Part shown: piece by piece, positions 1 through 64,000 of the stretch
Layout: every line of letters starts with the position of its first letter
Position numbering within the stretch: the first letter of the stretch is position 1
Assembly (NCBI RefSeq): GCF_025244865.1
Contig: NZ_CP104272.1
Coordinates: forward strand, 2,790,001-2,854,000
Length of the DNA: 64,000 nt
Direction of reading: 5' to 3'
Source: Arthrobacter sp. zg-Y1110
GTDB lineage: Bacteria; Actinomycetota; Actinomycetes; Actinomycetales; Micrococcaceae
Program-made: the position numbers and the translations under genes
Notes under the pieces: generated by a model
What the model was told of the DNA's origin: nothing
Database searches by the model: none
The model's input: only the letters and a program-made list of their open reading frames with translations

Positions 1-765
1 ACGCTGGAACGCCTCGGGATCGACGCCGTTATCGCCATCGGCGGTGAAGGCACCCTCGCAGCCGCCCAGCGGCTCACGGACGCCGGCCTGAAAATTGTCG
101 GCGTGCCCAAGACCGTGGACAACGATCTCGACGCCACCGATTACACCTTCGGGTTCGATACCGCAGTGGAAATTGCCACCGAGGCCTGCGACCGCCTGCG
201 GACCACCGGCGAATCCCACCACCGCTGCATGGTGGCCGAAGTCATGGGCCGGCACGTGGGCTGGATTGCCCTGCACTCCGGCATGGCAGCCGGTGCCCAC
301 GCCATCCTGATTCCCGAGCACCCGGTCAGCATCGACCAGATTGCCCAGTGGGTCAGCGATGCCCGAGACCGCGGCCGTGCCCCGTTGGTGGTTGTTGCCG
401 AAGGTTTCGTCACCACTGATATGGAAACGCCGCACTCGGAGCGGGGCCTCGACAGTTTCGGCCGCCCGCGGCTTGGCGGCATCGGAGAACTGCTGGCGCC
501 GGAAATCGAAGCGCGGACCGGCATTGAAACCCGTGCCACGGTTCTTGGCCACATCCAGCGCGGCGGTGTACCTACGGCCTACGACCGGGTCCTTGCCACC
601 CGACTGGGTATGGCTGCAGTGGATTCGGTGGTGGACAGCCTGTGGGGAACCATGGTGTCGCTGCACGGTACGGACATTGTGCACGTGGGCTTCGAAAAGG
701 CCCTCGGCAATCTCAAAACGGTCCCCGAGCACCGCTACGACGAGGCCGCCATCCTGTTCGGTTAG
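1..765 (+). CDS. pfkA: 6-phosphofructokinase, C-terminal part (5' end outside window)
   Basis: The reading frame is open from base 1, so the gene starts before the window. The 254 residues seen compare with about 340 for the family. It phosphorylates fructose 6-phosphate in cytosolic glycolysis. Fragment residues 14-19 are GGEGTL (phosphoryl-donor loop), 36-43 are PKTVDNDL with the catalytic Asp residues, followed by MGRHVGW and GHIQRGG. Gly follows GGE where PPi-dependent enzymes have Asp, which favours ATP. The Lys in PKT is typical of PPi-type enzymes. This G/K mix is known from actinobacterial ATP-dependent PFKs, so ATP use is inferred rather than certain. No clear terminator follows. Confidence 0.93.
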   Translation, partial: TLERLGIDAVIAIGGEGTLAAAQRLTDAGLKIVGVPKTVDNDLDATDYTFGFDTAVEIATEACDRLRTTGESHHRCMVAEVMGRHVGWIALHSGMAAGAHAILIPEHPVSIDQIAQWVSDARDRGRAPLVVVAEGFVTTDMETPHSERGLDSFGRPRLGGIGELLAPEIEARTGIETRATVLGHIQRGGVPTAYDRVLATRLGMAAVDSVVDSLWGTMVSLHGTDIVHVGFEKALGNLKTVPEHRYDEAAILFG

Positions 766-884
766 GCGCTGCCGGTTCGGCTAGCCGCTGCCGGTTCGGG
801 AGTTCCTGTGCATTTGCTGAGGATTCCGTTTGCGGCGGCAAGGCGTTTGTGTCGCCGCAACTGTCCCGGTGTAGGTTGAAAACC

Positions 885-1601
885 ATGAATCTGGACTCGG
901 GAACCATCGCGATTATCCAGCTGGCCTGGTCCCGCCATCTGGGCTTGGCAGATAATGCCCTGGCGGAGACGGACACCGGCGAACGCATCTACAGCGTTCA
1001 GGACCAGGCCGACACAGCATGCTTCCTGCGCCTTTTCGGCGCCGAGGTTTTCAGCGGCCCCGAATGGGCTGCCGACCGCGCCCGGACCCAAAGCGCTGCG
1101 CAGCTGACCCGCAACTCAGGGCTGATCCAGATGTCCATGGAACACGGCGGACGGGTCCTGGGCGCGGAGCAGCTGTTTTTCGCTGACGCTTTCCCGAGCG
1201 TCATTCCGCTCGACGAGCTTGCCGTCAGCAACGAACCGGCCCTCGCCGTCGCCCTCGAACGGCTCTGCCCTCCGGACGACGTGGCGGAGGCCGGCCTGGC
1301 GGAGAAGGAAGAAGTCTTTGTCCTGGTGGATGACACCCAGGACGAACCGCGTCCCGTGGCAGGTGCGGGATACAGCATCACCGACGGAATCCTGGCGGAC
1401 ATGAGCGTTCTGACCGCCCCGGGCCACCGGTTGCGCGGGCTGGGCAGCTACATCAGTTCGGTGGCCCTCGAGGATGCCATGGCAGGCGGCTTGATCCCGC
1501 AGTGGCGGGCCCGGCTGGACAACGTAGGCGCCGCCAGGACCGCAGTGGGCTCCGGTTTCATCCCCGCCGGCAGCCGCACCTCCGTGGCTCTGAACGCCTA
1601 G
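885..1601 (+). CDS. GNAT-family acetyltransferase-like protein
   Basis: A 238-residue protein. The ATG at 885 is preferred over in-frame starts further upstream, which would run back into the pfkA end. The C-terminal third (about residues 165-235) looks like a GNAT acetyl-CoA fold: a strand MSVLTAP, then a loop RLRGLGSYIS matching the R/Q-x-x-G-x-G/A pyrophosphate-binding pattern, then a helix and a final strand GFIPAG. The N-terminal part is acidic and matches nothing I recognise. Substrate unknown. It could also be a degenerate GNAT without catalysis. Confidence 0.7.
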   Translation: MNLDSGTIAIIQLAWSRHLGLADNALAETDTGERIYSVQDQADTACFLRLFGAEVFSGPEWAADRARTQSAAQLTRNSGLIQMSMEHGGRVLGAEQLFFADAFPSVIPLDELAVSNEPALAVALERLCPPDDVAEAGLAEKEEVFVLVDDTQDEPRPVAGAGYSITDGILADMSVLTAPGHRLRGLGSYISSVALEDAMAGGLIPQWRARLDNVGAARTAVGSGFIPAGSRTSVALNA

Positions 1602-1617
1602 GCGCGACGCACCCGCG

Positions 1618-2019
1618 CTAACCGAGCAGGTCCAGCATTTCCTGCCGCTTGAAGAACCCGGCAGTGTCCCGCCCGGTGGGCGATCCCGCATCGGGATCCG
1701 CACCGGCTTCCGCCAGGATGCGGAAGATCTCCACGTACCCCTTGAACGCGGCACCGGCAAGCGGTGTCTGGCCGCGGTCATTCTGCGTGTTGACATCCGC
1801 ACCCCGTTCCACCAGCAGGGCGGTCAGCTCCGCGTGGCCGTGGTACGAGGCCAGCATCAGCAGGTTGTCTCCCGAGCCGTTCGTCAGGTTCACGGGCACG
1901 CCGGCGTCGAGGTAGCGGCGGATCCCTTCGGTATCGCCGGCACGCGCAGCATCGAAAACCAAGCCTGCGAGCTCGATAACATCATCATCGATTTGGGGGC
2001 GGGATTCGGGGGTGCTCAT
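1618..2019 (-). CDS. ankyrin-repeat protein
   Basis: A 133-residue protein. The ATG at 2019 follows a good AGGAG at 6-nt spacing, so in-frame starts further upstream are rejected. After a short leader come about three ankyrin repeats: residues ~14-45, then SGDNLLMLASYHGHAELTALL, then RGQTPLAGAAFKGYVEIFRIL. Each has the typical TPL/LLMLA and GAD turns. Small ankyrin proteins are adaptor or inhibitor partners. In some bacteria such proteins accompany catalases, but no such neighbour is adjacent here. Function unknown. Likely cytosolic, as there is no signal peptide. Confidence 0.85.
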   Translation of the reverse strand: MSTPESRPQIDDDVIELAGLVFDAARAGDTEGIRRYLDAGVPVNLTNGSGDNLLMLASYHGHAELTALLVERGADVNTQNDRGQTPLAGAAFKGYVEIFRILAEAGADPDAGSPTGRDTAGFFKRQEMLDLLG

Positions 2020-2078
2020 GGTGCTCCTGGGGGTATTGATTTTTCTGGCTGTCATTTTTGCGGAAAAGAAGCTTGCGG

Positions 2079-3170
2079 TCAGCGCCGCGGTGCCTTCAGG
2101 AAGCCCGAGGCGCGTCCCACCACGGCTCCCGCATCCGGCGCCACGATGGGTTCCTGCGCGGCGGCGTAGAGCTCTCCGTCGTCGTTCACTACCAGCTGCA
2201 CGGACGGATCCACGGACCGCTTCACCACTGCCAGGCCCACGGGGCCCATTTCGTAGTGGGCACCAACCGAGGTCAGCGTGCCGATCTGCCGCTCCCCCAG
2301 CAGAACCGGGCTGCCGGCGGCCGGAAGGGTGTGCTGCGAACCGTCCAGCTGCAGGAAGACCAGCCGGCGGGGCGGGTGGCCCAGGTTGTGTACCCGCGCC
2401 ACGGTTTCCTGGCCTTTGTAGCAGCCCTTGGCCAGGTGCACGGCGGTGCGGATCAGGTCCAGCTCGTGCGGGATGGTTTTCTCGTCCGTCTCCGCTCCCA
2501 GCCGTGGGCGCCAGGCGGCGATGCGCAGTGCCTCGGAAGCCATGGAGCCGGCCAGGGTGCGCCCGGAAGCGTCCATTGCGGCCTCGAACTCCGCCCGCGG
2601 AATCAGGTACTCGTACCAGGGCCGCTCCAGCCCGGGGTGGGCCTCTTCCGGCACGGCGGTGTAGGCAAACCCGCCGGCACCAATGTGCGGCCAGGGATCG
2701 GTCCACCGCAGGTACTGCTCCCACTGCGGCACCTCAACCGTCGCACCGGCCACGGCCCACTGGTCCGTGACGTCTGCGATTTCGACCCGGAGCATGAACT
2801 TCATGCGCTGCAGCCACTCGGTCAGGCCCGGCGCTTCAGCGGATTCGACGAGCAGCCAGGACGTGGCGCCGTCGTCGATGATCCGCGCGTCATAGTCGAT
2901 CCGACCCTGCACGCTGAGCAGCAGCAGCTCCGAGCTCACGCCTGGCTGAAGATCCGCCACCTGCTGGGAGGACAGCGTGTTCAGCCAGCTGAGGCGGTCG
3001 GGGCCGGACACGGTGACCACGCCGCGGAAGGAAAGGTCGACGACGGCGCTGCCGCGTGCAAGGTCGCGCTGTTCACGGAGCGGATCGCCGTAGTGCGAGG
3101 CCGTACCGGCGTCGAGTCCGCCGGCTTCAACGGCGCCGTGGCGGGAAAGCAGGGGGCTGGAATACGTCAT
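2079..3170 (-). CDS. ygfZ: folate-binding protein YgfZ/GcvT-like
   Basis: A 363-residue member of the YgfZ family, which resembles the aminomethyltransferase GcvT but acts in tetrahydrofolate-dependent maintenance of certain iron-sulfur enzymes. The signature K-G-C-Y-x-G-Q-E is present at residues 248-255 with its conserved Cys250. The N-terminal half has the GcvT-like fold (GPDRLSWLNTLSSQQV, residues 57-71). It lies downstream of the nitrobindin-like gene on the same strand with a 61-bp gap. The stop is 59 bp from the ankyrin gene start, so the three may share a transcript. Confidence 0.92.
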   Translation of the reverse strand: MTYSSPLLSRHGAVEAGGLDAGTASHYGDPLREQRDLARGSAVVDLSFRGVVTVSGPDRLSWLNTLSSQQVADLQPGVSSELLLLSVQGRIDYDARIIDDGATSWLLVESAEAPGLTEWLQRMKFMLRVEIADVTDQWAVAGATVEVPQWEQYLRWTDPWPHIGAGGFAYTAVPEEAHPGLERPWYEYLIPRAEFEAAMDASGRTLAGSMASEALRIAAWRPRLGAETDEKTIPHELDLIRTAVHLAKGCYKGQETVARVHNLGHPPRRLVFLQLDGSQHTLPAAGSPVLLGERQIGTLTSVGAHYEMGPVGLAVVKRSVDPSVQLVVNDDGELYAAAQEPIVAPDAGAVVGRASGFLKAPRR

Positions 3171-3231
3171 ATCAGGTGCAACGTCCTAGCGGCTCGGGCC
3201 TATTCCTCCGGCCGGCTTTGCCGGTTTTGTT

Positions 3232-3831
3232 TTAGGAGGTCTTGTTCAGGATGGCCGAGGCATGGGCCTTCAGGGCCTCGCCCTCGGAGGCAACGTCCCA
3301 GCGCCAGTAAAGGTCGCCGTTGACCAGTCCGTAGATCCGGGTGGCTGCGGAGTATTCCTTGGAGTTCACGCCGCGCATCACCACATCGGTGCTCAACTGG
3401 ATCTGCGGTCCCTTGATCTGCCCGTAATACAGCTCAGCGATGCCTCCGGGGTGCACGATGGTGGCGGTGATATCGAAACCACCGGCGTCGTTGCGCAGCT
3501 CCTCGACCTCGTCAGCGCTGCGGAGCGCCGGCACGATATCCGCCGGAACCAGGCCGGGCCCGCCGTCGGCGTCGTTGAGGGGGCGGTCGAGGGCCCAGAA
3601 CCCGGTCTCGACGGCCAGCGGCCGCAGGCGGGTGCCCTGCTCATCGGTGAGCCAGCTTTCCGCTGTGTACTGCAGGTACGGCAGGCCGTTCTGGGTGAAC
3701 GTGACCTTCTGTGTGAAGTGCTCCGAATCAGCCTCGCCCTCACCCAGCCGTCCGGAACCCTCCCAGGTGCCGAGGAGCCAGGACAGCGGTACCAGTTCCG
3801 GGGTCAGATCGGTGGGGATCTCCATTGGCAT
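3232..3831 (-). CDS. nitrobindin-like heme-binding beta-barrel protein (FABP family, DUF1794)
   Basis: A 199-residue homologue of the mycobacterial Rv2717c type. LLGTWEGSGRL near residue 20 is the GxWxGxG signature of the barrel. HASAIL near the C-terminus places a His at about residue 190, the expected proximal heme ligand of nitrobindins. These small cytosolic barrels bind ferric heme and can convert peroxynitrite or bind NO. The physiological role is unproven. Start ATG at 3831 has AAGGAC about 9 nt upstream. Confidence 0.88.
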   Translation of the reverse strand: MPMEIPTDLTPELVPLSWLLGTWEGSGRLGEGEADSEHFTQKVTFTQNGLPYLQYTAESWLTDEQGTRLRPLAVETGFWALDRPLNDADGGPGLVPADIVPALRSADEVEELRNDAGGFDITATIVHPGGIAELYYGQIKGPQIQLSTDVVMRGVNSKEYSAATRIYGLVNGDLYWRWDVASEGEALKAHASAILNKTS

Positions 3832-3883
3832 GGTGGAACCTGTCCTTCGATGTAACGGGTGGCTGGTGCCGGCGGGCGAAGCC

Positions 3884-3917
3884 GGTGTTTACTTCTGGCC
3901 GGTGTTTACTTCTGGCC
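3884..3917. repeat. 17-bp perfect tandem duplication across a stop codon
   Basis: The 17-mer GGTGTTTACTTCTGGCC occurs at 3884-3900 and again immediately at 3901-3917. The second copy contains the last codons and stop of the microprotein gene at 3906-4013. The first copy lies just past that stop and repeats the same Gln-Lys-stop codons. It looks like a replication-slippage duplication. Confidence 0.95.
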
Positions 3918-4013
3918 CTTGTACAGGCGGGAGATAACCAGTGCAGCGAATCCGGCCATCGCGAGGCCGGTGATGCCCAGCAGGGCAATAAAGAAAATTT
4001 CGAGAGCAACCAT
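3906..4013 (-). CDS. 35-residue single-span membrane microprotein
   Basis: The frame runs ATG (4013) to TAA (3906-3908). It encodes a short acidic start (MVALE), one strongly hydrophobic stretch from about residue 5 to 28 with a small-residue face (GITGLAMAGFAAL), and a basic tail SRLYKGQK. That is a typical single transmembrane helix with a positive cytoplasmic end. It is too short for most gene callers. It sits upstream of the nitrobindin-like gene on the same strand. The last codons and stop are tandemly duplicated. Function unknown. The start has no strong Shine-Dalgarno sequence. Confidence 0.6.
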   Translation of the reverse strand: MVALEIFFIALLGITGLAMAGFAALVISRLYKGQK

Positions 4014-4143
4014 GGCTACATCCTAACGCGCGGGAGGAACAGTTTCCTTCCCGCCATTCGATCATGACAGGGACCTGCGGGCCAAACCCCGCCGGGGTTT
4101 CAAACGCCGCCGCCCAACGCCGCTGTTCGGGAAACGCAGCTGT

Positions 4144-4887
4144 TTAGAAAGCCAGGAGCCGTCCGAGGAAGTAGACCACGGATCCGAGGGTAACCACCGG
4201 AGCCAGGCCCAGCGCCAGGCGTCCCGCCGCATTGGACGCATCGTTGCGGGAAAGGGCCAGCCGGCGGAACGCCATCACGACGGCGGCTATCACCACGCCG
4301 CTGAAAGCTGCTGCCTGCCAGGAAACGCCGGCCACGGCCAGGGCCACCAGGGCTGCGGTCAGGCCGCCGGCGAGCAGGCCCAGCGGTGCGGCCATCCGGT
4401 CCGGGAGCGGAATGAGCGTCACGGCCACGGCTGCCAATGCGGCGCCGCCGGCCACGCTCAGGAGTGCGGGATTCCCGTCGGTGCCGGCCAAACGGTCAGC
4501 GGCCACCCAGCCGGAGCCCATGGCGGTAACCAGCACGCCTGAGATGATGCCGACGATGGATTCGAGCCGGTGCGCCTGCCCGGTGCCGCGGAGCAGCTGG
4601 ATCAGGAAGACTGCTCCCACACCTACGGCGACGGCGGCCGGCAACCAGGTCAGCATGGCCGCGGCTGGCGCGAAGTACGCGGCCGCCACTGCTCCGGCGC
4701 CTACCAGGCCCAGGGTTGCGCCCTGTGTCTTGCGGGCAGGCACCCCTATCAGGTGCGGCCAGCAGACGCCGGTGAGGACGGCGGCCAGACCGCTGATCAC
4801 GGCCACCGCGGACACGGACAGGTAGGAAGCGCTCACGATACCGATAATGGCAAGCGCCGCCGGCACCGCTAAGCTCCAAAGTTTCAC
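4144..4887 (-). CDS. polytopic membrane protein, unknown function
   Basis: A 247-residue protein made almost entirely of hydrophobic segments, about eight by eye: residues 5-25, 26-45, 57-78, 80-100, 108-130, 140-160, 167-205 and 222-244. They are separated by short charged loops. It has no transporter motif I recognise and no catalytic residues. Its start at 4887 is 142 bp from the divergent glnR start, so they share an upstream region. It could be a permease-like or structural membrane protein. Confidence 0.75.
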
Positions 4888-4950
4888 CCTAGTTATCCTG
4901 CCTTATTACGGCGTCCAGAAGAAAAACGACAGGCCCGTTACCTCGATGGG

Positions 4951-4956
4951 TATACT
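4951..4956 (+). promoter_or_regulatory. candidate -10 element for glnR
   Basis: TATACT lies 74 bp before the glnR start. ACGACA at 4926-4931 is a poor -35 match at an over-long 19-nt spacing. By eye this is the best promoter-like sequence in the divergent region. It is unproven. Confidence 0.35.
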
Positions 4957-5029
4957 TTCGATCACTTCAAGCCAAGCGGATCGGCGAAGGAAACCGCCCG
5001 ATGGTGTGCGCCCAACATTCGGAGGACCT

Positions 5030-5734
5030 ATGTCGCACATTTTGCTTCTTACCAACAGCTCGGGTTCCTCGGTTCACGTCCTGCCCGCCCTGGAGCTCCT
5101 GAACCATAAGGTCCATGTGGTGCCGGCGGAACCTACGGCCCTGTTGGACACCGATCCCAGTGACGTCATCCTGGTGGATGCCCGCAGGGATCTCGTTGGC
5201 GCGCGGTCCCTGACCCAGCTGCTGAAAGCCACGGGCCTGGGCACGCCTCTTCTCCTTATCCTCACGGAGGGCGGAATGGCTGCCGTCGCCCCCAACTGGC
5301 TGGCTGACGACGTCATCCTCGATTCCGCCGGCCCGGCCGAGCTGGAAGCGCGGCTGCGCCTGGCGGCGGCCCGCGGCGTCGGGACAGTCGAGGCTCCTTC
5401 CACCGAGATCCGCGCCTCCGGCGTCGTCATCGACGAGGCCAGCTACACCGCCCGCGTGAACGGCACGGCCCTGAACCTGACCTATAAGGAGTTCGAACTC
5501 CTTAAATACCTGGCTCAGCATCCCGGCCGCGTGTTCACCCGAGACCAGCTGCTCCACGAGGTGTGGGGCTACGACTACTACGGCGGCACCCGGACCGTCG
5601 ACGTCCATGTACGGCGGCTGCGGGCCAAGCTGGGGCCGGACCATGAGACGCTGATCGGCACGGTGCGGAACGTCGGTTACCGGTTCACCCGCTCGCGGGC
5701 CGAAACCACGGCAGCCGCCAGCCAGGACGCCTGA
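5030..5734 (+). CDS. glnR: GlnR-type response regulator, OmpR family
   Basis: A 234-residue regulator. The ATG at 5030 is chosen because GGAGG lies at 5021-5025. Residues 1-110 form an atypical receiver domain ([15 protein letters not shown], then [11 protein letters not shown]). Residues 130-225 form an OmpR winged helix with [35 protein letters not shown] and a C-terminal VGYRF hairpin. Actinobacterial GlnR is an orphan regulator of nitrogen genes (glnA, amt, nir) that works without a classic phosphorylation cascade. The following mycothiol synthase gene repeats the mycobacterial Rv0818-Rv0819 order, which supports the call. An ammonium transporter that could be a target lies at 31 kb. Confidence 0.88.
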
Positions 5735-5793
5735 GTGCTGCTCCCGCGGCGCCGCGCCCTGCGCAGGGGCACCAGCCGCGCTAGGCTTTCGGC

Positions 5794-6777
5794 ATGAGTG
5801 AAGAACCGCAGACAGCCTGGCCCGTAGTCGAGACCCGCGGCACGCCCGAGCCCGCCGCCCTCGCCGACATCCTGCAACTGGCGTCCGCCGCGCAGGACTC
5901 GGACGGCAACCCGCCGCTGTCCGAGCAGACGCTCGTGGACCTGCGCTCCCCCGACGCCGACCCGGACACCCTCTCCGTCTTCACCACCTATGCCAGTGAT
6001 TCCGATTCCGATACCGGCAGCGGGCAATGGCTGGCCGGCGTCGCCGTCCTGGTATCCGAAACTCCGCAGGATCCGGGGGTGCTCGAACTGGTGGTACACC
6101 CGAACTACCGCAACCAGGGCGTCGGCACGGCCCTTGCAGCCGCAGTGCAGGATGCGGTGCGGGACAGCCCGTCCGACGTCGATCCCCGGCCCGCTGCCTG
6201 GTCGCATGGAAACCACGAGGCGGCCGTGGAGCTCGCCGCCCGCTTCGGCTACCGTCCCGTCCGTGACCTGTGGAAGATGCGCCTGAGCCGGTCCAACGCC
6301 TCGCTGCCGGAAACGCAGTTCCCCGCCGGGGTGTCCGTCCGTCCCTTTGAACCCGGCAAGGACGAGCGCGCCTGGCTGGACGTCAACGCCGCAGCCTTTG
6401 CCCACCACCCGGAGCAGGGGTCCATGAGCCTTGCCGATCTGCAGGCCCGCATGGACGAGGATTGGTTTGACCCGGCCGGATTCCTCCTGGCCGTGGACGA
6501 GGAAGGCACAATCCTCGGATTCCACTGGACCAAGGTCCACCCCGGCGCCGGAGGGCACCCGCCCATCGGCGAAGTGTATGTGGTCGGCGTAAGCCCCGAG
6601 GCGCAGGGCCGGGGGCTCGGAAAAGCCCTGACGGTAGCCGGAATCCAGCACCTGCACGCGGCGGGACTGGACGCCGTCATGCTGTATGTCGACGCCGACA
6701 ACACCGCCGCCGTCGCCCTGTACCGCCGGCTCGGCTTCGTCCGCTGGGACCAGGACGTGATGTACGCACCCGCATAG
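5794..6777 (+). CDS. mshD: mycothiol synthase (tandem GNAT acetyltransferase)
   Basis: A 327-residue protein with two GNAT domains. It acetylates Cys-GlcN-Ins, the last step of mycothiol synthesis. The N-terminal domain has [15 protein letters not shown] (about residue 101) and the C-terminal domain has [17 protein letters not shown] (about 264), the two acetyl-CoA loops. The C-terminal motifs [14 protein letters not shown] and [20 protein letters not shown] are family-typical. It starts 59 bp after glnR and runs in the same direction. Confidence 0.93.
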
Positions 6778-6868
6778 GGTGCGTACAGCTTGTAATGTTG
6801 TTTGCAGGGCCAGGCGGTCCGCCCGTTACGCCTGCCCTGATCCGCCGCCAGCACCTCAGGGAGACACT

Positions 6869-9094
6869 ATGAGTTTCGATACCGACGCAGAGCCCCGCTC
6901 GACCTTCGGGTCCGCAGAGGCGATGTCGGCACCGCGGGCCACCCAGGACCGCATCGACATCCCGGACTTCGGTCCCGCCCTTGTTCCCAGCGGAGATATC
7001 ACGCCGGAACGGTTCCTGGACCGGGAGATCAGCTGGCTGCACTTCAACGCCAGGGTCCTGGAACTCGCTGAAGACCCTGAGCTGTACCTGTTGGAACGGG
7101 TGAACTTCCTGTCCATCTTCGCCTCCAACCTCGACGAGTTCTTCATGGTCCGGGTTGCCGGCCTCAAGCGCCGCATCGCGACCGGCCTGGCGGTTCCCTC
7201 CGCCGCAGGCCAGAGCCCGATTGAACAGCTCGAGGAAATCGTGGCGGCGGGCTACCGGCTGCAGCAGCGCCATGCGGACGTCTTCGCCAGCCAGATCCGG
7301 CCGGCCCTGGCGGAAGAGCAGATCTACCTGGTCAGCTGGGACGAACTGGACGACGCCGCCAAGGCGAGCCTGCACAAGCAGTTCGCTTCGAAGGTCTTCC
7401 CCATCCTGACTCCCCTTGCCGTGGACCCGGCCCACCCCTTCCCGTACATTTCCGGCCTCTCCCTGAACCTGGCCGTGGTGGTCCGCAACCCGGTCAGCGG
7501 CAAGGAATTCTTTGCACGCGTGAAGGTTCCGGACCAGCTCCCCCGCCTCATCTCCGTGGACGGGCCCCGCGCGGGCAACGTGGCCGGACGCACGGCCCGG
7601 TTCATCGCGCTTGAAGACATCATTGCCCAGCATCTGGACCAGCTCTTCCCGGGCATGGACGTTATTGAGCACTACACCTTCCGCGTGACCCGCAACGAAG
7701 ACCTCGAGGTGGAAGAGGACGACGCCGAGAACCTCCTGCAGGCCCTGGAAAAGGAACTGCTGCGGCGCCGCTTCGGACCGCCCGTGCGCCTGGAAGTCAC
7801 CCCGGAGATGAACCCGAATATCCGGGAACTGCTCGAACGCGAGCTGGGCGTGGAATCGGACGAGGTCTATGTCCTGCCCGCGCCGCTGGACCTCCGCGGC
7901 CTTTCCCCGATCAGCCGGATCGACCGGCCGGACCTGCACTATCCGAAGCAGGTGCCGCACACCAACCGCCACCTGAAGGAGTCCGAGACTTCGAAGCCGG
8001 CGAACGTGTTCGCGGCCATGCGCCGTCGGGACATCCTCCTGCACCATCCGTACGATTCCTTCTCGACGTCCGTCCAGGCGTTCCTGGAGCAGGCGGCCGC
8101 CGATCCGCGGGTGCAGGCCATCAAGCAGACGCTGTACCGCACCTCCGGCGATTCGCCCATCGTTGACGCCCTGATCGACGCCGCCGAGGCCGGCAAGCAG
8201 GTCCTGGCACTGGTGGAAATCAAGGCCCGGTTCGACGAACAGGCCAACATTTCCTGGGCGCGCAAGCTGGAGCAGGCCGGTGTGCACGTGGTGTACGGCA
8301 TCGTGGGCCTGAAGACGCACTGCAAGCTGTCGCTGGTGGTCCGGCAGGAAGTGGACGGGCTGCGCCGCTACTGCCATATCGGCACGGGCAACTACCATCC
8401 GCGCACCGCCCGCTACTACGAGGACCTGGGCCTGCTGACCGCCAACGAGCAGGTGGGCGAAGACCTGACGAAGCTGTTCAACCAGCTCTCCGGCTACGCG
8501 CCGAAGTCCACGTTCAAGCGGCTGCTCGTGGCTCCCCGCTCGGTCCGGTCCGGACTGATTGACCGGATTGAGCGCGAAATCGCGAACAAGAAGGCCGGCC
8601 TCAGCGCACGCGTGATTATCAAGGTCAACTCCATGGTGGACGAGGCGATCATCGACTCCCTCTACCGTGCTTCCCAGGCGGGGGTCCGGGTGGACGTCAT
8701 TGTCCGCGGAATCTGCTCGGTCCGTCCGGGCGTACCCGGCCTGAGCGAGAACATCACCGTACGCTCGGTGCTGGGCCGCTTCCTGGAGCACTCCCGGGTG
8801 TTCGCCTTTGCCAACGGCGGCGACCCGGTGGTCTTCATCGGATCGGCGGACATGATGCACCGCAACCTGGACCGCCGCGTGGAGGCCCTGGTCCAGCTGG
8901 TGGCCCGCGACGACGTCGCCGATCTGATCGGCCTGATGGACCGGTACATGGATCCCGGCACGGCGAGTTGGCACCTGGATCCGGAGGGCGCCTGGATCCG
9001 CCACCACAAGGACGAGGAAGGCAACCCGCTGCAGGACGTGCAGTCCTGGCTGCTGGCGTCCCGTTCCCGCCAGCGCTCCGTGGCTCGGCGCTGA
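6869..9094 (+). CDS. ppk1: polyphosphate kinase 1
   Basis: A 741-residue enzyme that reversibly transfers the gamma-phosphate of ATP onto polyphosphate. The ATG at 6869 follows CAGGGAG. Visible in order: the N-domain ([19 protein letters not shown], then [22 protein letters not shown]), the head domain, and two phospholipase D-like catalytic domains. The first of these contains [11 protein letters not shown] with the His expected to be phosphorylated. The second contains [19 protein letters not shown]. The stop TGA overlaps the mutT1 ATG, so the two are translationally coupled. This order also occurs in mycobacteria (ppk1-mutT1). Confidence 0.97.
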
Positions 9095-10062
9095 TGGAAG
9101 CAATTCACTCCCCCGCCGCCGCTCCCGTCCAGGAAGACACCCCTGTCAAGGTAGTGGCTGCGGGTGCCCTGTGCTGGCGCGAACGGGAGGGCAAGCTGCA
9201 GGTCCTCATGATCCACCGTCCCCGGTATGACGACTGGTCCTGGCCCAAGGGCAAGCTCGATGAAGGCGAAACCACCCCGGAATGCGCCGTTCGGGAGGTC
9301 CGTGAGGAAGTGGGCCTGAGGATCAATCTGGGCATTCCGCTGCCCTCCACGCTCTACCCGGTGGCTTCGGGCATGAAGATGGTGCACTACTGGGCCTCCC
9401 ACGTGGACTCGGACAAGGCACGGCCGGACGGCAAGGAAGTGGACGGCACACGCTGGTGCACCCCGGAGGAAGCCGCCGAGGCACTCTCCAACCCCACGGA
9501 CAGGCTGCCGCTGAAGGAACTGGTGGCGGCCTGGAACGAGCAGCGGCTGAGGACCTGGCCGCTGATCATCGTCCGGCATGCCAAGGCCAAGCCCCGGTCC
9601 GCATGGACCCGGGCAGAAGGCGAACGTCCGCTGGTAGCCACCGGGCTGCGGCAGGCAATGGCCGTCTCGCGGCTGCTGGTGGCCTGGCGGCCCAAACGCG
9701 TGGTTTCCAGTCCCTGGGTGCGCTGCGTGCAGACCGTCCGCCCGTACGTGAAGGCAGAAGGCACCAAGTTCAAGACGGTTGACGCGCTTACCGAGCACAG
9801 CGCCAAGCGCAAGCCGGGCAAGGCCCGGAACGCCATTGAGGGCCTCTTCGACAAGGCCAAACCCGTGGCGGTGTGCACCCACCGGCCGGTGCTGCCCCTG
9901 GTCTTCGACGTGCTGGCGGGGCATATGCCCGCTGACATGGCCGCCGGCCTGCCTGCCAAGGACCCGTACCTGGCACCCGGCGAGTCCGTGATCTGCCAGG
10001 TGAGCAGTGCGGACGAGGGACGGATTGTGTCCCTGGAAAAATACCGGGCCTTCGACGACTAG
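9094..10062 (+). CDS. mutT1: MutT1-type NUDIX hydrolase fused to a histidine-phosphatase domain
   Basis: A 322-residue protein. Residues 16-150 are a NUDIX domain with a complete box at 53-75: G, x5, E, x7, then REVREEVGL. Residues 155-322 are a histidine-phosphatase-like domain with IIVRHAKA (Arg161-His162). In the mycobacterial homologue this two-domain protein sanitises 8-oxo-dGTP and hydrolyses diadenosine polyphosphates. The role here is by family. It overlaps ppk1 by one base (TGATG), a layout suited to control of nucleotide and polyphosphate pools. Confidence 0.93.
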   Translation: MEAIHSPAAAPVQEDTPVKVVAAGALCWREREGKLQVLMIHRPRYDDWSWPKGKLDEGETTPECAVREVREEVGLRINLGIPLPSTLYPVASGMKMVHYWASHVDSDKARPDGKEVDGTRWCTPEEAAEALSNPTDRLPLKELVAAWNEQRLRTWPLIIVRHAKAKPRSAWTRAEGERPLVATGLRQAMAVSRLLVAWRPKRVVSSPWVRCVQTVRPYVKAEGTKFKTVDALTEHSAKRKPGKARNAIEGLFDKAKPVAVCTHRPVLPLVFDVLAGHMPADMAAGLPAKDPYLAPGESVICQVSSADEGRIVSLEKYRAFDD

Positions 10063-10139
10063 CATCGGCTGCCCAGGCACCGTTGTGGCACGCCTCGCAT
10101 TCCCCCTGTCCGCGCGCCGACCTGAACTAGACTGGCCGG

Positions 10140-10943
10140 GTGAGCATTCCTACCCCGTATGAAGACCTGCTGCGCGATGTCATGGCCAACGGAACGCAGA
10201 AATCGGACCGCACCGGCACCGGCACGCGCAGCGTGTTCGGCCGCCAGATGCGCTTCGACCTGAGCGAGTCCTTTCCCCTGATCACCACCAAGCGGGTGCA
10301 CTTCAAGTCAGTGGCACTCGAGCTGCTCTGGTTCCTGCGCGGCGACTCAAACGTGCGCTGGCTGCAGGAACAGGGTGTCAGCATCTGGGACGAATGGGCG
10401 GACGAGGACGGCGAGCTCGGCCCGGTCTACGGCGTCCAGTGGCGCTCCTGGCCCACGCCCGACGGCGGACATATCGACCAGATTGCGAAACTGGTGGAAG
10501 GCATCCGGAAAAACCCGGATTCCCGCCGCCACATCGTCACGGCCTGGAACCCTGCCGAAGTAGAGAACATGGCCTTGCCGCCCTGCCACGCCCTGTTCCA
10601 GTTCTACGTGGCGGACGGGAAGCTGTCCTGCCAGCTGTACCAGCGCTCCGCGGACACCTTCCTCGGGGTCCCGTTCAACATCGCCTCTTACGCGCTCCTC
10701 ACGTTGATGGTGGCCCAGCAGACCGGACTGGAGCCCGGCGAATTTGTCTGGAGCGGCGGCGACGTCCATATTTACGACAACCATGTGGACCAGGTCCGGA
10801 AGCAGCTCAGCCGGGAGCCCTTCCCGTACCCGAAGCTTCGGATCCGCCGTACTCCCGAGAGCATCTTCGACTACACCCTTGAGGACTTCGAGGTCCTCGA
10901 TTACCGGCACCACCCCGGTATCAAAGCTCCTATCGCCGTTTGA
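10140..10943 (+). CDS. thyA: thymidylate synthase
   Basis: A 267-residue ThyA that makes dTMP from dUMP using methylene-tetrahydrofolate and releases dihydrofolate. It starts with GTG. The catalytic Cys149 lies in [11 protein letters not shown]. Other family motifs are [11 protein letters not shown] near residue 24, [19 protein letters not shown], and [13 protein letters not shown]. The dihydrofolate reductase gene starts 10 bp downstream of its stop, the usual pairing since the reductase recycles the folate oxidised here. Confidence 0.98.
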
Positions 10944-10953
10944 GAGGACAACC

Positions 10954-11664
10954 ATGACCGAGCCCCTTCCCGTAACAACTGCTGCCGCCCCGGCAGGCCC
11001 CACCCGCTACTTCCCGGTAGGCGGCGGCTCCGGTGAGGGCGCGGACCTGGGCCAGGTCCTCCGGGAGCGCGGCACCGTACCCGACGGTGAACCCGTTATC
11101 GGCATGGTGTGGGCCCAGACGGTTGACGGCGTCATCGGACGCGACGGCGGCATGCCGTGGCACCTGCCCGAGGACATGGCGCACTTCAAGGCGACGACGG
11201 CGGGACACCCGGTCATCATGGGCCGCCGTACCTGGGAGTCCTTCCCTGCTGCCTACCGGCCGCTGCCCGGGCGGACAAACATCATCGTGTCCTCCAGTGC
11301 CGAACTGCGGGACGAAGCCGCGGAGGCCGGCGCCGTCGTCGTCGGCTCACTCGAAGATGCCCTGACCGTGGCCCGAACCAGTTCCGGGAGCACGGAAATC
11401 TGGATCATCGGCGGCGCACAGCTATATGAGGCGGCCGTTTCCGTGGCCAACACCGCGGTGGTGACGGTCATCGACATGGAGACCGAAGGCGACACGTTCG
11501 CCCCGGCACTGGGCCAGGACTGGACCTTCAGCGGGGTCAGTCCTGCCGCCGATTGGTACACGTCTTCCAACGGCACCCGATACCGGATTGCTCTCTGGAC
11601 ACGGGACCGTGCGGAAGAGAACCGTGACGGACACAACCAAGACGCAGCGGACCCGCTGGCCTAG
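10954..11664 (+). CDS. folA: dihydrofolate reductase with N-terminal extension
   Basis: A 236-residue protein. The ATG at 10954 follows GAGAGGACA. The DHFR fold starts only at about residue 47 ([29 protein letters not shown]), followed by [30 protein letters not shown] and [13 protein letters not shown]. The conserved Trp-His-Leu-Pro and acidic substrate residue are present. The first ~46 residues (Pro/Ala/Gly-rich, [17 protein letters not shown]) are extra compared with the usual ~160-residue enzyme. It may be an unstructured extension, or a later start may be used. It forms a unit with thyA. Confidence 0.95.
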
Positions 11665-11674
11665 AGTGGAAAGC

Positions 11675-12817
11675 ATGACTTCTTCCTCCATTCCCGCTTT
11701 TCCCAGTGCAGGTTTCGTCGGCTGGCGCGGCATGGTCGGTTCCGTCCTGATGCAGCGCATGCAGGACGAGGGCGACTTCGAGCTGGTCAACCCGGTGTTC
11801 TTCTCGACCTCCAACGCCGGCGGCAACGCGCCGTCCTTCGCGGCCGGCGCCGGACCGCTGCAGGATGCGTACGACGTCGACGCGCTGGCCAAGCTGCCGA
11901 TCATCGTCACCGCCCAGGGCGGCGACTATACGGCGGAAATCTTCCCGAAGCTGCGCGCCGCCGGCTGGGACGGCATCTGGATTGACGCCGCGTCCACGCT
12001 GCGCATGGACGATGACGCGATCATCGTGCTGGATCCGGTCAACCGTGACGTCATTGACGCGGGCCTGGCCCGCGGCGTGAAGAACTTCGTGGGTGGAAAC
12101 TGCACCGTGTCCTGCATGCTGATGGGCCTGGGCGGGCTGTTCCGCAACGGCCTGGTCGAGTGGGGCACCTCCATGACCTACCAGGCAGCTTCCGGCGGCG
12201 GTGCCCGGCACATGCGCGAACTGTTGAACCAGTTCGGTGCGCTGAACGCTGCGGTGGCGCCCAACCTCGCCGATCCGGCGTCGGCCATCCTGGAGATCGA
12301 CCGTGCCGTCCTGGCCCAGCAGAAGAACCCGTCCATGGACTCCTCCCAGTTCGGCGTGCCGCTGGCCGGTTCGGTGATCCCCTGGATCGATGCGGACCTC
12401 GGTAACGGCATGTCCAAGGAAGAGTGGAAGGGCGGCGCGGAGACCAACAAGATCCTGGGCCGCGGGACCGACGGACGGATACCGTTTGACGGGCTGTGCG
12501 TTCGGATCGGTGCCATGCGGTCCCACTCCCAGGCCCTGACCCTGAAGCTGACGGAGGACCTTTCCGTGGCCGAGATCGAGAAGATCATCGACGCGGACAA
12601 TGAATGGTCCAAGGTGGTGCCCAATACCAAGGAAGCGACCATGGCCCAGCTGACGCCGGTGGCGGTCACCGGCACGCTGGACATCCCGGTGGGCCGCATC
12701 CGCAAGCTGGAAATGGGTCCGGAGTACATCAGCGCCTTCACCATTGGCGACCAGCTGCTCTGGGGCGCCGCCGAACCGCTGCGCCGGATGCTGCGCATCG
12801 CCACCGGCAACCTCTGA
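11675..12817 (+). CDS. asd: aspartate-semialdehyde dehydrogenase, enterobacterial type
   Basis: A 380-residue enzyme of the lysine/threonine/methionine branch. It has [14 protein letters not shown] at the N-terminus (NADP loop), the catalytic Cys in GGNCTVSCM near residue 140, [26 protein letters not shown], and a C-terminus reading [17 protein letters not shown]. These blocks match the E. coli Asd from memory almost word for word. No lysC is adjacent, although lysC-asd pairing is usual in actinobacteria. ATG at 11675 is 11 bp after folA. The gene ends at a strong hairpin. Confidence 0.95.
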
Positions 12818-12834
12818 TTTCCGGTTCCCGTTCC

Positions 12835-12861
12835 GGGTCCGCTCCCCCGTGGAGCGGACCC
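12835..12861 (+). terminator. hairpin after asd
   Basis: An 11-bp perfect stem (GGGTCCGCTCC / GGAGCGGACCC) with a 5-nt loop, starting 18 bp after the asd stop. No T-run follows. It probably ends the folate/asd transcript. Confidence 0.7.
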
Positions 12862-12987
12862 GCGCTGCGTTAACGGGCAGGTGGCTTACCAGGGGCAGAG
12901 GCCTGCCGGGCGGAGGCACCTAAGGCTGGATGGCAGCCAGAACCGGAGCGCCCAAAAATTGTCAGTGCCAGGTGGCATGTTGTCCGC

Positions 12988-13494
12988 ATGGAGCAGCAAA
13001 GCGTGGATCTCGTCCTTAACACCTTCTTCGCCTTCAGCTGTGCCGGCAAGCAGACTCCCACGCGGGCCCGTTATCTCCGCGTGGCGCTCCAGCTGCGCCG
13101 GTATCTCGAGGCCGAGGGCGCGCGTGTCCTCTGCGCCGAGGACAAAGCGCTGCTGGCGCTTGAGCGGAGCCTTGAGCCGGAAGCTGCCTTCGCCCGGCTG
13201 TTCGGCGCCCACGAGCTCGCGTATGCCCTCAGCGGCTTCCTGGAGCCGGAGTGGCTGTTGCCGGATCTGCAGGACCGGCGCACCCAGGTGGCCCTGACGC
13301 CCCGGCTGATCCAGTGGCTGTGCAACAGCTGCCTGCTGGATCCGGGCCGGGACCGTCCGGCTATCCGGAGTGCTCGGGCCGCGGCTGCCGAGGCGCGGAA
13401 AGGCCCTGCGCGGAAGGGACCGGCGCGGAAAGGATTTGCGGAGGAAGGTCCTGGACCGCCGGGACCCGCTCTCGGCGGCAGTCCCGGCGGCTGA
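12988..13494 (+). CDS. hypothetical protein with basic repeat tail
   Basis: A 168-residue protein I do not recognise. Residues 1-125 look like a compact helical domain (VDLVLNTFFAFSCAGKQTPTRARYLRVALQLRRYLE, then LALERSLEPEAAFARLFG, then TPRLIQWLCNSCLL). From about residue 130 comes a low-complexity tail with three 5-residue repeats (ARKGP, ARKGP, ARKGF) and a Gly/Pro end. The start ATG at 12988 has no strong Shine-Dalgarno sequence. It stands alone between the asd terminator and the convergent murB operon. Confidence 0.7.
   Translation: MEQQSVDLVLNTFFAFSCAGKQTPTRARYLRVALQLRRYLEAEGARVLCAEDKALLALERSLEPEAAFARLFGAHELAYALSGFLEPEWLLPDLQDRRTQVALTPRLIQWLCNSCLLDPGRDRPAIRSARAAAAEARKGPARKGPARKGFAEEGPGPPGPALGGSPGG
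13393..13437 (+). repeat. three 15-bp in-frame repeats (ARKGP units)
   Basis: GCGCGGAARGG starts at 13393, 13408 and 13423, a strict 15-bp period equal to five codons. It encodes a lysine/arginine-rich tail in the hypothetical protein. Confidence 0.9.
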
Positions 13495-13515
13495 TACCTG
13501 CCGTGCCCCGGACCG

Positions 13516-14589
13516 CTACAGCGCGCAGTTCACCAGCAGGGGCTCGGGGTGGAGCCGAATGCCGAAGGCCTTCTCCACGCCGGCAGCAACCGCGCGGGCC
13601 ACCGCCAGCAGGTCCTCGGCAGTGGCGTCGCCGCGGTTGGTGACGGCCAGGGTGTGCTTGGTGGACAGCGCGGCCCGGCCGCCGGTGCCGTCCTCGGGAG
13701 CCAGCCCGAAGCCCTTGCGGAAACCGGCGTGGCTGATCAGCCATGCGGCGCTGAGCTTCACCTTGCCGGGTTCCGCCACCGGGTAGCGGGGAGCGTCTGC
13801 CGGCAGCGCGGCTGCGGTTGCCTCGTCAACGATGGGGTTGGTGAAGAAGGAACCGGTGCTGTAGGTGTCGGGGTCCGAGGCGTCCAGGACCATGCCCTTC
13901 CCTGCCCGCAGCCGAAGGACTTCGCGGCGCACGTCCACGGCATCGGCACGCTCGCCGATATCCACTCCCAGAGCCCGGGCGAGCTCGGCGTAGCGGACCG
14001 GAGCGCTGGTGGTCCCCTTGGAGAGGGCGAACTCCACGGTCAGCACCACGTAGCGGGGAGAGCCGTTTTTCGTGCTGCGCTTGAGCACCGAATCCCGGTA
14101 GCCGAATTCGAGATCGTCGTTGGCGAATTCCACCACGGTGCGCTCGGTGCGGTCCCAGGCGCGCACCGAAGTGATGGACTGCGAGACGTCGGCACCGTAG
14201 GCACCCACGTTCTGCACCGGCGTCGCTCCGGCAAGCCCCGGAATACCGGAAAGCGCCTCCAGCCCGGAGTAGCCCTCCGACAGGGTGTACGCCACCAGCT
14301 CGTCCCACGGGTGCCCGGCCTCTGCGCGCAGGACGGCTGTTCCGTCCCCGGTCTCCCGGATGTCCAGCCCGCGGCTGGCAATGTGGATGACGGCGCCGTC
14401 GAAACCTTCGTCGGAGATCAACAGGTTGGAACCGCCGCCGATGATGAGCAGTGACTCCCCCGCCTCATCCGCGGCGCGGACGGCAATGATGAGTTCGTCT
14501 TCGGTTTCTGCTTCCAGGTAGCGGCGTGCCGGTCCGCCTACACGCGCGGTGGTCAGGGATGCCAGCGGCATCCGGGTCAAAGCAGTCAC
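13516..14589 (-). CDS. murB: UDP-N-acetylmuramate dehydrogenase
   Basis: A 357-residue flavoenzyme that reduces UDP-GlcNAc-enolpyruvate to UDP-MurNAc in peptidoglycan synthesis. FAD-binding motifs: ARVGGPARRYLE near residue 16, LIIGGGSNLLISDEGFDG near 46, and ALSGIPGLAGATPVQNVGAYGAD near 105. The catalytic Ser lies in YSTGSFFTNPIV, and a Glu in RLHPEPLLVNCAL at the C-terminus. GTG at 14589 is chosen because it overlaps the upstream stop as GTGA. An internal ATG 18 bp later is the alternative. Confidence 0.96.
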   Translation of the reverse strand: MTALTRMPLASLTTARVGGPARRYLEAETEDELIIAVRAADEAGESLLIIGGGSNLLISDEGFDGAVIHIASRGLDIRETGDGTAVLRAEAGHPWDELVAYTLSEGYSGLEALSGIPGLAGATPVQNVGAYGADVSQSITSVRAWDRTERTVVEFANDDLEFGYRDSVLKRSTKNGSPRYVVLTVEFALSKGTTSAPVRYAELARALGVDIGERADAVDVRREVLRLRAGKGMVLDASDPDTYSTGSFFTNPIVDEATAAALPADAPRYPVAEPGKVKLSAAWLISHAGFRKGFGLAPEDGTGGRAALSTKHTLAVTNRGDATAEDLLAVARAVAAGVEKAFGIRLHPEPLLVNCAL

Positions 14590-15017
14590 CAGACCCGCAC
14601 CACTGCCTGCGCCTTGACCAGCACCTTCTGTCCGTTGAAGGTCACGGTGAGATCCACACGTGCCGTCGAGTTGTCCGCGTCGATGGCGCCGATGACACCG
14701 GCGACCTCCACGACCGCCCCGGGGGCGCCGTCGATGTCCTCCACCAGGACAGGCCGGGTGAACCGCGTCTGGTAGTCGATCACCGCTCCCGGGTCTCCGA
14801 TCCAGTCGCTCACCAGCTGGACTGCGGTTCCCATGGTGAACATGCCGTGCGCAATGACGCCGGGCAGTTCCACCTCGCGGGCGAAGCGCTCGTTCCAATG
14901 GATGGGGTTGAAGTCGCCGGAGGCGCCGGCGTAGCGGACAAGGTCGGCGCGGGAGATTTCCAGCGCCGCGGAACCGATCTCGGTGCCCTTGGACAGTTCA
15001 CTCAGTGCAATGGACAT
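14586..15017 (-). CDS. MaoC-like hotdog dehydratase, catalytic subunit (HadB-like)
   Basis: A 143-residue hotdog protein with the hydratase 2 motif: Asp35 and His40 in GDFNPIHW, followed by the central helix ELPGVIAHGMFTMGTAVQLV. It resembles mycobacterial HadB (Rv0636), the catalytic half of a 3-hydroxyacyl-ACP dehydratase. The upstream partner lies 5 bp away and supplies the non-catalytic half. It overlaps murB by 4 bp (GTGA). In an organism without mycolic acids the heterodimer probably acts in ordinary fatty-acid elongation (inference). Confidence 0.88.
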   Translation of the reverse strand: MSIALSELSKGTEIGSAALEISRADLVRYAGASGDFNPIHWNERFAREVELPGVIAHGMFTMGTAVQLVSDWIGDPGAVIDYQTRFTRPVLVEDIDGAPGAVVEVAGVIGAIDADNSTARVDLTVTFNGQKVLVKAQAVVRVW

Positions 15018-15022
15018 AGCGG

Positions 15023-15472
15023 TTACTGTCCCTCTCCGCGGACGAGGATGGATGAAAGGGTGGTGGCTACCTGCTCGCCCTCGGTTGTGGAAATTTCCGC
15101 GCGGGTGGTGATCAGGGCGCCGTCGCCCATTGCCCGCACGGAGTCCACGTGCAGCTCTGCCACCAGCTCGTCTCCGGCCACGATGGGACGGTGGTGGGTG
15201 AAGCGCTGATCGGCATGGACCACCCGGGAGAAGTCGATGCCTGCATCGGGATCGGCAACCAGCAGCGCGTCGGCACGCTGGGCAACGATGATGGCGAAGG
15301 TGGGCGGGGCAACGAGGTCTGCGTAGCCGAGTTCCTGGGCGCGTGCGACGTCGAAGTGGGCCGGATTGGTGGCCTTGACGGCCGCAGCGAATTCGCGGAT
15401 CTTCTCGCGGCCCACGGAGTACGCCGCCCCGGCCGGGTAGGTGCGTCCCTGGAGCTGGGGGTTGATGCTCAT
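15023..15472 (-). CDS. MaoC-like hotdog protein, substrate-binding subunit (HadA-like, UPF0336)
   Basis: A 149-residue hotdog-fold protein with the family block NPAHFDVARAQELGYADLVAPPTF at about residues 36-59. It resembles HadA/HadC-type subunits that form the acyl tunnel but lack a complete catalytic dyad. ATG at 15472 overlaps the preceding small membrane protein stop as ATGA, and the HadB-like gene follows after 5 bp. The arrangement is typical of a heterodimer made in equal amounts. Confidence 0.86.
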   Translation of the reverse strand: MSINPQLQGRTYPAGAAYSVGREKIREFAAAVKATNPAHFDVARAQELGYADLVAPPTFAIIVAQRADALLVADPDAGIDFSRVVHADQRFTHHRPIVAGDELVAELHVDSVRAMGDGALITTRAEISTTEGEQVATTLSSILVRGEGQ

Positions 15473-15708
15473 TTTTTGCCCTCCATGCCCTTGATGCGGC
15501 GCCGGGTGTCCCTGGCGCGGACCACCATACCGCTCAGGTGCGTGCTCAGGCCCACCACAATCAGGGGAAGGGCGGTGTACATCAGGACCTGGTTGTCCAG
15601 GACGGCTCCCAGGAGTACCAGCAGCACCCCGAGTCCGCTGAGCGCCAGGGCGCTCACGACAAGTTTCCGGTACAGGGGCGAGCCGGTTTCCCAAGGGGTA
15701 TTTAGCAT
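15469..15708 (-). CDS. small membrane protein, two predicted helices
   Basis: A 79-residue protein. Hydrophobic helices span about residues 15-38 (LVVSALALSGLGVLLVLLGAVL) and 42-62. The C-terminal tail is strongly basic (RARDTRRRIKGMEGKK), consistent with both ends facing the cytoplasm. It is the first gene of the four-gene operon ending in murB. Its TGA overlaps the next ATG. Function unknown. Confidence 0.75.
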   Translation of the reverse strand: MLNTPWETGSPLYRKLVVSALALSGLGVLLVLLGAVLDNQVLMYTALPLIVVGLSTHLSGMVVRARDTRRRIKGMEGKK

Positions 15709-15753
15709 GTCTTCAGAATACAGGGGCGGGCGGGAAGGGCCCGAACCACCTGG

Positions 15754-16302
15754 TCAGGCCCGGCGTCCGGTCCGGGCCAGGACAACCGCCCGGCGGTCGG
15801 CGCTGTCCGGAACCCCTACCGGGCGTGCGAACAGCCCGGGCGCGTAGGCCTGTTCACCGAAGCTGTCCATGGCGGCGTCGATGGCGTCCAGGTCCTCGCC
15901 GGTGAGGAGCGGATCCAGGCCCTGGGATACGGCAAGGTCCCACCGGTGGGTAAGGAGATCCACGCCGTAGAACTCCACGATGGTGGCCCCGATGGTACTG
16001 GGACCGAAATATCCGTCGAATTCCCGGCCGGCGACGGCGGCATCGGAAAGCAGTGCCGCAACGAGGCTCTCGTGGTTCTTCCAGAGCAGGTCGGGCCTCT
16101 CCCCGTCCGGCGCGATGCCGGCGGGCCCGGCCGGCAGCAGGCCGTGCTGTGCCAAAAAGTCCCGTTGGGTCATCACCACGTGCTCCACCACATCGCGAGC
16201 TGTCCATTCGGTGCAGGGCGTAGCAGCATCCCAGTCCGTGGTGTCCGCCACGACGGCGGAAAACGGGACGGCATATGTGCGCCAGTTGTGAAAAGTTGCC
16301 AT
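15754..16302 (-). CDS. TIGR03086-type DinB-like metal-binding protein
   Basis: A 182-residue four-helix protein of the mycothiol-dependent maleylpyruvate isomerase/DinB superfamily. CTEWTARDVVEHVVMTQRDF (about residues 30-49) and VEFYGVDLLTHRWDLA (about 110-125) carry the His residues expected to bind a divalent metal. Actinobacterial members are thought to be thiol-S-transferases using mycothiol, which this organism can make. The substrate is unknown. It is divergent to the AraC-type gene, with 102 bp between the two starts. Confidence 0.82.
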   Translation of the reverse strand: MATFHNWRTYAVPFSAVVADTTDWDAATPCTEWTARDVVEHVVMTQRDFLAQHGLLPAGPAGIAPDGERPDLLWKNHESLVAALLSDAAVAGREFDGYFGPSTIGATIVEFYGVDLLTHRWDLAVSQGLDPLLTGEDLDAIDAAMDSFGEQAYAPGLFARPVGVPDSADRRAVVLARTGRRA

Positions 16303-16404
16303 GACGGTCTCCTTGTCCTTGAACAGGTGTTGGTCCCTCCGACGCTAGACCGCGGTGGAGTAAGCGTATTGAATAAAACCGACACCGGTTCCGGAAGGGA
16401 GCAC

Positions 16405-17229
16405 GTGTTGGATGACGGCAGCACGAGGGAGATCGGCCGGGGCTACCTCAGGGATGCGCACGACCGGTCCTTCGCCATGTACCGGTATCCGCCGTCGCCG
16501 GGGTGCCGCCAGTGGCTGCGGGTGTTCTGGATTCCGGTATGGAATGTGCCTCCCGGCGAAGTCCGCGAGCAGCGGATCCTCACGTATCCGGTCTGCCTGC
16601 TCAGTATCACTGCCTCCTATGCCCGTTTGCTCGGTCCGCGCACCACGGCGGCACGCATGCCGCTGTCAGGGGCGGGGTGGGCTTTCGGGGTCATGCTCAG
16701 GCCCAGTGCAGGCCGCCCCTTGCTGCAGGCGGATATCGGCTCATTAACGGACAAACATGCGGATCTGGCAGGGGTTCGCCTCCTGGCGGATCTGGTTCCC
16801 GCGGTCCGCGGAATCATGGAAACCGACCCGACCAGTGCCGGTGCACATGCTGCTGGCCGGCAACTGCTGGAAGAACGGCTGCCTGCGCTCGGAAACCCCT
16901 CCGGCGAGGCAGCCCTCGCCGACGCACTTGTGGGCCGGGTGGAAGAGGACCCCCGCATCACCACCGTCGCCGCGCTCCGTGCAGCTTTTGATCTGCACGA
17001 ACGGACGCTGCAGCGAATCTGCACGCGTTTCCTTGGCGTGAGTCCGCGGTGGATGATCCGGCAGCGCCGGCTGCAGGAAGCGGGAGCGCAGCTCCGCTCC
17101 GGCGGATCGCTCAGCGAGTTGGCTGCAGGGCTCGGGTATGCCGACCAGGCGCACTTTTCCCGGGATTTCCGGGCCGCGACGGGATGGACACCCGGTGCGT
17201 TCGCAGCCTTGGCACGGGACTCCCGCTAG
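16405..17229 (+). CDS. AraC-family transcriptional regulator
   Basis: A 274-residue regulator if GTG 16405 is used. It has GGAAGGGA just upstream (16393-16400). TTG 16408 is possible. The N-terminal ~170 residues form a sensor domain of the DUF6597 kind (YRYPPSPGCRQWLRVFWIPVW, then MLRPSAGRPLL). The C-terminal HTH occupies about residues 185-265: VAALRAAFDLHERTLQRICTRFLGVSPRWMIRQRRLQEA, then LSELAAGLGYADQAHFSRDFR. It probably controls itself and the divergent DinB-like gene (inference from layout). Its stop shares CTAG with the convergent neighbour. Confidence 0.87.
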   Translation: MLDDGSTREIGRGYLRDAHDRSFAMYRYPPSPGCRQWLRVFWIPVWNVPPGEVREQRILTYPVCLLSITASYARLLGPRTTAARMPLSGAGWAFGVMLRPSAGRPLLQADIGSLTDKHADLAGVRLLADLVPAVRGIMETDPTSAGAHAAGRQLLEERLPALGNPSGEAALADALVGRVEEDPRITTVAALRAAFDLHERTLQRICTRFLGVSPRWMIRQRRLQEAGAQLRSGGSLSELAAGLGYADQAHFSRDFRAATGWTPGAFAALARDSR

Positions 17230-18176
17230 AACAGTGCGGCCTGCAGCGCCGGAACGGATGTGCGGAAGGGACCGTACTGCAGCCGACGGCCCTTCAGCCG
17301 GGACAGGTCCGCTGCAAACAGGGTTTCTTCACCGTCCACCCGGACCAGGGCCGTTGCGCCCAGGACGGCTTGGATGACCATGCCGTGCTCTCCGGACGCC
17401 GGGTCGCAGGGATACAGTTCGCACGGCGTCTCCAGCACCGTACGGAACTGGGCCGGCGGTTCCCAGACTTCATCGGCCGTCCGGAACCCGGTAATCGCCA
17501 CGTCCGGCAGCATGGAACGCACCGACTCCGCCGCCTCGGCGTTGAGGGCGTCCAGCTCCGCGGCGGCCAGGGGCCGGGCCAGCGCCGCCGTTTTGGTTCC
17601 CGCCCGGACCGCCTGCTGCAGGCCGACCACGGCCGTCACGGCGTCTTCGAGCACCCGCACCACCAGCCCGTCGCCGGCACGGGCGACGTATCGGGCGCGG
17701 ACTGCCCCCTGCTCAATCAGGCGGAGCTGCTTGCGCCCGTCCGCGGCAGTGCCGACCTTGGTGGATCCGTCGGCGAAAGTGGCCACGTACAGCCAGTGCG
17801 GCTGATCCAGGTAGCGCCGGAGCGCGGTGGGGATGCTGTCCGCACGGTGGCTGTTGTGGATTCCCCGCACCTCGTCCCGGATGAAGCAGCTGCTGCACTG
17901 ATAACCGCGCTCGGCAGGACCCTGGCCTGGACAGGGGGTGTGGGACTGGACGCCGTCGTCGTTCACCTGCCAGGAGCCAAGGCAGAACTTCTCGTTCCCG
18001 TTGGTGTCCGCCAGGACACGGAACCGGAGTTCGGTGCCCGGAGTGAGCGGCTGCTTTTCAGCCTGTCCGCTGGGAAGGTGCAGTGTCAGGTTCGGCCCGG
18101 CAATGCTCCAGGAGGTCCCCGAACACAGGAACCTGCCGGCGTCGGCGGATGCTGCGCTGCCCCCGGCTGCAGGCAT
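17226..18176 (-). CDS. DUF2797 family protein
   Basis: A 316-residue protein. ATG 18176 follows GGGAGG at a 6-nt distance, which beats the upstream TTG. It has YQCSSCFIRDEVRGIHNSH (about residues 91-109) with a CxxC pair, LYVATFADGSTKVGTAADGRKQLRLIEQGAV, and a C-terminal beta domain. Family members are cytosolic and of unknown function. The Cys pair plus a further CLG suggests a zinc site (inference). It converges with the AraC-type gene, the two stops interlocking at CTAG. Confidence 0.82.
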   Translation of the reverse strand: MPAAGGSAASADAGRFLCSGTSWSIAGPNLTLHLPSGQAEKQPLTPGTELRFRVLADTNGNEKFCLGSWQVNDDGVQSHTPCPGQGPAERGYQCSSCFIRDEVRGIHNSHRADSIPTALRRYLDQPHWLYVATFADGSTKVGTAADGRKQLRLIEQGAVRARYVARAGDGLVVRVLEDAVTAVVGLQQAVRAGTKTAALARPLAAAELDALNAEAAESVRSMLPDVAITGFRTADEVWEPPAQFRTVLETPCELYPCDPASGEHGMVIQAVLGATALVRVDGEETLFAADLSRLKGRRLQYGPFRTSVPALQAALF

Positions 18177-18198
18177 GGTGAACCTCCCGGATAACGCC

Positions 18199-18237
18199 AA
18201 AAGGGTGGGATAACGTTTTTCACGTTACCCCACCCTT
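18199..18237 (-). terminator. terminator of the PfpI/DJ-1 gene
   Basis: Arms 18201-18215 and 18223-18237 pair over 15 bp with a 7-nt loop. The one irregular position is A-C on the plus strand but G-U on the minus-strand RNA. On the minus strand the stem is followed by TTTTGGC. It begins 21 bp after the stop at 18258 and lies just before the DUF2797 start. Confidence 0.8.
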
Positions 18238-18257
18238 CGGTGGTGTTTCGGGAGGTG

Positions 18258-18824
18258 TCAGGCGTGCTGGCCCGCGTGTTCCCCTTCGGCGATTTCTTCA
18301 ACGAGCTTGTCGTTGAAAGCCGGCAGATCGTCCGGGTTGCGGCTGGTGACGAACCCCTGGTCCACCACCACTTCCTCGTCGGTCCAGTTCGCGCCGGCGT
18401 TCTTCAGGTCCGTTGCCAGCGTGTGGTAGGACGTCAGGTCGCGGCCCTTGACGACGCCCGCCTCGATCAGGAGCCAGGGGCCGTGGCAGATGGAAGCCAC
18501 GGGCTTGTGTGCCTCGAAGAAGGCCCGGGCAAACTGCTGGGCGTTCTTGTCCACTCGGAGGAAGTCTGCGTTGACGACGCCGCCTGGCAGGACCAGCGCG
18601 TCGAAGTCGCTTGCATCGGCGTCGGCCACATCCAGGTCGACGGTGAAGGTTTCACCCTTGTCCATGCCGTCGAAGCCCTGGACGGTGCCCTTCTTCGGGG
18701 ACACGAGGACCGGCTCGCCGCCGGCGTTCCTGACTGCTTCCCAGGGGCTGGTCAACTCAATCTGCTCCACGCCGTCGGTGAGGAGGAACGCTACCTTCTT
18801 GCCGGAAATATCGTGCTCTGCCAT
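18258..18824 (-). CDS. PfpI/DJ-1 family type 1 glutamine amidotransferase-like protein
   Basis: A 188-residue protein with the nucleophile elbow ASICHGPW (Cys113-His114) and a Glu near residue 20 (TDGVEQIE), the DJ-1/PfpI arrangement. Family members are chaperone-like deglycases or stress proteases of the general stress protein 18 type. The exact activity cannot be read from sequence. It is cytosolic and has its own terminator. Confidence 0.9.
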   Translation of the reverse strand: MAEHDISGKKVAFLLTDGVEQIELTSPWEAVRNAGGEPVLVSPKKGTVQGFDGMDKGETFTVDLDVADADASDFDALVLPGGVVNADFLRVDKNAQQFARAFFEAHKPVASICHGPWLLIEAGVVKGRDLTSYHTLATDLKNAGANWTDEEVVVDQGFVTSRNPDDLPAFNDKLVEEIAEGEHAGQHA

Positions 18825-19005
18825 GGGAACTCCGTTCGTTTCAGCTGCAGCCGGAAAACCTGCGGGCCGCAGCGATGCTTCTACGGTGGTGGTGCCTGGA
18901 TCGGGGAACCTTTCGGTTTCCCGCTACGCCCACCCTATGGAGAACCGGCAATGATAAGCAACCTTAGTGGACTGTCGGAGCGGCGTGGCGGCGCGGCGCG
19001 CGGCT

Positions 19006-19056
19006 CACGACCCACAGCCCAAGGCGCACGGCCCACAGCGCACGACCCACAGCCCA
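19006..19056. repeat. three imperfect copies of CACGRCCCACAGC
   Basis: CACGACCCACAGCCCA at 19006-19021 and 19041-19056 are identical, and CACGGCCCACAGCG at 19027-19040 is a close variant between them. They lie in the gap between the PfpI-like gene and the tRNA-Met terminator, in a stretch that otherwise holds no gene. Confidence 0.85.
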
Positions 19057-19060
19057 GGGC

Positions 19061-19108
19061 AAACAAAAAGGGCAGGTACCGGAAGATTGAAACCTCCAGG
19101 ACCTGCCC
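19061..19108 (-). terminator. terminator of the tRNA-Thr/tRNA-Met transcript
   Basis: GGGCAGGT and ACCTGCCC arms (19101-19108 with 19070-19077) enclose a second, imperfect stem. On the minus strand it is followed by TTTTTGTTTG. It lies 6 bp beyond the tRNA-Met end. Confidence 0.8.
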
Positions 19109-19114
19109 TGTTTG

Positions 19115-19188
19115 TAGCGGTGGGGAGGCTCGATCTCCCGACCTCACGATTATGAGTCGTGCGCTCTAACCAACTGAGCTACACCGCC
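19115..19188 (-). tRNA. tRNA-Met (CAT), elongator type
   Basis: A 74-nt cloverleaf on the minus strand. Acceptor GGCGGTG pairs with CACCGCT (last pair G-U). The D arm is GCTCAGTTGGTTAGAGC. The anticodon loop is CTCATAA with anticodon CAT. The T arm is GGGAG/CTCCC. No CCA is encoded. The first T-loop base (position 54) is A rather than the nearly universal T. The A-U/G-C-rich acceptor and standard 7-bp pairing speak against initiator tRNA. Confidence 0.93.
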
Positions 19189-19264
19189 AAAAATGAGTAA
19201 AGCCCGCCCTACATAGGCCTCTGCAAAAACAAACAGCCTTAGCAACGCGGGCCCTCCCATTGAG

Positions 19265-19336
19265 AGCCCCGACCGGGAATCGATCCCGGGACCTCCATCT
19301 TACCAAGATGGCGCTCTACCACTGAGCTATCGGGGC
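19265..19336 (-). tRNA. tRNA-Thr (GGT)
   Basis: A 72-nt cloverleaf on the minus strand. Acceptor GCCCCGA/TCGGGGC, anticodon stem CCATC/GATGG with loop TTGGTAA (anticodon GGT), and T arm CCGGG/CCCGG with loop ATCGATT. CCA is not encoded. It is transcribed ahead of tRNA-Met with a 76-bp spacer, so a common precursor is likely. Confidence 0.94.
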
Positions 19337-19510
19337 AACGACATAAAACTCTACCAGCACTTTTCAGGAACATGAAATCGAGATGGACCATTGAGCCCAA
19401 AGGTGACCAGCGACACTTTCCACCCGCCCGACACGCCGTTCAGTGCAGCAAAAAAGGTCAAATCCTCCCCGGTTTATCAGTATGCTTATGCTACGAGAAA
19501 GCGAGGGCAC

Positions 19511-20893
19511 GTGAGCATAGTGCCGAACCACGTTTCAGAAGGTCTCTTCCTGGGTGGAAGATACAGACTCCTGAATCAAATCGGGGCAGGTGCCATGGGC
19601 ACCGTCCACCGGGCCAAGGACGAGTTCCTGGACCGAGACGTAGCGGTGAAGATCATCCGCCCGTCGGCCACCAGTGAGATCGACCTGCGGCGCAGCGACG
19701 CCGAGGCCAAGATCCTGGCGCGCCTGAACCACCACAGCCTGGTCACTCTGCTGGATGCCGGATCCGACACGTCCGACCCGGCATCGCCGCTGATCTACCT
19801 CGTTATGGAACTTGTCCAGGGCCTCGATCTGCGCGAACGGCTGAAAGAGGGCCGATTGCCCCGCCGCCACACCGCGCTGCTTGGCTATGACCTGGCGCTG
19901 GGCCTGGAGTACATCCACGAAAACGGCGTTGTGCACCGGGACGTCAAACCGGCGAACATCATGCTGTTCGACTACAGCAGTGCCGATGCCCGCATCCGCG
20001 CCAAGCTCACCGACTTCGGTGTTGCCTTCGTGGCCAGCGATCCGCAGTCCCAGCACGGCACCTTCTCCGGCACCGCGGCATTCATGAGTCCCGAACAGGC
20101 CCGCGGCGAACAGGCCGGGGTGTCGAGCGATGTGTATTCGCTGGGCCTCGTGCTGCTGCAGTGCCTGACGGGCAAGCCGGCCTTCCCCGGCCCCGCCCTG
20201 GAGAGTGCCCTCGCACGCCTCCTGAAGGACCCGGAGATCCCCTCGGAGCTGGGAGCGGACTGGGCGTCGCTGCTGCGCGCCATGACCGCTCAGGACGCTG
20301 CAGAGCGTCCCAGTGCCCACGACGTCTCCCAGGTCCTGTATGACATGATCATCGCCGCGCGCGGCCGGCACCGGGTTGACCCGGAGATCCTGCCCGCCGA
20401 CGAAGCCCGGCGGATGGACGCGGTGCGTCGCTACGACCTGCTGGATACTCCCCCGGACGGCGCCTTCGACCGGGTCACGGCCCTGGCATCCCGCCTCTTT
20501 GACGTCCCCGTGGCAATCGTCAGCGTGGTGGACACCGACCGGATCTGGTTCAAGTCCCATCACGGCACGGAAGCCGTCGAGATCGGCCGCGATCCCGGCC
20601 TCTGCGCCTCCGCCATCCTGCAGGACGGCGTCTATGTGGTCGACGACGCCCGGCACGACCCGAGGACGCTGGCCAACCCGCTGGTGGCCGGAGACTTCGG
20701 CCTGCAGTTCTACGCCGGCGTTCCGCTGCAGACCAGTGACGGGTTCAGTCTGGGCACGTTCTGCATCTTGGACACGAAGCCACGCACCTTCTCCCCCGAG
20801 GACGAGGCAACGCTCTCGGACCTGGCTGCGATTGTCATGAATGACCTGGAAATGCGCCTCGAGAGCCGCCGTGCAGGCGGGTCCGTGCAGTAA
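19511..20893 (+). CDS. soluble Ser/Thr protein kinase with C-terminal GAF domain
   Basis: A 460-residue protein from GTG 19511 (GAGGGC just upstream). The kinase domain spans about residues 17-280: glycine loop GAGAMG 25-30, Lys47, HRDVKPANI with Asp144, DFG 168-170, SPE 193-195. A GAF domain spans about 305-450: RRYDLLDTPPDGAFDRVTAL, then VAIVSVVDTDRIWFKS, then LQFYAGVPLQTSDGFSLGTFCIL. There is no transmembrane or PASTA segment, unlike the usual PknB type, so it is a cytosolic kinase probably gated by a small ligand or redox signal (inference). It is divergent from the tRNAs. Confidence 0.9.
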   Translation: MSIVPNHVSEGLFLGGRYRLLNQIGAGAMGTVHRAKDEFLDRDVAVKIIRPSATSEIDLRRSDAEAKILARLNHHSLVTLLDAGSDTSDPASPLIYLVMELVQGLDLRERLKEGRLPRRHTALLGYDLALGLEYIHENGVVHRDVKPANIMLFDYSSADARIRAKLTDFGVAFVASDPQSQHGTFSGTAAFMSPEQARGEQAGVSSDVYSLGLVLLQCLTGKPAFPGPALESALARLLKDPEIPSELGADWASLLRAMTAQDAAERPSAHDVSQVLYDMIIAARGRHRVDPEILPADEARRMDAVRRYDLLDTPPDGAFDRVTALASRLFDVPVAIVSVVDTDRIWFKSHHGTEAVEIGRDPGLCASAILQDGVYVVDDARHDPRTLANPLVAGDFGLQFYAGVPLQTSDGFSLGTFCILDTKPRTFSPEDEATLSDLAAIVMNDLEMRLESRRAGGSVQ

Positions 20894-20928
20894 GCCGGAA
20901 CAGCGCCCCGGCACCACAGGGCATAACA

Positions 20929-20963
20929 AGAAGGACGCCTCCCGCAGCGGGAGGCGTCCTTCT
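20929..20963. terminator. bidirectional terminator between kinase and helicase genes
   Basis: A 15-bp perfect stem (AGAAGGACGCCTCCC and its complement) with loop GCAGC. It is followed by CGTTTGT on the plus side and TTGTTATG on the minus side. It sits between two convergent genes. Confidence 0.85.
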
Positions 20964-21015
20964 CGTTTGTACGGAACTGCGGTGCGGCGCCCGGGTTTAC
21001 GGGCGCCGCTGCTTC

Positions 21016-22914
21016 CTAGTCGCGGAAGCGGGGCTTGCGGGCACCGGCAGCGGCGCTGTCGCGGAAGCCGCCTTCACGCTTCTTGAACGGGCGGTCGCTG
21101 CCGCGGTCGCCGAAGGAACGCTCGCCGTCGCGCTTCTTGAAATCCTTCTTGAAGCCGCCGCGGTCGGCACGGTCGTTGAAGCTGCCGCCGCCTTCACGCT
21201 CACGGGCCGGCTTGCGTCCCTTGTCCAGCTCGAGGTGGATCAGCTCGCCGCCGATCCGGGTGCGGGACAGGGCGCGCAGCTGGTCCTTGGACAGATCTGC
21301 AGGCAGTTCCACCAGGGTGTGGTCTGCACGGATGTCGATGCCGCCGATCTGCGCGGAGGACAGGCCGCCCTCGTTGGCAATGGCGCCGACAATCGAACCG
21401 GGCAGCACGCGCTGGCGGCGGCCGACGGCGATGCGGTACGTTGCATTGCCTTCGGTCAGCGGGCGTGTCGGGCCGCGGGAGCCGACGCCGTCGTTGCGGC
21501 CTTCGGAACGCTCACGCTGGCGGGCCGGAGCCTGCGGGATTTCCCGCAGCAGCAGGTCGCGGCCACCCTGGGCCATGACGGCCAGGGCTGCTGCAACGTC
21601 TTCGGCGGGAACTTCGTGCTCGGCCAGGTACTTGGTTACCAGGTCCCGGAACACCGCGATGTCCTCGGAACCGAGGGTTTCCGTGATCTTCTCGGAGAAC
21701 TTGGCCAGGCGCTTCTCGTTGACGACGTCGACGCTCGGCAGCTGCATGTGCTCAACCGGCTGGCGCGTGGCCTTTTCGATGGCCCGCAGCAGGTACTTCT
21801 CGCGCGGGGTCATGAACAGGATGGCGTCGCCGGTGCGTCCTGCACGGCCAGTGCGGCCGATGCGGTGGACGTAGGACTCGGTGTCGTGCGGGATGTCGTA
21901 GTTGACGACGTGGCTGATGCGCTCGACGTCGAGGCCGCGGGCGGCAACATCCGTGGCAACCAGGATGTCGATCTTGCCGTCGCGGAGGGCCTCGACCGTG
22001 CGCTCACGCTGCTGCTGCGGGATGTCGCCGTTGATGGCGGCGGCGCTGTAGCCGCGGTCCTTGAGCTTGTCAGCCAGGTCTTCGGTGGCCGCCTTGGTCC
22101 GGACGAACGCGATAACGCCGTCGAACTCTTCGGTTTCCAGGATGCGGGTCATTGCATCCAGCTTGTGCGGGCCCATGACCTGCACGTAGCGCTGGCGGGT
22201 GTTCGCACCGGTGGTGGTCTTGGACTTGACCGTGATTTCCGCAGCGTTGTTCAGGTACTTCTTGGCAATCTTGCGGATGGCCGGCGGCATGGTGGCGGAG
22301 AACAGTGCAACCTGCTTGCTCGCCGGAGTGGAGGAAAGGATCTGCTCCACGTCTTCGGCGAAGCCCATGCGGAGCATTTCGTCAGCCTCATCGAGCACCA
22401 GGTACTCGAGGTTGGACAGGTTCAGTGAACCCTTGGCGATGTGGTCAATCACACGGCCGGGGGTGCCAACAACAACCTGGGCGCCGCGGCGAAGGCCGTT
22501 GAGCTGGGGGCCGTAGGCGGAACCGCCGTACACGGGAAGCACGGTGATGCCGTCCATGTGGACAGCGTAGGAAGTGAAGGCTTCTGCAGACTGCAGGGCC
22601 AGTTCACGGGTGGGTGCAAGCACCAGCACCTGGGTGTCCTTGGTTGCCGGGCGGCCGGCGAGGAGGGACAAGGCCGGAACGGCGAATGCCGCGGTCTTGC
22701 CGGTACCCGTCTGGGCCAGGCCGACGACGTCGCGGCCTTCGAGCAGCAGGGGGATGGTAGCTGCCTGGATGGGAGACGGCGTTACGTAGCCGACATCCTT
22801 CAGGGCTGCCAGGACGCGCTCGTCCAATCCGAAGTCACTGAACAGCACGGTGTTCTCTTCGGTTTCGGGAGCGGCATTTTCGACGTTGGTGTTTTCCAGC
22901 GTGGCTTCAGACAA
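21016..22914 (-). CDS. DEAD-box ATP-dependent RNA helicase, DeaD/CsdA-like
   Basis: About 632 residues from TTG 22914 (GAGGA upstream, fitting spacing). An in-frame start further up at 23007 would add an unlikely leader. Q motif TPSPIQ, Walker A AQTGTGKT 67-74, DEAD 175-178, SAT 206-208 and HRIGRTGRAGRTG are all present. A DbpA-type RNA-binding domain (TYRIAVGRRQRVLPGSIVGAI) follows at about residues 480-555, then a basic Arg/Gly/Asp-rich tail. Role: unwinding of structured RNA, ribosome assembly and mRNA turnover, often cold-induced. A long untranslated region precedes it. Confidence 0.93.
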   Translation of the reverse strand: MSEATLENTNVENAAPETEENTVLFSDFGLDERVLAALKDVGYVTPSPIQAATIPLLLEGRDVVGLAQTGTGKTAAFAVPALSLLAGRPATKDTQVLVLAPTRELALQSAEAFTSYAVHMDGITVLPVYGGSAYGPQLNGLRRGAQVVVGTPGRVIDHIAKGSLNLSNLEYLVLDEADEMLRMGFAEDVEQILSSTPASKQVALFSATMPPAIRKIAKKYLNNAAEITVKSKTTTGANTRQRYVQVMGPHKLDAMTRILETEEFDGVIAFVRTKAATEDLADKLKDRGYSAAAINGDIPQQQRERTVEALRDGKIDILVATDVAARGLDVERISHVVNYDIPHDTESYVHRIGRTGRAGRTGDAILFMTPREKYLLRAIEKATRQPVEHMQLPSVDVVNEKRLAKFSEKITETLGSEDIAVFRDLVTKYLAEHEVPAEDVAAALAVMAQGGRDLLLREIPQAPARQRERSEGRNDGVGSRGPTRPLTEGNATYRIAVGRRQRVLPGSIVGAIANEGGLSSAQIGGIDIRADHTLVELPADLSKDQLRALSRTRIGGELIHLELDKGRKPAREREGGGSFNDRADRGGFKKDFKKRDGERSFGDRGSDRPFKKREGGFRDSAAAGARKPRFRD

Positions 22915-23259
22915 GAGGTAATCCTCATTCAATCGGGACCGGGCAACCAATAGGCTGCAGGACGTAAGTCCGGCGCTGTTGCAATCCCAGGCAGGACTTT
23001 CCGTCACAGCTGTGGGCCGATTTCACTGGATTGTGCCTACGACCGGTGTGACGATTTCTTTGCCGGCGCTCCCCGAAAGATGAATCTGCCCGCATTAGAT
23101 GCGAGCCCCAACACAACGAACCGTACGGATTGAACCGTAGGAAATAAGGGAATACCGGAGTGGGGGATGTTTTCCAGTGTACGGCATCCCGGCGTCGGGT
23201 GCGTGGTCGGAGCCGGTGAGCTTGCGCACAGGCGCTGCGGGCAGGCGCCGCGGGCAGGG
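22915..23259 (-). other. 345-bp gene-free stretch: probable long leader of the helicase gene
   Basis: No gene is visible on either strand. It contains the direct repeat GAACCGTA (both within about 23118-23142) and AT-richer patches. Cold-inducible DEAD-box genes often have long structured leaders, and this would be one. No riboswitch class is recognised and no promoter can be placed with confidence. Confidence 0.4.
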
Positions 23260-23940
23260 CTAACCCGAGGCCGGCACTGCCGCCGTGGACCGCTCGGCTT
23301 TGGCCGACATGGTGCGCAGGACCTTGAGTATTTCCGGTGACAGCGTGATTTCGCCGGCGCTCCGGGACGCCTGCAGCACCGCTGCCTGATCGGCGTCGAG
23401 GCCGCGGAAGACGTCACGGACACTCACGCCGTGGCTGGGTGCGGTCACCACTTCCACCGTGTCCCCCGCAGTGATGCTGCCGCGGCGGCGGACCCGCAGA
23501 TAGGTGCCCACCCGGCCGGCCTCCGCAAAGCGGCGCTGCCAGTTCGGCACCTCCATCCGCCGTTGGAAGTTGCGGCAGGGGGTACGCGGACAGGTCACTT
23601 CCAGCTCGACTTCGGCGCCGATCCGCCACCGCTCGCCGATCAGGGCGGCAGTGGCGTCCAAACCGTCCAGCCGCAGGTTTTCGCCGAACAGGCCGGGCGG
23701 GATCTCGCGTCCCAGTTCCCGGGACCAGTACTCGGCGTCATCCTGGGAATAGGCATAGATTGCCTTGGATTCACCGCCGTGGTGTTTGCGGCTGGCCTGC
23801 AGGTCTCCGGTCAGCCCCAGGGGATGGACTTTTACCGGTCCTGCCACGGCGCGTTTGTCGATGGCAGTGACGCCGGTGGCGTCCTTCGTGGGCAGGAGGC
23901 CGTGCACCAGGCAAACGGCGAGCAGTGAACCGGTTCTCAT
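23260..23940 (-). CDS. MOSC domain protein (YiiM-like)
   Basis: A 226-residue protein. The MOSC beta-barrel covers about residues 20-165, with KVHPLGLTGDLQASRKHHGG, PPGLFGENLRLDGLDA, and the key Cys in TCPRTPCRNFQRRM (molybdenum-cofactor sulfur/ligand Cys). A short 3-alpha domain follows (SVRDVFRGLDADQAAVLQ). YiiM-type proteins reduce N-hydroxylated compounds with molybdenum cofactor. It follows the GT87 gene by 9 bp, so they are probably co-transcribed although functionally unrelated. Confidence 0.88.
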   Translation of the reverse strand: MRTGSLLAVCLVHGLLPTKDATGVTAIDKRAVAGPVKVHPLGLTGDLQASRKHHGGESKAIYAYSQDDAEYWSRELGREIPPGLFGENLRLDGLDATAALIGERWRIGAEVELEVTCPRTPCRNFQRRMEVPNWQRRFAEAGRVGTYLRVRRRGSITAGDTVEVVTAPSHGVSVRDVFRGLDADQAAVLQASRSAGEITLSPEILKVLRTMSAKAERSTAAVPASG

Positions 23941-23949
23941 GCCAGCAGT

Positions 23950-25239
23950 TTAGGGCTGCGGCTCCGTGGCCCGCTGCAACCCGGGCGGATTGTTGCGCCA
24001 CCAGTGGCGCGGGCGGCTGCCCCAATAGTTGACGGTCCACCAGGCCAGCAGCCCGATACCCCAGAAGACACCGGCGCTGGAGGCCATCAGCCACGGCTCG
24101 GGCAGCTGGGAGTCCAGGTTGGGCGCATTGAACAGTTCGCCGATGGTCTTGGGCGAGTAAATGAAGATCACCAGCGAGGAGGCCAGCAGGAGGAACCCGG
24201 TGATCTTCAGTCTCCGGCGCTCCGGCTCCAAATCCATCATGTTCCGGGCCAGGACAGGGATGAAGAGGGCCACCCAGACCCAGTGGTGCGACCAGGAGAC
24301 GGGGGAAATCAGGAGCATCAGCAGCGCGGTGGCCGCCAAAGCGGTGAAAGTCTCCTCGCGGTTGCCGGCGATGCGGATGACGACGGCGGCAGCGGCGACA
24401 GCCATCAGCGACAGGAGGAGCCACGGAAGGTCGACGGGGAAATCCGGGCCGCCGAAGTGCAGGATCGCACCCTTGATCGAGAGGTTGTCCACGTAGCCGG
24501 CACCGCCGATCCTCGAGGTGTCCGGCAGCAGGTCCAGCCAGTACGTGCGGGATTCCCGCGGGAGGATCAGGAAGCCCAGGGCGAAGGTTGAGAGGAAGCC
24601 GTAGGTCATGTTGCGCAGTCCGCGCCAGTCGCCCCGTGCCAGGAAGTACAGGCCGAAAACCAACGGGGTGAGTTTCAGCCCGGCCGCCACCCCGGTCAGC
24701 AGCCCGGTGGGCCAGCCCTCCTTCTTGATCACGAAGTCGGCCATGATCAGCCCAAAGAGCAGGATGTTGATCTGCCCGAAGGCCTGCGTTTCGCGCCACG
24801 GTCCGAGCAGCACGATCAACCCGGTACCCGCGATCGCCAGCGGCCGGAGCCAGGGGTGGCGGAGTACATCCATTGCGCCCCGGCGGCGGAAGACATAGCG
24901 GACTGCCCAGACGGCAGTGGCTGCGGCAATGGCGATGGAAATGCCGGTGAAGATATTCAGCCCCACACTCTGGCCGAACGGAGCCAGCACGGCAAAGACC
25001 AGCGCGGCAAAAGGCGGGTAGGTGAAGAGCAGGCTGCTGTCGGCGTCGTACTGGACCGACTTCGTATACAGTTCACCGGCGGCGTCGATGACGCTTTGCC
25101 CGCCGGAAAGGTAGACGCTGAAGTCGAGGCCGTGGCGCGGCGACAAGTCGAAAGCTGTCCATACGAGCAGTCCGGCTAATGCCAGCGCCCCCAGGGTCGC
25201 AACGGTCCGCACAAAAGCGGATCGGTGGATCTGGCCCAT
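23950..25239 (-). CDS. GT87-type polyprenol-dependent mannosyltransferase
   Basis: A 429-residue integral membrane protein with about ten hydrophobic spans. The first loop has DFSVYLSGGQSVIDAAGELYTKSVQ, with an Asp after the first span as in GT-C enzymes, then FTYPPFAALVFAVLAPFG, GPWRETQAFGQINILLFGLIMADF and SPVSWSHHWVW, the hallmark blocks of the DUF2029/GT87 family (PimE, AftC relatives). It should transfer mannose or arabinose from a polyprenyl phosphate to a lipoglycan outside the membrane. The exact acceptor is not predictable. Confidence 0.87.
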   Translation of the reverse strand: MGQIHRSAFVRTVATLGALALAGLLVWTAFDLSPRHGLDFSVYLSGGQSVIDAAGELYTKSVQYDADSSLLFTYPPFAALVFAVLAPFGQSVGLNIFTGISIAIAAATAVWAVRYVFRRRGAMDVLRHPWLRPLAIAGTGLIVLLGPWRETQAFGQINILLFGLIMADFVIKKEGWPTGLLTGVAAGLKLTPLVFGLYFLARGDWRGLRNMTYGFLSTFALGFLILPRESRTYWLDLLPDTSRIGGAGYVDNLSIKGAILHFGGPDFPVDLPWLLLSLMAVAAAAVVIRIAGNREETFTALAATALLMLLISPVSWSHHWVWVALFIPVLARNMMDLEPERRRLKITGFLLLASSLVIFIYSPKTIGELFNAPNLDSQLPEPWLMASSAGVFWGIGLLAWWTVNYWGSRPRHWWRNNPPGLQRATEPQP

Positions 25240-25397
25240 TGTTCTCCCTGTAAGACTGCCGGCCGCGCGTGTGGCGCTACATAGCGTTTTTTCGTCGATC
25301 TTGACACCCGCAAGTCTACCGGGCAGGCTGCCCCGCCTCCCCCGCCCGGAGGCAGGCGATAGGCTGGCCGGACCAGATCAGTAAGCGAAAGGTCCCC

Positions 25398-26576
25398 ATG
25401 TCCCCCGCGCTTCAAGCCATCACCAATGCCCATGTGGTTCCGGTCACCGGCAGGCCCTTCGACGGCACCGTCATCGTCGAGGACGGACGGATCCGGGAGC
25501 TTGGCCCCGACGTCGTTGTGCCCGCAGGCGCCCGGGTGCTCGACGCCGGAGGACAGTGGCTGCTGCCCGGGCTGGTGGATGCGCACACCCACCTCGGCGT
25601 GCATGAGGAGGGTGAAGGCTGGGCCGGCAACGATTCCAACGAGATGACGGACCCGGTGATGGCGGGCGTCCGCGCCCTGGACGCCGTCAACCCCTTTGAT
25701 ACAGGGTTCGACGACGCGCTGGCCGGCGGAGTGACCACGGCGAACATCAACCCCGGTTCCGGCAACCCGATCGGCGGGCAGGCAGTGGCGCTGCACACGC
25801 ACGGGCGCTATCTGGAGGAAATGGTGCTGCGCGCACCCAGCGGCCTGAAGTCCGCGCTCGGAGAGAACCCGAAGCGGATCTACAGCGACAAGAAGCAGAC
25901 CCCCTCCACGCGTTTGGGTACGGCGATGGTGATCCGGCAGGCCTTTATGGATGCGCAGAACTATCTGGGCAAGGCGGACCCGAACGCCCGCGACCCGCAC
26001 CTCGAAGCCCTGGCCATGGTGCTGAAGCGGGAAATCCCCTGGCGGCAGCATGCCCACCGGGCGGACGATATCGGCACCGCCCTGCGGCTGGCGGACGAGT
26101 TCGGCTACGACCTGGTGCTGGACCACGGCACCGAGGCGCACCTGCTGGCCGACGTCCTGGCCGAACGCGGCATCCCGGTGCTCATCGGTCCGCTCTTCAC
26201 CACCCGTTCGAAGGTGGAGCTGCGCGGCCGCAGTATGGCAAATCCCGGGAAACTGGCTGCTGCCGGGGTGGAGATCTCCATCATCACCGACCATCCGGTG
26301 GTCCCCATCAATTTCCTGATCTACCAAGCCGCGCTCGCGGTGAAGGAGGGGCTGGACCCCGACGAGGCACTGCGTGCCGTGACGATCAATCCCGCCCGGG
26401 TCCTGGGCCTCGCGGACCGGCTCGGTTCCCTGGAACCCGGCAAGGACGCGGATCTGGTCCTGTGGAGCGGCGATCCGCTGGACGTCATGCAGCGGGCGCT
26501 GAAGGTGTGGATCGGCGGCCGGGAGGTCTACCGCTATGACCTTGAGGCCCGCGAACAGATCGTGGCGCCCCGCTGA
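25398..26576 (+). CDS. amidohydrolase (imidazolonepropionase-like)
   Basis: A 392-residue TIM-barrel hydrolase. N-terminal beta-sandwich, then the metal motif GLVDAHTHLG at about residues 57-66, the carboxylate/metal segment with REIPWRQHAHRADDI (about 213-227), DHGTEAH (about 243), and the catalytic Asp in IITDHPVVPINFL (about 300). The C-terminal LGLADRLGSLEPGKDADLVLWSGDPL is the family signature. Two metals are expected. The substrate is unknown, possibly a cyclic amide or dipeptide. Its TGA overlaps the next ATG (TGATG). Confidence 0.9.
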   Translation: MSPALQAITNAHVVPVTGRPFDGTVIVEDGRIRELGPDVVVPAGARVLDAGGQWLLPGLVDAHTHLGVHEEGEGWAGNDSNEMTDPVMAGVRALDAVNPFDTGFDDALAGGVTTANINPGSGNPIGGQAVALHTHGRYLEEMVLRAPSGLKSALGENPKRIYSDKKQTPSTRLGTAMVIRQAFMDAQNYLGKADPNARDPHLEALAMVLKREIPWRQHAHRADDIGTALRLADEFGYDLVLDHGTEAHLLADVLAERGIPVLIGPLFTTRSKVELRGRSMANPGKLAAAGVEISIITDHPVVPINFLIYQAALAVKEGLDPDEALRAVTINPARVLGLADRLGSLEPGKDADLVLWSGDPLDVMQRALKVWIGGREVYRYDLEAREQIVAPR

Positions 26577-27019
26577 TGGGACCGGGTTCCGGCACCCCTG
26601 CGCCGCGCACTCCCGCGCCGCGCGCCCGCCCGCCCCGCATCATCCGGGCGGCGGCGGCCGCCTGGCTGGCGGCAGCTGCGCTGGTGGCCACGGCGGGTGT
26701 CTCCTTCATCATTTCGGCCCGGACCCAGCACCAGGACAGCGCTGCGCTGACCTTGTTGGGAACCCTGGCCCTGGTGCTTGCTGCCCTGAGCGCCTACAGC
26801 GTGCTGCGCCTGCGCTCGGGGAAGCGCAGCGCCCGGGAAACACTGAGCAGCATCGGTGTGATTGCCGGGTTCCCGCTGCTCTTCCGCGGCCCGGCGCTGG
26901 TAGCCGTAGGCCTGGTGCTGCTGGCCTGCACGGCGCTGCTCTGGCTGCCGCAGAGCAGCAGGTATTTCCAGCTCCGCGACCCCAGGAAGCGCAAGGGGCG
27001 CAGGGATACGGCTTCCTAG
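26576..27019 (+). CDS. four-helix membrane protein
   Basis: A 147-residue protein. A Pro/Ala/Arg-rich cytoplasmic N-terminus (PAPRTPAPRARPPR) is followed by four hydrophobic segments at about 24-48, 56-77, 88-102 and 106-124, and a basic tail (DPRKRKGRRDTAS). It is translationally coupled to the amidohydrolase. Its stop interlocks with that of the convergent metB gene at CTAG. Function unknown. Confidence 0.7.
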   Translation: MGPGSGTPAPRTPAPRARPPRIIRAAAAAWLAAAALVATAGVSFIISARTQHQDSAALTLLGTLALVLAALSAYSVLRLRSGKRSARETLSSIGVIAGFPLLFRGPALVAVGLVLLACTALLWLPQSSRYFQLRDPRKRKGRRDTAS

Positions 27020-28161
27020 AGCTGCCCCAGCGCCTGGTCGAGGTCCGCAATGAGGTCCTCGACATCCTCCAGGCCCACCGAAAGCCGCAGCAGGTTCTCC
27101 GGCACGGCCAGTTCGGTGCCCTTGACCGAAGCGTGGGTCATTTCCGAGGGGTAGTTCATCAGGGACTCCACCCCGCCCAGGGATTCGGCGAGCAGGAACA
27201 GCCGGGTGGATTCGGCCACTTTCCGGGCCGCTGTCTCGCCGCCCTTGAAGGACACCGAAACCATTCCGCCGAAGTCCTTCATCTGGGCCTTGGCCAGGTC
27301 ATGCCCCGGATGCTCTTCCAGTCCCGGATACAGCACGTGCTCCACTGCTGGCTGCTCCTTCAGCCACTTCGCCACGGCCATTGCGCTGGCGGAATGCCGG
27401 TCCATCCGCACCGCCAGGGTCTTCAGGCCGCGGGTGGTCAGCCAGGCTTCCATCGGCGCGGAGACCGCACCGACAGCGAACTGGATGAATCTGATCTCCT
27501 CCGCCATGGCGTCGTCGTTCAGGATTACGGCACCGCCTACGGCGTCGGAGTGCCCGCCGATGTACTTGGTGGTCGAGTGCACGACGATGTCGGCCCCCAG
27601 GGCCAGCGGCTGCTGCAGGTACGGGGACGCAAAGGTGTTGTCGACCACCAGGAGAGCACCGGCGTCGTGTGCTGCCTGTGCCGTTGCGGCGATGTCGCTG
27701 ATCTTCATCATCGGGTTCGACGGTGTTTCGAGCCAGACGATCTTCGTGTTCCCGGCCGCGATGGCAGCCGCAACCGCCGCGGCGTCGGACATGTCCACGG
27801 CAGCATTGGTGATTCCCCACTTGCCCAGCACCTTGTTGATCAGGCGGTAGGTTCCGCCGTAGGCATCGTTGCCCAGGACGATGTGGTCCCCGGGAGCCAG
27901 CAGCCCCCGGATGAGGGCGTCCTCCGCGGCCAGCCCGGAGCTGAAGGAGAAGGCATGCCTGCCGCCTTCCAGTGCTGCAAGCTGCTGCTGCAGCGAATCC
28001 CGGGTGGGGTTGGTTCCGCGGCCGTACTCATAGCCGTTGCGCAGGCCGCCGATACCGTCCTGGGCGTAGGTGGTGCTCTGGTACAGCGGCGGAATAACTG
28101 CGCCCGTGGTGGGATCCGGTTCCTGGCCCGCATGGATGGCGCGGGTACTGAAGCTGCTCAT
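27016..28161 (-). CDS. metB: cystathionine gamma-synthase
   Basis: A 381-residue PLP enzyme of the Cys/Met metabolism family. STRAIHAGQEPDPTTGAVIPP is at the N-terminus, GYEYGRGTNPTRDSL near 43, the PLP-binding Lys199 in HSTTKYIGGHSD, and ESLGGVESLMNYPSEMTHAS near the end. It joins O-acylhomoserine and cysteine to cystathionine. It could also act as a gamma-lyase, which motifs alone do not separate. The cystathionine beta-synthase gene is upstream on the same strand with a 70-bp gap, so the two run a transsulfuration unit. Confidence 0.88.
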   Translation of the reverse strand: MSSFSTRAIHAGQEPDPTTGAVIPPLYQSTTYAQDGIGGLRNGYEYGRGTNPTRDSLQQQLAALEGGRHAFSFSSGLAAEDALIRGLLAPGDHIVLGNDAYGGTYRLINKVLGKWGITNAAVDMSDAAAVAAAIAAGNTKIVWLETPSNPMMKISDIAATAQAAHDAGALLVVDNTFASPYLQQPLALGADIVVHSTTKYIGGHSDAVGGAVILNDDAMAEEIRFIQFAVGAVSAPMEAWLTTRGLKTLAVRMDRHSASAMAVAKWLKEQPAVEHVLYPGLEEHPGHDLAKAQMKDFGGMVSVSFKGGETAARKVAESTRLFLLAESLGGVESLMNYPSEMTHASVKGTELAVPENLLRLSVGLEDVEDLIADLDQALGQL

Positions 28162-28231
28162 GGTGTTCTCCTAGCGCCGGCCGGGACCGGCAGATTGGTG
28201 CAGGCAGCACCCCTGCGAAGGTGCGCCGGGG

Positions 28232-29611
28232 TTACAGGCTCAGGTACGAAAGTAGGTCGTGCCGGGTCAGCATGCCAACGGCTGCGCCATCGGACGTAAC
28301 CATGACGGCGTCGTCCTCCTGCAGCTTGGAGCGCGCGGCGGCCACGTTGTCCCCCGCACCCACCAGCTCCGGACGCGGCCCCATATGCTCGCTGATCCGA
28401 TCCGTCGGCTTGGCCTCGCCGCGGAAGAGCTTCTCCGTCAGCGAGCGCTCATCCACGGATCCGAGGACTTCGCCCAGGACCACCGGCGGTTCCTGCGAGA
28501 GGACAGGCAGATACGAGACCCCGTACTCGTTCAGGATGGCGATGACGTCCCGCACGGTTTCGTTTGGATGGGTATGGACCAGTTCCGGCAGCGAGCCGTC
28601 CTTGGTGGCCAGCACGTCGCGGACGGTGGCCTGCTCCCCGCTGTCCTGCAGGAAACCGTAGGAGCGCATCCACTCGTCGTTGAAAATCTTGCCCATGTAT
28701 CCGCGGCCGCTGTCCGGCAGCAGGACCACAACGACGTCGTCGGGCCCCAGCGAGCGGGCAACTTCAAGGGCCGCCGTGACGGCCATGCCCGAGGAACCGC
28801 CTACCAGCAGGCCTTCCTCCCGGGCGAGGCGGCGGGTCATGGTGAAGGACTCCGCGTCCTTCACGGCAATCACCTCGTCCGGCACGGACGGATCGTAGTT
28901 GTCCGGCCACATGTCCTCCCCCACGCCTTCCACGAAGTAGGGGCGGCCCGTGCCGCCGGAATACACTGACCCGTCCGGGTCAGCGGCAATCACGCGTACC
29001 GGCCCGGAGGCACGTTCCGCGGAGACTTCCTTCAGATAGCGTCCAGTGCCGGTAATGGTGCCGCCCGTTCCGGCGCCTGCCACGAAGTGCGTCACCCGGC
29101 CGTCCGTATCCGCCCAGATTTCCGGTCCCGTGGATTCGTAGTGGCTGGCCGGGGCCGACGGGTTGGAGAACTGGTCCGGCTTGTAGGCGCCGTCGATCTC
29201 GCGCACCAGCCGGTCGGAGACTCCGTAATAGGAGTCGGGGCTGTCCGGAGCGACCGCCGTCGGGGTGACCACCACTTCGGCACCGTAGGCACGCAGTACG
29301 TCCCGCTTCTCCACCCCCACCTTGTCCGGGGTAACGAAGATGCATTTATAGCCCTTCTGCTGGGCCACCAACGCCAGCCCGACGCCGGTGTTGCCGCTGG
29401 TGGGCTCAACCACCGTGCCGCCGGGCAGCAGCTTCCCCTCACGCTCGGCCGTGTCGATCATCTTCACGGCAATGCGGTCCTTCACGGATCCGCCCGGGTT
29501 CAGGTACTCCAGCTTCACCAGGACGGTGGCACTGATGCCTTCGGTCACGTGGTGGAGCTTCACCAAGGGAGTGTTGCCGATCAGGTCCAGGACGGTATTG
29601 GCATACTTCAT
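28232..29611 (-). CDS. cbs: cystathionine beta-synthase with CBS pair
   Basis: 459 residues from ATG 29611. A GTG at 29620 has better spacing to GGAAGG and may be the true start. Residues 1-320 are a fold-type II PLP domain with Lys44 in NPGGSVKDRIA, EPTSGNTGVGLALVA, and GAGTGGTITGTGRYLKE. Residues ~335-459 are two CBS motifs, where adenosine-type ligands may bind. The enzyme condenses serine (or O-acetylserine) with homocysteine. With metB it links cysteine and methionine metabolism. Confidence 0.92.
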   Translation of the reverse strand: MKYANTVLDLIGNTPLVKLHHVTEGISATVLVKLEYLNPGGSVKDRIAVKMIDTAEREGKLLPGGTVVEPTSGNTGVGLALVAQQKGYKCIFVTPDKVGVEKRDVLRAYGAEVVVTPTAVAPDSPDSYYGVSDRLVREIDGAYKPDQFSNPSAPASHYESTGPEIWADTDGRVTHFVAGAGTGGTITGTGRYLKEVSAERASGPVRVIAADPDGSVYSGGTGRPYFVEGVGEDMWPDNYDPSVPDEVIAVKDAESFTMTRRLAREEGLLVGGSSGMAVTAALEVARSLGPDDVVVVLLPDSGRGYMGKIFNDEWMRSYGFLQDSGEQATVRDVLATKDGSLPELVHTHPNETVRDVIAILNEYGVSYLPVLSQEPPVVLGEVLGSVDERSLTEKLFRGEAKPTDRISEHMGPRPELVGAGDNVAAARSKLQEDDAVMVTSDGAAVGMLTRHDLLSYLSL

Positions 29612-29736
29612 GTGACCCACGGTACTTCTTCCTTCCCGCTGTGGCATGGGGGACGGAACGCGGCGTAGCAAAAGCCACAATCGGGGCAGCCAGCAGTGCG
29701 GGCAGAAGCGGGGGTGGTACGTGCAACGATAGTTGC

Positions 29737-30717
29737 ATGTCCTTCACTGCCGCTGTTCCAGCGCTGCAGCAGGCTCACTCCGGTCTGGTGCGCTGCTGGG
29801 AGTCCCCCGCCCCGTACTGCCTGCAGACTTCGCTGCGCATCCTGGTCCGCGGTAAGCAGGATCCGACCATCCGCCTCGGCCCGGGTGTTGCGTGGCTGGC
29901 CTTCCTCACCCCGGAGGGTCCGGCCACCCTGAACCTTCGCGAGGAACCCGTCCCGGCCCCCGGCGCACGGGTCCGCGCCCAGGCCTGGGGACCGGGTGCC
30001 CGGTGCGCGCTGGACTCGGTACCCGCCCTGCTGGGCGAACACGACGACTGGTCCGGCTTCGACGACGAGGCGTTCCTCGCCACCCTGCCCCGAATGGTCA
30101 CCGAGACCCGGCGCCGGAACCTCTCCCTGCGGCTGCCGAGCACGGGCCGGATCATGGACAGCCTGATCCCTGTGGTGCTGGAGCAGAAAGTCACCGTGCT
30201 GGAGGCCTACTACGCCTGGCGCTACCTGGTGACCCGCTACGGCGTTGATGCACCCGGCCCGGCGCCGTCGGGCATGAAAGCCTCCCCTGCCCCGGAGACC
30301 TGGCGGAAGATCCCCAGCTGGGACTGGCACCGGGCACGGGTGGACCTCTCCCGTTCCACCACCATCCTGCGGGCCTGTGCACTCGCCTCGGGGCTGGAGC
30401 GGCTGGCCGGGGATCCGCTCGGCGAGGAGCTGACCGCCAAGCTCTGCTCGGTGCCGGGAATCGGCGTGTGGAGCGCTGCGGAAATCACCCAGCGGACACA
30501 CGGCGCTCCGGATTCCGTCTCCGTTGGCGACTACCATCTGGCCGCCTACGTGGGCGCGGCCCTCACCGGGAAGCGGACCGACGACGCCGGCATGCTGGAG
30601 CTGCTCGCACCCTGGCGGGGCCACCGCCAGCGGGTGGTGCGGATGATCATGCTCAGCGGTTACCGCAAACCCACCTACGGGCCGAAGCTCGCCCCGATGG
30701 ATCACCGCCGACGCTGA
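29737..30717 (+). CDS. DNA-3-methyladenine glycosylase II-like (HhH-GPD)
   Basis: A 326-residue AlkA-like base-excision enzyme. The helix-hairpin-helix LCSVPGIGVWSA is at about 236-247, with the catalytic Asp265 in SVSVGDYHLAAYV. An N-terminal beta domain precedes it. It should release alkylated purines from DNA. Start uncertain: ATG 29737 has no strong Shine-Dalgarno sequence, and an in-frame ATG lies ~90 bp upstream close to the divergent cbs start. Confidence 0.87.
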   Translation: MSFTAAVPALQQAHSGLVRCWESPAPYCLQTSLRILVRGKQDPTIRLGPGVAWLAFLTPEGPATLNLREEPVPAPGARVRAQAWGPGARCALDSVPALLGEHDDWSGFDDEAFLATLPRMVTETRRRNLSLRLPSTGRIMDSLIPVVLEQKVTVLEAYYAWRYLVTRYGVDAPGPAPSGMKASPAPETWRKIPSWDWHRARVDLSRSTTILRACALASGLERLAGDPLGEELTAKLCSVPGIGVWSAAEITQRTHGAPDSVSVGDYHLAAYVGAALTGKRTDDAGMLELLAPWRGHRQRVVRMIMLSGYRKPTYGPKLAPMDHRRR

Positions 30718-30771
30718 GGTATTCGAGGGTCGGTTGCACGGCGGTTTCCGTGGAAGTCCTATGGTGGGGGA

Positions 30772-31056
30772 ATGGAAACCAATACCCCCATCAATCTCCG
30801 CGCCACCCTGGTCCCGAACGCCGGCGAGCACATGCGCGTGAAGCTGGCCCTGGACATCGCCATTGAGCAGGTACGGACGGAACCGGGCTGCCTGCGCTAC
30901 GAAATCATTGAGGACTCGGAGGCGGCAATTGTGCTGGCGGAACAGTGGGCCTCCCGCGAGGATCTGGAGCGCCATGCCCGTGGTGCAGCCCTCCAGGACC
31001 TGCAGGAATCCCTCAGCGCCCTGCTGGCCGAACCGCTCAAGGTGGAACGGGTCTAA
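30772..31056 (+). CDS. ABM-fold protein (putative quinol monooxygenase)
   Basis: A 94-residue single-domain ferredoxin-like barrel of the antibiotic biosynthesis monooxygenase superfamily. VRTEPGCLRYEIIEDSEAAIVLAEQWASREDLERHARG (residues ~34-71) is the typical block, with E-P-G-C at the turn and W near position 60. Members include YgiN-like quinol oxygenases and heme-degrading enzymes. No substrate can be assigned. It follows the glycosylase gene by 54 bp on the same strand. Confidence 0.82.
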   Translation: METNTPINLRATLVPNAGEHMRVKLALDIAIEQVRTEPGCLRYEIIEDSEAAIVLAEQWASREDLERHARGAALQDLQESLSALLAEPLKVERV

Positions 31057-31063
31057 CCGGGCG

Positions 31064-32656
31064 TCAGTTCGGGGCGATTGCCATCCGGTAGATGGATTCG
31101 GGTTCCGCCCCGAACCGTTTCAGCACCGCGACCACCGCTTCCTCATGATCTGAGTCCACCGCTGCCTGCACCCGGAACCGCTCATCGAAATCGATGAGGC
31201 GCTTTTCGCTGCGGAAAGAATCGGTCCGGATCTTCCCGGAGTAGACAGCGGTGTCGGAGAGCTCCAGGGAGCGGGCGCCGGCCATCAGCAGCGCGTCCCG
31301 CAGCCCGTCAATGCGCTCGGTGTTGACCACCGCGCTGACGACATGGCTGGGTGCGGAGTGCCGGACGTCACCGCCGGGGCTTCCGTCCACCGCCGCCCGG
31401 CCTGCTGCCGTGGGCCGGGCGCTGATGCCGCTGAGTGAATATGCGGACGAGTCCTGCTGGACGCGGTCAAGGTCCTCCTGCTCCGGACCCGGCTCCTTCA
31501 GCCCTATGGTCCGGGAAATGACGGCGGCAACAATCCAGCTGAGCACGAAGGAGAAGAGCACCACGGAAACGAGGGCCACGATCTGGTGCCACAGCAGCAT
31601 TCCCCCGCCGCCGGAGAAGATGCCGTCATCTCCGGCCGGGTTCACTGAACTGTCCCCGAAGAAACCCAGCAGGAAGGACCCCAGCACACCGCCCACGAAA
31701 TGGACGGCAATGACGTCCAGGGCGTCGTCGTAATGCAGGACGCTCTTGAGCCGCACCGCCACCACGCACACGCATCCCGCGATCAGTCCGATCAGCAGGG
31801 CCGCCCCGGTGCCGACATAGCCTGCGCAGGGCGTGATGGTGGCCAGGCCCGCAACTGCACCGGAAATGGCTCCTACCAGCGTGCAGTGTCCTCTGGTGAT
31901 CCGCTCCACAAGCAACCAGGTGAGCATCGCGGCCGATCCTGCCACGTGGGTATTGATCAGCGCCTGCGCGGCAATGTCGTTGGCCTGCAGCCCGTCACCC
32001 GCATTGAATCCGAACCACCCGAACCAGAGAATGCCACCGCCCACCAGCATCAGCGGAAGGTTGTTGGGCGAGTTCCGAAGGTTGGGCCACCCGCGCCGCC
32101 GGCCCACCACCAGCAGCACCGCCACGGCGGCGGCACCCGCGGAGGCGTGCACCACCATGCCGCCGGCCCAGTCCTGGGCACCGAGCTGGAACAGCCAACC
32201 CTTTGGATGCCAGAGCCAGCGCGCCACCTGCGGATAGACCAGGATGGAGAATGCTGCAAGGAAAACCACCCAGCCGGCGAACCGGAGCCTGCCGGCTGTC
32301 GCGCCGGTGAGCAGTGCGGGAGTGATCACCGCGAACATCATCTGGTAGGCCACGAAGGCCAGCGTTGGAATGGTCACGCCCGCCGCAACGGTGTGGAACT
32401 GCGGAGTGTCGACGTCGATAAGCGCAAAGGCATCGAATTCGCCGAGCACGGAGTTGCCCCGGTTGCTGAAGGCCAGGGTGTACCCGACCAGGATCCAGGT
32501 CACCGAGATGATTCCGAGCGGGATGATGTTCTGCATCAGCATGGTCAGGACGTTACGGACCGGAACCATCCCGCCGTAGAAGAGTGCCAGGCCCGGGGTC
32601 ATAAACAGCACCAGCCCGGCGCAGATCAGCACCCACGCGGTGTCCGCCCCGTTCAT
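31064..32656 (-). CDS. amt: ammonium transporter with C-terminal PII-like domain
   Basis: A 530-residue protein, about 100 longer than usual Amt. Residues 1-385 are the 11-span channel: FYGGMVPVRN near 27, pore His170 and His319 (AGGMVVHASAG and DVIAVHFVGGVLG), GWFGFNAG, and the cytoplasmic tail EQEDLDRVQQDSSAY. After a Ser/Gly/Ala linker (~410-437), residues 438-530 resemble a GlnB/PII fold: HVVSAVVNTERIDGLRDALLMAG, a TAVYSGKIR strand-loop, FRVQAAVDSDHEEAVVAVLKRFG. The usual T-loop uridylylation Tyr cannot be identified. Such a domain would let the channel sense its own regulatory signal (inference). GGGGAGG precedes the ATG. Confidence 0.92.
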   Translation of the reverse strand: MNGADTAWVLICAGLVLFMTPGLALFYGGMVPVRNVLTMLMQNIIPLGIISVTWILVGYTLAFSNRGNSVLGEFDAFALIDVDTPQFHTVAAGVTIPTLAFVAYQMMFAVITPALLTGATAGRLRFAGWVVFLAAFSILVYPQVARWLWHPKGWLFQLGAQDWAGGMVVHASAGAAAVAVLLVVGRRRGWPNLRNSPNNLPLMLVGGGILWFGWFGFNAGDGLQANDIAAQALINTHVAGSAAMLTWLLVERITRGHCTLVGAISGAVAGLATITPCAGYVGTGAALLIGLIAGCVCVVAVRLKSVLHYDDALDVIAVHFVGGVLGSFLLGFFGDSSVNPAGDDGIFSGGGGMLLWHQIVALVSVVLFSFVLSWIVAAVISRTIGLKEPGPEQEDLDRVQQDSSAYSLSGISARPTAAGRAAVDGSPGGDVRHSAPSHVVSAVVNTERIDGLRDALLMAGARSLELSDTAVYSGKIRTDSFRSEKRLIDFDERFRVQAAVDSDHEEAVVAVLKRFGAEPESIYRMAIAPN

Positions 32657-32866
32657 GCCGGCCTCCCCGGGATGTCAGGTGTTCCGGTTCCGGCTTTGCC
32701 GATTGTTCCGCTGCTGCCGCACATACGATCCCCGCTTCCAACTCCGCTTTTATCAAGCCGTGGGCGTTCGAGTGGCGGAGGCCCGAAAAGCTGTGACGGG
32801 ACCCCGGACCAATTGAGCGTACCGCCGGGCCGGGAGGCATCAGAAGGGTGCGGGCGCGAAGACAGC

Positions 32867-32899
32867 CCGGCAGGACCGATTTGGTTTCGGTCCTGCCGG
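32867..32899 (-). terminator. hairpin after formaldehyde dehydrogenase gene
   Basis: A 13-bp perfect stem (CCGGCAGGACCGA / TCGGTCCTGCCGG) with a 7-nt loop, beginning 48 bp after the fdhA stop on the minus strand. A second smaller hairpin (GTCCGTCC/GGACGGAC) lies between at 32913-32939. The rest of the ~290-bp gap before amt holds nothing else recognisable. Confidence 0.7.
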
Positions 32900-32946
32900 C
32901 GTGCTGCTGTTCGTCCGTCCTCCTGCTTAGCGGACGGACCGGTGGA

Positions 32947-34167
32947 CTAGTGCGAACCCACCATCCCGTTCGGGTCGATGACGTATTTCTTCGCCACGCC
33001 CGAATCGAACTCACGATAGGCTTCGGGTGCTTGGTCCAGGCTGATCGGCGTGGCGCTGACGGCCTTGGCGATCTGCACCTTGTCATGCAGGATCGCCGTC
33101 ATCAGTTCACGGTTGTACTTCATCACCGGACACTGCCCGGTGGTGAAGGACAGCGACTTGGCCCAGCCGGTACCCAGGTTGATGCTGAGCGAACCCTTCT
33201 GCGCCGCCTCGTCCACGCCGCCCGGATCGCCGGTCACGTACAGTCCCGGGATGCCCAGTGCCCCGCCGGCAGCCGTGACGTCCATCAGCGAGTTCAGCAC
33301 AGTGGCCGGTGCCTCGCTGCTTGACCCGGCACCGTGGCCGCGGGCCTCGAACCCGACGGCGTCGACGGCGCAGTCCACTTCCGGCACCCCGAGGATCATT
33401 TCGATCTGGTCCTGAGGAGCACCCAGCGATACATCCACGGTTTCGCAGCCGAAGCTGCGCGCCTGGGCCAGCCGCTCCTCATTCAGGTCACCGACAATCA
33501 CCACGGCGGCGCCCAGCAACTGTGCCGAGACTGCTGCCGCCAGACCGACTGGTCCCGCCCCGGCGATGTAGACGGTGGAGCCAACCCCCACCCCGGCGGT
33601 GACTGCGCCGTGATAGCCGGTGGGGAAGATATCCGAAAGCATGGTGAGGTCAAGGATCTTCTCCATGGCCTGGTCCTTGTCCGGGAACCGCAGCAGGTTC
33701 CAGTCCGCGTACGGTACCAGGGCATACTCGGCCTGGCCGCCCACCCAGCCGCCCATATCCACGTATCCGTAGGCGCTGCCGGGGCGGTCGGGGTTCACGT
33801 TCAGGCAGATGCCGGTCTTGCGTTCCTTGCAGTTGCGGCAGCGGCCGCAGGAAATGTTGAACGGCACCGAGACCAGGTCGCCCACCTTGATGAACTCCAC
33901 GTCCGATCCGGTTTCCACCACTTCCCCGGTGATCTCATGGCCCAGAATCAGGTTGGGTGGCGCCGTCGTCCTCCCGCGGACCATGTGCTGGTCGGATCCG
34001 CAGATGTTGGTGGTGACCACCTTCAGGATGGCGGCGTGTGGAAGTTTGCGCCCGATGTTAGCCGGGTTAACACCCGGCCCGTCTTTCAGTTCGAAGGTGG
34101 GGTAGTCGATGTCCTGGACTTCCACCACGCCCGGTTCCAGATAGGCAATCCCTCGGTTGGAACTCAT
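32947..34167 (-). CDS. fdhA: glutathione-independent formaldehyde dehydrogenase
   Basis: A 406-residue zinc-dependent medium-chain dehydrogenase. ATG 34167 follows GAGGAC. The catalytic zinc ligands lie in NICGSDQH (Cys56) and LGHE (His77, Glu78). The structural zinc Cys residues are 107, 110, 113 and 121. The Rossmann motif is GAGPVGLAAAVSAQLLGAA. The long insert and the AYGYVDMGGWVGGQAEYALVPYADWNL block match the Pseudomonas putida FdhA type, which keeps its cofactor bound and needs no glutathione. It probably oxidises formaldehyde, or dismutates it, in the cytosol. Confidence 0.92.
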   Translation of the reverse strand: MSSNRGIAYLEPGVVEVQDIDYPTFELKDGPGVNPANIGRKLPHAAILKVVTTNICGSDQHMVRGRTTAPPNLILGHEITGEVVETGSDVEFIKVGDLVSVPFNISCGRCRNCKERKTGICLNVNPDRPGSAYGYVDMGGWVGGQAEYALVPYADWNLLRFPDKDQAMEKILDLTMLSDIFPTGYHGAVTAGVGVGSTVYIAGAGPVGLAAAVSAQLLGAAVVIVGDLNEERLAQARSFGCETVDVSLGAPQDQIEMILGVPEVDCAVDAVGFEARGHGAGSSSEAPATVLNSLMDVTAAGGALGIPGLYVTGDPGGVDEAAQKGSLSINLGTGWAKSLSFTTGQCPVMKYNRELMTAILHDKVQIAKAVSATPISLDQAPEAYREFDSGVAKKYVIDPNGMVGSH

Positions 34168-34344
34168 GTTGTCCTCGCTGTCGTCTCGTCGTCGTTGACG
34201 TCCGCACTGCTCGCTCCCCCGTGCACTCCCCCATGCGCTCCCCAGACGGTGCGCCTTATGGAAGCGAGGGTACAACGGCCGCTGCGGCGACGGTAGACGT
34301 GGCGTTTTCGAATCCGCGTAGCCCGGACGGCGCCTTTAACGCAA

Positions 34345-34378
34345 TCAGGGAAGCATCCTGGAGCGGATGCTTCCCTGA
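34345..34378 (-). terminator. hairpin after thioredoxin gene
   Basis: A 14-bp perfect stem (TCAGGGAAGCATCC and complement) with a 6-nt loop, 18 bp past the thioredoxin stop on the minus strand. No long U-tract follows, so it is a probable rather than classic terminator. Confidence 0.65.
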
Positions 34379-34396
34379 AGGAAAAAGCGGGTGGGG

Positions 34397-34798
34397 CTAG
34401 GCCTGCTTGGCCTGGCCGTTTGAGCCTGCTGCTGCCTCGCGCTCCTGCGCTGCAATCTGCTCGTGCACGGCCGCCATATCCAGGCCCTTGACTGCTTCCA
34501 CCAGTTCGCTGAACTGGCTGGCATTCAGGGCTCCGGGCTGGGAGAACACCAGCACCTTCTCACGGAACGCCATGAGGGTGGGAATGGAGGTGATGCCGGC
34601 GGCAGCTGCCAGGCCCTGCTCAGCCTCTGTGTCCACCTTGGCAAAGGTGATGTCGTCGTGCTGCTGCGAAACGGATTCATATACGGGTGCAAACTGCTTG
34701 CAGGGACCGCACCAGTCCGCCCAGAAGTCCACGAAGACTATGTCATTTTCCTCGATGGTCTCGGGGAATGTTGCTTCGGTGATGTCGATAGTAGCCAT
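34397..34798 (-). CDS. thioredoxin
   Basis: A 133-residue thioredoxin with the active site ADWCGPCK (Cys30, Cys33), DFWADW before it, the cis-Pro in ITSIPTLMAFREK, and a Gly/Ala-rich C-terminal extension (EQIAAQEREAAAGSNGQAKQA) not present in the standard ~108-residue protein. It is a cytosolic disulfide reductase. No trxB is nearby, so it is likely one of several thioredoxins. Confidence 0.93.
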   Translation of the reverse strand: MATIDITEATFPETIEENDIVFVDFWADWCGPCKQFAPVYESVSQQHDDITFAKVDTEAEQGLAAAAGITSIPTLMAFREKVLVFSQPGALNASQFSELVEAVKGLDMAAVHEQIAAQEREAAAGSNGQAKQA

Positions 34799-34860
34799 GG
34801 TCCAACGCTAGCCGGGGCCGGTGGCATTGTCTGTAGCTGTTCGCTGTCCGGTGAAGCCCT

Positions 34861-35298
34861 CTAGGCCCTGGGCAGTTTCGTCAGCCGGCGGATGACGGGC
34901 AGCGCTGCCGACAGGGCGCTCCGCTCCTCGCTGCTCAACTGCTCCAGCAGGGCCGCCATCAGCGCCGTCCTGCTGCCGTTGGCTTCCTGAAGCGCTTCGC
35001 CTCCCTGCGAAGTGAGAGTCACCCGGACACCGCGGGAATCATGGGGATCCGGACTGCGCTTCAACAGGCCCGCACCCTCAAGGCGGATGATCTGCTCCGT
35101 GGCGCTGGGGACCTTCACTCCGAGGTTCCGGGCAATCTCGCTCACCCGCATCCCCTCGCCGGCGGCCATCTTCATGATGCTGACCTGCGTGGCGCTGATG
35201 TCCGTATCCGCGTCCATGTTGCGGGCGATATACAGTGCCAGCCGGAGGGATTCACGGAATTCCTCGGCGAGGTCGTCCAGGGCGGGATCGCTAGTCAT
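34861..35298 (-). CDS. MarR-family transcriptional regulator
   Basis: A 145-residue winged-helix regulator. The HTH has MRVSEIARNLGVKVPSATEQIIRLEGAGLLKRSPDPHDSRGVRVTLTSQG at about residues 50-99, with the DxRG wing. Dimer helices lie at both ends. A palindrome sits against the start codon and there is no clear Shine-Dalgarno sequence. Ligand and targets are unknown. Confidence 0.88.
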   Translation of the reverse strand: MTSDPALDDLAEEFRESLRLALYIARNMDADTDISATQVSIMKMAAGEGMRVSEIARNLGVKVPSATEQIIRLEGAGLLKRSPDPHDSRGVRVTLTSQGGEALQEANGSRTALMAALLEQLSSEERSALSAALPVIRRLTKLPRA

Positions 35299-35316
35299 AT
35301 TTAGGGAGCCTAATAT
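35297..35316 (-). promoter_or_regulatory. candidate operator of the MarR regulator
   Basis: The core TTAGG-GAG-CCTAA (35301-35313) is a perfect 5-bp inverted repeat. It lies in an AT-rich patch that touches the start codon of the MarR gene, in an otherwise GC-rich region. The position suggests autorepression. TTAGG...CCTAA also resembles part of iron-regulator (DtxR/IdeR) boxes. Confidence 0.55.
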
Positions 35317-35345
35317 CTAGGAGTTCTGGGCGCAAGGGCCCCGGG

Positions 35346-35385
35346 AAAGGAAAAACCCGCCCTCACCAGTGGTGAGGACGGGTTT
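35346..35385 (-). terminator. terminator of tRNA-Tyr
   Basis: Arms 35353-35367 and 35371-35385 form a 15-bp stem on the minus-strand RNA (one G-U) with a 3-nt loop, followed by TTTTTCC. It lies 6 bp past the tRNA end. Confidence 0.85.
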
Positions 35386-35390
35386 GTCTG

Positions 35391-35472
35391 TGGCAGATAC
35401 TGGATTCGAACCAGTGAAGGCGTTGCCAGCTGATTTACAGTCAGCCCCCTTTGGCCGCTCGGGTAATCTGCC
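35391..35472 (-). tRNA. tRNA-Tyr (GTA)
   Basis: An 82-nt class II tRNA on the minus strand. Acceptor GGCAGAT/ATCTGCC, anticodon loop CTGTAAA (anticodon GTA) on stem CTGA/TCAG, a long variable arm as expected for Tyr, T loop TTCGAAT, discriminator A. CCA is not encoded. The ~170 bp between it and the next gene hold no other feature I can see. Confidence 0.95.
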
Positions 35473-35646
35473 GAGTGTCTTCAAGTGAAGACCTTGCCCG
35501 CAGTAGCTGCGGACAAGACAACTTTACCGAAGATTCTCCGAAGTTACGAATCGAGCCCCAAACCGGGTCCTGCCGGCCCGTTTCCGGCCGGTTTCCAGCC
35601 GTTGCCAGCGGGGCTGCGGGGCGTCCGCTGCCCCCTGCCGGAGGCG

Positions 35647-35985
35647 CTACAGTCCCCGTGAGATCCGGTCTTCGAGCTGCGCGTAGAACCGGTCGGCCTG
35701 CGCCTGGGTCACCGTCCCCCAGGCGACGGCGTTCCCCAGGTCGGCGCGGATGCCTGCCAAACGTTGCTGGCTTCCGCAATCTATTCCGGCGGCCTGCGCC
35801 GCGCATTCCAGGGCGGACAATACCGGAGGCGGGACCAATGCGGCCCTCGCCGGCGCGGCACCAATGGCGCCAAGCCCCGCGGCAGACGCTGCTGCAAGGA
35901 AGGAACCGGCCGCCACGGCGCGGATCCGGACAGCTGCGGGACGGCGGAAGGATGGACGGGACGCGGCACTGGGATTGTTTTCCAC
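35647..35985 (-). CDS. small secreted protein, unknown function
   Basis: 112 residues from GTG 35985, with a purine-rich GGGAAGGG upstream. An N-terminal basic stretch (RRPAAVRIR) precedes a hydrophobic segment AVAAGSFLAAASAAGLGAIGAA and a cleavage site APARA-AL near residue 48. The mature ~63 residues hold two Cys (ECAAQ..DCGSQ) that could form a disulfide, and a helix TQAQADRFYAQLEDRI. No family recognised. It could be a small exported protein or a false frame. The signal peptide argues for the former. Confidence 0.55.
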   Translation of the reverse strand: MENNPSAASRPSFRRPAAVRIRAVAAGSFLAAASAAGLGAIGAAPARAALVPPPVLSALECAAQAAGIDCGSQQRLAGIRADLGNAVAWGTVTQAQADRFYAQLEDRISRGL

Positions 35986-36119
35986 CCCCTGACCCTTCCC
36001 CTCCCTGATGGGACAACGCCGGGTGTTTGCTGTGTACCGGCTGGGAGCGGGGCGCCATCACGGCTCGGACCTACTACGCTAAGTACCAGGAAAAGTCACC
36101 AACTTAGAGGAGCCCCGAA

Positions 36120-36611
36120 ATGGCCAGCGAGTCCACGTTCGACGTCGTCAGCAAGATCGATAAGCAGGAAGTGGCCAATGCGCTGAACCAGGCGCAGAAG
36201 GAAATCGTCCAGCGCTACGACTTCAAGGGCGTCGGCGCCGAGGTGGACTTCAGCGGCGAGAAGATCCTGATGAAGGCCAACTCGGAAGACCGGGTGAAGG
36301 CAGTACTCGACGTGCTGCAGTCCAAGCTGGTCAAGCGCGGCATTTCCCTGAAGTCCCTGGATGCCGGCGAGCCGTACGCTTCCGGCAAGGAATACCGGAT
36401 TGAAGCCTCCATGAAGGAGGGCATCGCCCAGGACCAGGCCAAGAAGATCAACAAGCTGATCCGCGACGAAGGCCCCAAGGGCGTCAAGTCCCAGATCCAG
36501 GGCGACGAGCTGCGGGTCAGCTCCAAGTCCCGCGATGACCTTCAGGCCACCATGGCCCTGCTCAAGGGCGCGGACCTCGAGGTTGACCTGCAGTTCATCA
36601 ACTTCCGCTAG
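36120..36611 (+). CDS. yajQ: YajQ-family nucleotide-binding protein
   Basis: A 163-residue two-domain ferredoxin-like protein. It starts [23 protein letters not shown], has RYDFKG near 33 and ends VDLQFINFR, all family hallmarks. Some YajQ proteins bind cyclic di-GMP and act with a LysR regulator. Others bind nucleotides or RNA. GAGGAG precedes the ATG. It is a lone gene followed by a hairpin. Confidence 0.94.
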
Positions 36612-36630
36612 GTCTCTCCGGAGCACTTGC

Positions 36631-36665
36631 GACGGCGCCTCCCCCGCAGCGGGGACGGCGCCGTC
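36631..36665 (+). terminator. hairpin after yajQ
   Basis: A 9-bp outer stem (GACGGCGCC/GGCGCCGTC) and an inner CCCC/GGGG pair with a small bulge, 20 bp after the stop. It is GC-rich and has no T-run. Confidence 0.6.
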
Positions 36666-36723
36666 GGTGGTTTAAGACCACCGGGGTTCTGAAACAGCCG
36701 GCGTTCTAAAGCAACACGCCGCC

Positions 36724-37401
36724 TTAGAGCGCGACGTCGTCGGCAGCGGGGCCGTCGTCGCCGAAGTCTTCCAGCTCTTCCCCGCCTACGGCTTCACCCA
36801 TCCAGGTCAGCAGCTCCCAGGGACCGAGGCTGCCGTCGGGCAGCTCTTGGGCTTCGAGCACGGCAATGCCGGTGTTGCTCAGGGCGTTCGCGACAATAAA
36901 GTCCGGTCCCACGTTTTCGGCGCGGGCCGTGGCCCAGGCCCGGATGATCGCCCCGTGGCTGAAGATCGCCGGGGACTTCAACCCCGCGGCGGCCAGCTCC
37001 TCAACCACGGCGTCAAAGCGGCCCAGCGTCTCGGCTCCGTCCGGGCCGCCGGGCATCCGGACGGCTGTGTCGCCGGAGACCCAGCGGTAAACGGTCTTCA
37101 GGTAGGTAATGATCGCGTCCCGGTCATTGCGCATCTCCAGATCGCCGGCGAAGACCTCCCGCAGCCCGTCGCGGATCTGGACCGGCAGGCCCAGGGCCGC
37201 GGCCAGAGGCGCGGCGGTGAGCTGGGTGCGGACCAGGTTGGAGGCAAAGACCCCGTCGATGGGTTCGTGCCCGAGGGCTTCGGGCAGCGCCGCGGCCTGT
37301 TCCCTGCCCAGCTCCGTCAGTCCCGGTCCGGGGACTGCGGTGTCGAGGTAATGCTCCACGTTGGAGGGGGTCTGACCGTGGCGGACAAGTATCAGTCGCA
37401 T
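36724..37401 (-). CDS. histidine phosphatase family protein
   Basis: A 225-residue phosphoglycerate mutase-like phosphatase. LILVRHGQTPSNVEHYLD carries the nucleophile His8, FASNLVRTQLTAAPLA the second Arg, REVFAGDLEM a Glu, and PAIFSHGAIIRAW the second catalytic His. The end is an acidic tail (GGEELEDFGDDGPAADD). It is probably a broad or specific phosphomonoesterase. The substrate is unknown. It lies 43 bp downstream of htpX. Confidence 0.87.
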   Translation of the reverse strand: MRLILVRHGQTPSNVEHYLDTAVPGPGLTELGREQAAALPEALGHEPIDGVFASNLVRTQLTAAPLAAALGLPVQIRDGLREVFAGDLEMRNDRDAIITYLKTVYRWVSGDTAVRMPGGPDGAETLGRFDAVVEELAAAGLKSPAIFSHGAIIRAWATARAENVGPDFIVANALSNTGIAVLEAQELPDGSLGPWELLTWMGEAVGGEELEDFGDDGPAADDVAL

Positions 37402-37444
37402 GCTCGAAGCCTACTTCGTCAGCGGGACACGGATCGGCACTGCG

Positions 37445-38317
37445 TCAGGCGCCCAAGGTGCGCCCGGCCATGCGCTCCAGCCGCAGGATGCGGTCGGCCA
37501 TGGGCGGATGGGTGGCCAGCAGGCCGCGCACTCCGGCACGGAACGGGTTGGCGATCATCAGGTGGGACACATTAGCCAGCTTCTGGTCATTCGCCGGCAG
37601 CGGTGCACGCTGGGTTCCGCTCTCCAGCTTACGCAGGGCCGAGGCGAGTGCCAGCGGATCGTTGGTGAGCTTCGCGCCGTCTTCGTCGGCGTCGTACTCG
37701 CGGGTCCTGCCGATAGCCATCTGGATCAGCGACGCCGCCATCGGCGCGAGGATGGCCATGGCAATCATGGCCAGCGGGTTGGCATTGCGCCGGTCCCCAC
37801 CACCGAAGAACAGCAGGAACTGTCCCAGCGAGGTGATAACGCCGGCAATGGCAGCTGCTACTGAGGAGGTGAGGATATCCCGGTTGTAGACGTGCATCAG
37901 CTCGTGGCCGAGCACGCCGCGCAGTTCACGCTCGTTCAGCAGTGCCAGGATGCCCTGTGTGCAGCACACCGCAGCATGCTGCGGGTTCCGGCCGGTGGCG
38001 AAGGCGTTGGGTGCCATGGTGGGCGAAATGTAGAGCCGAGGCATGGGCTCCCCGGCCTGCTGTGAAAGCTCGCGGACGATCCGGTACATTTCCGGAGCCT
38101 GCGCCTCCGTGACGGGCACGGCGCGCATTGCCCGGATGGCGAGCTTGTCACTGTTCCAGTAGCTGTACGCAGTGGTGGCCAGGCCGATAAAGAGGAAGAC
38201 CCAGATAAACGACGGGCTTCCGGTTCCGCTCGAGAGCAGGGCCCCGATTCCCAGCAGCACGGCGAAAAGCACGCCGAACAGGGCTGCCGTCTTGAGGCCG
38301 TTGAAGTGTCGGTGCAC
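37445..38317 (-). CDS. htpX: membrane zinc metalloprotease HtpX
   Basis: A 290-residue M48B protease that degrades damaged membrane proteins. Two N-terminal spans (about 10-28 and 36-55), the zinc motif GHELMH (His138, Glu139, His142), further spans at about 152-172 and 182-203, and the third ligand Glu207 in [41 protein letters not shown] is typical. GTG start, with AAAGGAC about 11 nt upstream. Confidence 0.95.
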
Positions 38318-38422
38318 GGGTACATGGTCCTTTCACGCAGGCCGTTTCGGCCCGCAATCTCGGTTTTGTCCATATACTTCAACGTTTAACCGGGCCGGAC
38401 TGTTCCTGCTCCGCTGAGGGCT

Positions 38423-39694
38423 TCAGGGCTCCGGATGCTGCGCGTCGTACCGTGCAAACCGGGGCTGGATTCGGGCCAGCACCGCCACCAGGACCAGGCA
38501 GATCAGCCCGCCCAGCACTGCCGCCCAGCCCTCCCCGACCAGGGAGGCATCCACGCCCGCCACCAGGTCCCCCAGCCGCGGGCCGCCGGCCACTACCACC
38601 ACGAACACACCCTGCAGCCGGCCGCGCATGGCGTCGGGAGTGGCGGACTGCAGGATGGTGGACCGGAAAACGCCGCTGATGGAATCGGCTATCCCGGCGC
38701 AGGCCATCGCGAGCGCCGCGGGAAGAAGCCACCGGGAGGGGACCGCGCCGTCGTTGTGTCCGGCCAGCACCACCACCACGCCGAACGCCGTCACCGACAA
38801 CCCCCAGGCCGCTACGGACCAGAGCACCGCCAGGCCCTGCCGGCGCACCAGCCCGAGCGGCCCGGAAAACAGGCCGGCGAGGAAGGCACCCACGGCGGTG
38901 GCGGCCAGCAGCACCCCCACTGTGGCGGCGCCCCCGCCGAGCATCAGCGCCCCGATGGCCGGTAGCAGTGCACGGGGCTGGGCTAAGACCATGGCGCACA
39001 GGTCCACCACGAAGGTCATGCGGATATTGGGGCGGGTGCCCAGGAACCGGAACCCCTCCAGCACGGAGCCCAGCCCGGCCTTCTGCACCTTGCCCACCGG
39101 CGGCATGGGCGCCAGCCGGTACAGCGCCCACATGGCGGCAGTGAAGGTAACGACGTCGATGGTATAGGTCCAGCCGTAGCCCACCCGTGCCACCAGCACT
39201 CCGGCCAGCAGCGGTCCCGCGGTCATGGCCAGGCCGAAGGTCATCATGCTCAGCGCATTGGCGGCAGGCAGCAGCTCGGGGCGGACCAGGCGGGGAATGA
39301 TGGCGCTGCGGGCCGGGTGGTTCAGCCCGCCGGCACCTGCGTTGACGGCCACGAGGAAGTACAGCAGCCAGACGTTGCCGACTCCGGCCCAGGCCTGGGC
39401 GGCTATCCCGATGGTGCTCAGCCAGAGGAGTCCCGACGAGAACAGAGCGACCTTGCGCCGGTCATACGCGTCCACCACCGATCCGCCGTACAGCCCGGCC
39501 AGGACCAGGGGCACCAGGCCCACCAATCCGAGCAGACCGACATTGAAGCTCGATTTCGTCAGTTCGTAGACCTCCAGGCTCACCGCCACGAGGGTGAGCT
39601 GGGTGCCGACGGCGGAGAGCGCCGTTCCGGTCCAGAGCCGGCGGAATTCGGGGCTTTCACGCAGGGGCGTGAGGTCAGCGAGCAGTCTTGGCAC
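38423..39694 (-). CDS. MFS transporter (EntS-like exporter)
   Basis: 423 residues with about 12 hydrophobic spans. FRRLWTGTALSAVGTQLTLVAVSLEVYELTKSSFNVGLLGL at the start and GLYGGSVVDAYDRRKVAL (the loop 2-3 motif GxxxDRxxRR) place it with enterobactin/multidrug exporters of the major facilitator superfamily. AGGLNHPARSAIIPRLVRPELLPAANAL is typical of the EntS branch. Cargo unknown. GTG start. htpX follows on the same strand after 105 bp. Confidence 0.88.
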   Translation of the reverse strand: MPRLLADLTPLRESPEFRRLWTGTALSAVGTQLTLVAVSLEVYELTKSSFNVGLLGLVGLVPLVLAGLYGGSVVDAYDRRKVALFSSGLLWLSTIGIAAQAWAGVGNVWLLYFLVAVNAGAGGLNHPARSAIIPRLVRPELLPAANALSMMTFGLAMTAGPLLAGVLVARVGYGWTYTIDVVTFTAAMWALYRLAPMPPVGKVQKAGLGSVLEGFRFLGTRPNIRMTFVVDLCAMVLAQPRALLPAIGALMLGGGAATVGVLLAATAVGAFLAGLFSGPLGLVRRQGLAVLWSVAAWGLSVTAFGVVVVLAGHNDGAVPSRWLLPAALAMACAGIADSISGVFRSTILQSATPDAMRGRLQGVFVVVVAGGPRLGDLVAGVDASLVGEGWAAVLGGLICLVLVAVLARIQPRFARYDAQHPEP

Positions 39695-39814
39695 CAGAGC
39701 AGTCTAGGGTCCCGCTGTGCCCGTTCCGGCGCACCACACGCGCACCGCAATAGAAAGCATGCTTAGGATGGGACGGAACCGCTTGCCCCGCACCCTGCCG
39801 AAGGAGTAGCCGCC

Positions 39815-40558
39815 GTGTTTACCCGCAACGTTGCCGATGGAATCCACCGCATTGAGCATGCCCATGTGAATGTCTACCTGGTCGAGGACGACGACGGCGT
39901 GGCAGTGATCGACGCGGGCCTGCCGGGGATGTGGCCGCACCTGACCGGCGCGCTGGACGAACTGGGCTACGGTGCCGGCGATATCCGGGCCCTGGTGCTG
40001 ACGCATGCGCATTTCGACCACGTGGGCACTGCGGCACGGCTGCGGCAGGAGTACCGCACACCCATCCTGGTGCACGACGCCGACCGGTACATTGCCGCAC
40101 ATCCCTACCGCTACCGGCACGAGGCCAACCGGTTTCTGTATCCGCTGCGCTATCCCAAGTCGGTTCCCGTCCTGGGCGCAATGACCCTCGCCGGGGCGCT
40201 GAACGTGCGCGGCGTGACCGATGTGCACAGCCTGGCCCTGGATTCCGGCGACGCCCTGCCGGGCAAGCCGCGGATCCTGTACACGCCCGGGCATACCGCC
40301 GGACATGTGGCACTGCACTATCCGGACCGCGGAGCCCTGATCAGCGGGGACTCGCTCGTCACCCTCGATCCCTACACGGGCGCGAAGGGTCCGCAGATCG
40401 TTTCAGGGGCGGCCACCGCAGACAGCGCGCAGGCGCTCGCTTCCCTCTCACTGCTGGCGGAGACCGATGCTCCCCTGCTGCTCACCGGGCACGGAGAGCC
40501 GTGGCGGGACGGCTCGGCGGCGGCTGTCGAGCAGGCCCTGGCCCGCGGCGCGTCCTAA
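39815..40558 (+). CDS. metallo-beta-lactamase fold hydrolase
   Basis: 247 residues with the zinc motif LTHAHFDHVG (His64, His66, Asp68, His69), VVIDAG-like VIDAGLPGMW near 31-40, YTPGHTAGHVALHYP with the third His, and GDSLVTLD with the bridging Asp. GHGEPW supplies the last His. It is a small glyoxalase II-like hydrolase of unknown substrate. It is divergent from the MFS gene. Confidence 0.9.
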   Translation: MFTRNVADGIHRIEHAHVNVYLVEDDDGVAVIDAGLPGMWPHLTGALDELGYGAGDIRALVLTHAHFDHVGTAARLRQEYRTPILVHDADRYIAAHPYRYRHEANRFLYPLRYPKSVPVLGAMTLAGALNVRGVTDVHSLALDSGDALPGKPRILYTPGHTAGHVALHYPDRGALISGDSLVTLDPYTGAKGPQIVSGAATADSAQALASLSLLAETDAPLLLTGHGEPWRDGSAAAVEQALARGAS

Positions 40559-40565
40559 CCTCCCC

Positions 40566-41300
40566 TTACCGCTCGGCTGCGCCCAGGTCCTGTTCCACGA
40601 CCTCCAGCAGCCGGGAATCCCCGATGGGCCGGAAATGCCCCATGGTTTCCAGCTGGATGTTCCGCGCACCGGCCAGGTGGCTCCCGGCCGGGATATGCGG
40701 ATCGAAGCTGCTGTACACCGAAGTGATCCGCGCATTCACGTCCACGTTGAGCAGGAGCTTCTGCAGGAACGGGTCCCGCGGCGCGAAGGCCCGGATCGAG
40801 GCCAGCGGAAACAGGTTGGCGTAGACGGAGCCCGAGAAAGGCGTGTTGACGGCGATCATCCGCTCCACCCGGGACCCGCCGTCCGGCAGGGTCATCAGGT
40901 GCTTGCCGATCAGGCCGCCCTTGCTGTGCGCCAGCACCAGCACGCCCGTCAGGTTCCGCTCCACCAGATAGCGTTCCACCAGCACGGCCATCTCCTCGAT
41001 GGCTCCGCGGTTGTAGCCCAGCGGGGCCACGGTATGCACCGGATGTCCCCGCTCATACAGGTAGTCCGCCAGCGGCCGCATAAACTGCCAGTTTTCAAAG
41101 ACACCGGGAATCAGCACCACCGGTGCCCGCACCTCACCCTCCGGATGCAGGTACGCCGACGGGTCCCGGCGGAAGACAAAGCCGTGCACCTGCCAATAGG
41201 CCACATATGCATAGTCCGAGGCCCAGCCCCGTGCCTGGCGCGCCCACCGGAAGATCCGCCCCTGCCGGCGCGGACGGACTCCGGGGCGTAAGGATGTCAC
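40566..41300 (-). CDS. alpha/beta hydrolase (lipase-like)
   Basis: 244 residues. VVLIPGVFENWQFMRPLADYL is the oxyanion strand-loop. The nucleophile elbow is LAHSKGGLIG with Ser126, where Ala replaces the first Gly of GxSxG. PFSGSVYANLFP and MGHFRPI (probable catalytic His) follow. It resembles bacterial triacylglycerol lipase/esterase proteins without a signal peptide. Its GTG start overlaps the preceding hydrolase stop (GTGA), so the two are coupled. Confidence 0.83.
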   Translation of the reverse strand: MTSLRPGVRPRRQGRIFRWARQARGWASDYAYVAYWQVHGFVFRRDPSAYLHPEGEVRAPVVLIPGVFENWQFMRPLADYLYERGHPVHTVAPLGYNRGAIEEMAVLVERYLVERNLTGVLVLAHSKGGLIGKHLMTLPDGGSRVERMIAVNTPFSGSVYANLFPLASIRAFAPRDPFLQKLLLNVDVNARITSVYSSFDPHIPAGSHLAGARNIQLETMGHFRPIGDSRLLEVVEQDLGAAER

Positions 41301-42085
41301 TGTACGGCGGCCGCCGTGCGCATCAGCTCAGCGGTTTCTTTCGGACGGGTGTACATCATCACGTGCGGCTGGCCGGGGATTTCCGCCGTCACGGCACCCG
41401 GCCGGGCAAGGGCCAGCCGGGCCAGCCAGTCGGCCCGCACGACTGGATCCTTCCCGCCGCGCACCAGCAGGACCGGAGGCTTTACCTCGCGGATCCGCTC
41501 CTCGAGGCGGTGGTGGATCATCACGGGCAGCGTGGAGAGATACCAGCGCGGCCCGGCACGCAGGTAGTCGGTGACCAGAATGAAGTTGACGGCCGGGGGT
41601 TCCACCAGGCAGTCCTGCATCAGCCGCAGGGCCTGCAGCGGGGCGGAGCGCTCGGCGTCGTTAATGGTCGGCCCCAGCAGGACCACCGAGGACGCCGCAT
41701 CCGGGGCGGCGAGCGCCATTTCCACCACCACCTGGCAGCCCATGGAATGGCCCACCCACTGGGCACCCCGGATGCCGGCGGTATCGAGCGCCTCGGCGGC
41801 GATGCGCCCGAAGTCTTCCATCTGCAGTTGCCTGCGCGGCTTCGGGGTGGATCCGAAGCCGGGCAGCTCGAGCGTATGGACGATGGATGTGCGCGCCAGT
41901 TCCCAGATCAGCGGGCGGTAGTACCGCTCCGAGGCGCCGATCCCGTGCACCAGGACCACCTCGCTGCGGGTCTCGTGCCAGTCGGGTGTCCCGGCGTCGT
42001 CAAAGCGGCGGTAGGTGCGGATGTCCACCTGCGTGTCCCCTACCGTCACGCGCTGGAATCCCGTTCGAGCTTCTGCTGCAGGCAC
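41297..42085 (-). CDS. alpha/beta hydrolase
   Basis: 262 residues. VVLVHGIGASERYYRPLIWELA, the nucleophile Ser114 in WVGHSMGCQVVV, an Asp in VRGGKDPVVRADW and a His in GQPHVMMY form a complete triad. HTLELPGFGSTPKP is the typical loop after strand 4. The specific substrate is unknown. It could be an esterase, a C-C hydrolase or a haloperoxidase-like enzyme. GTG start. It is translationally coupled to the lipase-like gene. Confidence 0.86.
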   Translation of the reverse strand: MPAAEARTGFQRVTVGDTQVDIRTYRRFDDAGTPDWHETRSEVVLVHGIGASERYYRPLIWELARTSIVHTLELPGFGSTPKPRRQLQMEDFGRIAAEALDTAGIRGAQWVGHSMGCQVVVEMALAAPDAASSVVLLGPTINDAERSAPLQALRLMQDCLVEPPAVNFILVTDYLRAGPRWYLSTLPVMIHHRLEERIREVKPPVLLVRGGKDPVVRADWLARLALARPGAVTAEIPGQPHVMMYTRPKETAELMRTAAAVQ

Positions 42086-42166
42086 TGTGCCTCTGCTTCC
42101 TGTTCCGTCGAGACGCTTGTCGGGACGCTTTAGGGCCAGCGTACCGGGACCCGGGCAGGTTAGGCG

Positions 42167-42197
42167 ATCCTTATTATGAATAACTCAGAATAAGGAT
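42167..42197 (+). promoter_or_regulatory. palindromic operator before the Fur-family gene
   Basis: ATCCTTATT (42167-42175) and AATAAGGAT (42189-42197) are perfect 9-bp inverted arms 13 nt apart. Nested inside is TTATT-ATG-AATAA (42171-42183). This resembles Fur/PerR/CatR-type boxes and ends 4 nt before the start codon, so bound repressor would block the ribosome site and the promoter. Autoregulation of fur-katA is inferred. Confidence 0.75.
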
Positions 42198-42200
42198 AGG

Positions 42201-42659
42201 ATGTTGGACATGAACGGAAACGCAGCTGCAGAGGAAACCACCGCCAGGTGGTCCGATGAGCTGCGCGCCCACGGCCGTCGGGTGACCAAGCAGCGCCTCG
42301 CCGTGCTCCGTACCGTCGACACCGCACCGCACTCGGTAGCGGACGACGTCGCGGCCGGCGTCCGCCGGGAACTTCCGGACATTTCCCTGCAGTCCGTCTA
42401 TGTGATCCTGGCCGACCTCACCGAAACAGGCCTGCTGCGGAAAATCGAAACCCCCGATTCTCCGGCCCGGTACGAGACCCGCGTGAATGACAACCACCAC
42501 CACGCCATCTGCACCGAATGCGGACGGATCGAGGACGTGGACTGCGCCGTCGGCCACGCTCCCTGCCTCACCCCCGGAAACACACACGGTATGACCATCC
42601 AGATTGCGGATGTGCTCTACCGCGGGATCTGCACCGACTGCGCCGCCGCAGCCTCGTAG
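42201..42659 (+). CDS. Fur-family peroxide/metal regulator (CatR/FurA-like)
   Basis: 152 residues from ATG 42201 (AGGATAGG upstream; a second ATG at 42210 is possible). Winged helix: [29 protein letters not shown], then [22 protein letters not shown]. Metal site [19 protein letters not shown] with Cys104/Cys107 and a second pair Cys144/Cys147 (structural zinc). It lies directly upstream of katA and has a palindrome over its start, the arrangement of mycobacterial furA-katG and streptomycete catR-catA. Confidence 0.92.
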
Positions 42660-42712
42660 CCCGCCCCCCAAAGCCTTTCCTCCCTTTTGTCAGCACCAGA
42701 GAAAGAACAAGT

Positions 42713-44203
42713 ATGTCCAACTTCACCACCACGCAGACCGGCACCCCGGTAGCGAGCGACGCACACTCGCTGAGCACCGGCGCCGACGGCGCCATCGCCC
42801 TTCACGACCGCTACCTGGTCGAGAAGCTGGCACAGTTCAACCGGGAGCGTATTCCGGAGCGCATCGTGCACGCCAAGGGCGGCGGCGCATTCGGTGAGTT
42901 CGTTGTCACCGAGGATGTCTCCATGTACACGCGTGCCGCTGTCTTCCAGCCGGGCACCGTCACCGAAACCGTCCAGCGGTTCTCCTCAGTTGCCGGCGAA
43001 ATGGGTTCGCCCGACACCTGGCGCGACGTGCGCGGCTTCGCCCTGCGTTTCTACAGCACCGAGGGCAACTACGACATCGTCGGCAACAACACTCCGGTGT
43101 TCTTCATCCGCGACGGCATCAAGTTCCCGGACTTCATCCACTCGCAGAAGCGCCTTCCGGGTTCCGGCCTGCGCGACGCCGACATGCAGTGGGACTTCTG
43201 GACCAACTCCCCCGAGTCCGCCCACCAGGTCACCTACCTCATGGGCGACCGCGGGCTTCCGACGTCGTGGCGTGAAATGCCCGGCTTCGGTTCGCACACC
43301 TACCAGTGGATCAATGCCGCCGGCGAGCGCTTCTGGGTGAAGTACCACTTCACGTCCAACCAGGGCAACCATGAAATCACCGGTGCCGAGGCCGAGAAGA
43401 TTGCCGGCGCCGACGCCGACTACTACCGCCGCGACCTGTACGAGGCCATCGAGGCCGGCAACTTCCCGTCCTGGGACCTGCACGTGCAGGTTATGCCGTA
43501 CGAAGATGCCAAGACGTACCGGTTCAACCCGTTCGACCTGACCAAGGTCTGGCCGCACGCGGACTACCCGCTGATCAAGGTGGGTACCCACACCCTGAAC
43601 CGCAACCCGGAAAACTTCTTCGCGCAGATCGAACAGGTTGCCCTGTCCCCCGCGAACCTGGTTCCCGGCATCGACGCCAGCCCGGACAAGATGCTGATGG
43701 CCCGCATCTTCTCCTACCCGGACGCCCAGCGTTACCGCATCGGCGCCAACTACAACCAGCTGCCGGTCAACGCACCCAAGGCCCCGGTTAACAACTACTC
43801 GCAGGACGGCGCCATGCGCTTCTCCTACAACTCCCCGCAGACTCCGGTCTACGCACCGAACACGCTGGGCGGCCCCGCGGCCGATGCAGCGCTGGCCGGT
43901 TCGGGCAGCTGGGAGAACGACGGCGCCCTGGTGCGTGCCGCCGCAACCCTGCATTCCGAGGACAGCGACTTCGTCCAGGCCGGTACCCTGTACCGCGAGG
44001 TTTACGACGACGCCGCCAAGCAGCGTTTCCTGGAAACCATCACCGGTGCCATCTCCGGCGTGAAGCGTCCGCATATCCGCGAAGCTGCGATCCAGTACTG
44101 GACCAACGTTGACGCGACCCTGGGCGAGAAGCTGCGCCTTTCCCTGGCACAGGGCGAAACCACGGCCAACGAAAAGGCCGAGTTCGTGGGCGTTGCTGAG
44201 TAA
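42713..44203 (+). CDS. katA: catalase, monofunctional small-subunit type
   Basis: 496 residues. Distal His53 in [14 protein letters not shown], Asn126 in GNNTPVFF, and the proximal heme ligand Tyr335 in [17 protein letters not shown]. The length and the absence of a flavodoxin-like C-terminal domain fit a clade 3 catalase. It destroys hydrogen peroxide in the cytosol. It starts 53 bp after the Fur-family gene and is probably co-transcribed. GAGAAAGAAC precedes the ATG. Confidence 0.97.
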
Positions 44204-44221
44204 TTTCAGCACCCGCTAAAC

Positions 44222-44259
44222 CAGCAGCGGCCGGTCCCTTCGGGGGCCGGCCGCTGCTG
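44222..44259. terminator. terminator between katA and the crt operon
   Basis: A 17-bp stem (CAGCAGCGGCCGG...) with one G-U pair and a TTCG loop, 18 bp after the katA stop and 13 bp before the crtEb stop. It can serve both convergent units. Confidence 0.85.
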
Positions 44260-44272
44260 TATGTCCTGCCTC

Positions 44273-45160
44273 CTACCGGGTAGGCCAGTACCAGATAATC
44301 AGCAGCGTCACCAGGAAACCGGTGAGGAAGTTCAGCTTCAGGAACCGTCTCCAGCCGGCATTCGCAGCACCGGACCCGGCGTCGGTGATCCGCAGGAACG
44401 GAACCAGGTTAAGGATGTAGGGCAGGGCCAGCAACCCGCCCAGCATCGCCGGCCAGGGAGTCAGCAGCATCAGCAGGCCGGCCGCCAGATAGGCAGCGGC
44501 GGCAAGCACCACCACCGGCCGCGCCCCCAGCACCGTGGCAATGGACCCGATGCCCCCTTCCCGGTCCGGCACCACGTCCTGCACGGCACCGAAGGCCTGG
44601 CTGGCCATGCCCCAGAGGAAGAACGCCCCCAGGACTGCCCAGAGCTCCGGGGTGAAGACCGCGCCGGCCAGGACCAGTCCGTACACTGCAGGGCTGACGA
44701 AGTGGGTGCTCGAGGTCATGGAATCCAGGAAGGGACGTTCCTTGAACCGCAGTCCGGGTGCGCTGTACGCAATGACTGCGAAGACGCTGACTGCCAGCAC
44801 CAGCCAGGACAGCGGGCTTCCCAGCAGGATCAAGGCCACGAGGAACGGCACATTGGTGATGACCGCTGCCCACAACGTGATGCGGTGGAAACCGCGGTCC
44901 AGGACGGCGCCTTCCACTCCCCCCTTGCGCGGATTATGCAGGTCCGACTCGTAGTCGAAAACGTCATTGATGCCGTACATCGCCAGGTTGTAGGGAACCA
45001 GGAAGTACAGCGTACCGATGACCCAGGTCAGGTCGATCTGCCCGGTGGTGAGCAGATAGGCGGCGGCGAACGGATACGCGGTGTTCACCCAAGAGAGCGG
45101 CCGCGAAGACACCAGCAGCATCCGCAGGGTTCCCGCGGTGGAGGTGGCGGCGGTGCTCAC
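44273..45160 (-). CDS. crtEb: lycopene elongase (UbiA-type prenyltransferase)
   Basis: 295 residues, about eight to nine membrane spans. The Mg-diphosphate motif is NDVFDYESD (Asn65-Asp73, N-D-x2-D-x3-D) and the second Asp-rich motif is QDVVPDREGG. It should add two C5 units to lycopene, giving the C50 intermediate flavuxanthin. GTG start overlaps the crtYf stop (GTGA). Position at the end of crtE-B-I-Ye-Yf supports the call. Confidence 0.92.
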   Translation of the reverse strand: MSTAATSTAGTLRMLLVSSRPLSWVNTAYPFAAAYLLTTGQIDLTWVIGTLYFLVPYNLAMYGINDVFDYESDLHNPRKGGVEGAVLDRGFHRITLWAAVITNVPFLVALILLGSPLSWLVLAVSVFAVIAYSAPGLRFKERPFLDSMTSSTHFVSPAVYGLVLAGAVFTPELWAVLGAFFLWGMASQAFGAVQDVVPDREGGIGSIATVLGARPVVVLAAAAYLAAGLLMLLTPWPAMLGGLLALPYILNLVPFLRITDAGSGAANAGWRRFLKLNFLTGFLVTLLIIWYWPTR

Positions 45161-45501
45161 GGTGTTTCCTTAGTGTTCGGCTTGGCGTCTCCCGGCGCGG
45201 GGGCACGTCCGGGCAGCAGCATCCAGAGCGCCGGCAGCAGCAGGACGGCCGCCAGCGGGTACGCGAAATCCTCCAGCGGCGCAGCACCGGCAAAGGCTCC
45301 GGAAATGCGGTCCTCGTTGTACCAAAAGAGGCCCACGCGGATCATGAGGTTGTCGAAGACGGCGGTCAGTGCCAACAGGACGACGCCGGTGACGGCAGCT
45401 GCGGCTGCGAAGTGCCGCGGGCGGTTCCGGCCCAGCAGGGCGGTTGTAAAGATCAGAGCCGCCGGCACGAGGAAGAAGGCATTGAGGGTCCAGTAGGTCA
45501 C
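45157..45501 (-). CDS. crtYf: C50 carotenoid epsilon-cyclase subunit
   Basis: 114 residues from GTG 45501, which overlaps the upstream stop. Three hydrophobic segments: 4-23, 31-48, 74-94. TYWTLNAFFLVPAAL, DNLMIRVGLFWYNEDRISGAFAG and PLEDFAYPLAAVLLLPALW are typical of the heterodimeric lycopene cyclase family. It acts with CrtYe to cyclise the C50 chain to decaprenoxanthin-type rings. Beta or gamma ring types cannot be ruled out from sequence alone. Confidence 0.88.
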   Translation of the reverse strand: MTYWTLNAFFLVPAALIFTTALLGRNRPRHFAAAAAVTGVVLLALTAVFDNLMIRVGLFWYNEDRISGAFAGAAPLEDFAYPLAAVLLLPALWMLLPGRAPAPGDAKPNTKETP

Positions 45502-45890
45502 GGCCGGGTCCTCTCGCTCGGCCTGCGGGCCGGGTGCCTGCCGGTCCGGTCGGTGTTTCGTTCGGCGGCCCGTTCGCCGGCCCGATCCGCGACCAGACGC
45601 ACCAGGCCGAAGAGCACCATGGTCAGGTAGCAAAGGAAGGCCAGGAAAAAGATCTCTTCCACGGGCAGGTGCGGTGCCAAGGTCAGGCCGAGCATAAACG
45701 GGGTCTCGCCGCGGTAGAAAATGTCGGAGCCGATGCCGGCCAGGTCCCAGCCGGTGAAGAACAGCACTCCGATGGCCAGCACTGCGGCTGCCCGCCGTGC
45801 GTGGGCGAAGAAGAACAGCCGGAACCGGTGGTCGAGCAGCACCATGCAGCCCAGGGACAGCAGCAGGAAAAGCAGGTACAGGACGCCCAT
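45498..45890 (-). CDS. crtYe: C50 carotenoid epsilon-cyclase subunit
   Basis: 130 residues. LYLLFLLLSLGCMVLLDHRFRLFFF, GWDLAGIGSDIFYRGE and PHLPVEEIFFLAFLCYLTMVLFG are the family blocks, with PxE(E/D) shared with CrtYf. The C-terminal tail is hydrophilic (ERAAERNTDRTGRHPARRPSERTRP). It is the partner of CrtYf in a membrane heterodimer. Stop and start overlap on both sides (TAATG with crtI, GTGA with crtYf). Confidence 0.88.
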   Translation of the reverse strand: MGVLYLLFLLLSLGCMVLLDHRFRLFFFAHARRAAAVLAIGVLFFTGWDLAGIGSDIFYRGETPFMLGLTLAPHLPVEEIFFLAFLCYLTMVLFGLVRLVADRAGERAAERNTDRTGRHPARRPSERTRP

Positions 45891-47575
45891 TACGCTCCCG
45901 CCTCTGCCGACGGCTGCGGGGCCGGGTGCTGTCCGTCAGGAAGCTGGCTTGATGACACCCGTGCACCCCACGGCGCGGGCTCCGGCAGCGCCTCGGTGCC
46001 CGTTTCCCCGCGCAGCCGCTTGAGCACGAGTTCCGCGCTGATCAGGCACATGGGCAGTCCGATGCCCGGCAGGGTGGACCCGCCGGCGTAAAGCAGCCCC
46101 TCCACTTTCCGGCTGGCATTTGTTCCGCGGAAGAACGCGCTTTGCTTCAGGATGTGCGCCGGTCCCAGCAGGGTTCCGCGCCACGAATTGAGGTCGGCAA
46201 CGAAGTCCTGCGGGCCCACGGTGCGGCGGATGATGATGCGTTCGGCCAGGTCGGGAATACCGGCCCAGGATGAGAGCTGCTCGATGACCGCGTCGGCCAT
46301 CTTCTCGATCCGGGGATCCCCTGCGCCGTCGATCCCTCCGGCTCCGAGCGACGGATCCGAAGGTACCGGCACCAGCACAAACAGGTTTTCATGTCCTTCC
46401 GGCGCCGCGTCGGGGTCCGTCGCGCTCGGTCGGCAGACGTACAGGGAGGCCGGATCCGGCACCGAGGTGTCCTGACCGAAGATCTTCTCGAAGTTGGCTT
46501 CCCAGTCCCGGGTGAACAGCAGGGTGTGGTGTTCCAGCTGCGGCAGTTTCCCCTCCACACCGAGATGCAGCAGCAGCCCGCCGGGGCCGGGGACCCGGTG
46601 CTCCCAGTATGCCTCCGGATAGGTCTGCAGCTCCCGGGGCACGAGGGTGGTCTCGGTGTGGTGCAGATCCGCTGCTGAAACCACCAGGTCCGCGTCCAGC
46701 GACACCAGTGAGCCGCCGGCATCCCGGTACTCCACGCCCACGGCACGGGGCTTGCGGCGGGGGAAGCGGGCCCGGCCGCTCTTGGCGTTGGCCGGAGCGG
46801 AAGTCCTGATCCGGGTGACCTCGGCACCGGTGATGACCCGGCTGCCCTCTGCACGCGCCAGGTCGGAAATGACCGAGACTATCCGGTGGAAGCCGCCCAG
46901 GGGATAAAGCACCCCGTCAGCCAGGTCCAGCCGGCTCATCAGGTGGTACATGCTGGGTGTGGTGAACGGCGAGGAGCCCAGGAAAACGGCGGGGTAGCCC
47001 AGGATCTGCCGGATCCGCGGATCCGTGAAACGCCGGCCAACGAAGGTGCTCAGCGGTTCCAGCAGCAGCCTGGCAAGCCGGGGGCCGCTGCGCAGGACAT
47101 CGGGGCGCAGCAGCGGCAGGAACGAGGCAAACGTTGTATACAGGAACCGCTTCTTGGCCATCGCGTAGACCTCTTCGGCGGACTCGAGATATTCCTCGAG
47201 CCGGGCTCCGGCACCGGGTTCCAGCGACTCGAACAACGCAATGTTGCCGTCCCGGGTGGCAGCCACGTCCACCGGTTCCGCGGTGTCCTCGAAGAGCACC
47301 CGGTACCCCGGATCCAGCCGGACCAGCTCCAACTGCTCGGCAGCGGTGGTGCCCAGCAGCCGAAAGAAGTGGTCGAAGACCTCGGGCATGAGGTACCAGG
47401 ACGGCCCCGTGTCAAAGCGGAACCCTCCGGTCTCCCAGCTCCCCGCCCGTCCCCCGGTCTCCGGCTGCTTCTCCAGCACCGTGACCTCCAGGCCTTCCCG
47501 CGACAGCAGTGCCGCGGTGGCCAGACCGGTAATCCCGCCGCCGATCACGACGGCGGTGCGCGGACGCATGCTCAT
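45890..47575 (-). CDS. crtI: phytoene desaturase
   Basis: 561 residues. FAD motif VVIGGGITGLATAALLSREGLEVTVLEKQPETGGRAGSWE at the start, GFRFDTGPSWYLMPEVFDHFF, and the C-terminal family signature GLLYAGGSTLPGIGLPMCLISAEL. Converts phytoene stepwise to lycopene. ATG overlaps the crtB stop (ATGA). The C-terminal ~30 residues after GETGTEALPEP are an extra Pro/Ala tail. Confidence 0.95.
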   Translation of the reverse strand: MSMRPRTAVVIGGGITGLATAALLSREGLEVTVLEKQPETGGRAGSWETGGFRFDTGPSWYLMPEVFDHFFRLLGTTAAEQLELVRLDPGYRVLFEDTAEPVDVAATRDGNIALFESLEPGAGARLEEYLESAEEVYAMAKKRFLYTTFASFLPLLRPDVLRSGPRLARLLLEPLSTFVGRRFTDPRIRQILGYPAVFLGSSPFTTPSMYHLMSRLDLADGVLYPLGGFHRIVSVISDLARAEGSRVITGAEVTRIRTSAPANAKSGRARFPRRKPRAVGVEYRDAGGSLVSLDADLVVSAADLHHTETTLVPRELQTYPEAYWEHRVPGPGGLLLHLGVEGKLPQLEHHTLLFTRDWEANFEKIFGQDTSVPDPASLYVCRPSATDPDAAPEGHENLFVLVPVPSDPSLGAGGIDGAGDPRIEKMADAVIEQLSSWAGIPDLAERIIIRRTVGPQDFVADLNSWRGTLLGPAHILKQSAFFRGTNASRKVEGLLYAGGSTLPGIGLPMCLISAELVLKRLRGETGTEALPEPAPWGARVSSSQLPDGQHPAPQPSAEAGA

Positions 47576-48507
47576 AGTTGCCTTTCGTTTCCCGGGACAG
47601 CTTGGTTTGCGCCGCGGTGCCGGAGCCCGACAGGACCGGCAACCCGGCGGGTCAGAACCGCACGCGTTGCGATGCGGACTTTCACGGGGTTCGGGACCCG
47701 CACCCGGGTGGTACGCAGCTGTTCGGCGGGTGTGTTCCGGAGCCTGCGGGCCAATTCACCGAACAGGTCCTGGGCCAGCGCGACGGCGGCCCTGCAGTTT
47801 GCCGGCAGCTCCGCCACCGCGGCGCCCGAAACCAGCAGGTCAGCCTCGATGCCGGCCAGGATCCGGTGCTTGTCCGTTTCACTGAACGCTGCCACGGTGA
47901 TGCCGGGGAAATAGCTGCGTCCCAGGGTCTCGAAGTCCTGGGCAAGATCCCGCAGGAAGTTGACCTTCTGGAACGCTGCCCCCAGCCGTTGGGCGCCCTC
48001 GTGCAGCCGCTTGGCCTGGTCATCGGGCAGCGGAACTCCGTCGAGGAAACACCGCAGGCACATCAGCCCGATCACTTCGGCGGAGCCGTAAACGTACTCG
48101 TTGAAGCTGGCCTCGGTGTGTTCCACCCGGTCCAGGTCCGCGCGCATCGACGCGAAGAACGGGCGGGTGAGGTCCGTTCCGATGCCGGTTTCCCTCGCCG
48201 TCAGCGCGAACGCATGGACCACCAGATTGACGCTGTAGCCGGTGCGCAGGGCACGTTCCGTGTCCGCCTCCAGCTCATCGAGCAGCTCGCCGATCTCCGT
48301 GCGGGGCACCAGCGCGGCCGCCGCCACGCCGTCGACAATCTCGTCCGCCAGCCGGACCAGCGCGTAGATGGTTTCAATCTGCAGTCGCGTCCGGGCCGGC
48401 AACAGCCGGGAGGCCAGCCCGAAGGACGTCGAGTAGGACCGGATCAGCACGGCCGAAGTCCGGCGCGCGACGGCGTTATAGAGGGGCAGGCCCTGCTCAG
48501 CTACCAC
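47572..48507 (-). CDS. crtB: phytoene synthase
   Basis: 311 residues. First Asp-rich motif DEIVD (55-59), second in KVNFLRDLAQDFETLGRSYFP, plus GSAEVIGLMCLRCF. Joins two GGPP to phytoene. GTG start 3 bp after the crtE stop. The basic C-terminal tail (RTTRVRVPNPVKVRIATRAVL) is normal for the family. Confidence 0.95.
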   Translation of the reverse strand: MVAEQGLPLYNAVARRTSAVLIRSYSTSFGLASRLLPARTRLQIETIYALVRLADEIVDGVAAAALVPRTEIGELLDELEADTERALRTGYSVNLVVHAFALTARETGIGTDLTRPFFASMRADLDRVEHTEASFNEYVYGSAEVIGLMCLRCFLDGVPLPDDQAKRLHEGAQRLGAAFQKVNFLRDLAQDFETLGRSYFPGITVAAFSETDKHRILAGIEADLLVSGAAVAELPANCRAAVALAQDLFGELARRLRNTPAEQLRTTRVRVPNPVKVRIATRAVLTRRVAGPVGLRHRGANQAVPGNERQL

Positions 48508-48510
48508 GGA

Positions 48511-49578
48511 CTACCGCCCCCGGTTCACGGCGTCGTCAACCACTGTCGACAGTGCTGCGCGCAGCCCTGGGGTGACCGCAGGGCAGTCCAGGTGTTGGCG
48601 GGCCCGGTCTGCATATTCGCGCACCAGCTGCTGCGCATGGTCCCGGGCACCGGAGGAAACCAACAGTTCCCGGGCGCGGGCGGCATCACGGGCGGTCAGC
48701 TCTGGGTTGCCGATCAGGCCCGAGAGTTCTTCCCACTCCGGCTTCTGAGCAACATAGGAGACCAGCACCGTCCGCTTTCCCTCGCGCAGGTCCGAAAAAC
48801 TGGACTTGCCCGTGGCGCTCTCCGTGCCGAAAACCCCCAGCAGGTCATCCACAACCTGGTAGGCAATCCCGATGTCCCGACCGTAGAGACCGAGGGTGGT
48901 TACGACGTCGTCCGGTGCCCCGGCAAGCACCGCCCCGGCCTGCAGCGGCGCTTCGAAGGAATAGACGGCGGTCTTGAGCCGCTCCATGTGCAGGATTTCG
49001 GCGATGGGCGGGGCATCAGGGTGGAAGGAAAGGTCGACGTCGATCAGCTCTCCGCCCGCGGATGCGAAGACGGCCTCGTCCAGGATCTCGGCCATCCGTG
49101 ACCGGAGGCCTGTGTCCACCTCGGCGCTGTCCAGCATGCGGAATGCGCCGGTCAGGGCCAGGTCCCCTGCAATGACCCCGGCGGAGAGCCCGCGGTGCCG
49201 GGCTGCGGCTGTTTCAACGCCTGCGGCGGCGGCCAGCTCCCGATAGACGCCGGAAACGTTTTCGTGGCCGCGGCGGGTGAAATCCAGATCGATCACGTCG
49301 TCGTGCACAATCAGGGCCGTATGCAGCAGTTCGAATGCGGCGCCTACACTGGCAGCGGCCGCCGTGTCGGTGCCGCCGAGATTCAGGTAAGCCGTCAAGA
49401 GGATGCGCGGGCGCACCCGCTTACCTCCGGCAGTCGAGTTTTCCAGTGCCTGCCACAGCGAGAGGTAGCCGGGACCCAGTTTCGCGGCGCGGGCTTTGGC
49501 CCGCTCGAAGAACCGGTTCAGAACGGTCTCGACCAGATCCTGGCCGATAGACAAGTCGAGCGGGGGGTGCGTCTGCAT
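48511..49578 (-). CDS. crtE: geranylgeranyl diphosphate synthase
   Basis: 355 residues from ATG 49578. A GTG at 49593 would bring the start within 2 bp of the divergent idi ATG. First Asp-rich motif DDVID (93-97), second DDLLG (244-248), and GGKRVRPRILL near residue 51. It elongates DMAPP/FPP to GGPP and opens the carotenoid operon. Neither start has a clear Shine-Dalgarno sequence. Confidence 0.93.
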   Translation of the reverse strand: MQTHPPLDLSIGQDLVETVLNRFFERAKARAAKLGPGYLSLWQALENSTAGGKRVRPRILLTAYLNLGGTDTAAAASVGAAFELLHTALIVHDDVIDLDFTRRGHENVSGVYRELAAAAGVETAAARHRGLSAGVIAGDLALTGAFRMLDSAEVDTGLRSRMAEILDEAVFASAGGELIDVDLSFHPDAPPIAEILHMERLKTAVYSFEAPLQAGAVLAGAPDDVVTTLGLYGRDIGIAYQVVDDLLGVFGTESATGKSSFSDLREGKRTVLVSYVAQKPEWEELSGLIGNPELTARDAARARELLVSSGARDHAQQLVREYADRARQHLDCPAVTPGLRAALSTVVDDAVNRGR

Positions 49579-49595
49579 AGGTAAAGTAAACACGT

Positions 49596-50135
49596 ATGGG
49601 ACTAGCGGAAGAAATGACAGACGGCTCAGAACGCGTGGTTCTGGTAGACAATGACGGCCGTCCCGTGGGCACCCGGGACAAGGCCGCCGTGCACACCACT
49701 GACACGCCGCTGCACCTGGCGTTCTCCACCCACGTCTTCAATACCCGCGGCTCGTTGCTGGTCACCCGCCGGGCGATGTCCAAGCTGACCTGGCCGGGAG
49801 TCTGGACAAATTCCTTCTGCGGCCATCCCGGACCCGGAGAAGCGACGGAGGACGCGGTGAACCGGCGCGCCCGGCGCGAGCTGGGGCTCGAAGTGCGGGA
49901 CCTGACGCTGCGGCTGCCGGATTTCCGCTACCGTGCCGTGGATGCCTCCGGGATTGTCGAGCATGAGATCTGCCCCGTTTATACGGCCGTGGCCGACGCC
50001 GATCCGGTCCCGGCAGCGGACGAGGTCATGGACTGGGAGTGGGCGGATCCGGCGCAGCTTGTTCCGGCGGTTCGGCTGACGCCTTGGGCATTCAGTCCCT
50101 GGCTGGTGCTGCAGCTTCCGCTGCTCTACCCCTAG
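49596..50135 (+). CDS. idi: isopentenyl-diphosphate delta-isomerase, type 1
   Basis: 179 residues from ATG 49596, or 173 from ATG 49614. NUDIX-fold enzyme interconverting IPP and DMAPP. Catalytic Cys75 in WTNSFCGHPGPGE, metal-binding Glu in the GEATEDAVNRRARRELGL helix, and the catalytic Glu in IVEHEICPVYTA (Glu122/124). Divergent from crtE, with 17-35 bp between the plausible starts. Supplies the allylic primer for CrtE and CrtEb. Confidence 0.94.
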   Translation: MGLAEEMTDGSERVVLVDNDGRPVGTRDKAAVHTTDTPLHLAFSTHVFNTRGSLLVTRRAMSKLTWPGVWTNSFCGHPGPGEATEDAVNRRARRELGLEVRDLTLRLPDFRYRAVDASGIVEHEICPVYTAVADADPVPAADEVMDWEWADPAQLVPAVRLTPWAFSPWLVLQLPLLYP

Positions 50136-50181
50136 ATCCGGCCCGGCCTGTCTGGGGTGGGCGACGGCGTGGGGTCGGCCT

Positions 50182-50253
50182 GACGGTGTGCGTGCGGACT
50201 GACGGCGCGGCAGGCAGGATCGACGGTGTGCGTGCGGACTGACGGCGCGGCAG
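50182..50253. repeat. 32-bp direct repeat, two copies 8 bp apart
   Basis: The same 32 bases (starting GACGGTGTGCGTGCGGACTG) occur at 50182-50213 and 50222-50253. The second ends 4 bp before the stop of the GT2 gene. They fill most of the convergent gap between idi and that gene. Confidence 0.95.
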
Positions 50254-50257
50254 TCGC

Positions 50258-51034
50258 TCAGTGTGCCGGTGCTGCGGTTTTGCTGCCCGCGAACCTCCGG
50301 CCCCAGCGGACCCAGGGGTATTCCTGGGGCCAGTGCCCGGCCAGGGTGTGGAAGGCCCGCCGGAAGCGCAGGGCCACGTTTGCCCGGCTTTGCACCGCCC
50401 GCGGCGCCATCCCTACGGTCAGGTGCGGATCCCGGCGGCAGCGACGGCCTTGGCCAAGATGGAAGCTGAGGCAGACGTCGTCGTGCATCTGCGCATCGCT
50501 CCTATGCACCTCGCCGCTGACCGCTTGCCAGGTCCCGGCGCGCAGGGCCAGATTCGAGCCGAAAAACGGCCAGTGGGCCAAAGCTGACCCCATGGCCAGG
50601 TAATAGGACCCCAGATACACCCGGGAGAGCAGCAGCGCCGGGAGGCGGGGCATCCCGTAGAAAACACCGGGACCGCTAAGCACTTCCAACTGCGGATCGG
50701 CGGCGAAGGCTTCAGCTATGCGCGCAATCCAATCCGGGGGCAGGACGCAATCTGCGTCACATCTCGCAATAATGGCGTCCGCGTCGAGGCCCTGAGCAGC
50801 GGCGTCGTACCCGGCACCGGCAGCGGCTGGGATTCCGAGAGCCGGTTCGAAAACCACTCGGGCGCCGAACCGCCGGGCAACCTCTGCGCTGGCATCGCTG
50901 CTGTTGTTGTCCACCACCACTATTTCCCGGGGCTGCAGGCTCTGCCCGGCCAGCGACTCCAGGCACGCTTCCAGGAGGGCGGCATCATTGCGGCACGGGA
51001 TGACCACGGCAACAGCCGGAAGCTCAGAAGGCAT
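50258..51034 (-). CDS. family 2 glycosyltransferase
   Basis: 258 residues. VAVVIPCRNDAALLEACLESLAGQ, VVDNNSSDAS, the DxD-like CDADCVLPPDW (about 92-102), and PFFGSNLALRAGTW, then a probable catalytic Asp in SDAQMHDDVCLSFHLG. Inverting GT-A fold. There is no signal and no clear transmembrane span, so it is cytosolic or peripheral. Closeness to the C50 carotenoid genes suggests a decaprenoxanthin glucosyltransferase (inference). A cell-envelope glycan role is equally possible. Confidence 0.83.
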   Translation of the reverse strand: MPSELPAVAVVIPCRNDAALLEACLESLAGQSLQPREIVVVDNNSSDASAEVARRFGARVVFEPALGIPAAAGAGYDAAAQGLDADAIIARCDADCVLPPDWIARIAEAFAADPQLEVLSGPGVFYGMPRLPALLLSRVYLGSYYLAMGSALAHWPFFGSNLALRAGTWQAVSGEVHRSDAQMHDDVCLSFHLGQGRRCRRDPHLTVGMAPRAVQSRANVALRFRRAFHTLAGHWPQEYPWVRWGRRFAGSKTAAPAH

Positions 51035-51117
51035 GGGCTGAGTTTAGCGTGGAGCCACTGGTTCTCCCGGCCCGTTTCCGATGCCCACTGCCTCCGTCAG
51101 TGGTGCCGGGCTACCGT

Positions 51118-51747
51118 ATGAGGATGATCGACGCACTGCTCCGCCCGCCCGAGTCCCGGAAGGCGTACCTGGCTGACGCGGTACGTGCAGTGGGAGTACT
51201 CAGTGTCCTGACGGCACTCGTACTGCTCGGACCGGTGGAAACGGCCCTGTTCCTGCTGGTGCTGCTGGGGCTTCTGGTCTCCCGGGCGCTGGCGGTCTTC
51301 CCTGATTTTGACGCCGCCTACGGCGTGGTGCTGCTGGCCGCGGCCTGGAGCAGCGTGGCGGACCTCTACGCCCGCATCTCCTGGTGGGATCTCGCCGTCC
51401 ACTTTGCCACCACCGGTGCGCTGGCCGTGATGGCCTATTTCCTGCTGGTGCAGTTCGGCGCAGTACCTGCAGTCCAGCGCCCGCACCGTCACTCGCCCTC
51501 GCTCCCCGTGGTGGTTCCGCTGCTGGTGCTGGCGCTTGGCCTGGGAATGAGTGTCCTCTGGGAAATCGGTGAGTGGTGGGGCCACACGTACGTGGATGCA
51601 AGCATCAACGTCGGGTATGCGGACACCATGGGAGATCTGGCTGCCGGAGGGCTGGGCGCGTTGGCGGCCGGCCTGTGCCTGGGTGTTGCCGTCCGCCGGT
51701 CCGGTGCGCGGCAGAATGCGCCGGTGCCGCACCGTTCCCGCCGCTAG
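51118..51747 (+). CDS. DUF2238-family membrane protein
   Basis: 209 residues from ATG 51118, with ATG 51124 the alternative; neither has a good Shine-Dalgarno sequence. About six spans. LVSRALAVFPDFDAAYGVVLLAAAWSSVADLY, WWDLAVHFATTGALAVMAY and GMSVLWEIGEWWGHTYV are the DUF2238/YjdF signature, including the conserved His and Glu in the membrane. Function unknown. It is divergent from the GT2 gene. Confidence 0.82.
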   Translation: MRMIDALLRPPESRKAYLADAVRAVGVLSVLTALVLLGPVETALFLLVLLGLLVSRALAVFPDFDAAYGVVLLAAAWSSVADLYARISWWDLAVHFATTGALAVMAYFLLVQFGAVPAVQRPHRHSPSLPVVVPLLVLALGLGMSVLWEIGEWWGHTYVDASINVGYADTMGDLAAGGLGALAAGLCLGVAVRRSGARQNAPVPHRSRR

Positions 51748-51847
51748 CCCGGGGCTCGCGCCGCTGGCCCGGGCTCGCCCCGCTGATAGCCGGCTGCGGC
51801 CCGGGTTCACGCGCTTGGTAGCCCGTCGCATCCAGGCTTAACTGCGA

Positions 51848-51910
51848 AGGGCATCCCGGGCAGCGATGGCTGCCCGGGATGCCCTGTACTGCCGGCGGAT
51901 CACCGCCGGC
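51848..51910. terminator. two consecutive hairpins between convergent genes
   Basis: The first is a 17-bp perfect stem (AGGGCATCCCGGGCAGC and complement) with loop GATG at 51848-51885. The second is an 8-bp stem GCCGGCGG/CCGCCGGC with loop ATCA at 51891-51910, 9 bp from the terC stop. Confidence 0.85.
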
Positions 51911-51918
51911 TGTTCTCG

Positions 51919-53109
51919 CTAGCGGGAGAGGTACCGCTCGTGCTCGCTGTGGGCGCGGGCTACGGTTTCGCGGATCTCTTCGATGTCCTTGACCTTGTTG
52001 CGGTACTTGACGTCCATCTTCAGGATGTCCTGCTCTTCATCGCACAGGGCCTTGTAGACCCGCTCCCGCTCGGCGGGATCTGCGGTGTAGGACAGGTCCA
52101 GGTAGGAATCCGCATGGCGCCGCGCGTTGTTCACGGCGGTCATGGCCTTGCCTGCCGGGCTGACCAGGGACGCAACAACGGTCACCAGCAGGACGCCCAC
52201 AATGACGGAGAGCGAGAGGCCGGTGGTGATCTCGATAACCGGAACGTGCTCGCCGCCGTTGATGAAGGGCAGGGTGTTCTCGTGCAGGGCGTGCAGGACA
52301 AGCTTGACGCCGATGAAGGCCAGGATGGTTGCCAGGCCGTAGCTGAGGTAGATCAGGCGGTCGAGCAGTCCATCAATGAGGAAGTAGAGCTGGCGCAGGC
52401 CCATCAGGGAGAACGCCGTGGCCGTGAAGACAATGAAGACGTTCTGCGTCAGGCCGAAGATCGCCGGGATTGAGTCGAGCGCGAAGAGGATGTCGGTACC
52501 GCCGATGGCCACCATGACCAGCAGCATCGGGGTGAGGACGCGCTTGCCGTTCTCCATGGTGAAGAGCTTGTCGCCGTCGTACGTCTCCGACGTGTGGAAG
52601 ATTTTGCGGGCGAGCCGAATGATGAAGTTGTTGGCTTCGTCGTCGCCCTCGGTGCTTTCAGGCTTGAGCAGGTTGCCCGCCGTGATCAGCAGGATCAGGC
52701 CGAAGAGGTAGAAGACCCAGGAGAAGGAGTTGATCAGCGCGGCACCGAGAAGGATGAACGCGGTACGGGCGATCAGGGAGAAGACGATGCCGAAGAGGAG
52801 GACCTTCTGCTGGTCTTCACGCGGAACCCGGAAACTCGCCATGATGATCAGGAAGACAAACAGGTTGTCCACCGAAAGCGCTTTCTCGGTGATGTATCCG
52901 GCGAAGTACTCGGTGCCCATCTGGGTTCCGCCAAGGGCCCAAACGACACCGCCGAAAACCACGGCCAGGCCTACGTAAATGGAGGACCAAATGGCCGCTT
53001 CCTTCAGCGTAGGGATGTGGGCCTTGCGGATGTGGAAGAAGTAATCAAAGGCCAGAAGGGCCAGGATGACCGCAATGGTCACTCCCCAGACCAAGGGGGA
53101 AACAGTCAT
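51919..53109 (-). CDS. TerC-family membrane protein (manganese export type)
   Basis: 396 residues from ATG 53109, with about eight to nine spans. VWALGGTQMGTEYFAGYITEKALSVDNLFVFLIIMASF has the conserved Asp in EKALSVDN, and IGGTDILFALDSIPAIFG the second Asp-rich motif. After the last span a charged helical tail (~320-396) extends into the cytoplasm (AERERVYKALCDEEQDILKMDVKYRNKVKDI). TerC/Alx/MeeF-like proteins export Mn(II). The riboswitch upstream strongly supports that. Confidence 0.92.
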   Translation of the reverse strand: MTVSPLVWGVTIAVILALLAFDYFFHIRKAHIPTLKEAAIWSSIYVGLAVVFGGVVWALGGTQMGTEYFAGYITEKALSVDNLFVFLIIMASFRVPREDQQKVLLFGIVFSLIARTAFILLGAALINSFSWVFYLFGLILLITAGNLLKPESTEGDDEANNFIIRLARKIFHTSETYDGDKLFTMENGKRVLTPMLLVMVAIGGTDILFALDSIPAIFGLTQNVFIVFTATAFSLMGLRQLYFLIDGLLDRLIYLSYGLATILAFIGVKLVLHALHENTLPFINGGEHVPVIEITTGLSLSVIVGVLLVTVVASLVSPAGKAMTAVNNARRHADSYLDLSYTADPAERERVYKALCDEEQDILKMDVKYRNKVKDIEEIRETVARAHSEHERYLSR

Positions 53110-53121
53110 GGAATCTCTGCT

Positions 53122-53249
53122 TTCGTAGGGTATGCCGAAGGAGCATAGGTCTCTCCCGCCACCCTGGACAGGCTGGCCGCTGAACCCGGCGGAGCGTCGG
53201 TGCTCCACGTGTTGACGGATATCTGCGTTTTGGGATACTCCCCTACGAA
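53122..53249 (-). ncRNA. yybP-ykoY manganese riboswitch upstream of terC
   Basis: Read on the minus strand, P1 is TTCGTAGGG (53249-53241) pairing perfectly with CCCTACGAA (53130-53122). Immediately inside are the conserved GGGGAGTA, then GTCAACAC (53216-53209), then GAGACC (53153-53148), and a hairpin TATGC/GCATA. This is the order of conserved elements in the yybP-ykoY class. The start codon is 12 nt beyond P1, so control is probably at translation initiation. The 5' edge lies 5 bp after the preceding gene. Confidence 0.88.
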
Positions 53250-53253
53250 GGAA

Positions 53254-53907
53254 TCAGTCTAACAGGGCCAGGTCCGCATCGCAGTCCACGTCCCGCCCAT
53301 CGGCCAGGTCGGAACAGTCCACGATGTCCAGGAGCTCCGGATGGGCAGCCAGGAACGCACGGGCACCGGAATCCGGATCGACTCCCGGCTTCCCTTCCCC
53401 TGCATGTTCAGCCCCTGAATAGCGTGTATCCGGTTCCAGGCTTCGCGCGGCCAGGGAAGCATCGAACAGAACGGGGTGCCCGCGCCGCAACTCCCCATCC
53501 GGCCTCCGGTAGCCGGCGGCGGCTATCCTTCCGGGCCGCCCCGAGGCGAGGACACGGGAGACCACGGCCGGGGTCAATCCGGGCTGGTCTACCAGGGCCA
53601 CAAGGACCGAGGTCTCCGGCTCCCGGGCCAGTGCCGCCAGGATCCCGCAACGGTAACTGGTGCCCATTCCGAGCTCCCACTGTGGATTCACCACCGGTAC
53701 AGCATCCTGCAGCCGGACCGAGGCCAGAATCTCAGTGCTCCCGGCGCCCAGCACTGCGACCACCTGGGCACACCCTCCGGCCAGCAGCACCTCGACCTGA
53801 TGCTCGATCAGGGGCCGCCCGCGGAAAGGCAGCAGCGCCTTAGGCCCGCGGCCGAGACGTCTGCCGGCACCGGCAGCCAGCAGGACCGCCGTCGTCGTTC
53901 CGGTCAT
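53254..53907 (-). CDS. MobA-like nucleotidyltransferase (MocA-type)
   Basis: 217 residues. AVLLAAGAGRRLGRGPKALLPFRGRPLIEHQVEVL is the NTP loop, with ELGMGTSYRCGILAAL and VLVALVDQPGLTPAVV (metal Asp). MocA-type proteins cytidylate molybdopterin, and close relatives handle other nucleotidyl transfers. The acidic C-terminus (CSDLADGRDVDCDADLALLD) is as in MocA. No other molybdenum genes adjoin it, so the cofactor role is tentative. Confidence 0.82.
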   Translation of the reverse strand: MTGTTTAVLLAAGAGRRLGRGPKALLPFRGRPLIEHQVEVLLAGGCAQVVAVLGAGSTEILASVRLQDAVPVVNPQWELGMGTSYRCGILAALAREPETSVLVALVDQPGLTPAVVSRVLASGRPGRIAAAGYRRPDGELRRGHPVLFDASLAARSLEPDTRYSGAEHAGEGKPGVDPDSGARAFLAAHPELLDIVDCSDLADGRDVDCDADLALLD

Positions 53908-53988
53908 TGGTCCGTCCTCACTCCGCTCCGGACTTAAACAGGCAGCCGCCGCACCCTTGGATGGTGCGACGGCTGAGGTTTCGGGTAA

Positions 53989-54288
53989 TTAGCCTTCACA
54001 GTCCTTGCAGTAGGCCAGGCCGTTCTTTTCGACGGCCAGCTGGGAGCGGTGGCGGACCAGGAAGCAGGAGTTGCAGGTGAACTCGTCTTCCTGCGGCGGC
54101 ACTACGCGGACAAGCAGTTCTTCACCGGACAGGTCTGCGCCGGGCAGTTCAAATCCTTCAGCTGCCTCGGTCTCATCCACGTCAACTACGGCAGACTGCT
54201 TGTCACTGCGCCGTGCCTGAAGCTCTTCGATAGAAGCCGGGCCGGCTTCTTCCTCAGTCTTGCGCGGCGCGTCATAATCTGTAGCCAT
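53989..54288 (-). CDS. DUF4193 zinc-ribbon-like protein
   Basis: 99 residues. An acidic N-terminal part (MATDYDAPRKTEEEAG, then SVVDVDE-type Asp/Glu-rich stretch) is followed by a four-Cys site: TCNSC (72, 75) and YCKDC (94, 97), which should bind zinc. It is conserved in actinobacteria, including mycobacteria. Possibly an RNA polymerase- or ribosome-associated factor, but function is unknown. Confidence 0.9.
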   Translation of the reverse strand: MATDYDAPRKTEEEAGPASIEELQARRSDKQSAVVDVDETEAAEGFELPGADLSGEELLVRVVPPQEDEFTCNSCFLVRHRSQLAVEKNGLAYCKDCEG

Positions 54289-54613
54289 TTTCTCGGCTCA
54301 CACTCCAAATCCGTAGTTATGTTGTTTCCGGGGCACTCGATACTAGCCGAACATAACGGTTGTACGGTCGCGTACTATTCCCATCGGCCGTTCAGCTGCC
54401 GTTTTTCTTTCTCCGGACCCTGGGTGCCCGGACGTTGGTGCCCGGACGTTGCGCGCCCGGACTTTGGTGCCCGGACCTTGGGCGCCCAGCCCCGCGGCGC
54501 CGAAAGTGCGCTCGTGCCGGGAAGCCGTCCGGGTCCATTGTGCGGTCCCCGCGCACCCTTTCCTACCCAACGTGCATCCAGCCGTGCAGGTTCCGCTTTT
54601 TCGACGGGACTTG
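54289..54613. other. 325-bp stretch without a supported gene
   Basis: Between the DUF4193 start and the TetR stop. Open frames here (plus 54049-54624 and minus 54375-54845) overlap real genes out of frame and have no Shine-Dalgarno sequence or family match. The stretch contains the short tandem array at 54423-54479 and otherwise nothing recognisable. Confidence 0.6.
54423..54479. repeat. degenerate 14-15-bp tandem array, four units
   Basis: GGTGCCCGGACGTT at 54423-54436 and 54437-54450 are identical. GCGCGCCCGGACTTT (54451-54465) and GGTGCCCGGACCTT (54466-54479) are variants. A fifth partial unit, GGGCGCCC, follows. Confidence 0.9.
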
Positions 54614-55234
54614 TTAACGGTTGAATCCGTTGCGGAGGAACCCAATCGCTTCGGCAAACAGCTGTTCCAGCAGCTTGAGGGACTCCGGCGTGATGGCGCC
54701 CTGCGTGCGCCGTTCCCACTGGGCAAAGGCGCTTCGTCCGCAGGTCAGCACTGAACCAACCAGGCAGGAGATGTAGAAGGGATCGGCGGCATCGCCTAAT
54801 CGCTGCCGGATGGAAGCGACGATGCGCTGTTCTGCCCGGTCCCATGCCTCCAGCTGGAACCGCATCATTTCCGGGTTGTCCTGGGCAAAGGCGTAGAGCT
54901 CGGCAGTCACCGCCAGCCGCTCCGGTTCCGCCGGGGAGGTCAGGGCCTCCAGCATGGACTCCACGATGTTTTCGTCCTGCGGACGGGACTCGAAGTGGCC
55001 CAGCACGGTTTCCAGGAATCCTTCCATGGCCACCGTGAGCGATGCTTCAGTGCTGGAAAAATAGTTGAAGAAGGTCCTGCGCGAGACACCGGCCCGCTCC
55101 GCAATGTCGTCCACCGTGAAATTGCCCGGGCCCTTGCTGCGGACCAAGCTGAGGGCAGCCGCGGCGATAGCTGCGCGTGTCACCGATTTGTTCAGTTCCC
55201 GCCGTGAGGGGGCGGCCGTTTCTCCTGCTGCCAC
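54614..55234 (-). CDS. TetR-family transcriptional regulator
   Basis: 206 residues from GTG. HTH: VTRAAIAAAALSLVRSKGPGNFTVDDIAERAGVSRRTFFNYFSSTEASL (about 18-66), ending in a family-typical NYF motif. The C-terminal helical domain is ligand-specific and not recognised. It stands alone. Targets unknown. Confidence 0.9.
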   Translation of the reverse strand: MAAGETAAPSRRELNKSVTRAAIAAAALSLVRSKGPGNFTVDDIAERAGVSRRTFFNYFSSTEASLTVAMEGFLETVLGHFESRPQDENIVESMLEALTSPAEPERLAVTAELYAFAQDNPEMMRFQLEAWDRAEQRIVASIRQRLGDAADPFYISCLVGSVLTCGRSAFAQWERRTQGAITPESLKLLEQLFAEAIGFLRNGFNR

Positions 55235-55275
55235 GCCAATACACTAAGTGCAACTTTGCACGGCGGGCAAGGGGA

Positions 55276-55323
55276 ACGAAAAAGCACCGGACAAGCAGGT
55301 TTCCGCCTGCCTATCCGGTGCTT
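55276..55323 (-). terminator. terminator of the YtxH-like gene
   Basis: AAGCACCGGA/TCCGGTGCTT arms (55282-55291 and 55314-55323) with a nested GCAGG/CCTGC stem. On the minus strand TTTTTCG follows. It starts 17 bp after the stop at 55340. Confidence 0.82.
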
Positions 55324-55339
55324 CTCTTGCTCTTTGCGC

Positions 55340-55705
55340 TTATGCCTCAGGCTGCGGTTCAGCCGGAGACATCTTCTGCTCGCCGCCGGAGGTGTAGGAA
55401 CCATTGGTTCCCGTGCTGCCGGCCGCGGAAGAACCCGTGGTGGAACCGGTGGACCCGGATCCGGTGCTGCCGGAAGAGCCCGATCCGCTGCTGGAACCGG
55501 TGACCTTGGAGGCGGCATCCTTGGCGACGCCCGTAACCTTATCCTGCAGGCCCGGTGCCTTTTCCTTCGCCCAATCGGTGCCGTGGGAAACAGTTTCCTG
55601 CACCTTCGGGTCATTCCAAAGCTGCATCAGCTTTTCGCGGCCGCCCTTGGAGCCAACCAGGTAGCCAATACCCGCGCCCGCCAGAAATACAAACTTCTTT
55701 ACCAT
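55340..55705 (-). CDS. YtxH-like stress protein
   Basis: 121 residues. An N-terminal membrane segment VKKFVFLAGAGIGYLVGSKGGREKL is followed by an amphipathic region (LWNDPKVQETVSHGTDWAKEKAPGLQDKVTGVAKDAASKV) and then a Ser/Gly/Thr repeat tail (SSGSGSSGSTGSGSTGS) ending in EPQPEA. This is the YtxH pattern. Such proteins are general stress products whose biochemical role is unknown. Confidence 0.78.
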   Translation of the reverse strand: MVKKFVFLAGAGIGYLVGSKGGREKLMQLWNDPKVQETVSHGTDWAKEKAPGLQDKVTGVAKDAASKVTGSSSGSGSSGSTGSGSTGSTTGSSAAGSTGTNGSYTSGGEQKMSPAEPQPEA

Positions 55706-55807
55706 GGTCTTCCTCTTCTCCTGCCCTCACGGGGCCTTGATAAGTTCCGTCCACTGCACCCTACCGTTCAAAACGGCAGGTTCAACAGCCAGCTTACTAT
55801 TTGGATC

Positions 55808-56203
55808 CTAGTCAAGCAGACGGGACCGGATGAGAAAGCGTTTACCCTCGGGTGCTTCCACGGAAAACCCACTTCCCCGTCCGGAGACAACATCCACGGT
55901 CAGATGGGTGTGCTTCCAGTACTCAAACTGCTCACGCGACATCCAGAACTCCAGTTCCTCCCCCGCCAGGTCGAAGACCCCCAGAAGGACGTCGGCATCC
56001 GAAGTCAGGAACTCCCCCTTCGGAAAGCACATGGGCGAGGACCCGTCACAGCAGCCCCCGGACTGGTGGAACATCAGCGCACCGTGGACGGGCCGTAGCC
56101 GCAGCAGCAGGGCCTGTGCCTCCGGCGTCAGCGCCACCCGGGAAAAACTCTCTCCGGGCAGTGCGGCAGCCGCCTCCAGCCCGGGGGCAAGCGAAGAATC
56201 CAT
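55808..56203 (-). CDS. DUF779 protein of the alcohol/aldehyde dehydrogenase operon
   Basis: 131 residues. The family signature HQSGGCCDGSSPMCFPKGEF (about residues 46-65) contains a Cys pair and a further Cys that could hold a metal. ELEFWMSREQFEYWKHTHLTVDVVSGRGSGFSVEAPEGKRFLIRSR is the typical second half. DUF779 genes nearly always follow aldehyde dehydrogenase genes. Its ATG overlaps the adhP stop (TGATG). It may assist maturation of the dehydrogenase, but this is unproven. Confidence 0.9.
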   Translation of the reverse strand: MDSSLAPGLEAAAALPGESFSRVALTPEAQALLLRLRPVHGALMFHQSGGCCDGSSPMCFPKGEFLTSDADVLLGVFDLAGEELEFWMSREQFEYWKHTHLTVDVVSGRGSGFSVEAPEGKRFLIRSRLLD

Positions 56204-57222
56204 CAGTATCCAATCACTACACGGCCGTCGATGCGGCCTTCTCGAAGTTCCGTCATCACATCATTGATCTCTTCCAGATTGCGGACGGTGATGTTGGGGT
56301 GGATCAGTCCGCGGTCGTAGAAGTCGATTGCCTCCGCCAGGTCCTGGCGCGTCCCCACAATCGACCCCCGGATGGTGAGGCCCTTGAGCACAGTGTCAAA
56401 GATAGGAGCCGGAAAGTCTCCCGGCGGCAACCCGACAAAGACAATCGTTCCGCCGCGCCGGGCCATGCCGATGGCCTGTCCGAAGGCTGTCGGATGCACC
56501 GCGGTGACAAGTATTGCGTGTGCACCGCCGATCTTTTCCTGGATAACCTCCGCCGGGTCCTCGGTGCGCGCATTGACCACAACCTCGGCTCCGTACCTCG
56601 TTGCCAGCTCCAGCTTGTCATCTGCGATATCCACGGCGGCGACGCGCAGTCCCATGGCAATGGCGTACTGCACTGCTACGTGTCCCAGCCCGCCTATGCC
56701 GGAGATGACGACCCACTGACCGGGCCGTGCCTCGCTGACTTTCAGTCCTTTGTAGACCGTGACGCCTGCGCAGAGGACCGGAGCGATTTCCTGCGGATCG
56801 GCCCCTTCAGGGATGCGCGCCGCAAAACGCGCATCTACCAGCATGTACTGGCCGAAGGAGCCGTCCACGGAGTAACCACTGTTCTGCTGCTGCTCACACA
56901 GGGTTTCCCAGCCGGTCCGGCAGTACTCGCATACACCGCAGGCGTAGGCGAGCCAGGCGTTGCCCACCATGTCGCCCGGGTGCAGGTCGGTGACCCCTTC
57001 ACCGACCTGCACCACCTCACCTACCCCCTCGTGGCCGGGGATGAACGGCGGAGTCGGCTTTACGGGCCAGTCACCGTCTGCGGCATGGAGGTCCGTATGG
57101 CATACACCTGTCGCCACCAGCTTGACGAGCGCCTGGCCCGGACCTGGTTCAAGCACCGCCATTTCCTCGATGGAGAGGCCTTCACCGAGTTGGTTCACTA
57201 CTGCTGCCTGCATGCTGGCCAT
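56203..57222 (-). CDS. adhP: zinc-dependent alcohol dehydrogenase AdhP
   Basis: 339 residues. Catalytic zinc: Cys41, His64, Glu65 (TGVCHTDLHAADGDWPVKP and PGHEGVG). Structural zinc Cys 95, 98, 101 and 109. NAD fold GIGGLGHVAVQYAIAMGLRV. Family match to propanol-preferring AdhP. It oxidises primary alcohols such as ethanol to the aldehyde used by the neighbouring dehydrogenase. 82 bp separate it from that gene. Confidence 0.95.
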   Translation of the reverse strand: MASMQAAVVNQLGEGLSIEEMAVLEPGPGQALVKLVATGVCHTDLHAADGDWPVKPTPPFIPGHEGVGEVVQVGEGVTDLHPGDMVGNAWLAYACGVCEYCRTGWETLCEQQQNSGYSVDGSFGQYMLVDARFAARIPEGADPQEIAPVLCAGVTVYKGLKVSEARPGQWVVISGIGGLGHVAVQYAIAMGLRVAAVDIADDKLELATRYGAEVVVNARTEDPAEVIQEKIGGAHAILVTAVHPTAFGQAIGMARRGGTIVFVGLPPGDFPAPIFDTVLKGLTIRGSIVGTRQDLAEAIDFYDRGLIHPNITVRNLEEINDVMTELREGRIDGRVVIGY

Positions 57223-57304
57223 GGGGTTCTCTTTCCATCAGCGGTTTAGGGGAATTCCAGTGGAAAGCGAGTGACACCCAAGCCTAGGCAGGTCGGGGTA
57301 CCGC

Positions 57305-58828
57305 TTAGAAGAACCCCTGCTTGTTTTCCGCGTAGCTGACCAGCAGGTTCTTGGTCTGCTGGTAGTGGTCCAGCATCATGGCATGGTTCTCGCGGCCGAT
57401 GCCGGAGGACTTGTAGCCGCCGAAAGCGGAATGGGCAGGATAGGCGTGGTAATTGTTCACCCATACCCGGCCGGCCTGGATATCGCGTCCTGCCCGGTAG
57501 GCGGTGTTGCCGTCCCGGGACCAGACACCGGCACCAAGGCCGTACAGCGTGTCATTGGCGATGGCCAGGGCCTCCCCGTAGTCGGAGAACCGGGTCACGG
57601 AAACCACCGGACCGAAGATTTCCTCCTGGAAGATGCGCATGTTGTTGGTGCCCTCGAAAACGGTGGGCTGGACGAAGAAGCCGCCGGCAAGGTCGCCGTC
57701 GAAGTGGGCTCGCTCGCCTCCGGCGAGGACCCGTGCACCCTCCTGCTTGCCGATATCCAGGTAGGAGAGGATCTTCTCCAACTGGTCGTTGGACGCCTGG
57801 GCGCCCACCATGGTGTTGGTATCGAGGGGATTGCCCTGGATCATCTGGGCCGTGCGGGCCAGTGCGTCCGCCATGAAGGAGTCATACATGGAGTCCTGGA
57901 CCAGCGCACGGGACGGGCAGGTGCAGACCTCGCCCTGGTTCAGCGCGAACATGTTGAAGCCTTCGAGCGCCTTGTCGTAGAACGAGTCATCGGCGGCGGC
58001 GACGTCGGCGAAGAAGATATTCGGGCTCTTGCCGCCCAGCTCGAGGGTGACCGGAATCAGGTTCTGGCTGGCGTACTGCATGATCAGCCGGCCCGTGGTG
58101 GTCTCACCGGTGAAGGCGATCTTCCGGATCCGGTTCGAGGATGCCAGGGGTTTGCCGGCTTCCACCCCGAAGCCGTTCACCACGTTCAGCACGCCGGCCG
58201 GCAGCAGGTCCGCGATGAGCTCCATCAGGACCAGGATCGACGTCGGCGTCTGCTCAGCGGGCTTCAGCACGATGGCGTTGCCTGCCGCCAGCGCCGGAGC
58301 CAGTTTCCAGACGGCCATCAGGATGGGGAAGTTCCACGGAATGATCTGTCCCACAACTCCCAGCGGCTCGTGGAAGTGGTAGGACGTGGTGTTGTCGTCG
58401 ATCTGGGAGATGCCGCCCTCCTGGGCGCGGATGGCGCCGGCGAAGTAGCGGAAGTGGTCGACGGCCAGCGGCAGGTCGGCGGCCAGGACTTCCCTGATCG
58501 GTTTGCCGTTGTCCCAGGTTTCGGCGACGGCGAGCATTTCGAGATTCGCTTCGATCCGGTCCGCGATGCGGGTCAGGACCAGGGCCCGTTCGGCCACCGC
58601 AGTCTTGCCCCAGGCCCCGGCGGCCTTGTGCGCGGCGTCCAGCGCGAGATCGATGTCAGCCGATGTGCCGCGGGCCACTTCACAGAATGGGCGGCCGTTG
58701 ATCGGCGAAATGTTCTCGAAGTACTGTCCCTTGACCGGGGCCACCCATTCGCCGCCGATCCAGTTCTCATAGCGCGGTTTGAAGGTGACTTTCGATCCTT
58801 CGGTGCCTGGCTGTGCGTAAACGGTCAT
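57305..58828 (-). CDS. aldehyde dehydrogenase (acetaldehyde/ExaC-like)
   Basis: 507 residues from ATG 58828 (AAGGAG at good spacing). [30 protein letters not shown] and PAEQTPTS, Glu in LELGGKSPN, catalytic Cys in [11 protein letters not shown], and [11 protein letters not shown] identify the NAD-dependent class used for acetaldehyde and longer aldehydes. First gene of ald-adhP-DUF779. An inverted repeat lies about 70 bp upstream of its start. Confidence 0.95.
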
Positions 58829-58889
58829 TTTGCGCTCCTTGTGCGTTCGACGTCGGTGTCGGTTGCGGACATCCCCGAGGCTACGGAGC

Positions 58890-58913
58890 GCAACGTTGCA
58901 AGCAGGTTGCAAC
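58890..58913 (-). promoter_or_regulatory. candidate operator upstream of the aldehyde dehydrogenase gene
   Basis: GTTGCAA (58895-58901), 5-nt spacer, TTGCAAC (58907-58913) form a perfect 7-bp inverted repeat. Overlapping it is the 10-bp palindrome GCAACGTTGC (58890-58899). The position, about 62 bp before the start codon and between regulator and operon, fits a regulator site. Confidence 0.6.
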
Positions 58914-58930
58914 GAGAGGTTTGTGCCTTT

Positions 58931-60322
58931 TTAGGCCAGGTCCCGTTCGATCCGTTCCAGGGCAGCGATGACGGCGGCCCTGCGGGGTGAGCGCGGCGGA
59001 AGCACGCGCAGGGCAAGCTGCCAGGCCTCGGCGTCGTGCTCTGCCTCCGGCAGGTGCAGGTACTGGAGCAGGGTGTCGGCACCGGCGTCGGAGAGCATGG
59101 CCTGGCGCAGTACGGCAGAGACCTCGGTCCGCAGCCGGACGACGGCGGGCGCCTCAGAGCGCGGCAGCACCGGTCCGCCGTACCTCCGCAGGGCCAGCCG
59201 GTAGGCGCCGTGTTCCAGGAACCCCAGGACCTGTGCGGCGTCCACTTCGAGCGGACGCGACAGGCGGTAGGGGCGGGAGCGCGGCACCAGCGGCTCCGTT
59301 CCGGCGGCCACGCCTTCCATGAGGTTGCGCAGGCGCAGCATCTCGGCGCGCACCGTACCTGCCTGTCCGCCGTCGGGGTAGGCAAGCGAGGCCAGTTCCT
59401 CGGCCGTCAGCCCGCCCGGATGCAGCGCCAGCACGGCCAGCAGTTCGCCGTGGCGGGAACTGAGTTCCACCGGCCTGCCATTGATGTGCAGGACGGCCCG
59501 GTCCCGGCCGAGCAGCTCCAGGCTTTCCGTGGAGCCGGGGACCGGCGGCGGGGGCTTCCGGCGGGCACGACGGCGCAGCGGAGCTCCGGAGGTTGTGGGG
59601 GATCCGTTACGGGTATCCCGGCGGGCCTGCAGCCGCTGGACCTGGAGCCGGGCTTCGGCGGCAGCGACAGCTGCCCGGACAAGGGCGAGCGTATGCGGAG
59701 CGACGGCTTCGGGGCCGCCGGTAACGTCCACGACGCCCAGCACGGAACCGGTATCCGGGTCATGCACGGGCACGGCGGTGCAGCTCCAGGAGTGCACGAG
59801 CCTGCTGAAATGCTCCGGTCCGGCAATCTGCACGTCGGCCCCTGTGGCGAGGGCGGTTCCGGGGGCACTGGTGCCTACCGTTCGTTCGGACCAATCCGCG
59901 CCGGGCAGGAACAACATGCCTTCCGCGCGGCGGCGCAGGGCAGCGTCGCCGTCGACCCAGAGCAGGCGGCCCAGTTCATCGCCTACGGCCACCAACAGCC
60001 CGGAGTCCTCTCCGGGCTCCACGAGCAGGCGGCGGATTACCGGCATCACGGCAGCGAGCGGATGCGCGGCACGGTAACGGTCCAGGGCGGCGTCGTCGAA
60101 CACCAACTCGGGACGCGAAACGTCCGGGTCCGAGTGGTGCTGCAGCGAACGCTGCCAGGACTCCCGGATGGAAGGCCGAAGCCGCTCCAGCCAGCCGGTT
60201 CCGACACCGAGCGACTCGTGGGCCCGGACGGCGTTGCGAAGCAGCGCCTCCGCCGGTATCCGCGGCAGGACACCGGACTGCCCGTTCTGGGCCAAACCTT
60301 CATTTCGCGCCGCAATGCGCAC
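58931..60322 (-). CDS. GAF-domain regulator of the alcohol/aldehyde operon (AcoR-like sensor, SARP-like output)
   Basis: 463 residues from GTG. Residues ~50-90 (SWQRSLQHHSDPDVSRPEL) and the GAF-type sensor (~95-225: LLWVDGDAALRRRAEGMLFLPGADWSERTVGTSAPGTALA, then VHSWSCTAVPVHDPDTGSVLGVVDVTGG) match AcoR/DhaR-type activators. There is no AAA+ sigma54 module or Fis helix. Instead, residues ~290-460 carry a winged-helix/BTAD-like part (LSSRHGELLAVLALHPGGLTAEELASLAYPDGG). Likely senses the alcohol/aldehyde substrate and controls the operon 102 bp downstream. Confidence 0.8.
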   Translation of the reverse strand: MRIAARNEGLAQNGQSGVLPRIPAEALLRNAVRAHESLGVGTGWLERLRPSIRESWQRSLQHHSDPDVSRPELVFDDAALDRYRAAHPLAAVMPVIRRLLVEPGEDSGLLVAVGDELGRLLWVDGDAALRRRAEGMLFLPGADWSERTVGTSAPGTALATGADVQIAGPEHFSRLVHSWSCTAVPVHDPDTGSVLGVVDVTGGPEAVAPHTLALVRAAVAAAEARLQVQRLQARRDTRNGSPTTSGAPLRRRARRKPPPPVPGSTESLELLGRDRAVLHINGRPVELSSRHGELLAVLALHPGGLTAEELASLAYPDGGQAGTVRAEMLRLRNLMEGVAAGTEPLVPRSRPYRLSRPLEVDAAQVLGFLEHGAYRLALRRYGGPVLPRSEAPAVVRLRTEVSAVLRQAMLSDAGADTLLQYLHLPEAEHDAEAWQLALRVLPPRSPRRAAVIAALERIERDLA

Positions 60323-60348
60323 GGCCCCCGCCTATCCACGCTGATAAA

Positions 60349-60379
60349 CGGACAACGTCGCCAAAATGGACGTTGTCCG
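60349..60379. promoter_or_regulatory. 11-bp perfect inverted repeat upstream of the GAF regulator
   Basis: CGGACAACGTC (60349-60359) and GACGTTGTCCG (60369-60379) are separated by 9 nt, 27 bp before the regulator start. The spacing and position suit an autoregulatory operator. It could also be a weak terminator hairpin of the fprA gene whose stop is at 60460. Confidence 0.55.
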
Positions 60380-60459
60380 GTTAGGGAACACACCTTGCTG
60401 GATATGCTCCCATGCGCGGACCGGCGGAGGCCAGAGAAACTACGGGTTGCTGATTACGA

Positions 60460-61881
60460 CTACTCGCCGCGGGAGATACGGGTCATTTCCTCGCGGTCGA
60501 CCACCTTGACACGCTCACGGACGAGTTCGCCCGTCAGCGGTTCGGGGTGGATGTAGGAGGCGCCGAGGCTGCGCTCATAAGCATCCAGTTTCAGCCAGCC
60601 CTCCCAAGTGGTGTACTTGACGCCGCGTTCTTCCAGCAGCTCAATGATCGACGACGGGTCCGGGTGCGTGGCGGCCGGCAGGTTCAGCCGGTCCTCGAGC
60701 AGGAAGCCGATGGTCTCCAGCGCGTCGCCCTTGGTGTGGCCGATCAGGCCCACGGGTCCGCGCTTGATCCAACCGGTGGTGTAGATGCCCGGCACCGGAG
60801 CGCCGTCTTCATTGATGACGCGGCCGCCCTCGTTGGGGATCACGCCGCGCTGCTCGTCGTAGCCGACTTCGGGCAGCTCGGAGCCGAAGTACCCGATGGC
60901 CCGGTAAACGGCCTGGACCGGGTAGTCGACAATCTCGCCGGTGCCGCGGACGTTCCCGGTGCCGTCCAGCTCGGTCCGCTCGAACTTCATACCGGCGACC
61001 TTGCCCGGATCCGCGGGATCGTCATAGATCTCCACGGGGCTGTGCAGGAAGTGCAGGTGCAGGCGGCGGGAAGCTCCGGTGTCCTGTTCCTCCACCAGCC
61101 AGTTGGTGAGGGTGTTGACCATGGTCTTGGTCTGGTTGTTGGTGCGGATCTGCTCGTCGGAGCCTTCGTCGAATTCGAAGTCCTCGGGGTACAGGACAAT
61201 ATCGACATCGCGCGAATGCGAGAGTTCGCGAAGTTCCAGCGGCGTGAACTTCACCTGTGCCGGTCCGCGGCGGCCGAAGATGTGCACATCGGTGACCGGG
61301 GACTTCTTCAGGCCCTCGTAGACGTTGGTCGGAATTTCCGTGCTGAGCAGGTCATCTGCGTGCTTGGAAAGGATGCGGGCGACGTCGAGGGCTACGTTGC
61401 CGTTGCCGATCACAGCCACTTCCTTGGCGTCCAGCGGCCATTCGCGCGGAACATCAGGATGCCCGTCATACCAGGACACGAATTCCGCACCGCCGAAGGA
61501 GCCTTCCAGGTCGACGCCGGGCACGTTCAGCGGGGCGTCCTTGATGGCGCCCGTGGCAAAGATGATGGCGTCATAGAAGTGGCGGAAGTCTGCCAGCGTC
61601 AGGTCGCGGCCGTAGTTGACGTTGCCGAGGAACCGGATGTCCCCGCGGTCCAGCACCTTGTGCAGGGCGTTGACTATGCCCTTGATCCGGGGATGGTCGG
61701 GAGCCACACCGTAGCGGATGAGCCCGTAGGGCGCGGGGTACTGGTCGAAGAGGTCAATGCTGACCTCGAAGTCCCGATCGGCTTTGGTAAGGATGTCGGC
61801 GGCGTAAACACCGGCGGGGCCTGCGCCGATAATGGCGACCCTCAAAGGACGCTGGGCGCTGTCCGCGGCAGGGTTAGTCAC
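60460..61881 (-). CDS. fprA: ferredoxin/adrenodoxin-type NADP reductase
   Basis: 473 residues from GTG 61881 (GAAGGAC upstream). FAD fold RVAIIGAGPAGVYAADIL, FDQYPAPYGLIRYGVAPDHPRIKG, and NADP fold AVIGNGNVALDVARIL. GWIKRGPVGLIGHTKGDALET near the C-terminus. Adrenodoxin-reductase-like enzymes pass electrons from NADPH to ferredoxin. It is divergent from the RarD-like gene over a 201-bp AT-richer region. Confidence 0.93.
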   Translation of the reverse strand: MTNPAADSAQRPLRVAIIGAGPAGVYAADILTKADRDFEVSIDLFDQYPAPYGLIRYGVAPDHPRIKGIVNALHKVLDRGDIRFLGNVNYGRDLTLADFRHFYDAIIFATGAIKDAPLNVPGVDLEGSFGGAEFVSWYDGHPDVPREWPLDAKEVAVIGNGNVALDVARILSKHADDLLSTEIPTNVYEGLKKSPVTDVHIFGRRGPAQVKFTPLELRELSHSRDVDIVLYPEDFEFDEGSDEQIRTNNQTKTMVNTLTNWLVEEQDTGASRRLHLHFLHSPVEIYDDPADPGKVAGMKFERTELDGTGNVRGTGEIVDYPVQAVYRAIGYFGSELPEVGYDEQRGVIPNEGGRVINEDGAPVPGIYTTGWIKRGPVGLIGHTKGDALETIGFLLEDRLNLPAATHPDPSSIIELLEERGVKYTTWEGWLKLDAYERSLGASYIHPEPLTGELVRERVKVVDREEMTRISRGE

Positions 61882-62082
61882 TGATAGTCCTTCTTCTCTT
61901 CTGAGCTTCTGGGTGCGCAATTAACACACAGTTATTTATTCTAAATGCCGGGTTCGCCACCGTCTAAACGGCTCGAAAAAACGGGTGCGGGAGGCCTCGG
62001 GAATACGCACAGGTACAGGCGCGTTAAGCTGTGCGTGCCTTTCTCAAAGCCTGTCCCCGCCCTTCGCGGCATCCGTACCGCT

Positions 62083-63162
62083 ATGCCCGGAGAGGGCGTC
62101 GGCGCGACCTCGGGTCCGTCCGCCGGTTCGTCCGCCGGTTCGTCTGGGGCGTCAGGTGCGCCGGACCAGTCCGCTGCTCCGTCGTCGTCCGGGCCGTCGT
62201 CGTCCGGGCCTGCGGGGACGGGGCCGTCGTCGTCCGGGCCTGCGGGGACGGGACGAGAGAACCTTCCCGGCATCCTCTTCGGAATTGGTGCGTACGGGCT
62301 CTGGGGTCTGCTTCCGCTCTATTTCATGGTCCTCAAGCCCGCCGGCGCGGTGGAAATCGTTGCCAACCGTGTTGTCTGGTCACTGGTGTTCTGCGCGATC
62401 CTGCTCTCCGTCATGCGGGCCTGGAAGCCGATGCTTGCCGCTGGACGGAACCCCCGCACAGTAGGAACCCTGGCGGGTGCTGCCCTGCTGATCGCCGTGA
62501 ACTGGCTGACGTATTCCTGGGCCGTGTTGAACGAGCACGCAGTGGAAGCAGCGTTGGGCTACTTCATTAACCCGATCGTGTCGGTGCTGCTCGGCGTGCT
62601 GGTGCTCAAGGAAAAACTGCGTCCGCTCCAGTGGGCGGCCATGGCAGTGGGTTTCATTGCCGTTCTGGTCCTGGCTTTCGCGTACGGAACCGTGCCGTGG
62701 GTGGCCCTGGCCCTGGCCTTCAGCTTCGGGTTCTACGGCTTGGTCAAGAAGGGCATCGGCTCGCGTGTTGACGCAGTTTCGAGCCTGACGATTGAAACGG
62801 CCGTGCTCACACCTATTGCAGTCGGCGTGATGATCTGGCTTTCCATGACCGGAGCGGCCACGCTGACTACCAACGGTGCCGGGCATCTCTGGCTTCTGGT
62901 CGCCTCCGGCATCATCACTGCCGTACCGCTGATCTTCTTTGGGGCGGCTGCACGCCGCCTGCCGCTGTCCACCGTGGGACTGCTGCAGTATCTGGCGCCT
63001 ACCCTGCAGTTCATCCTGGCCCTGACCGTGTTCAAGGAAGCGATGCCGCCCGAGCGCTGGGCGGGCTTCGGCCTCGTCTGGCTCGCACTGGTGATGCTGA
63101 CCGTCGATATGATCGGCGGCCCCCGCCGCAATCGGCGGCTGCGTGCTGCGGCGGCTGTCTAG
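62083..63162 (+). CDS. rarD: RarD-like EamA-family transporter with repetitive N-terminus
   Basis: 359 residues from ATG 62083. A GTG about 54 bp upstream is possible. The first ~65 residues are a Ser/Gly/Pro/Ala-rich tract including a duplicated 10-residue unit (GPSSSGPAGT). Then come ten spans: GILFGIGAYGLWGLLPLYFMVLKPAGAVEIVANRVVWSL, LIAVNWLTYSWAV, EAALGYFINPIVSVLLG, and AAARRLPLSTVGLLQYLAPTLQFILAL, the RarD signature. Probably exports or imports a small metabolite. The N-terminal tract is absent from typical RarD proteins (~290-300 residues). Confidence 0.9.
   Translation: MPGEGVGATSGPSAGSSAGSSGASGAPDQSAAPSSSGPSSSGPAGTGPSSSGPAGTGRENLPGILFGIGAYGLWGLLPLYFMVLKPAGAVEIVANRVVWSLVFCAILLSVMRAWKPMLAAGRNPRTVGTLAGAALLIAVNWLTYSWAVLNEHAVEAALGYFINPIVSVLLGVLVLKEKLRPLQWAAMAVGFIAVLVLAFAYGTVPWVALALAFSFGFYGLVKKGIGSRVDAVSSLTIETAVLTPIAVGVMIWLSMTGAATLTTNGAGHLWLLVASGIITAVPLIFFGAAARRLPLSTVGLLQYLAPTLQFILALTVFKEAMPPERWAGFGLVWLALVMLTVDMIGGPRRNRRLRAAAAV
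62191..62250 (+). repeat. 30-bp perfect tandem repeat in the rarD N-terminus
   Basis: The same 30 bases (starting GGGCCGTCGTCGTCCGGGCC) occupy 62191-62220 and 62221-62250, exactly ten codons each, so the frame is kept. Confidence 0.96.
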
Positions 63163-63191
63163 GGGTTACTCCGGCGACGCAGATGTTCTAA

Positions 63192-63276
63192 CGACTAGTC
63201 CTCCCCCGTCCTAACCACACCGACGATGCTAGATCCGGTCTGCGTGGTTATAGGGCGGGCGACTAGTCCTCCCCCG
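63192..63276. repeat. 17-bp repeat pair with internal inverted arms
   Basis: CGACTAGTCCTCCCCCG is present at 63192-63208 and 63260-63276. Between them CCTAACCAC (from about 63210) and GTGGTTATAGG (from about 63244) are near-complementary and could form a hairpin. The rest of the 202-bp gap holds no gene. Confidence 0.85.
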
Positions 63277-63364
63277 CTTCACCCTGGGCAGCGCGTCTTG
63301 ATTGTTGTCCCCAATCCGGGGCCCTACCGGACCATCAGTCGCTCTGCCGCGGCAGCCTTGTTGC

Positions 63365-64000
63365 ATGACTTCGGAAACTTTGAGCGAGTTGCAGCTACCG
63401 GCGGAATTCTCCGTCGCTACAACAGGTGTGAGCCTGATGCAGCGTGCCGAATCGCTCGTCGCGGAAGCCCGTGACCTCGGTGAAGACGCGACTGAGGCCT
63501 GGGATCTTCTAGGTTTTCAGGACGCGGTGGATTTCGCTGCGGCCGTTGAAGGTATTTCACGCGTTACGGACTACCTGAAGCTGGTCGCAGCCGCGGCCAT
63601 CGATCGGCAGAGACCCGCTCAGACGTTTGGCGAGGGCGATCTGCGGGAGTTCCGGAGTACTCCGGACTTCATGCGAGCCCGCCTTCGAATCTCACGCGCC
63701 GAAGCGCGCCGCCGGCTGTCGCTCGGTTCAGCTGTCCTTCCCGCAACCACTGTCACAGGCGAGAGTCGCCCACCCGCGTATCCGCGGTTGGCTGAGGCTT
63801 GTGCTGATGCCGCCCTCGCTGCAACAGATGCTGATGTGATCGCACACGCGTTGGAAGAAGCGCTTCCGCGTATGGAACCACAGGCTCTCGACGCCATGGA
63901 AAAGCAGCTCACTGATATCGGTTCCCATCAGGACCATGATTTTCTCGTTCGTACGGCGAAGCATTGGACCGCTTTGCTGGACCAGGACCGGCCACCTAGC
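63365..64000 (+). CDS. DUF222 protein (HNH endonuclease-type), N-terminal part, runs off the window
   Basis: Open from ATG 63365 to the last base (212 codons), no stop. The sequence MTSETLSELQLPAEFSVA, then DAVDFAAAVEGISRVTDYLKLVAAAAIDRQR, then RISRAEARRRLSLGSAVLP, and LEEALPRMEPQALDAMEKQL is typical of the DUF222 region that precedes a C-terminal HNH nuclease domain (13E12-repeat-like). The HNH part would lie beyond the window. Codons such as GTT, ACT, TCA and GCT are commoner than in neighbouring genes, which suggests a different origin. Confidence 0.78.
   Translation, partial: MTSETLSELQLPAEFSVATTGVSLMQRAESLVAEARDLGEDATEAWDLLGFQDAVDFAAAVEGISRVTDYLKLVAAAAIDRQRPAQTFGEGDLREFRSTPDFMRARLRISRAEARRRLSLGSAVLPATTVTGESRPPAYPRLAEACADAALAATDADVIAHALEEALPRMEPQALDAMEKQLTDIGSHQDHDFLVRTAKHWTALLDQDRPPS

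Follow-up and report, generated by a model that had tools for sequence, protein, structure and literature searches.

An Arthrobacter ammonium transporter with a fused, degenerate PII-like domain that retains the T-loop tip and lacks the nucleotide-binding loop

An ammonium transporter (Amt) of Arthrobacter sp. zg-Y1110 carries a degenerate PII-like domain covalently attached to the C-terminal side of its channel. The gene lies in a window of 64,000 nucleotides (the whole stretch of DNA analysed) and is, as originally predicted, an open reading frame of 530 amino acids on the minus strand (31064..32656, with the stop codon at 31064-31066). It is close to certain that the tail is a fused PII-like domain. 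At the sequence level, the case consists of the fusion, the predicted PII-like fold, the retained plug tip, the lost ligand and modification sites, and genus-wide purifying selection. From the kept T-loop tip together with the lost pocket we infer a constitutive or conformation-gated self-plug, and propose with moderate confidence that the fused protein may act as a self-docking, ligand-blind plug on its own Amt. The features are located in Table 1.

Table 1 Features of the fused Amt gene in the window
Feature	Position	Strand	Basis
Amt channel, residues 1-385, twin His170/His319	31502..32656	-	PF00909, TIGR00836, pore-residue alignment to EcAmtB
Asp221, at the Ser219 position of the S1 ammonium site (periplasmic side)	31994..31996	-	Alignment, family counts
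Altered Amt C-terminal region, residues 386-407 (EcAmtB H399 -> Q401)	31436..31501	-	Aligned to EcAmtB and the two paralogues of the genome
Variable linker, residues 408-437	31346..31435	-	Column entropy, length range, dN/dS
Degenerate PII-like domain, residues 438-530	31067..31345	-	Profile search, AF2 model, Foldseek, profile-profile comparison
T-loop, residues 473-490	31187..31240	-	Alignment, one residue shorter than GlnK T-loop; hairpin with low-confidence tip in model
Arg482 at the GlnK Arg47 (pore-plug) position	31211..31213	-	Arg in 33/33 tails
Arg486 replacing the modified Tyr51	31199..31201	-	Arg in 33/33 tails

The channel domain belongs to the Amt/Mep/Rh family by profile, with the curated cut-offs exceeded across the channel. 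PF00909 covers residues 7-406 (1.1e-100, 337.6 bits, cut-off 23.2), and TIGR00836 scores 378 bits, above its cut-off of 343.3. In the alignment with E. coli AmtB (EcAmtB, reference L064), the predicted pore residues His170 and His319 coincide with His168 and His318, the twin His. F108 and F217 form the Phe gate, D162 corresponds to Asp160, and W149 is the Trp of the S1 site. The EcAmtB pore residues F107, W148, D160, H168, F215, and H318 are thus all retained, which supports the self-plug reading. Since the Phe gate and the twin His are intact, transport by the fused channel is likely kept. The S1 site (F107/W148/S219) is incomplete, with F108 and W149 retained and S219 changed to D221. Asp occupies this position in 34 of the 35 fused proteins (Ala in the remaining one); Ser is found in 22/22 readable relatives (24 loci given, two unread) and in 13/13 Amt ORFs from 11 nearer relatives. 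The genome's own amtB paralogue also lacks the Ser, having Ala222, and S219 is therefore taken as a variable site that is no bar to Amt membership. The Asp could alter affinity or selectivity, an effect that is not predictable because S219A in AmtB increased transport according to a passage of PMC10433425.

The original prediction that residues 438-530 resemble PII is supported by a family-profile match and by a predicted strand-helix fold. The window tail alone stays below the Pfam P-II threshold (PF00543, 15.4-15.5 bits, gathering cut-off 25), and the family profile is what recovers PII. Individually, 23/33 tails reach E<=0.1 against P-II (best 2.4e-4), compared with 5/33 that weakly match HisG_C. 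A single-sequence PDB search with the tail finds PII at E 0.0012, with a few chance matches further down, and the profile of 33 tails finds PII chains with a best E of 3.7e-6. Of the 27 matches listed for this profile, 26 bear the name PII, GlnK or nitrogen regulatory protein, and one only 'Signaling protein'. Profile-profile comparison of the tails with PII by hhalign gives 95.9% (P 5.9e-9), against 0.1% for a reversed profile and 0.2-0.9% for five column-shuffled profiles. Moreover, the AF2 model of the tail (pLDDT 80.6) has a predicted strand-helix-strand-strand-helix-strand fold, that of PII. Foldseek with a tail model built without canonical PII rows returns PII chains only among the 50 matches listed, and the match to GlnK chain 2ns1_B has an E of 7.9e-5. 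In structural realignment, PstA, CutA, LarC2, NIF3, and HisG domains tie with PII, so that this list alone cannot single out PII. On the whole fused protein, Pfam at E<=10 lists the channel as sole family, with no fused signalling-enzyme domain of the Ks-Amt5 type. The predicted tethering of a PII-like regulator to the Amt is supported, as a covalent C-terminal fusion. The model of the full-length protein is poor (mean pLDDT 48), which counts against the self-plug reading.

The tail was compared with GlnK in an alignment of 33 tails, with five PII rows as helpers; one of these, P0059, was trimmed incorrectly. The T-loop is near full length, and in all 33 tails GlnK E44 is Glu or Asp, Y46 is Phe, and R47 remains Arg, so the Arg47 feature of the PII T-loop is present. 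This tip counts for the self-plug reading. Arg47 of GlnK is described as crucial for entering the Amt channel in a part of PMC3198391, and as blocking conduction in a part of PMC4274968. The latter also describes GlnK R47A as still associated with AmtB, and the retained Arg alone is therefore no proof of plugging. The absence of a uridylylation Tyr, part of the original prediction, holds throughout, Tyr51 being Arg in 33/33 tails. Its suggestion of control by nucleotide finds no support, because the ligand site is gone: the nucleotide-binding B-loop (GlnK 82-90) is deleted in 33/33 tails, T29 is Glu in 33/33, G37 falls in a gap, R38 is changed or lost, and Q39 is lost. Published passages on GlnK describe Gln39 and Lys58 as switching with ADP/ATP/2-oxoglutarate. 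The final ~15 tail residues are not safely alignable with GlnK, which leaves the equivalence of R101 with tail R88 and the loss of R103 unsure.

Domain and linker differ in constraint. The linker (residues 408-436) ranges from 27 to 82 residues across 35 proteins. Mean column entropy is 0.33 for the channel, 0.57 for the C-terminal region, 1.77 for the linker, and 0.73 for the tail. The corresponding median dN/dS values, rough because dS is ~0.9, are 0.09 (135 pairs), 0.19 (127), 0.45 (119), and 0.24 (136); they derive from 17 genes and 136 pairs, with pairs of dS outside 0.1-2.0 removed. The stronger constraint on the tail than on the linker counts for the self-plug reading, whereas its faster evolution relative to the channel counts against it. 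In addition, 28 columns are invariant among 33 distinct tails. By these sequence measures, the tail is a domain under constraint, held by a loose tether.

As originally predicted, neither glnK nor glnD lies beside the fused gene, and the sole canonical PII gene is ~0.55 Mb away beside another amt. The genome encodes two further normal Amts and this one canonical GlnK, which retains Tyr51; exactly one canonical PII match occurs in each of 29 genomes of the genus. Profile searches with TIGR01693 and PF08335 found no convincing GlnD in 29/29 genomes of the genus. With TIGR01693, 0/29 genomes exceed the cut-off (best 36.6 bits vs 519.4, partial matches only), a cut-off that by itself is no test because only two of the five matching control genomes pass it (14 controls, C. 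glutamicum among the matching ones). PF08335 gives two matches in the own genome, both within one 1022-aa frame that we take to be GlnE, and C. glutamicum is among three matching controls. GlnK of the genus may work without covalent modification. A simple pattern scan for GlnR/AmtR motifs upstream of the three own amt genes found no box at the fused gene; its single hit, a relaxed GlnR-like match, precedes amtB-glnK.

In the mechanism that we propose, a dedicated Amt paralogue would have taken up its PII partner as a covalently linked domain at the C-terminal end. The tails, three of them gathered by the Amt trimer, would pack beneath the cytoplasmic face, and their three T-loops would face the three pore exits, with Arg482 at the place of GlnK Arg47. 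With the nucleotide/2-oxoglutarate pocket lost and the modified Tyr replaced, plugging would no longer report ATP/ADP, 2-oxoglutarate or GlnD. The domain may set a built-in low or gated conductance via local concentration and channel conformation, and the altered C-terminal region together with the acidic S1 site might be the conformational element of this gating. The fused domain would also keep the cell's free GlnK off the fused channel. In a distinctly doubtful extension, external ammonium bound at the acidic recruitment site, Asp221, would move the channel so that it drives out its own T-loop, making an ammonium-gated ammonium channel independent of the cell's nitrogen state.

Other roles of the fused domain have to be weighed against self-plugging. 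The domain might do no more than cover the face where GlnK docks, leaving the pore unplugged, so that this Amt stays open while GlnK shuts the others. The single canonical PII match per genome and the two further Amts fit such an arrangement, as do the loss of the ligand pocket and Tyr51 from the tail and the alteration of the Amt C-terminal region, which in E. coli is needed for GlnK binding (Severi et al., cited in a passage of PMC3831643). Shielding alone, however, would have no need for the T-loop tip TE-x-FR, yet the tip is almost invariant, and we consider this role unlikely. Rather less likely, the channel may sense external ammonium at Asp221, with the PII-like domain as output to a cytoplasmic partner, as in Ks-Amt5. 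Asp at the S219 position does mark the fused set (34/35 vs 0/22 and 0/13 outside), many charged tail residues are invariant, and parts of PMC5764959 provide the precedent of an Amt-histidine kinase. The site described there for Ks-Amt5, however, lies elsewhere in the membrane (E31, D50), the intact Phe gate and twin His make retained transport likely in the fused channel, and the neighbouring genes tested include no obvious partner.

The last two alternatives concern the tail itself. Elsewhere in the PII fold, proteins such as PstA or CutA bind different ligands or metals, and the tail might still sense a small ligand at a non-canonical site, unlike canonical PII. PstA, CutA, and LarC2 score equal to PII in the structural realignment, and tail R26, E29, R88, and H68/E69, which do not vary among the 33 tails, could line a cleft. 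These three families are nevertheless absent among the PDB matches listed for the tail profile, and the HisG_C matches of single tails are few and weak beside those to P-II; we hold such sensing to be very unlikely. It is scarcely credible that the tail is a decaying, functionless relic of a read-through fusion. Its long branch and the sub-threshold Pfam score of the window tail would fit decay, but the invariant columns, the purifying selection, and the presence of the fusion in every genome of the genus (29/29) speak against it. Self-plugging remains the reading that we prefer.

One close likeness is to GlnK-AmtB of E. coli (2NS1, 2NUU), which combines the same two modules and has the T-loop Arg at the GlnK Arg47 position. 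GlnK and AmtB, however, are two separate proteins whose reversible binding is set by ADP/ATP/2-oxoglutarate and Tyr51, whereas the Arthrobacter protein is covalent and has neither the nucleotide B-loop nor Tyr51. Actinobacterial amt-glnK pairs (L094-L098, L102, L103, and the own amtB-glnK) share the Amt-then-PII order of the fusion, but comprise two genes with a canonical PII, and their S219 position is Ser in the nearest relatives and Ala in the own amtB. According to parts of PMC5764959, the Ks-Amt5 sensor likewise has a C-terminally fused soluble domain and no adjacent glnK, but differs in having a histidine kinase in place of PII, a closed pore, and an extra cation site. Passages of PMC10710835 describe two further parallels. 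In SbtA-SbtB, a trimeric PII-like protein locks a trimeric transporter, for bicarbonate, but the proteins are separate and the locking is AMP-dependent. In LacS, a normally separate regulator (an EIIA-like domain) is likewise fused to the transporter it controls, but is still regulated, by phosphorylation.

Natural fusions of Amt with other domains were seen earlier (a passage of PMC5764959, citing Tremblay and Hallenbeck 2009). For an Amt-PII fusion, no title or abstract was found in the open-licence literature, a weak negative, and the keyword-matched parts of the reviews PMC10710835 and PMC10433425 do not mention a fused PII. The Arthrobacter protein seems to turn a separate on/off regulator into a fixed channel part. 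Two PII roles would be separated in a stable natural fusion, with the plug kept and the sensing pocket lost. The fusion lets one ask whether T-loop insertion alone suffices to set Amt flux, and bears on whether an Amt can be gated from outside; whether Amt acts as transporter or sensor is still debated according to a part of PMC12918730. It also offers an Amt-PII construct of fixed stoichiometry for structural work.

The fusion is found in 29/29 genomes of Arthrobacter (E<=1.8e-47). Searched against 5.8 billion proteins, the tail region yields 342 candidates, of which 34 are relatives at E<=1. Every one of these is an Amt-tail fusion, 515-583 aa long, and each of the 16 that carry an organism name is from Arthrobacter. 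All 34 are annotated with PF00909 only, and Pfam annotation thus overlooks the PII-like tail. In a sample of the family (295 genomes), 24 genomes of the genus score E<=1.8e-47, and the 20 other matching genomes stay at E>=5.9e-9, which is as far as separate PII genes get. No fusion was met outside the genus in samples of the order (396 genomes; best outside match 6.5e-11, a 129-aa open frame) and the phylum (396 genomes; 9.2e-12, a 116-aa open frame). In the large samples, scoring was confined to the top 13-17 candidates of each genome, so a weak relative could be missed. Scanning 84,980 species genomes by pattern gives 16 loci, all Arthrobacter. Separately, a tail-only profile search matches two stand-alone ORFs (P0036, 88 aa, on a 5.0-kb contig, and P0037, 87 aa, on a 1.6-kb contig), which are either broken fusions or free tails.

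Pfam may list architectures that combine Ammonium_transp with P-II. E. coli GlnK, used in a length-matched search, retrieved 3133 proteins, the best 120 of which were compared with Amt. Among these 120, 33 match Amt, PII being N-terminal (the glnK-amtB order) in 29/33, and none has a complete Amt with a clean C-terminal PII; the 120 probably include single-member read-throughs caused by sequencing errors. In P0095, P0124, P0130, and P0145, PII follows the Amt match, which covers only part of the channel. P0038, a further one of the 120, carries PF00909 in its Pfam column, and at 341 aa is too short for a whole channel. Outside the genus, PII also matches within open frames of 469-678 aa; in 10/10 loci examined PII and Amt are in different frames, and are hence neighbouring genes. 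A Paenibacillus plasmid match (96% query coverage, one piece) likewise consists of two genes, the tandem amt and glnK of Paenibacillus cellulosilyticus (L084:3863-5650), which share a reading frame and are separated by 6 nt.

Channel identity in the family sample (120 genomes) is 83-86% within the genus and <=49% outside it (full-length matches), and the nearest outside relatives, from a class sample of 296 genomes, reach 52-57%. None of the 11 nearest outside loci examined is fused (0/11). A PII gene lies just downstream in 7/11, overlapping the amt stop codon or beginning within ~12 nt of it, and these tailless relatives followed by glnK suggest how the fusion arose. The tail profile scores other actinobacterial PII at up to 46.9 bits (L086) vs 30.9 bits for the own GlnK. 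Recent descent from the own amtB-glnK pair is rejected, as that channel is only 40.6% identical and the fused set stands on a long branch. The likeliest origin, as far as such comparisons indicate, is the in-frame joining of an amt-glnK pair that was either foreign or retained from ancient times. In the channel tree, the fused set (branch of 0.72 substitutions per site) groups beside E. coli and Paenibacillus, a placement probably due to long-branch attraction; the tail tree, with a branch of 1.78, is uninformative.

The gene neighbourhood is conserved among the 16 named Arthrobacter loci. Dehydrogenase and thioredoxin genes lie beside the Amt in 16/16, two PLP-enzyme genes in 13/16, and MarR and ABM genes in 12/16 each, some missing neighbours in these counts being due to locus ends. 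The neighbour provisionally labelled AlkA, a guess, has no Pfam match at 1e-5. An ORF of 358 aa at 29641-30717 of the window (plus strand), with no Pfam match at E<=1e-5, has matches of 62-96% identity in 13/16 of these loci. The window also contains tRNA genes for Tyr (35390-35472), Met (19114-19188), and Thr (19264-19336).
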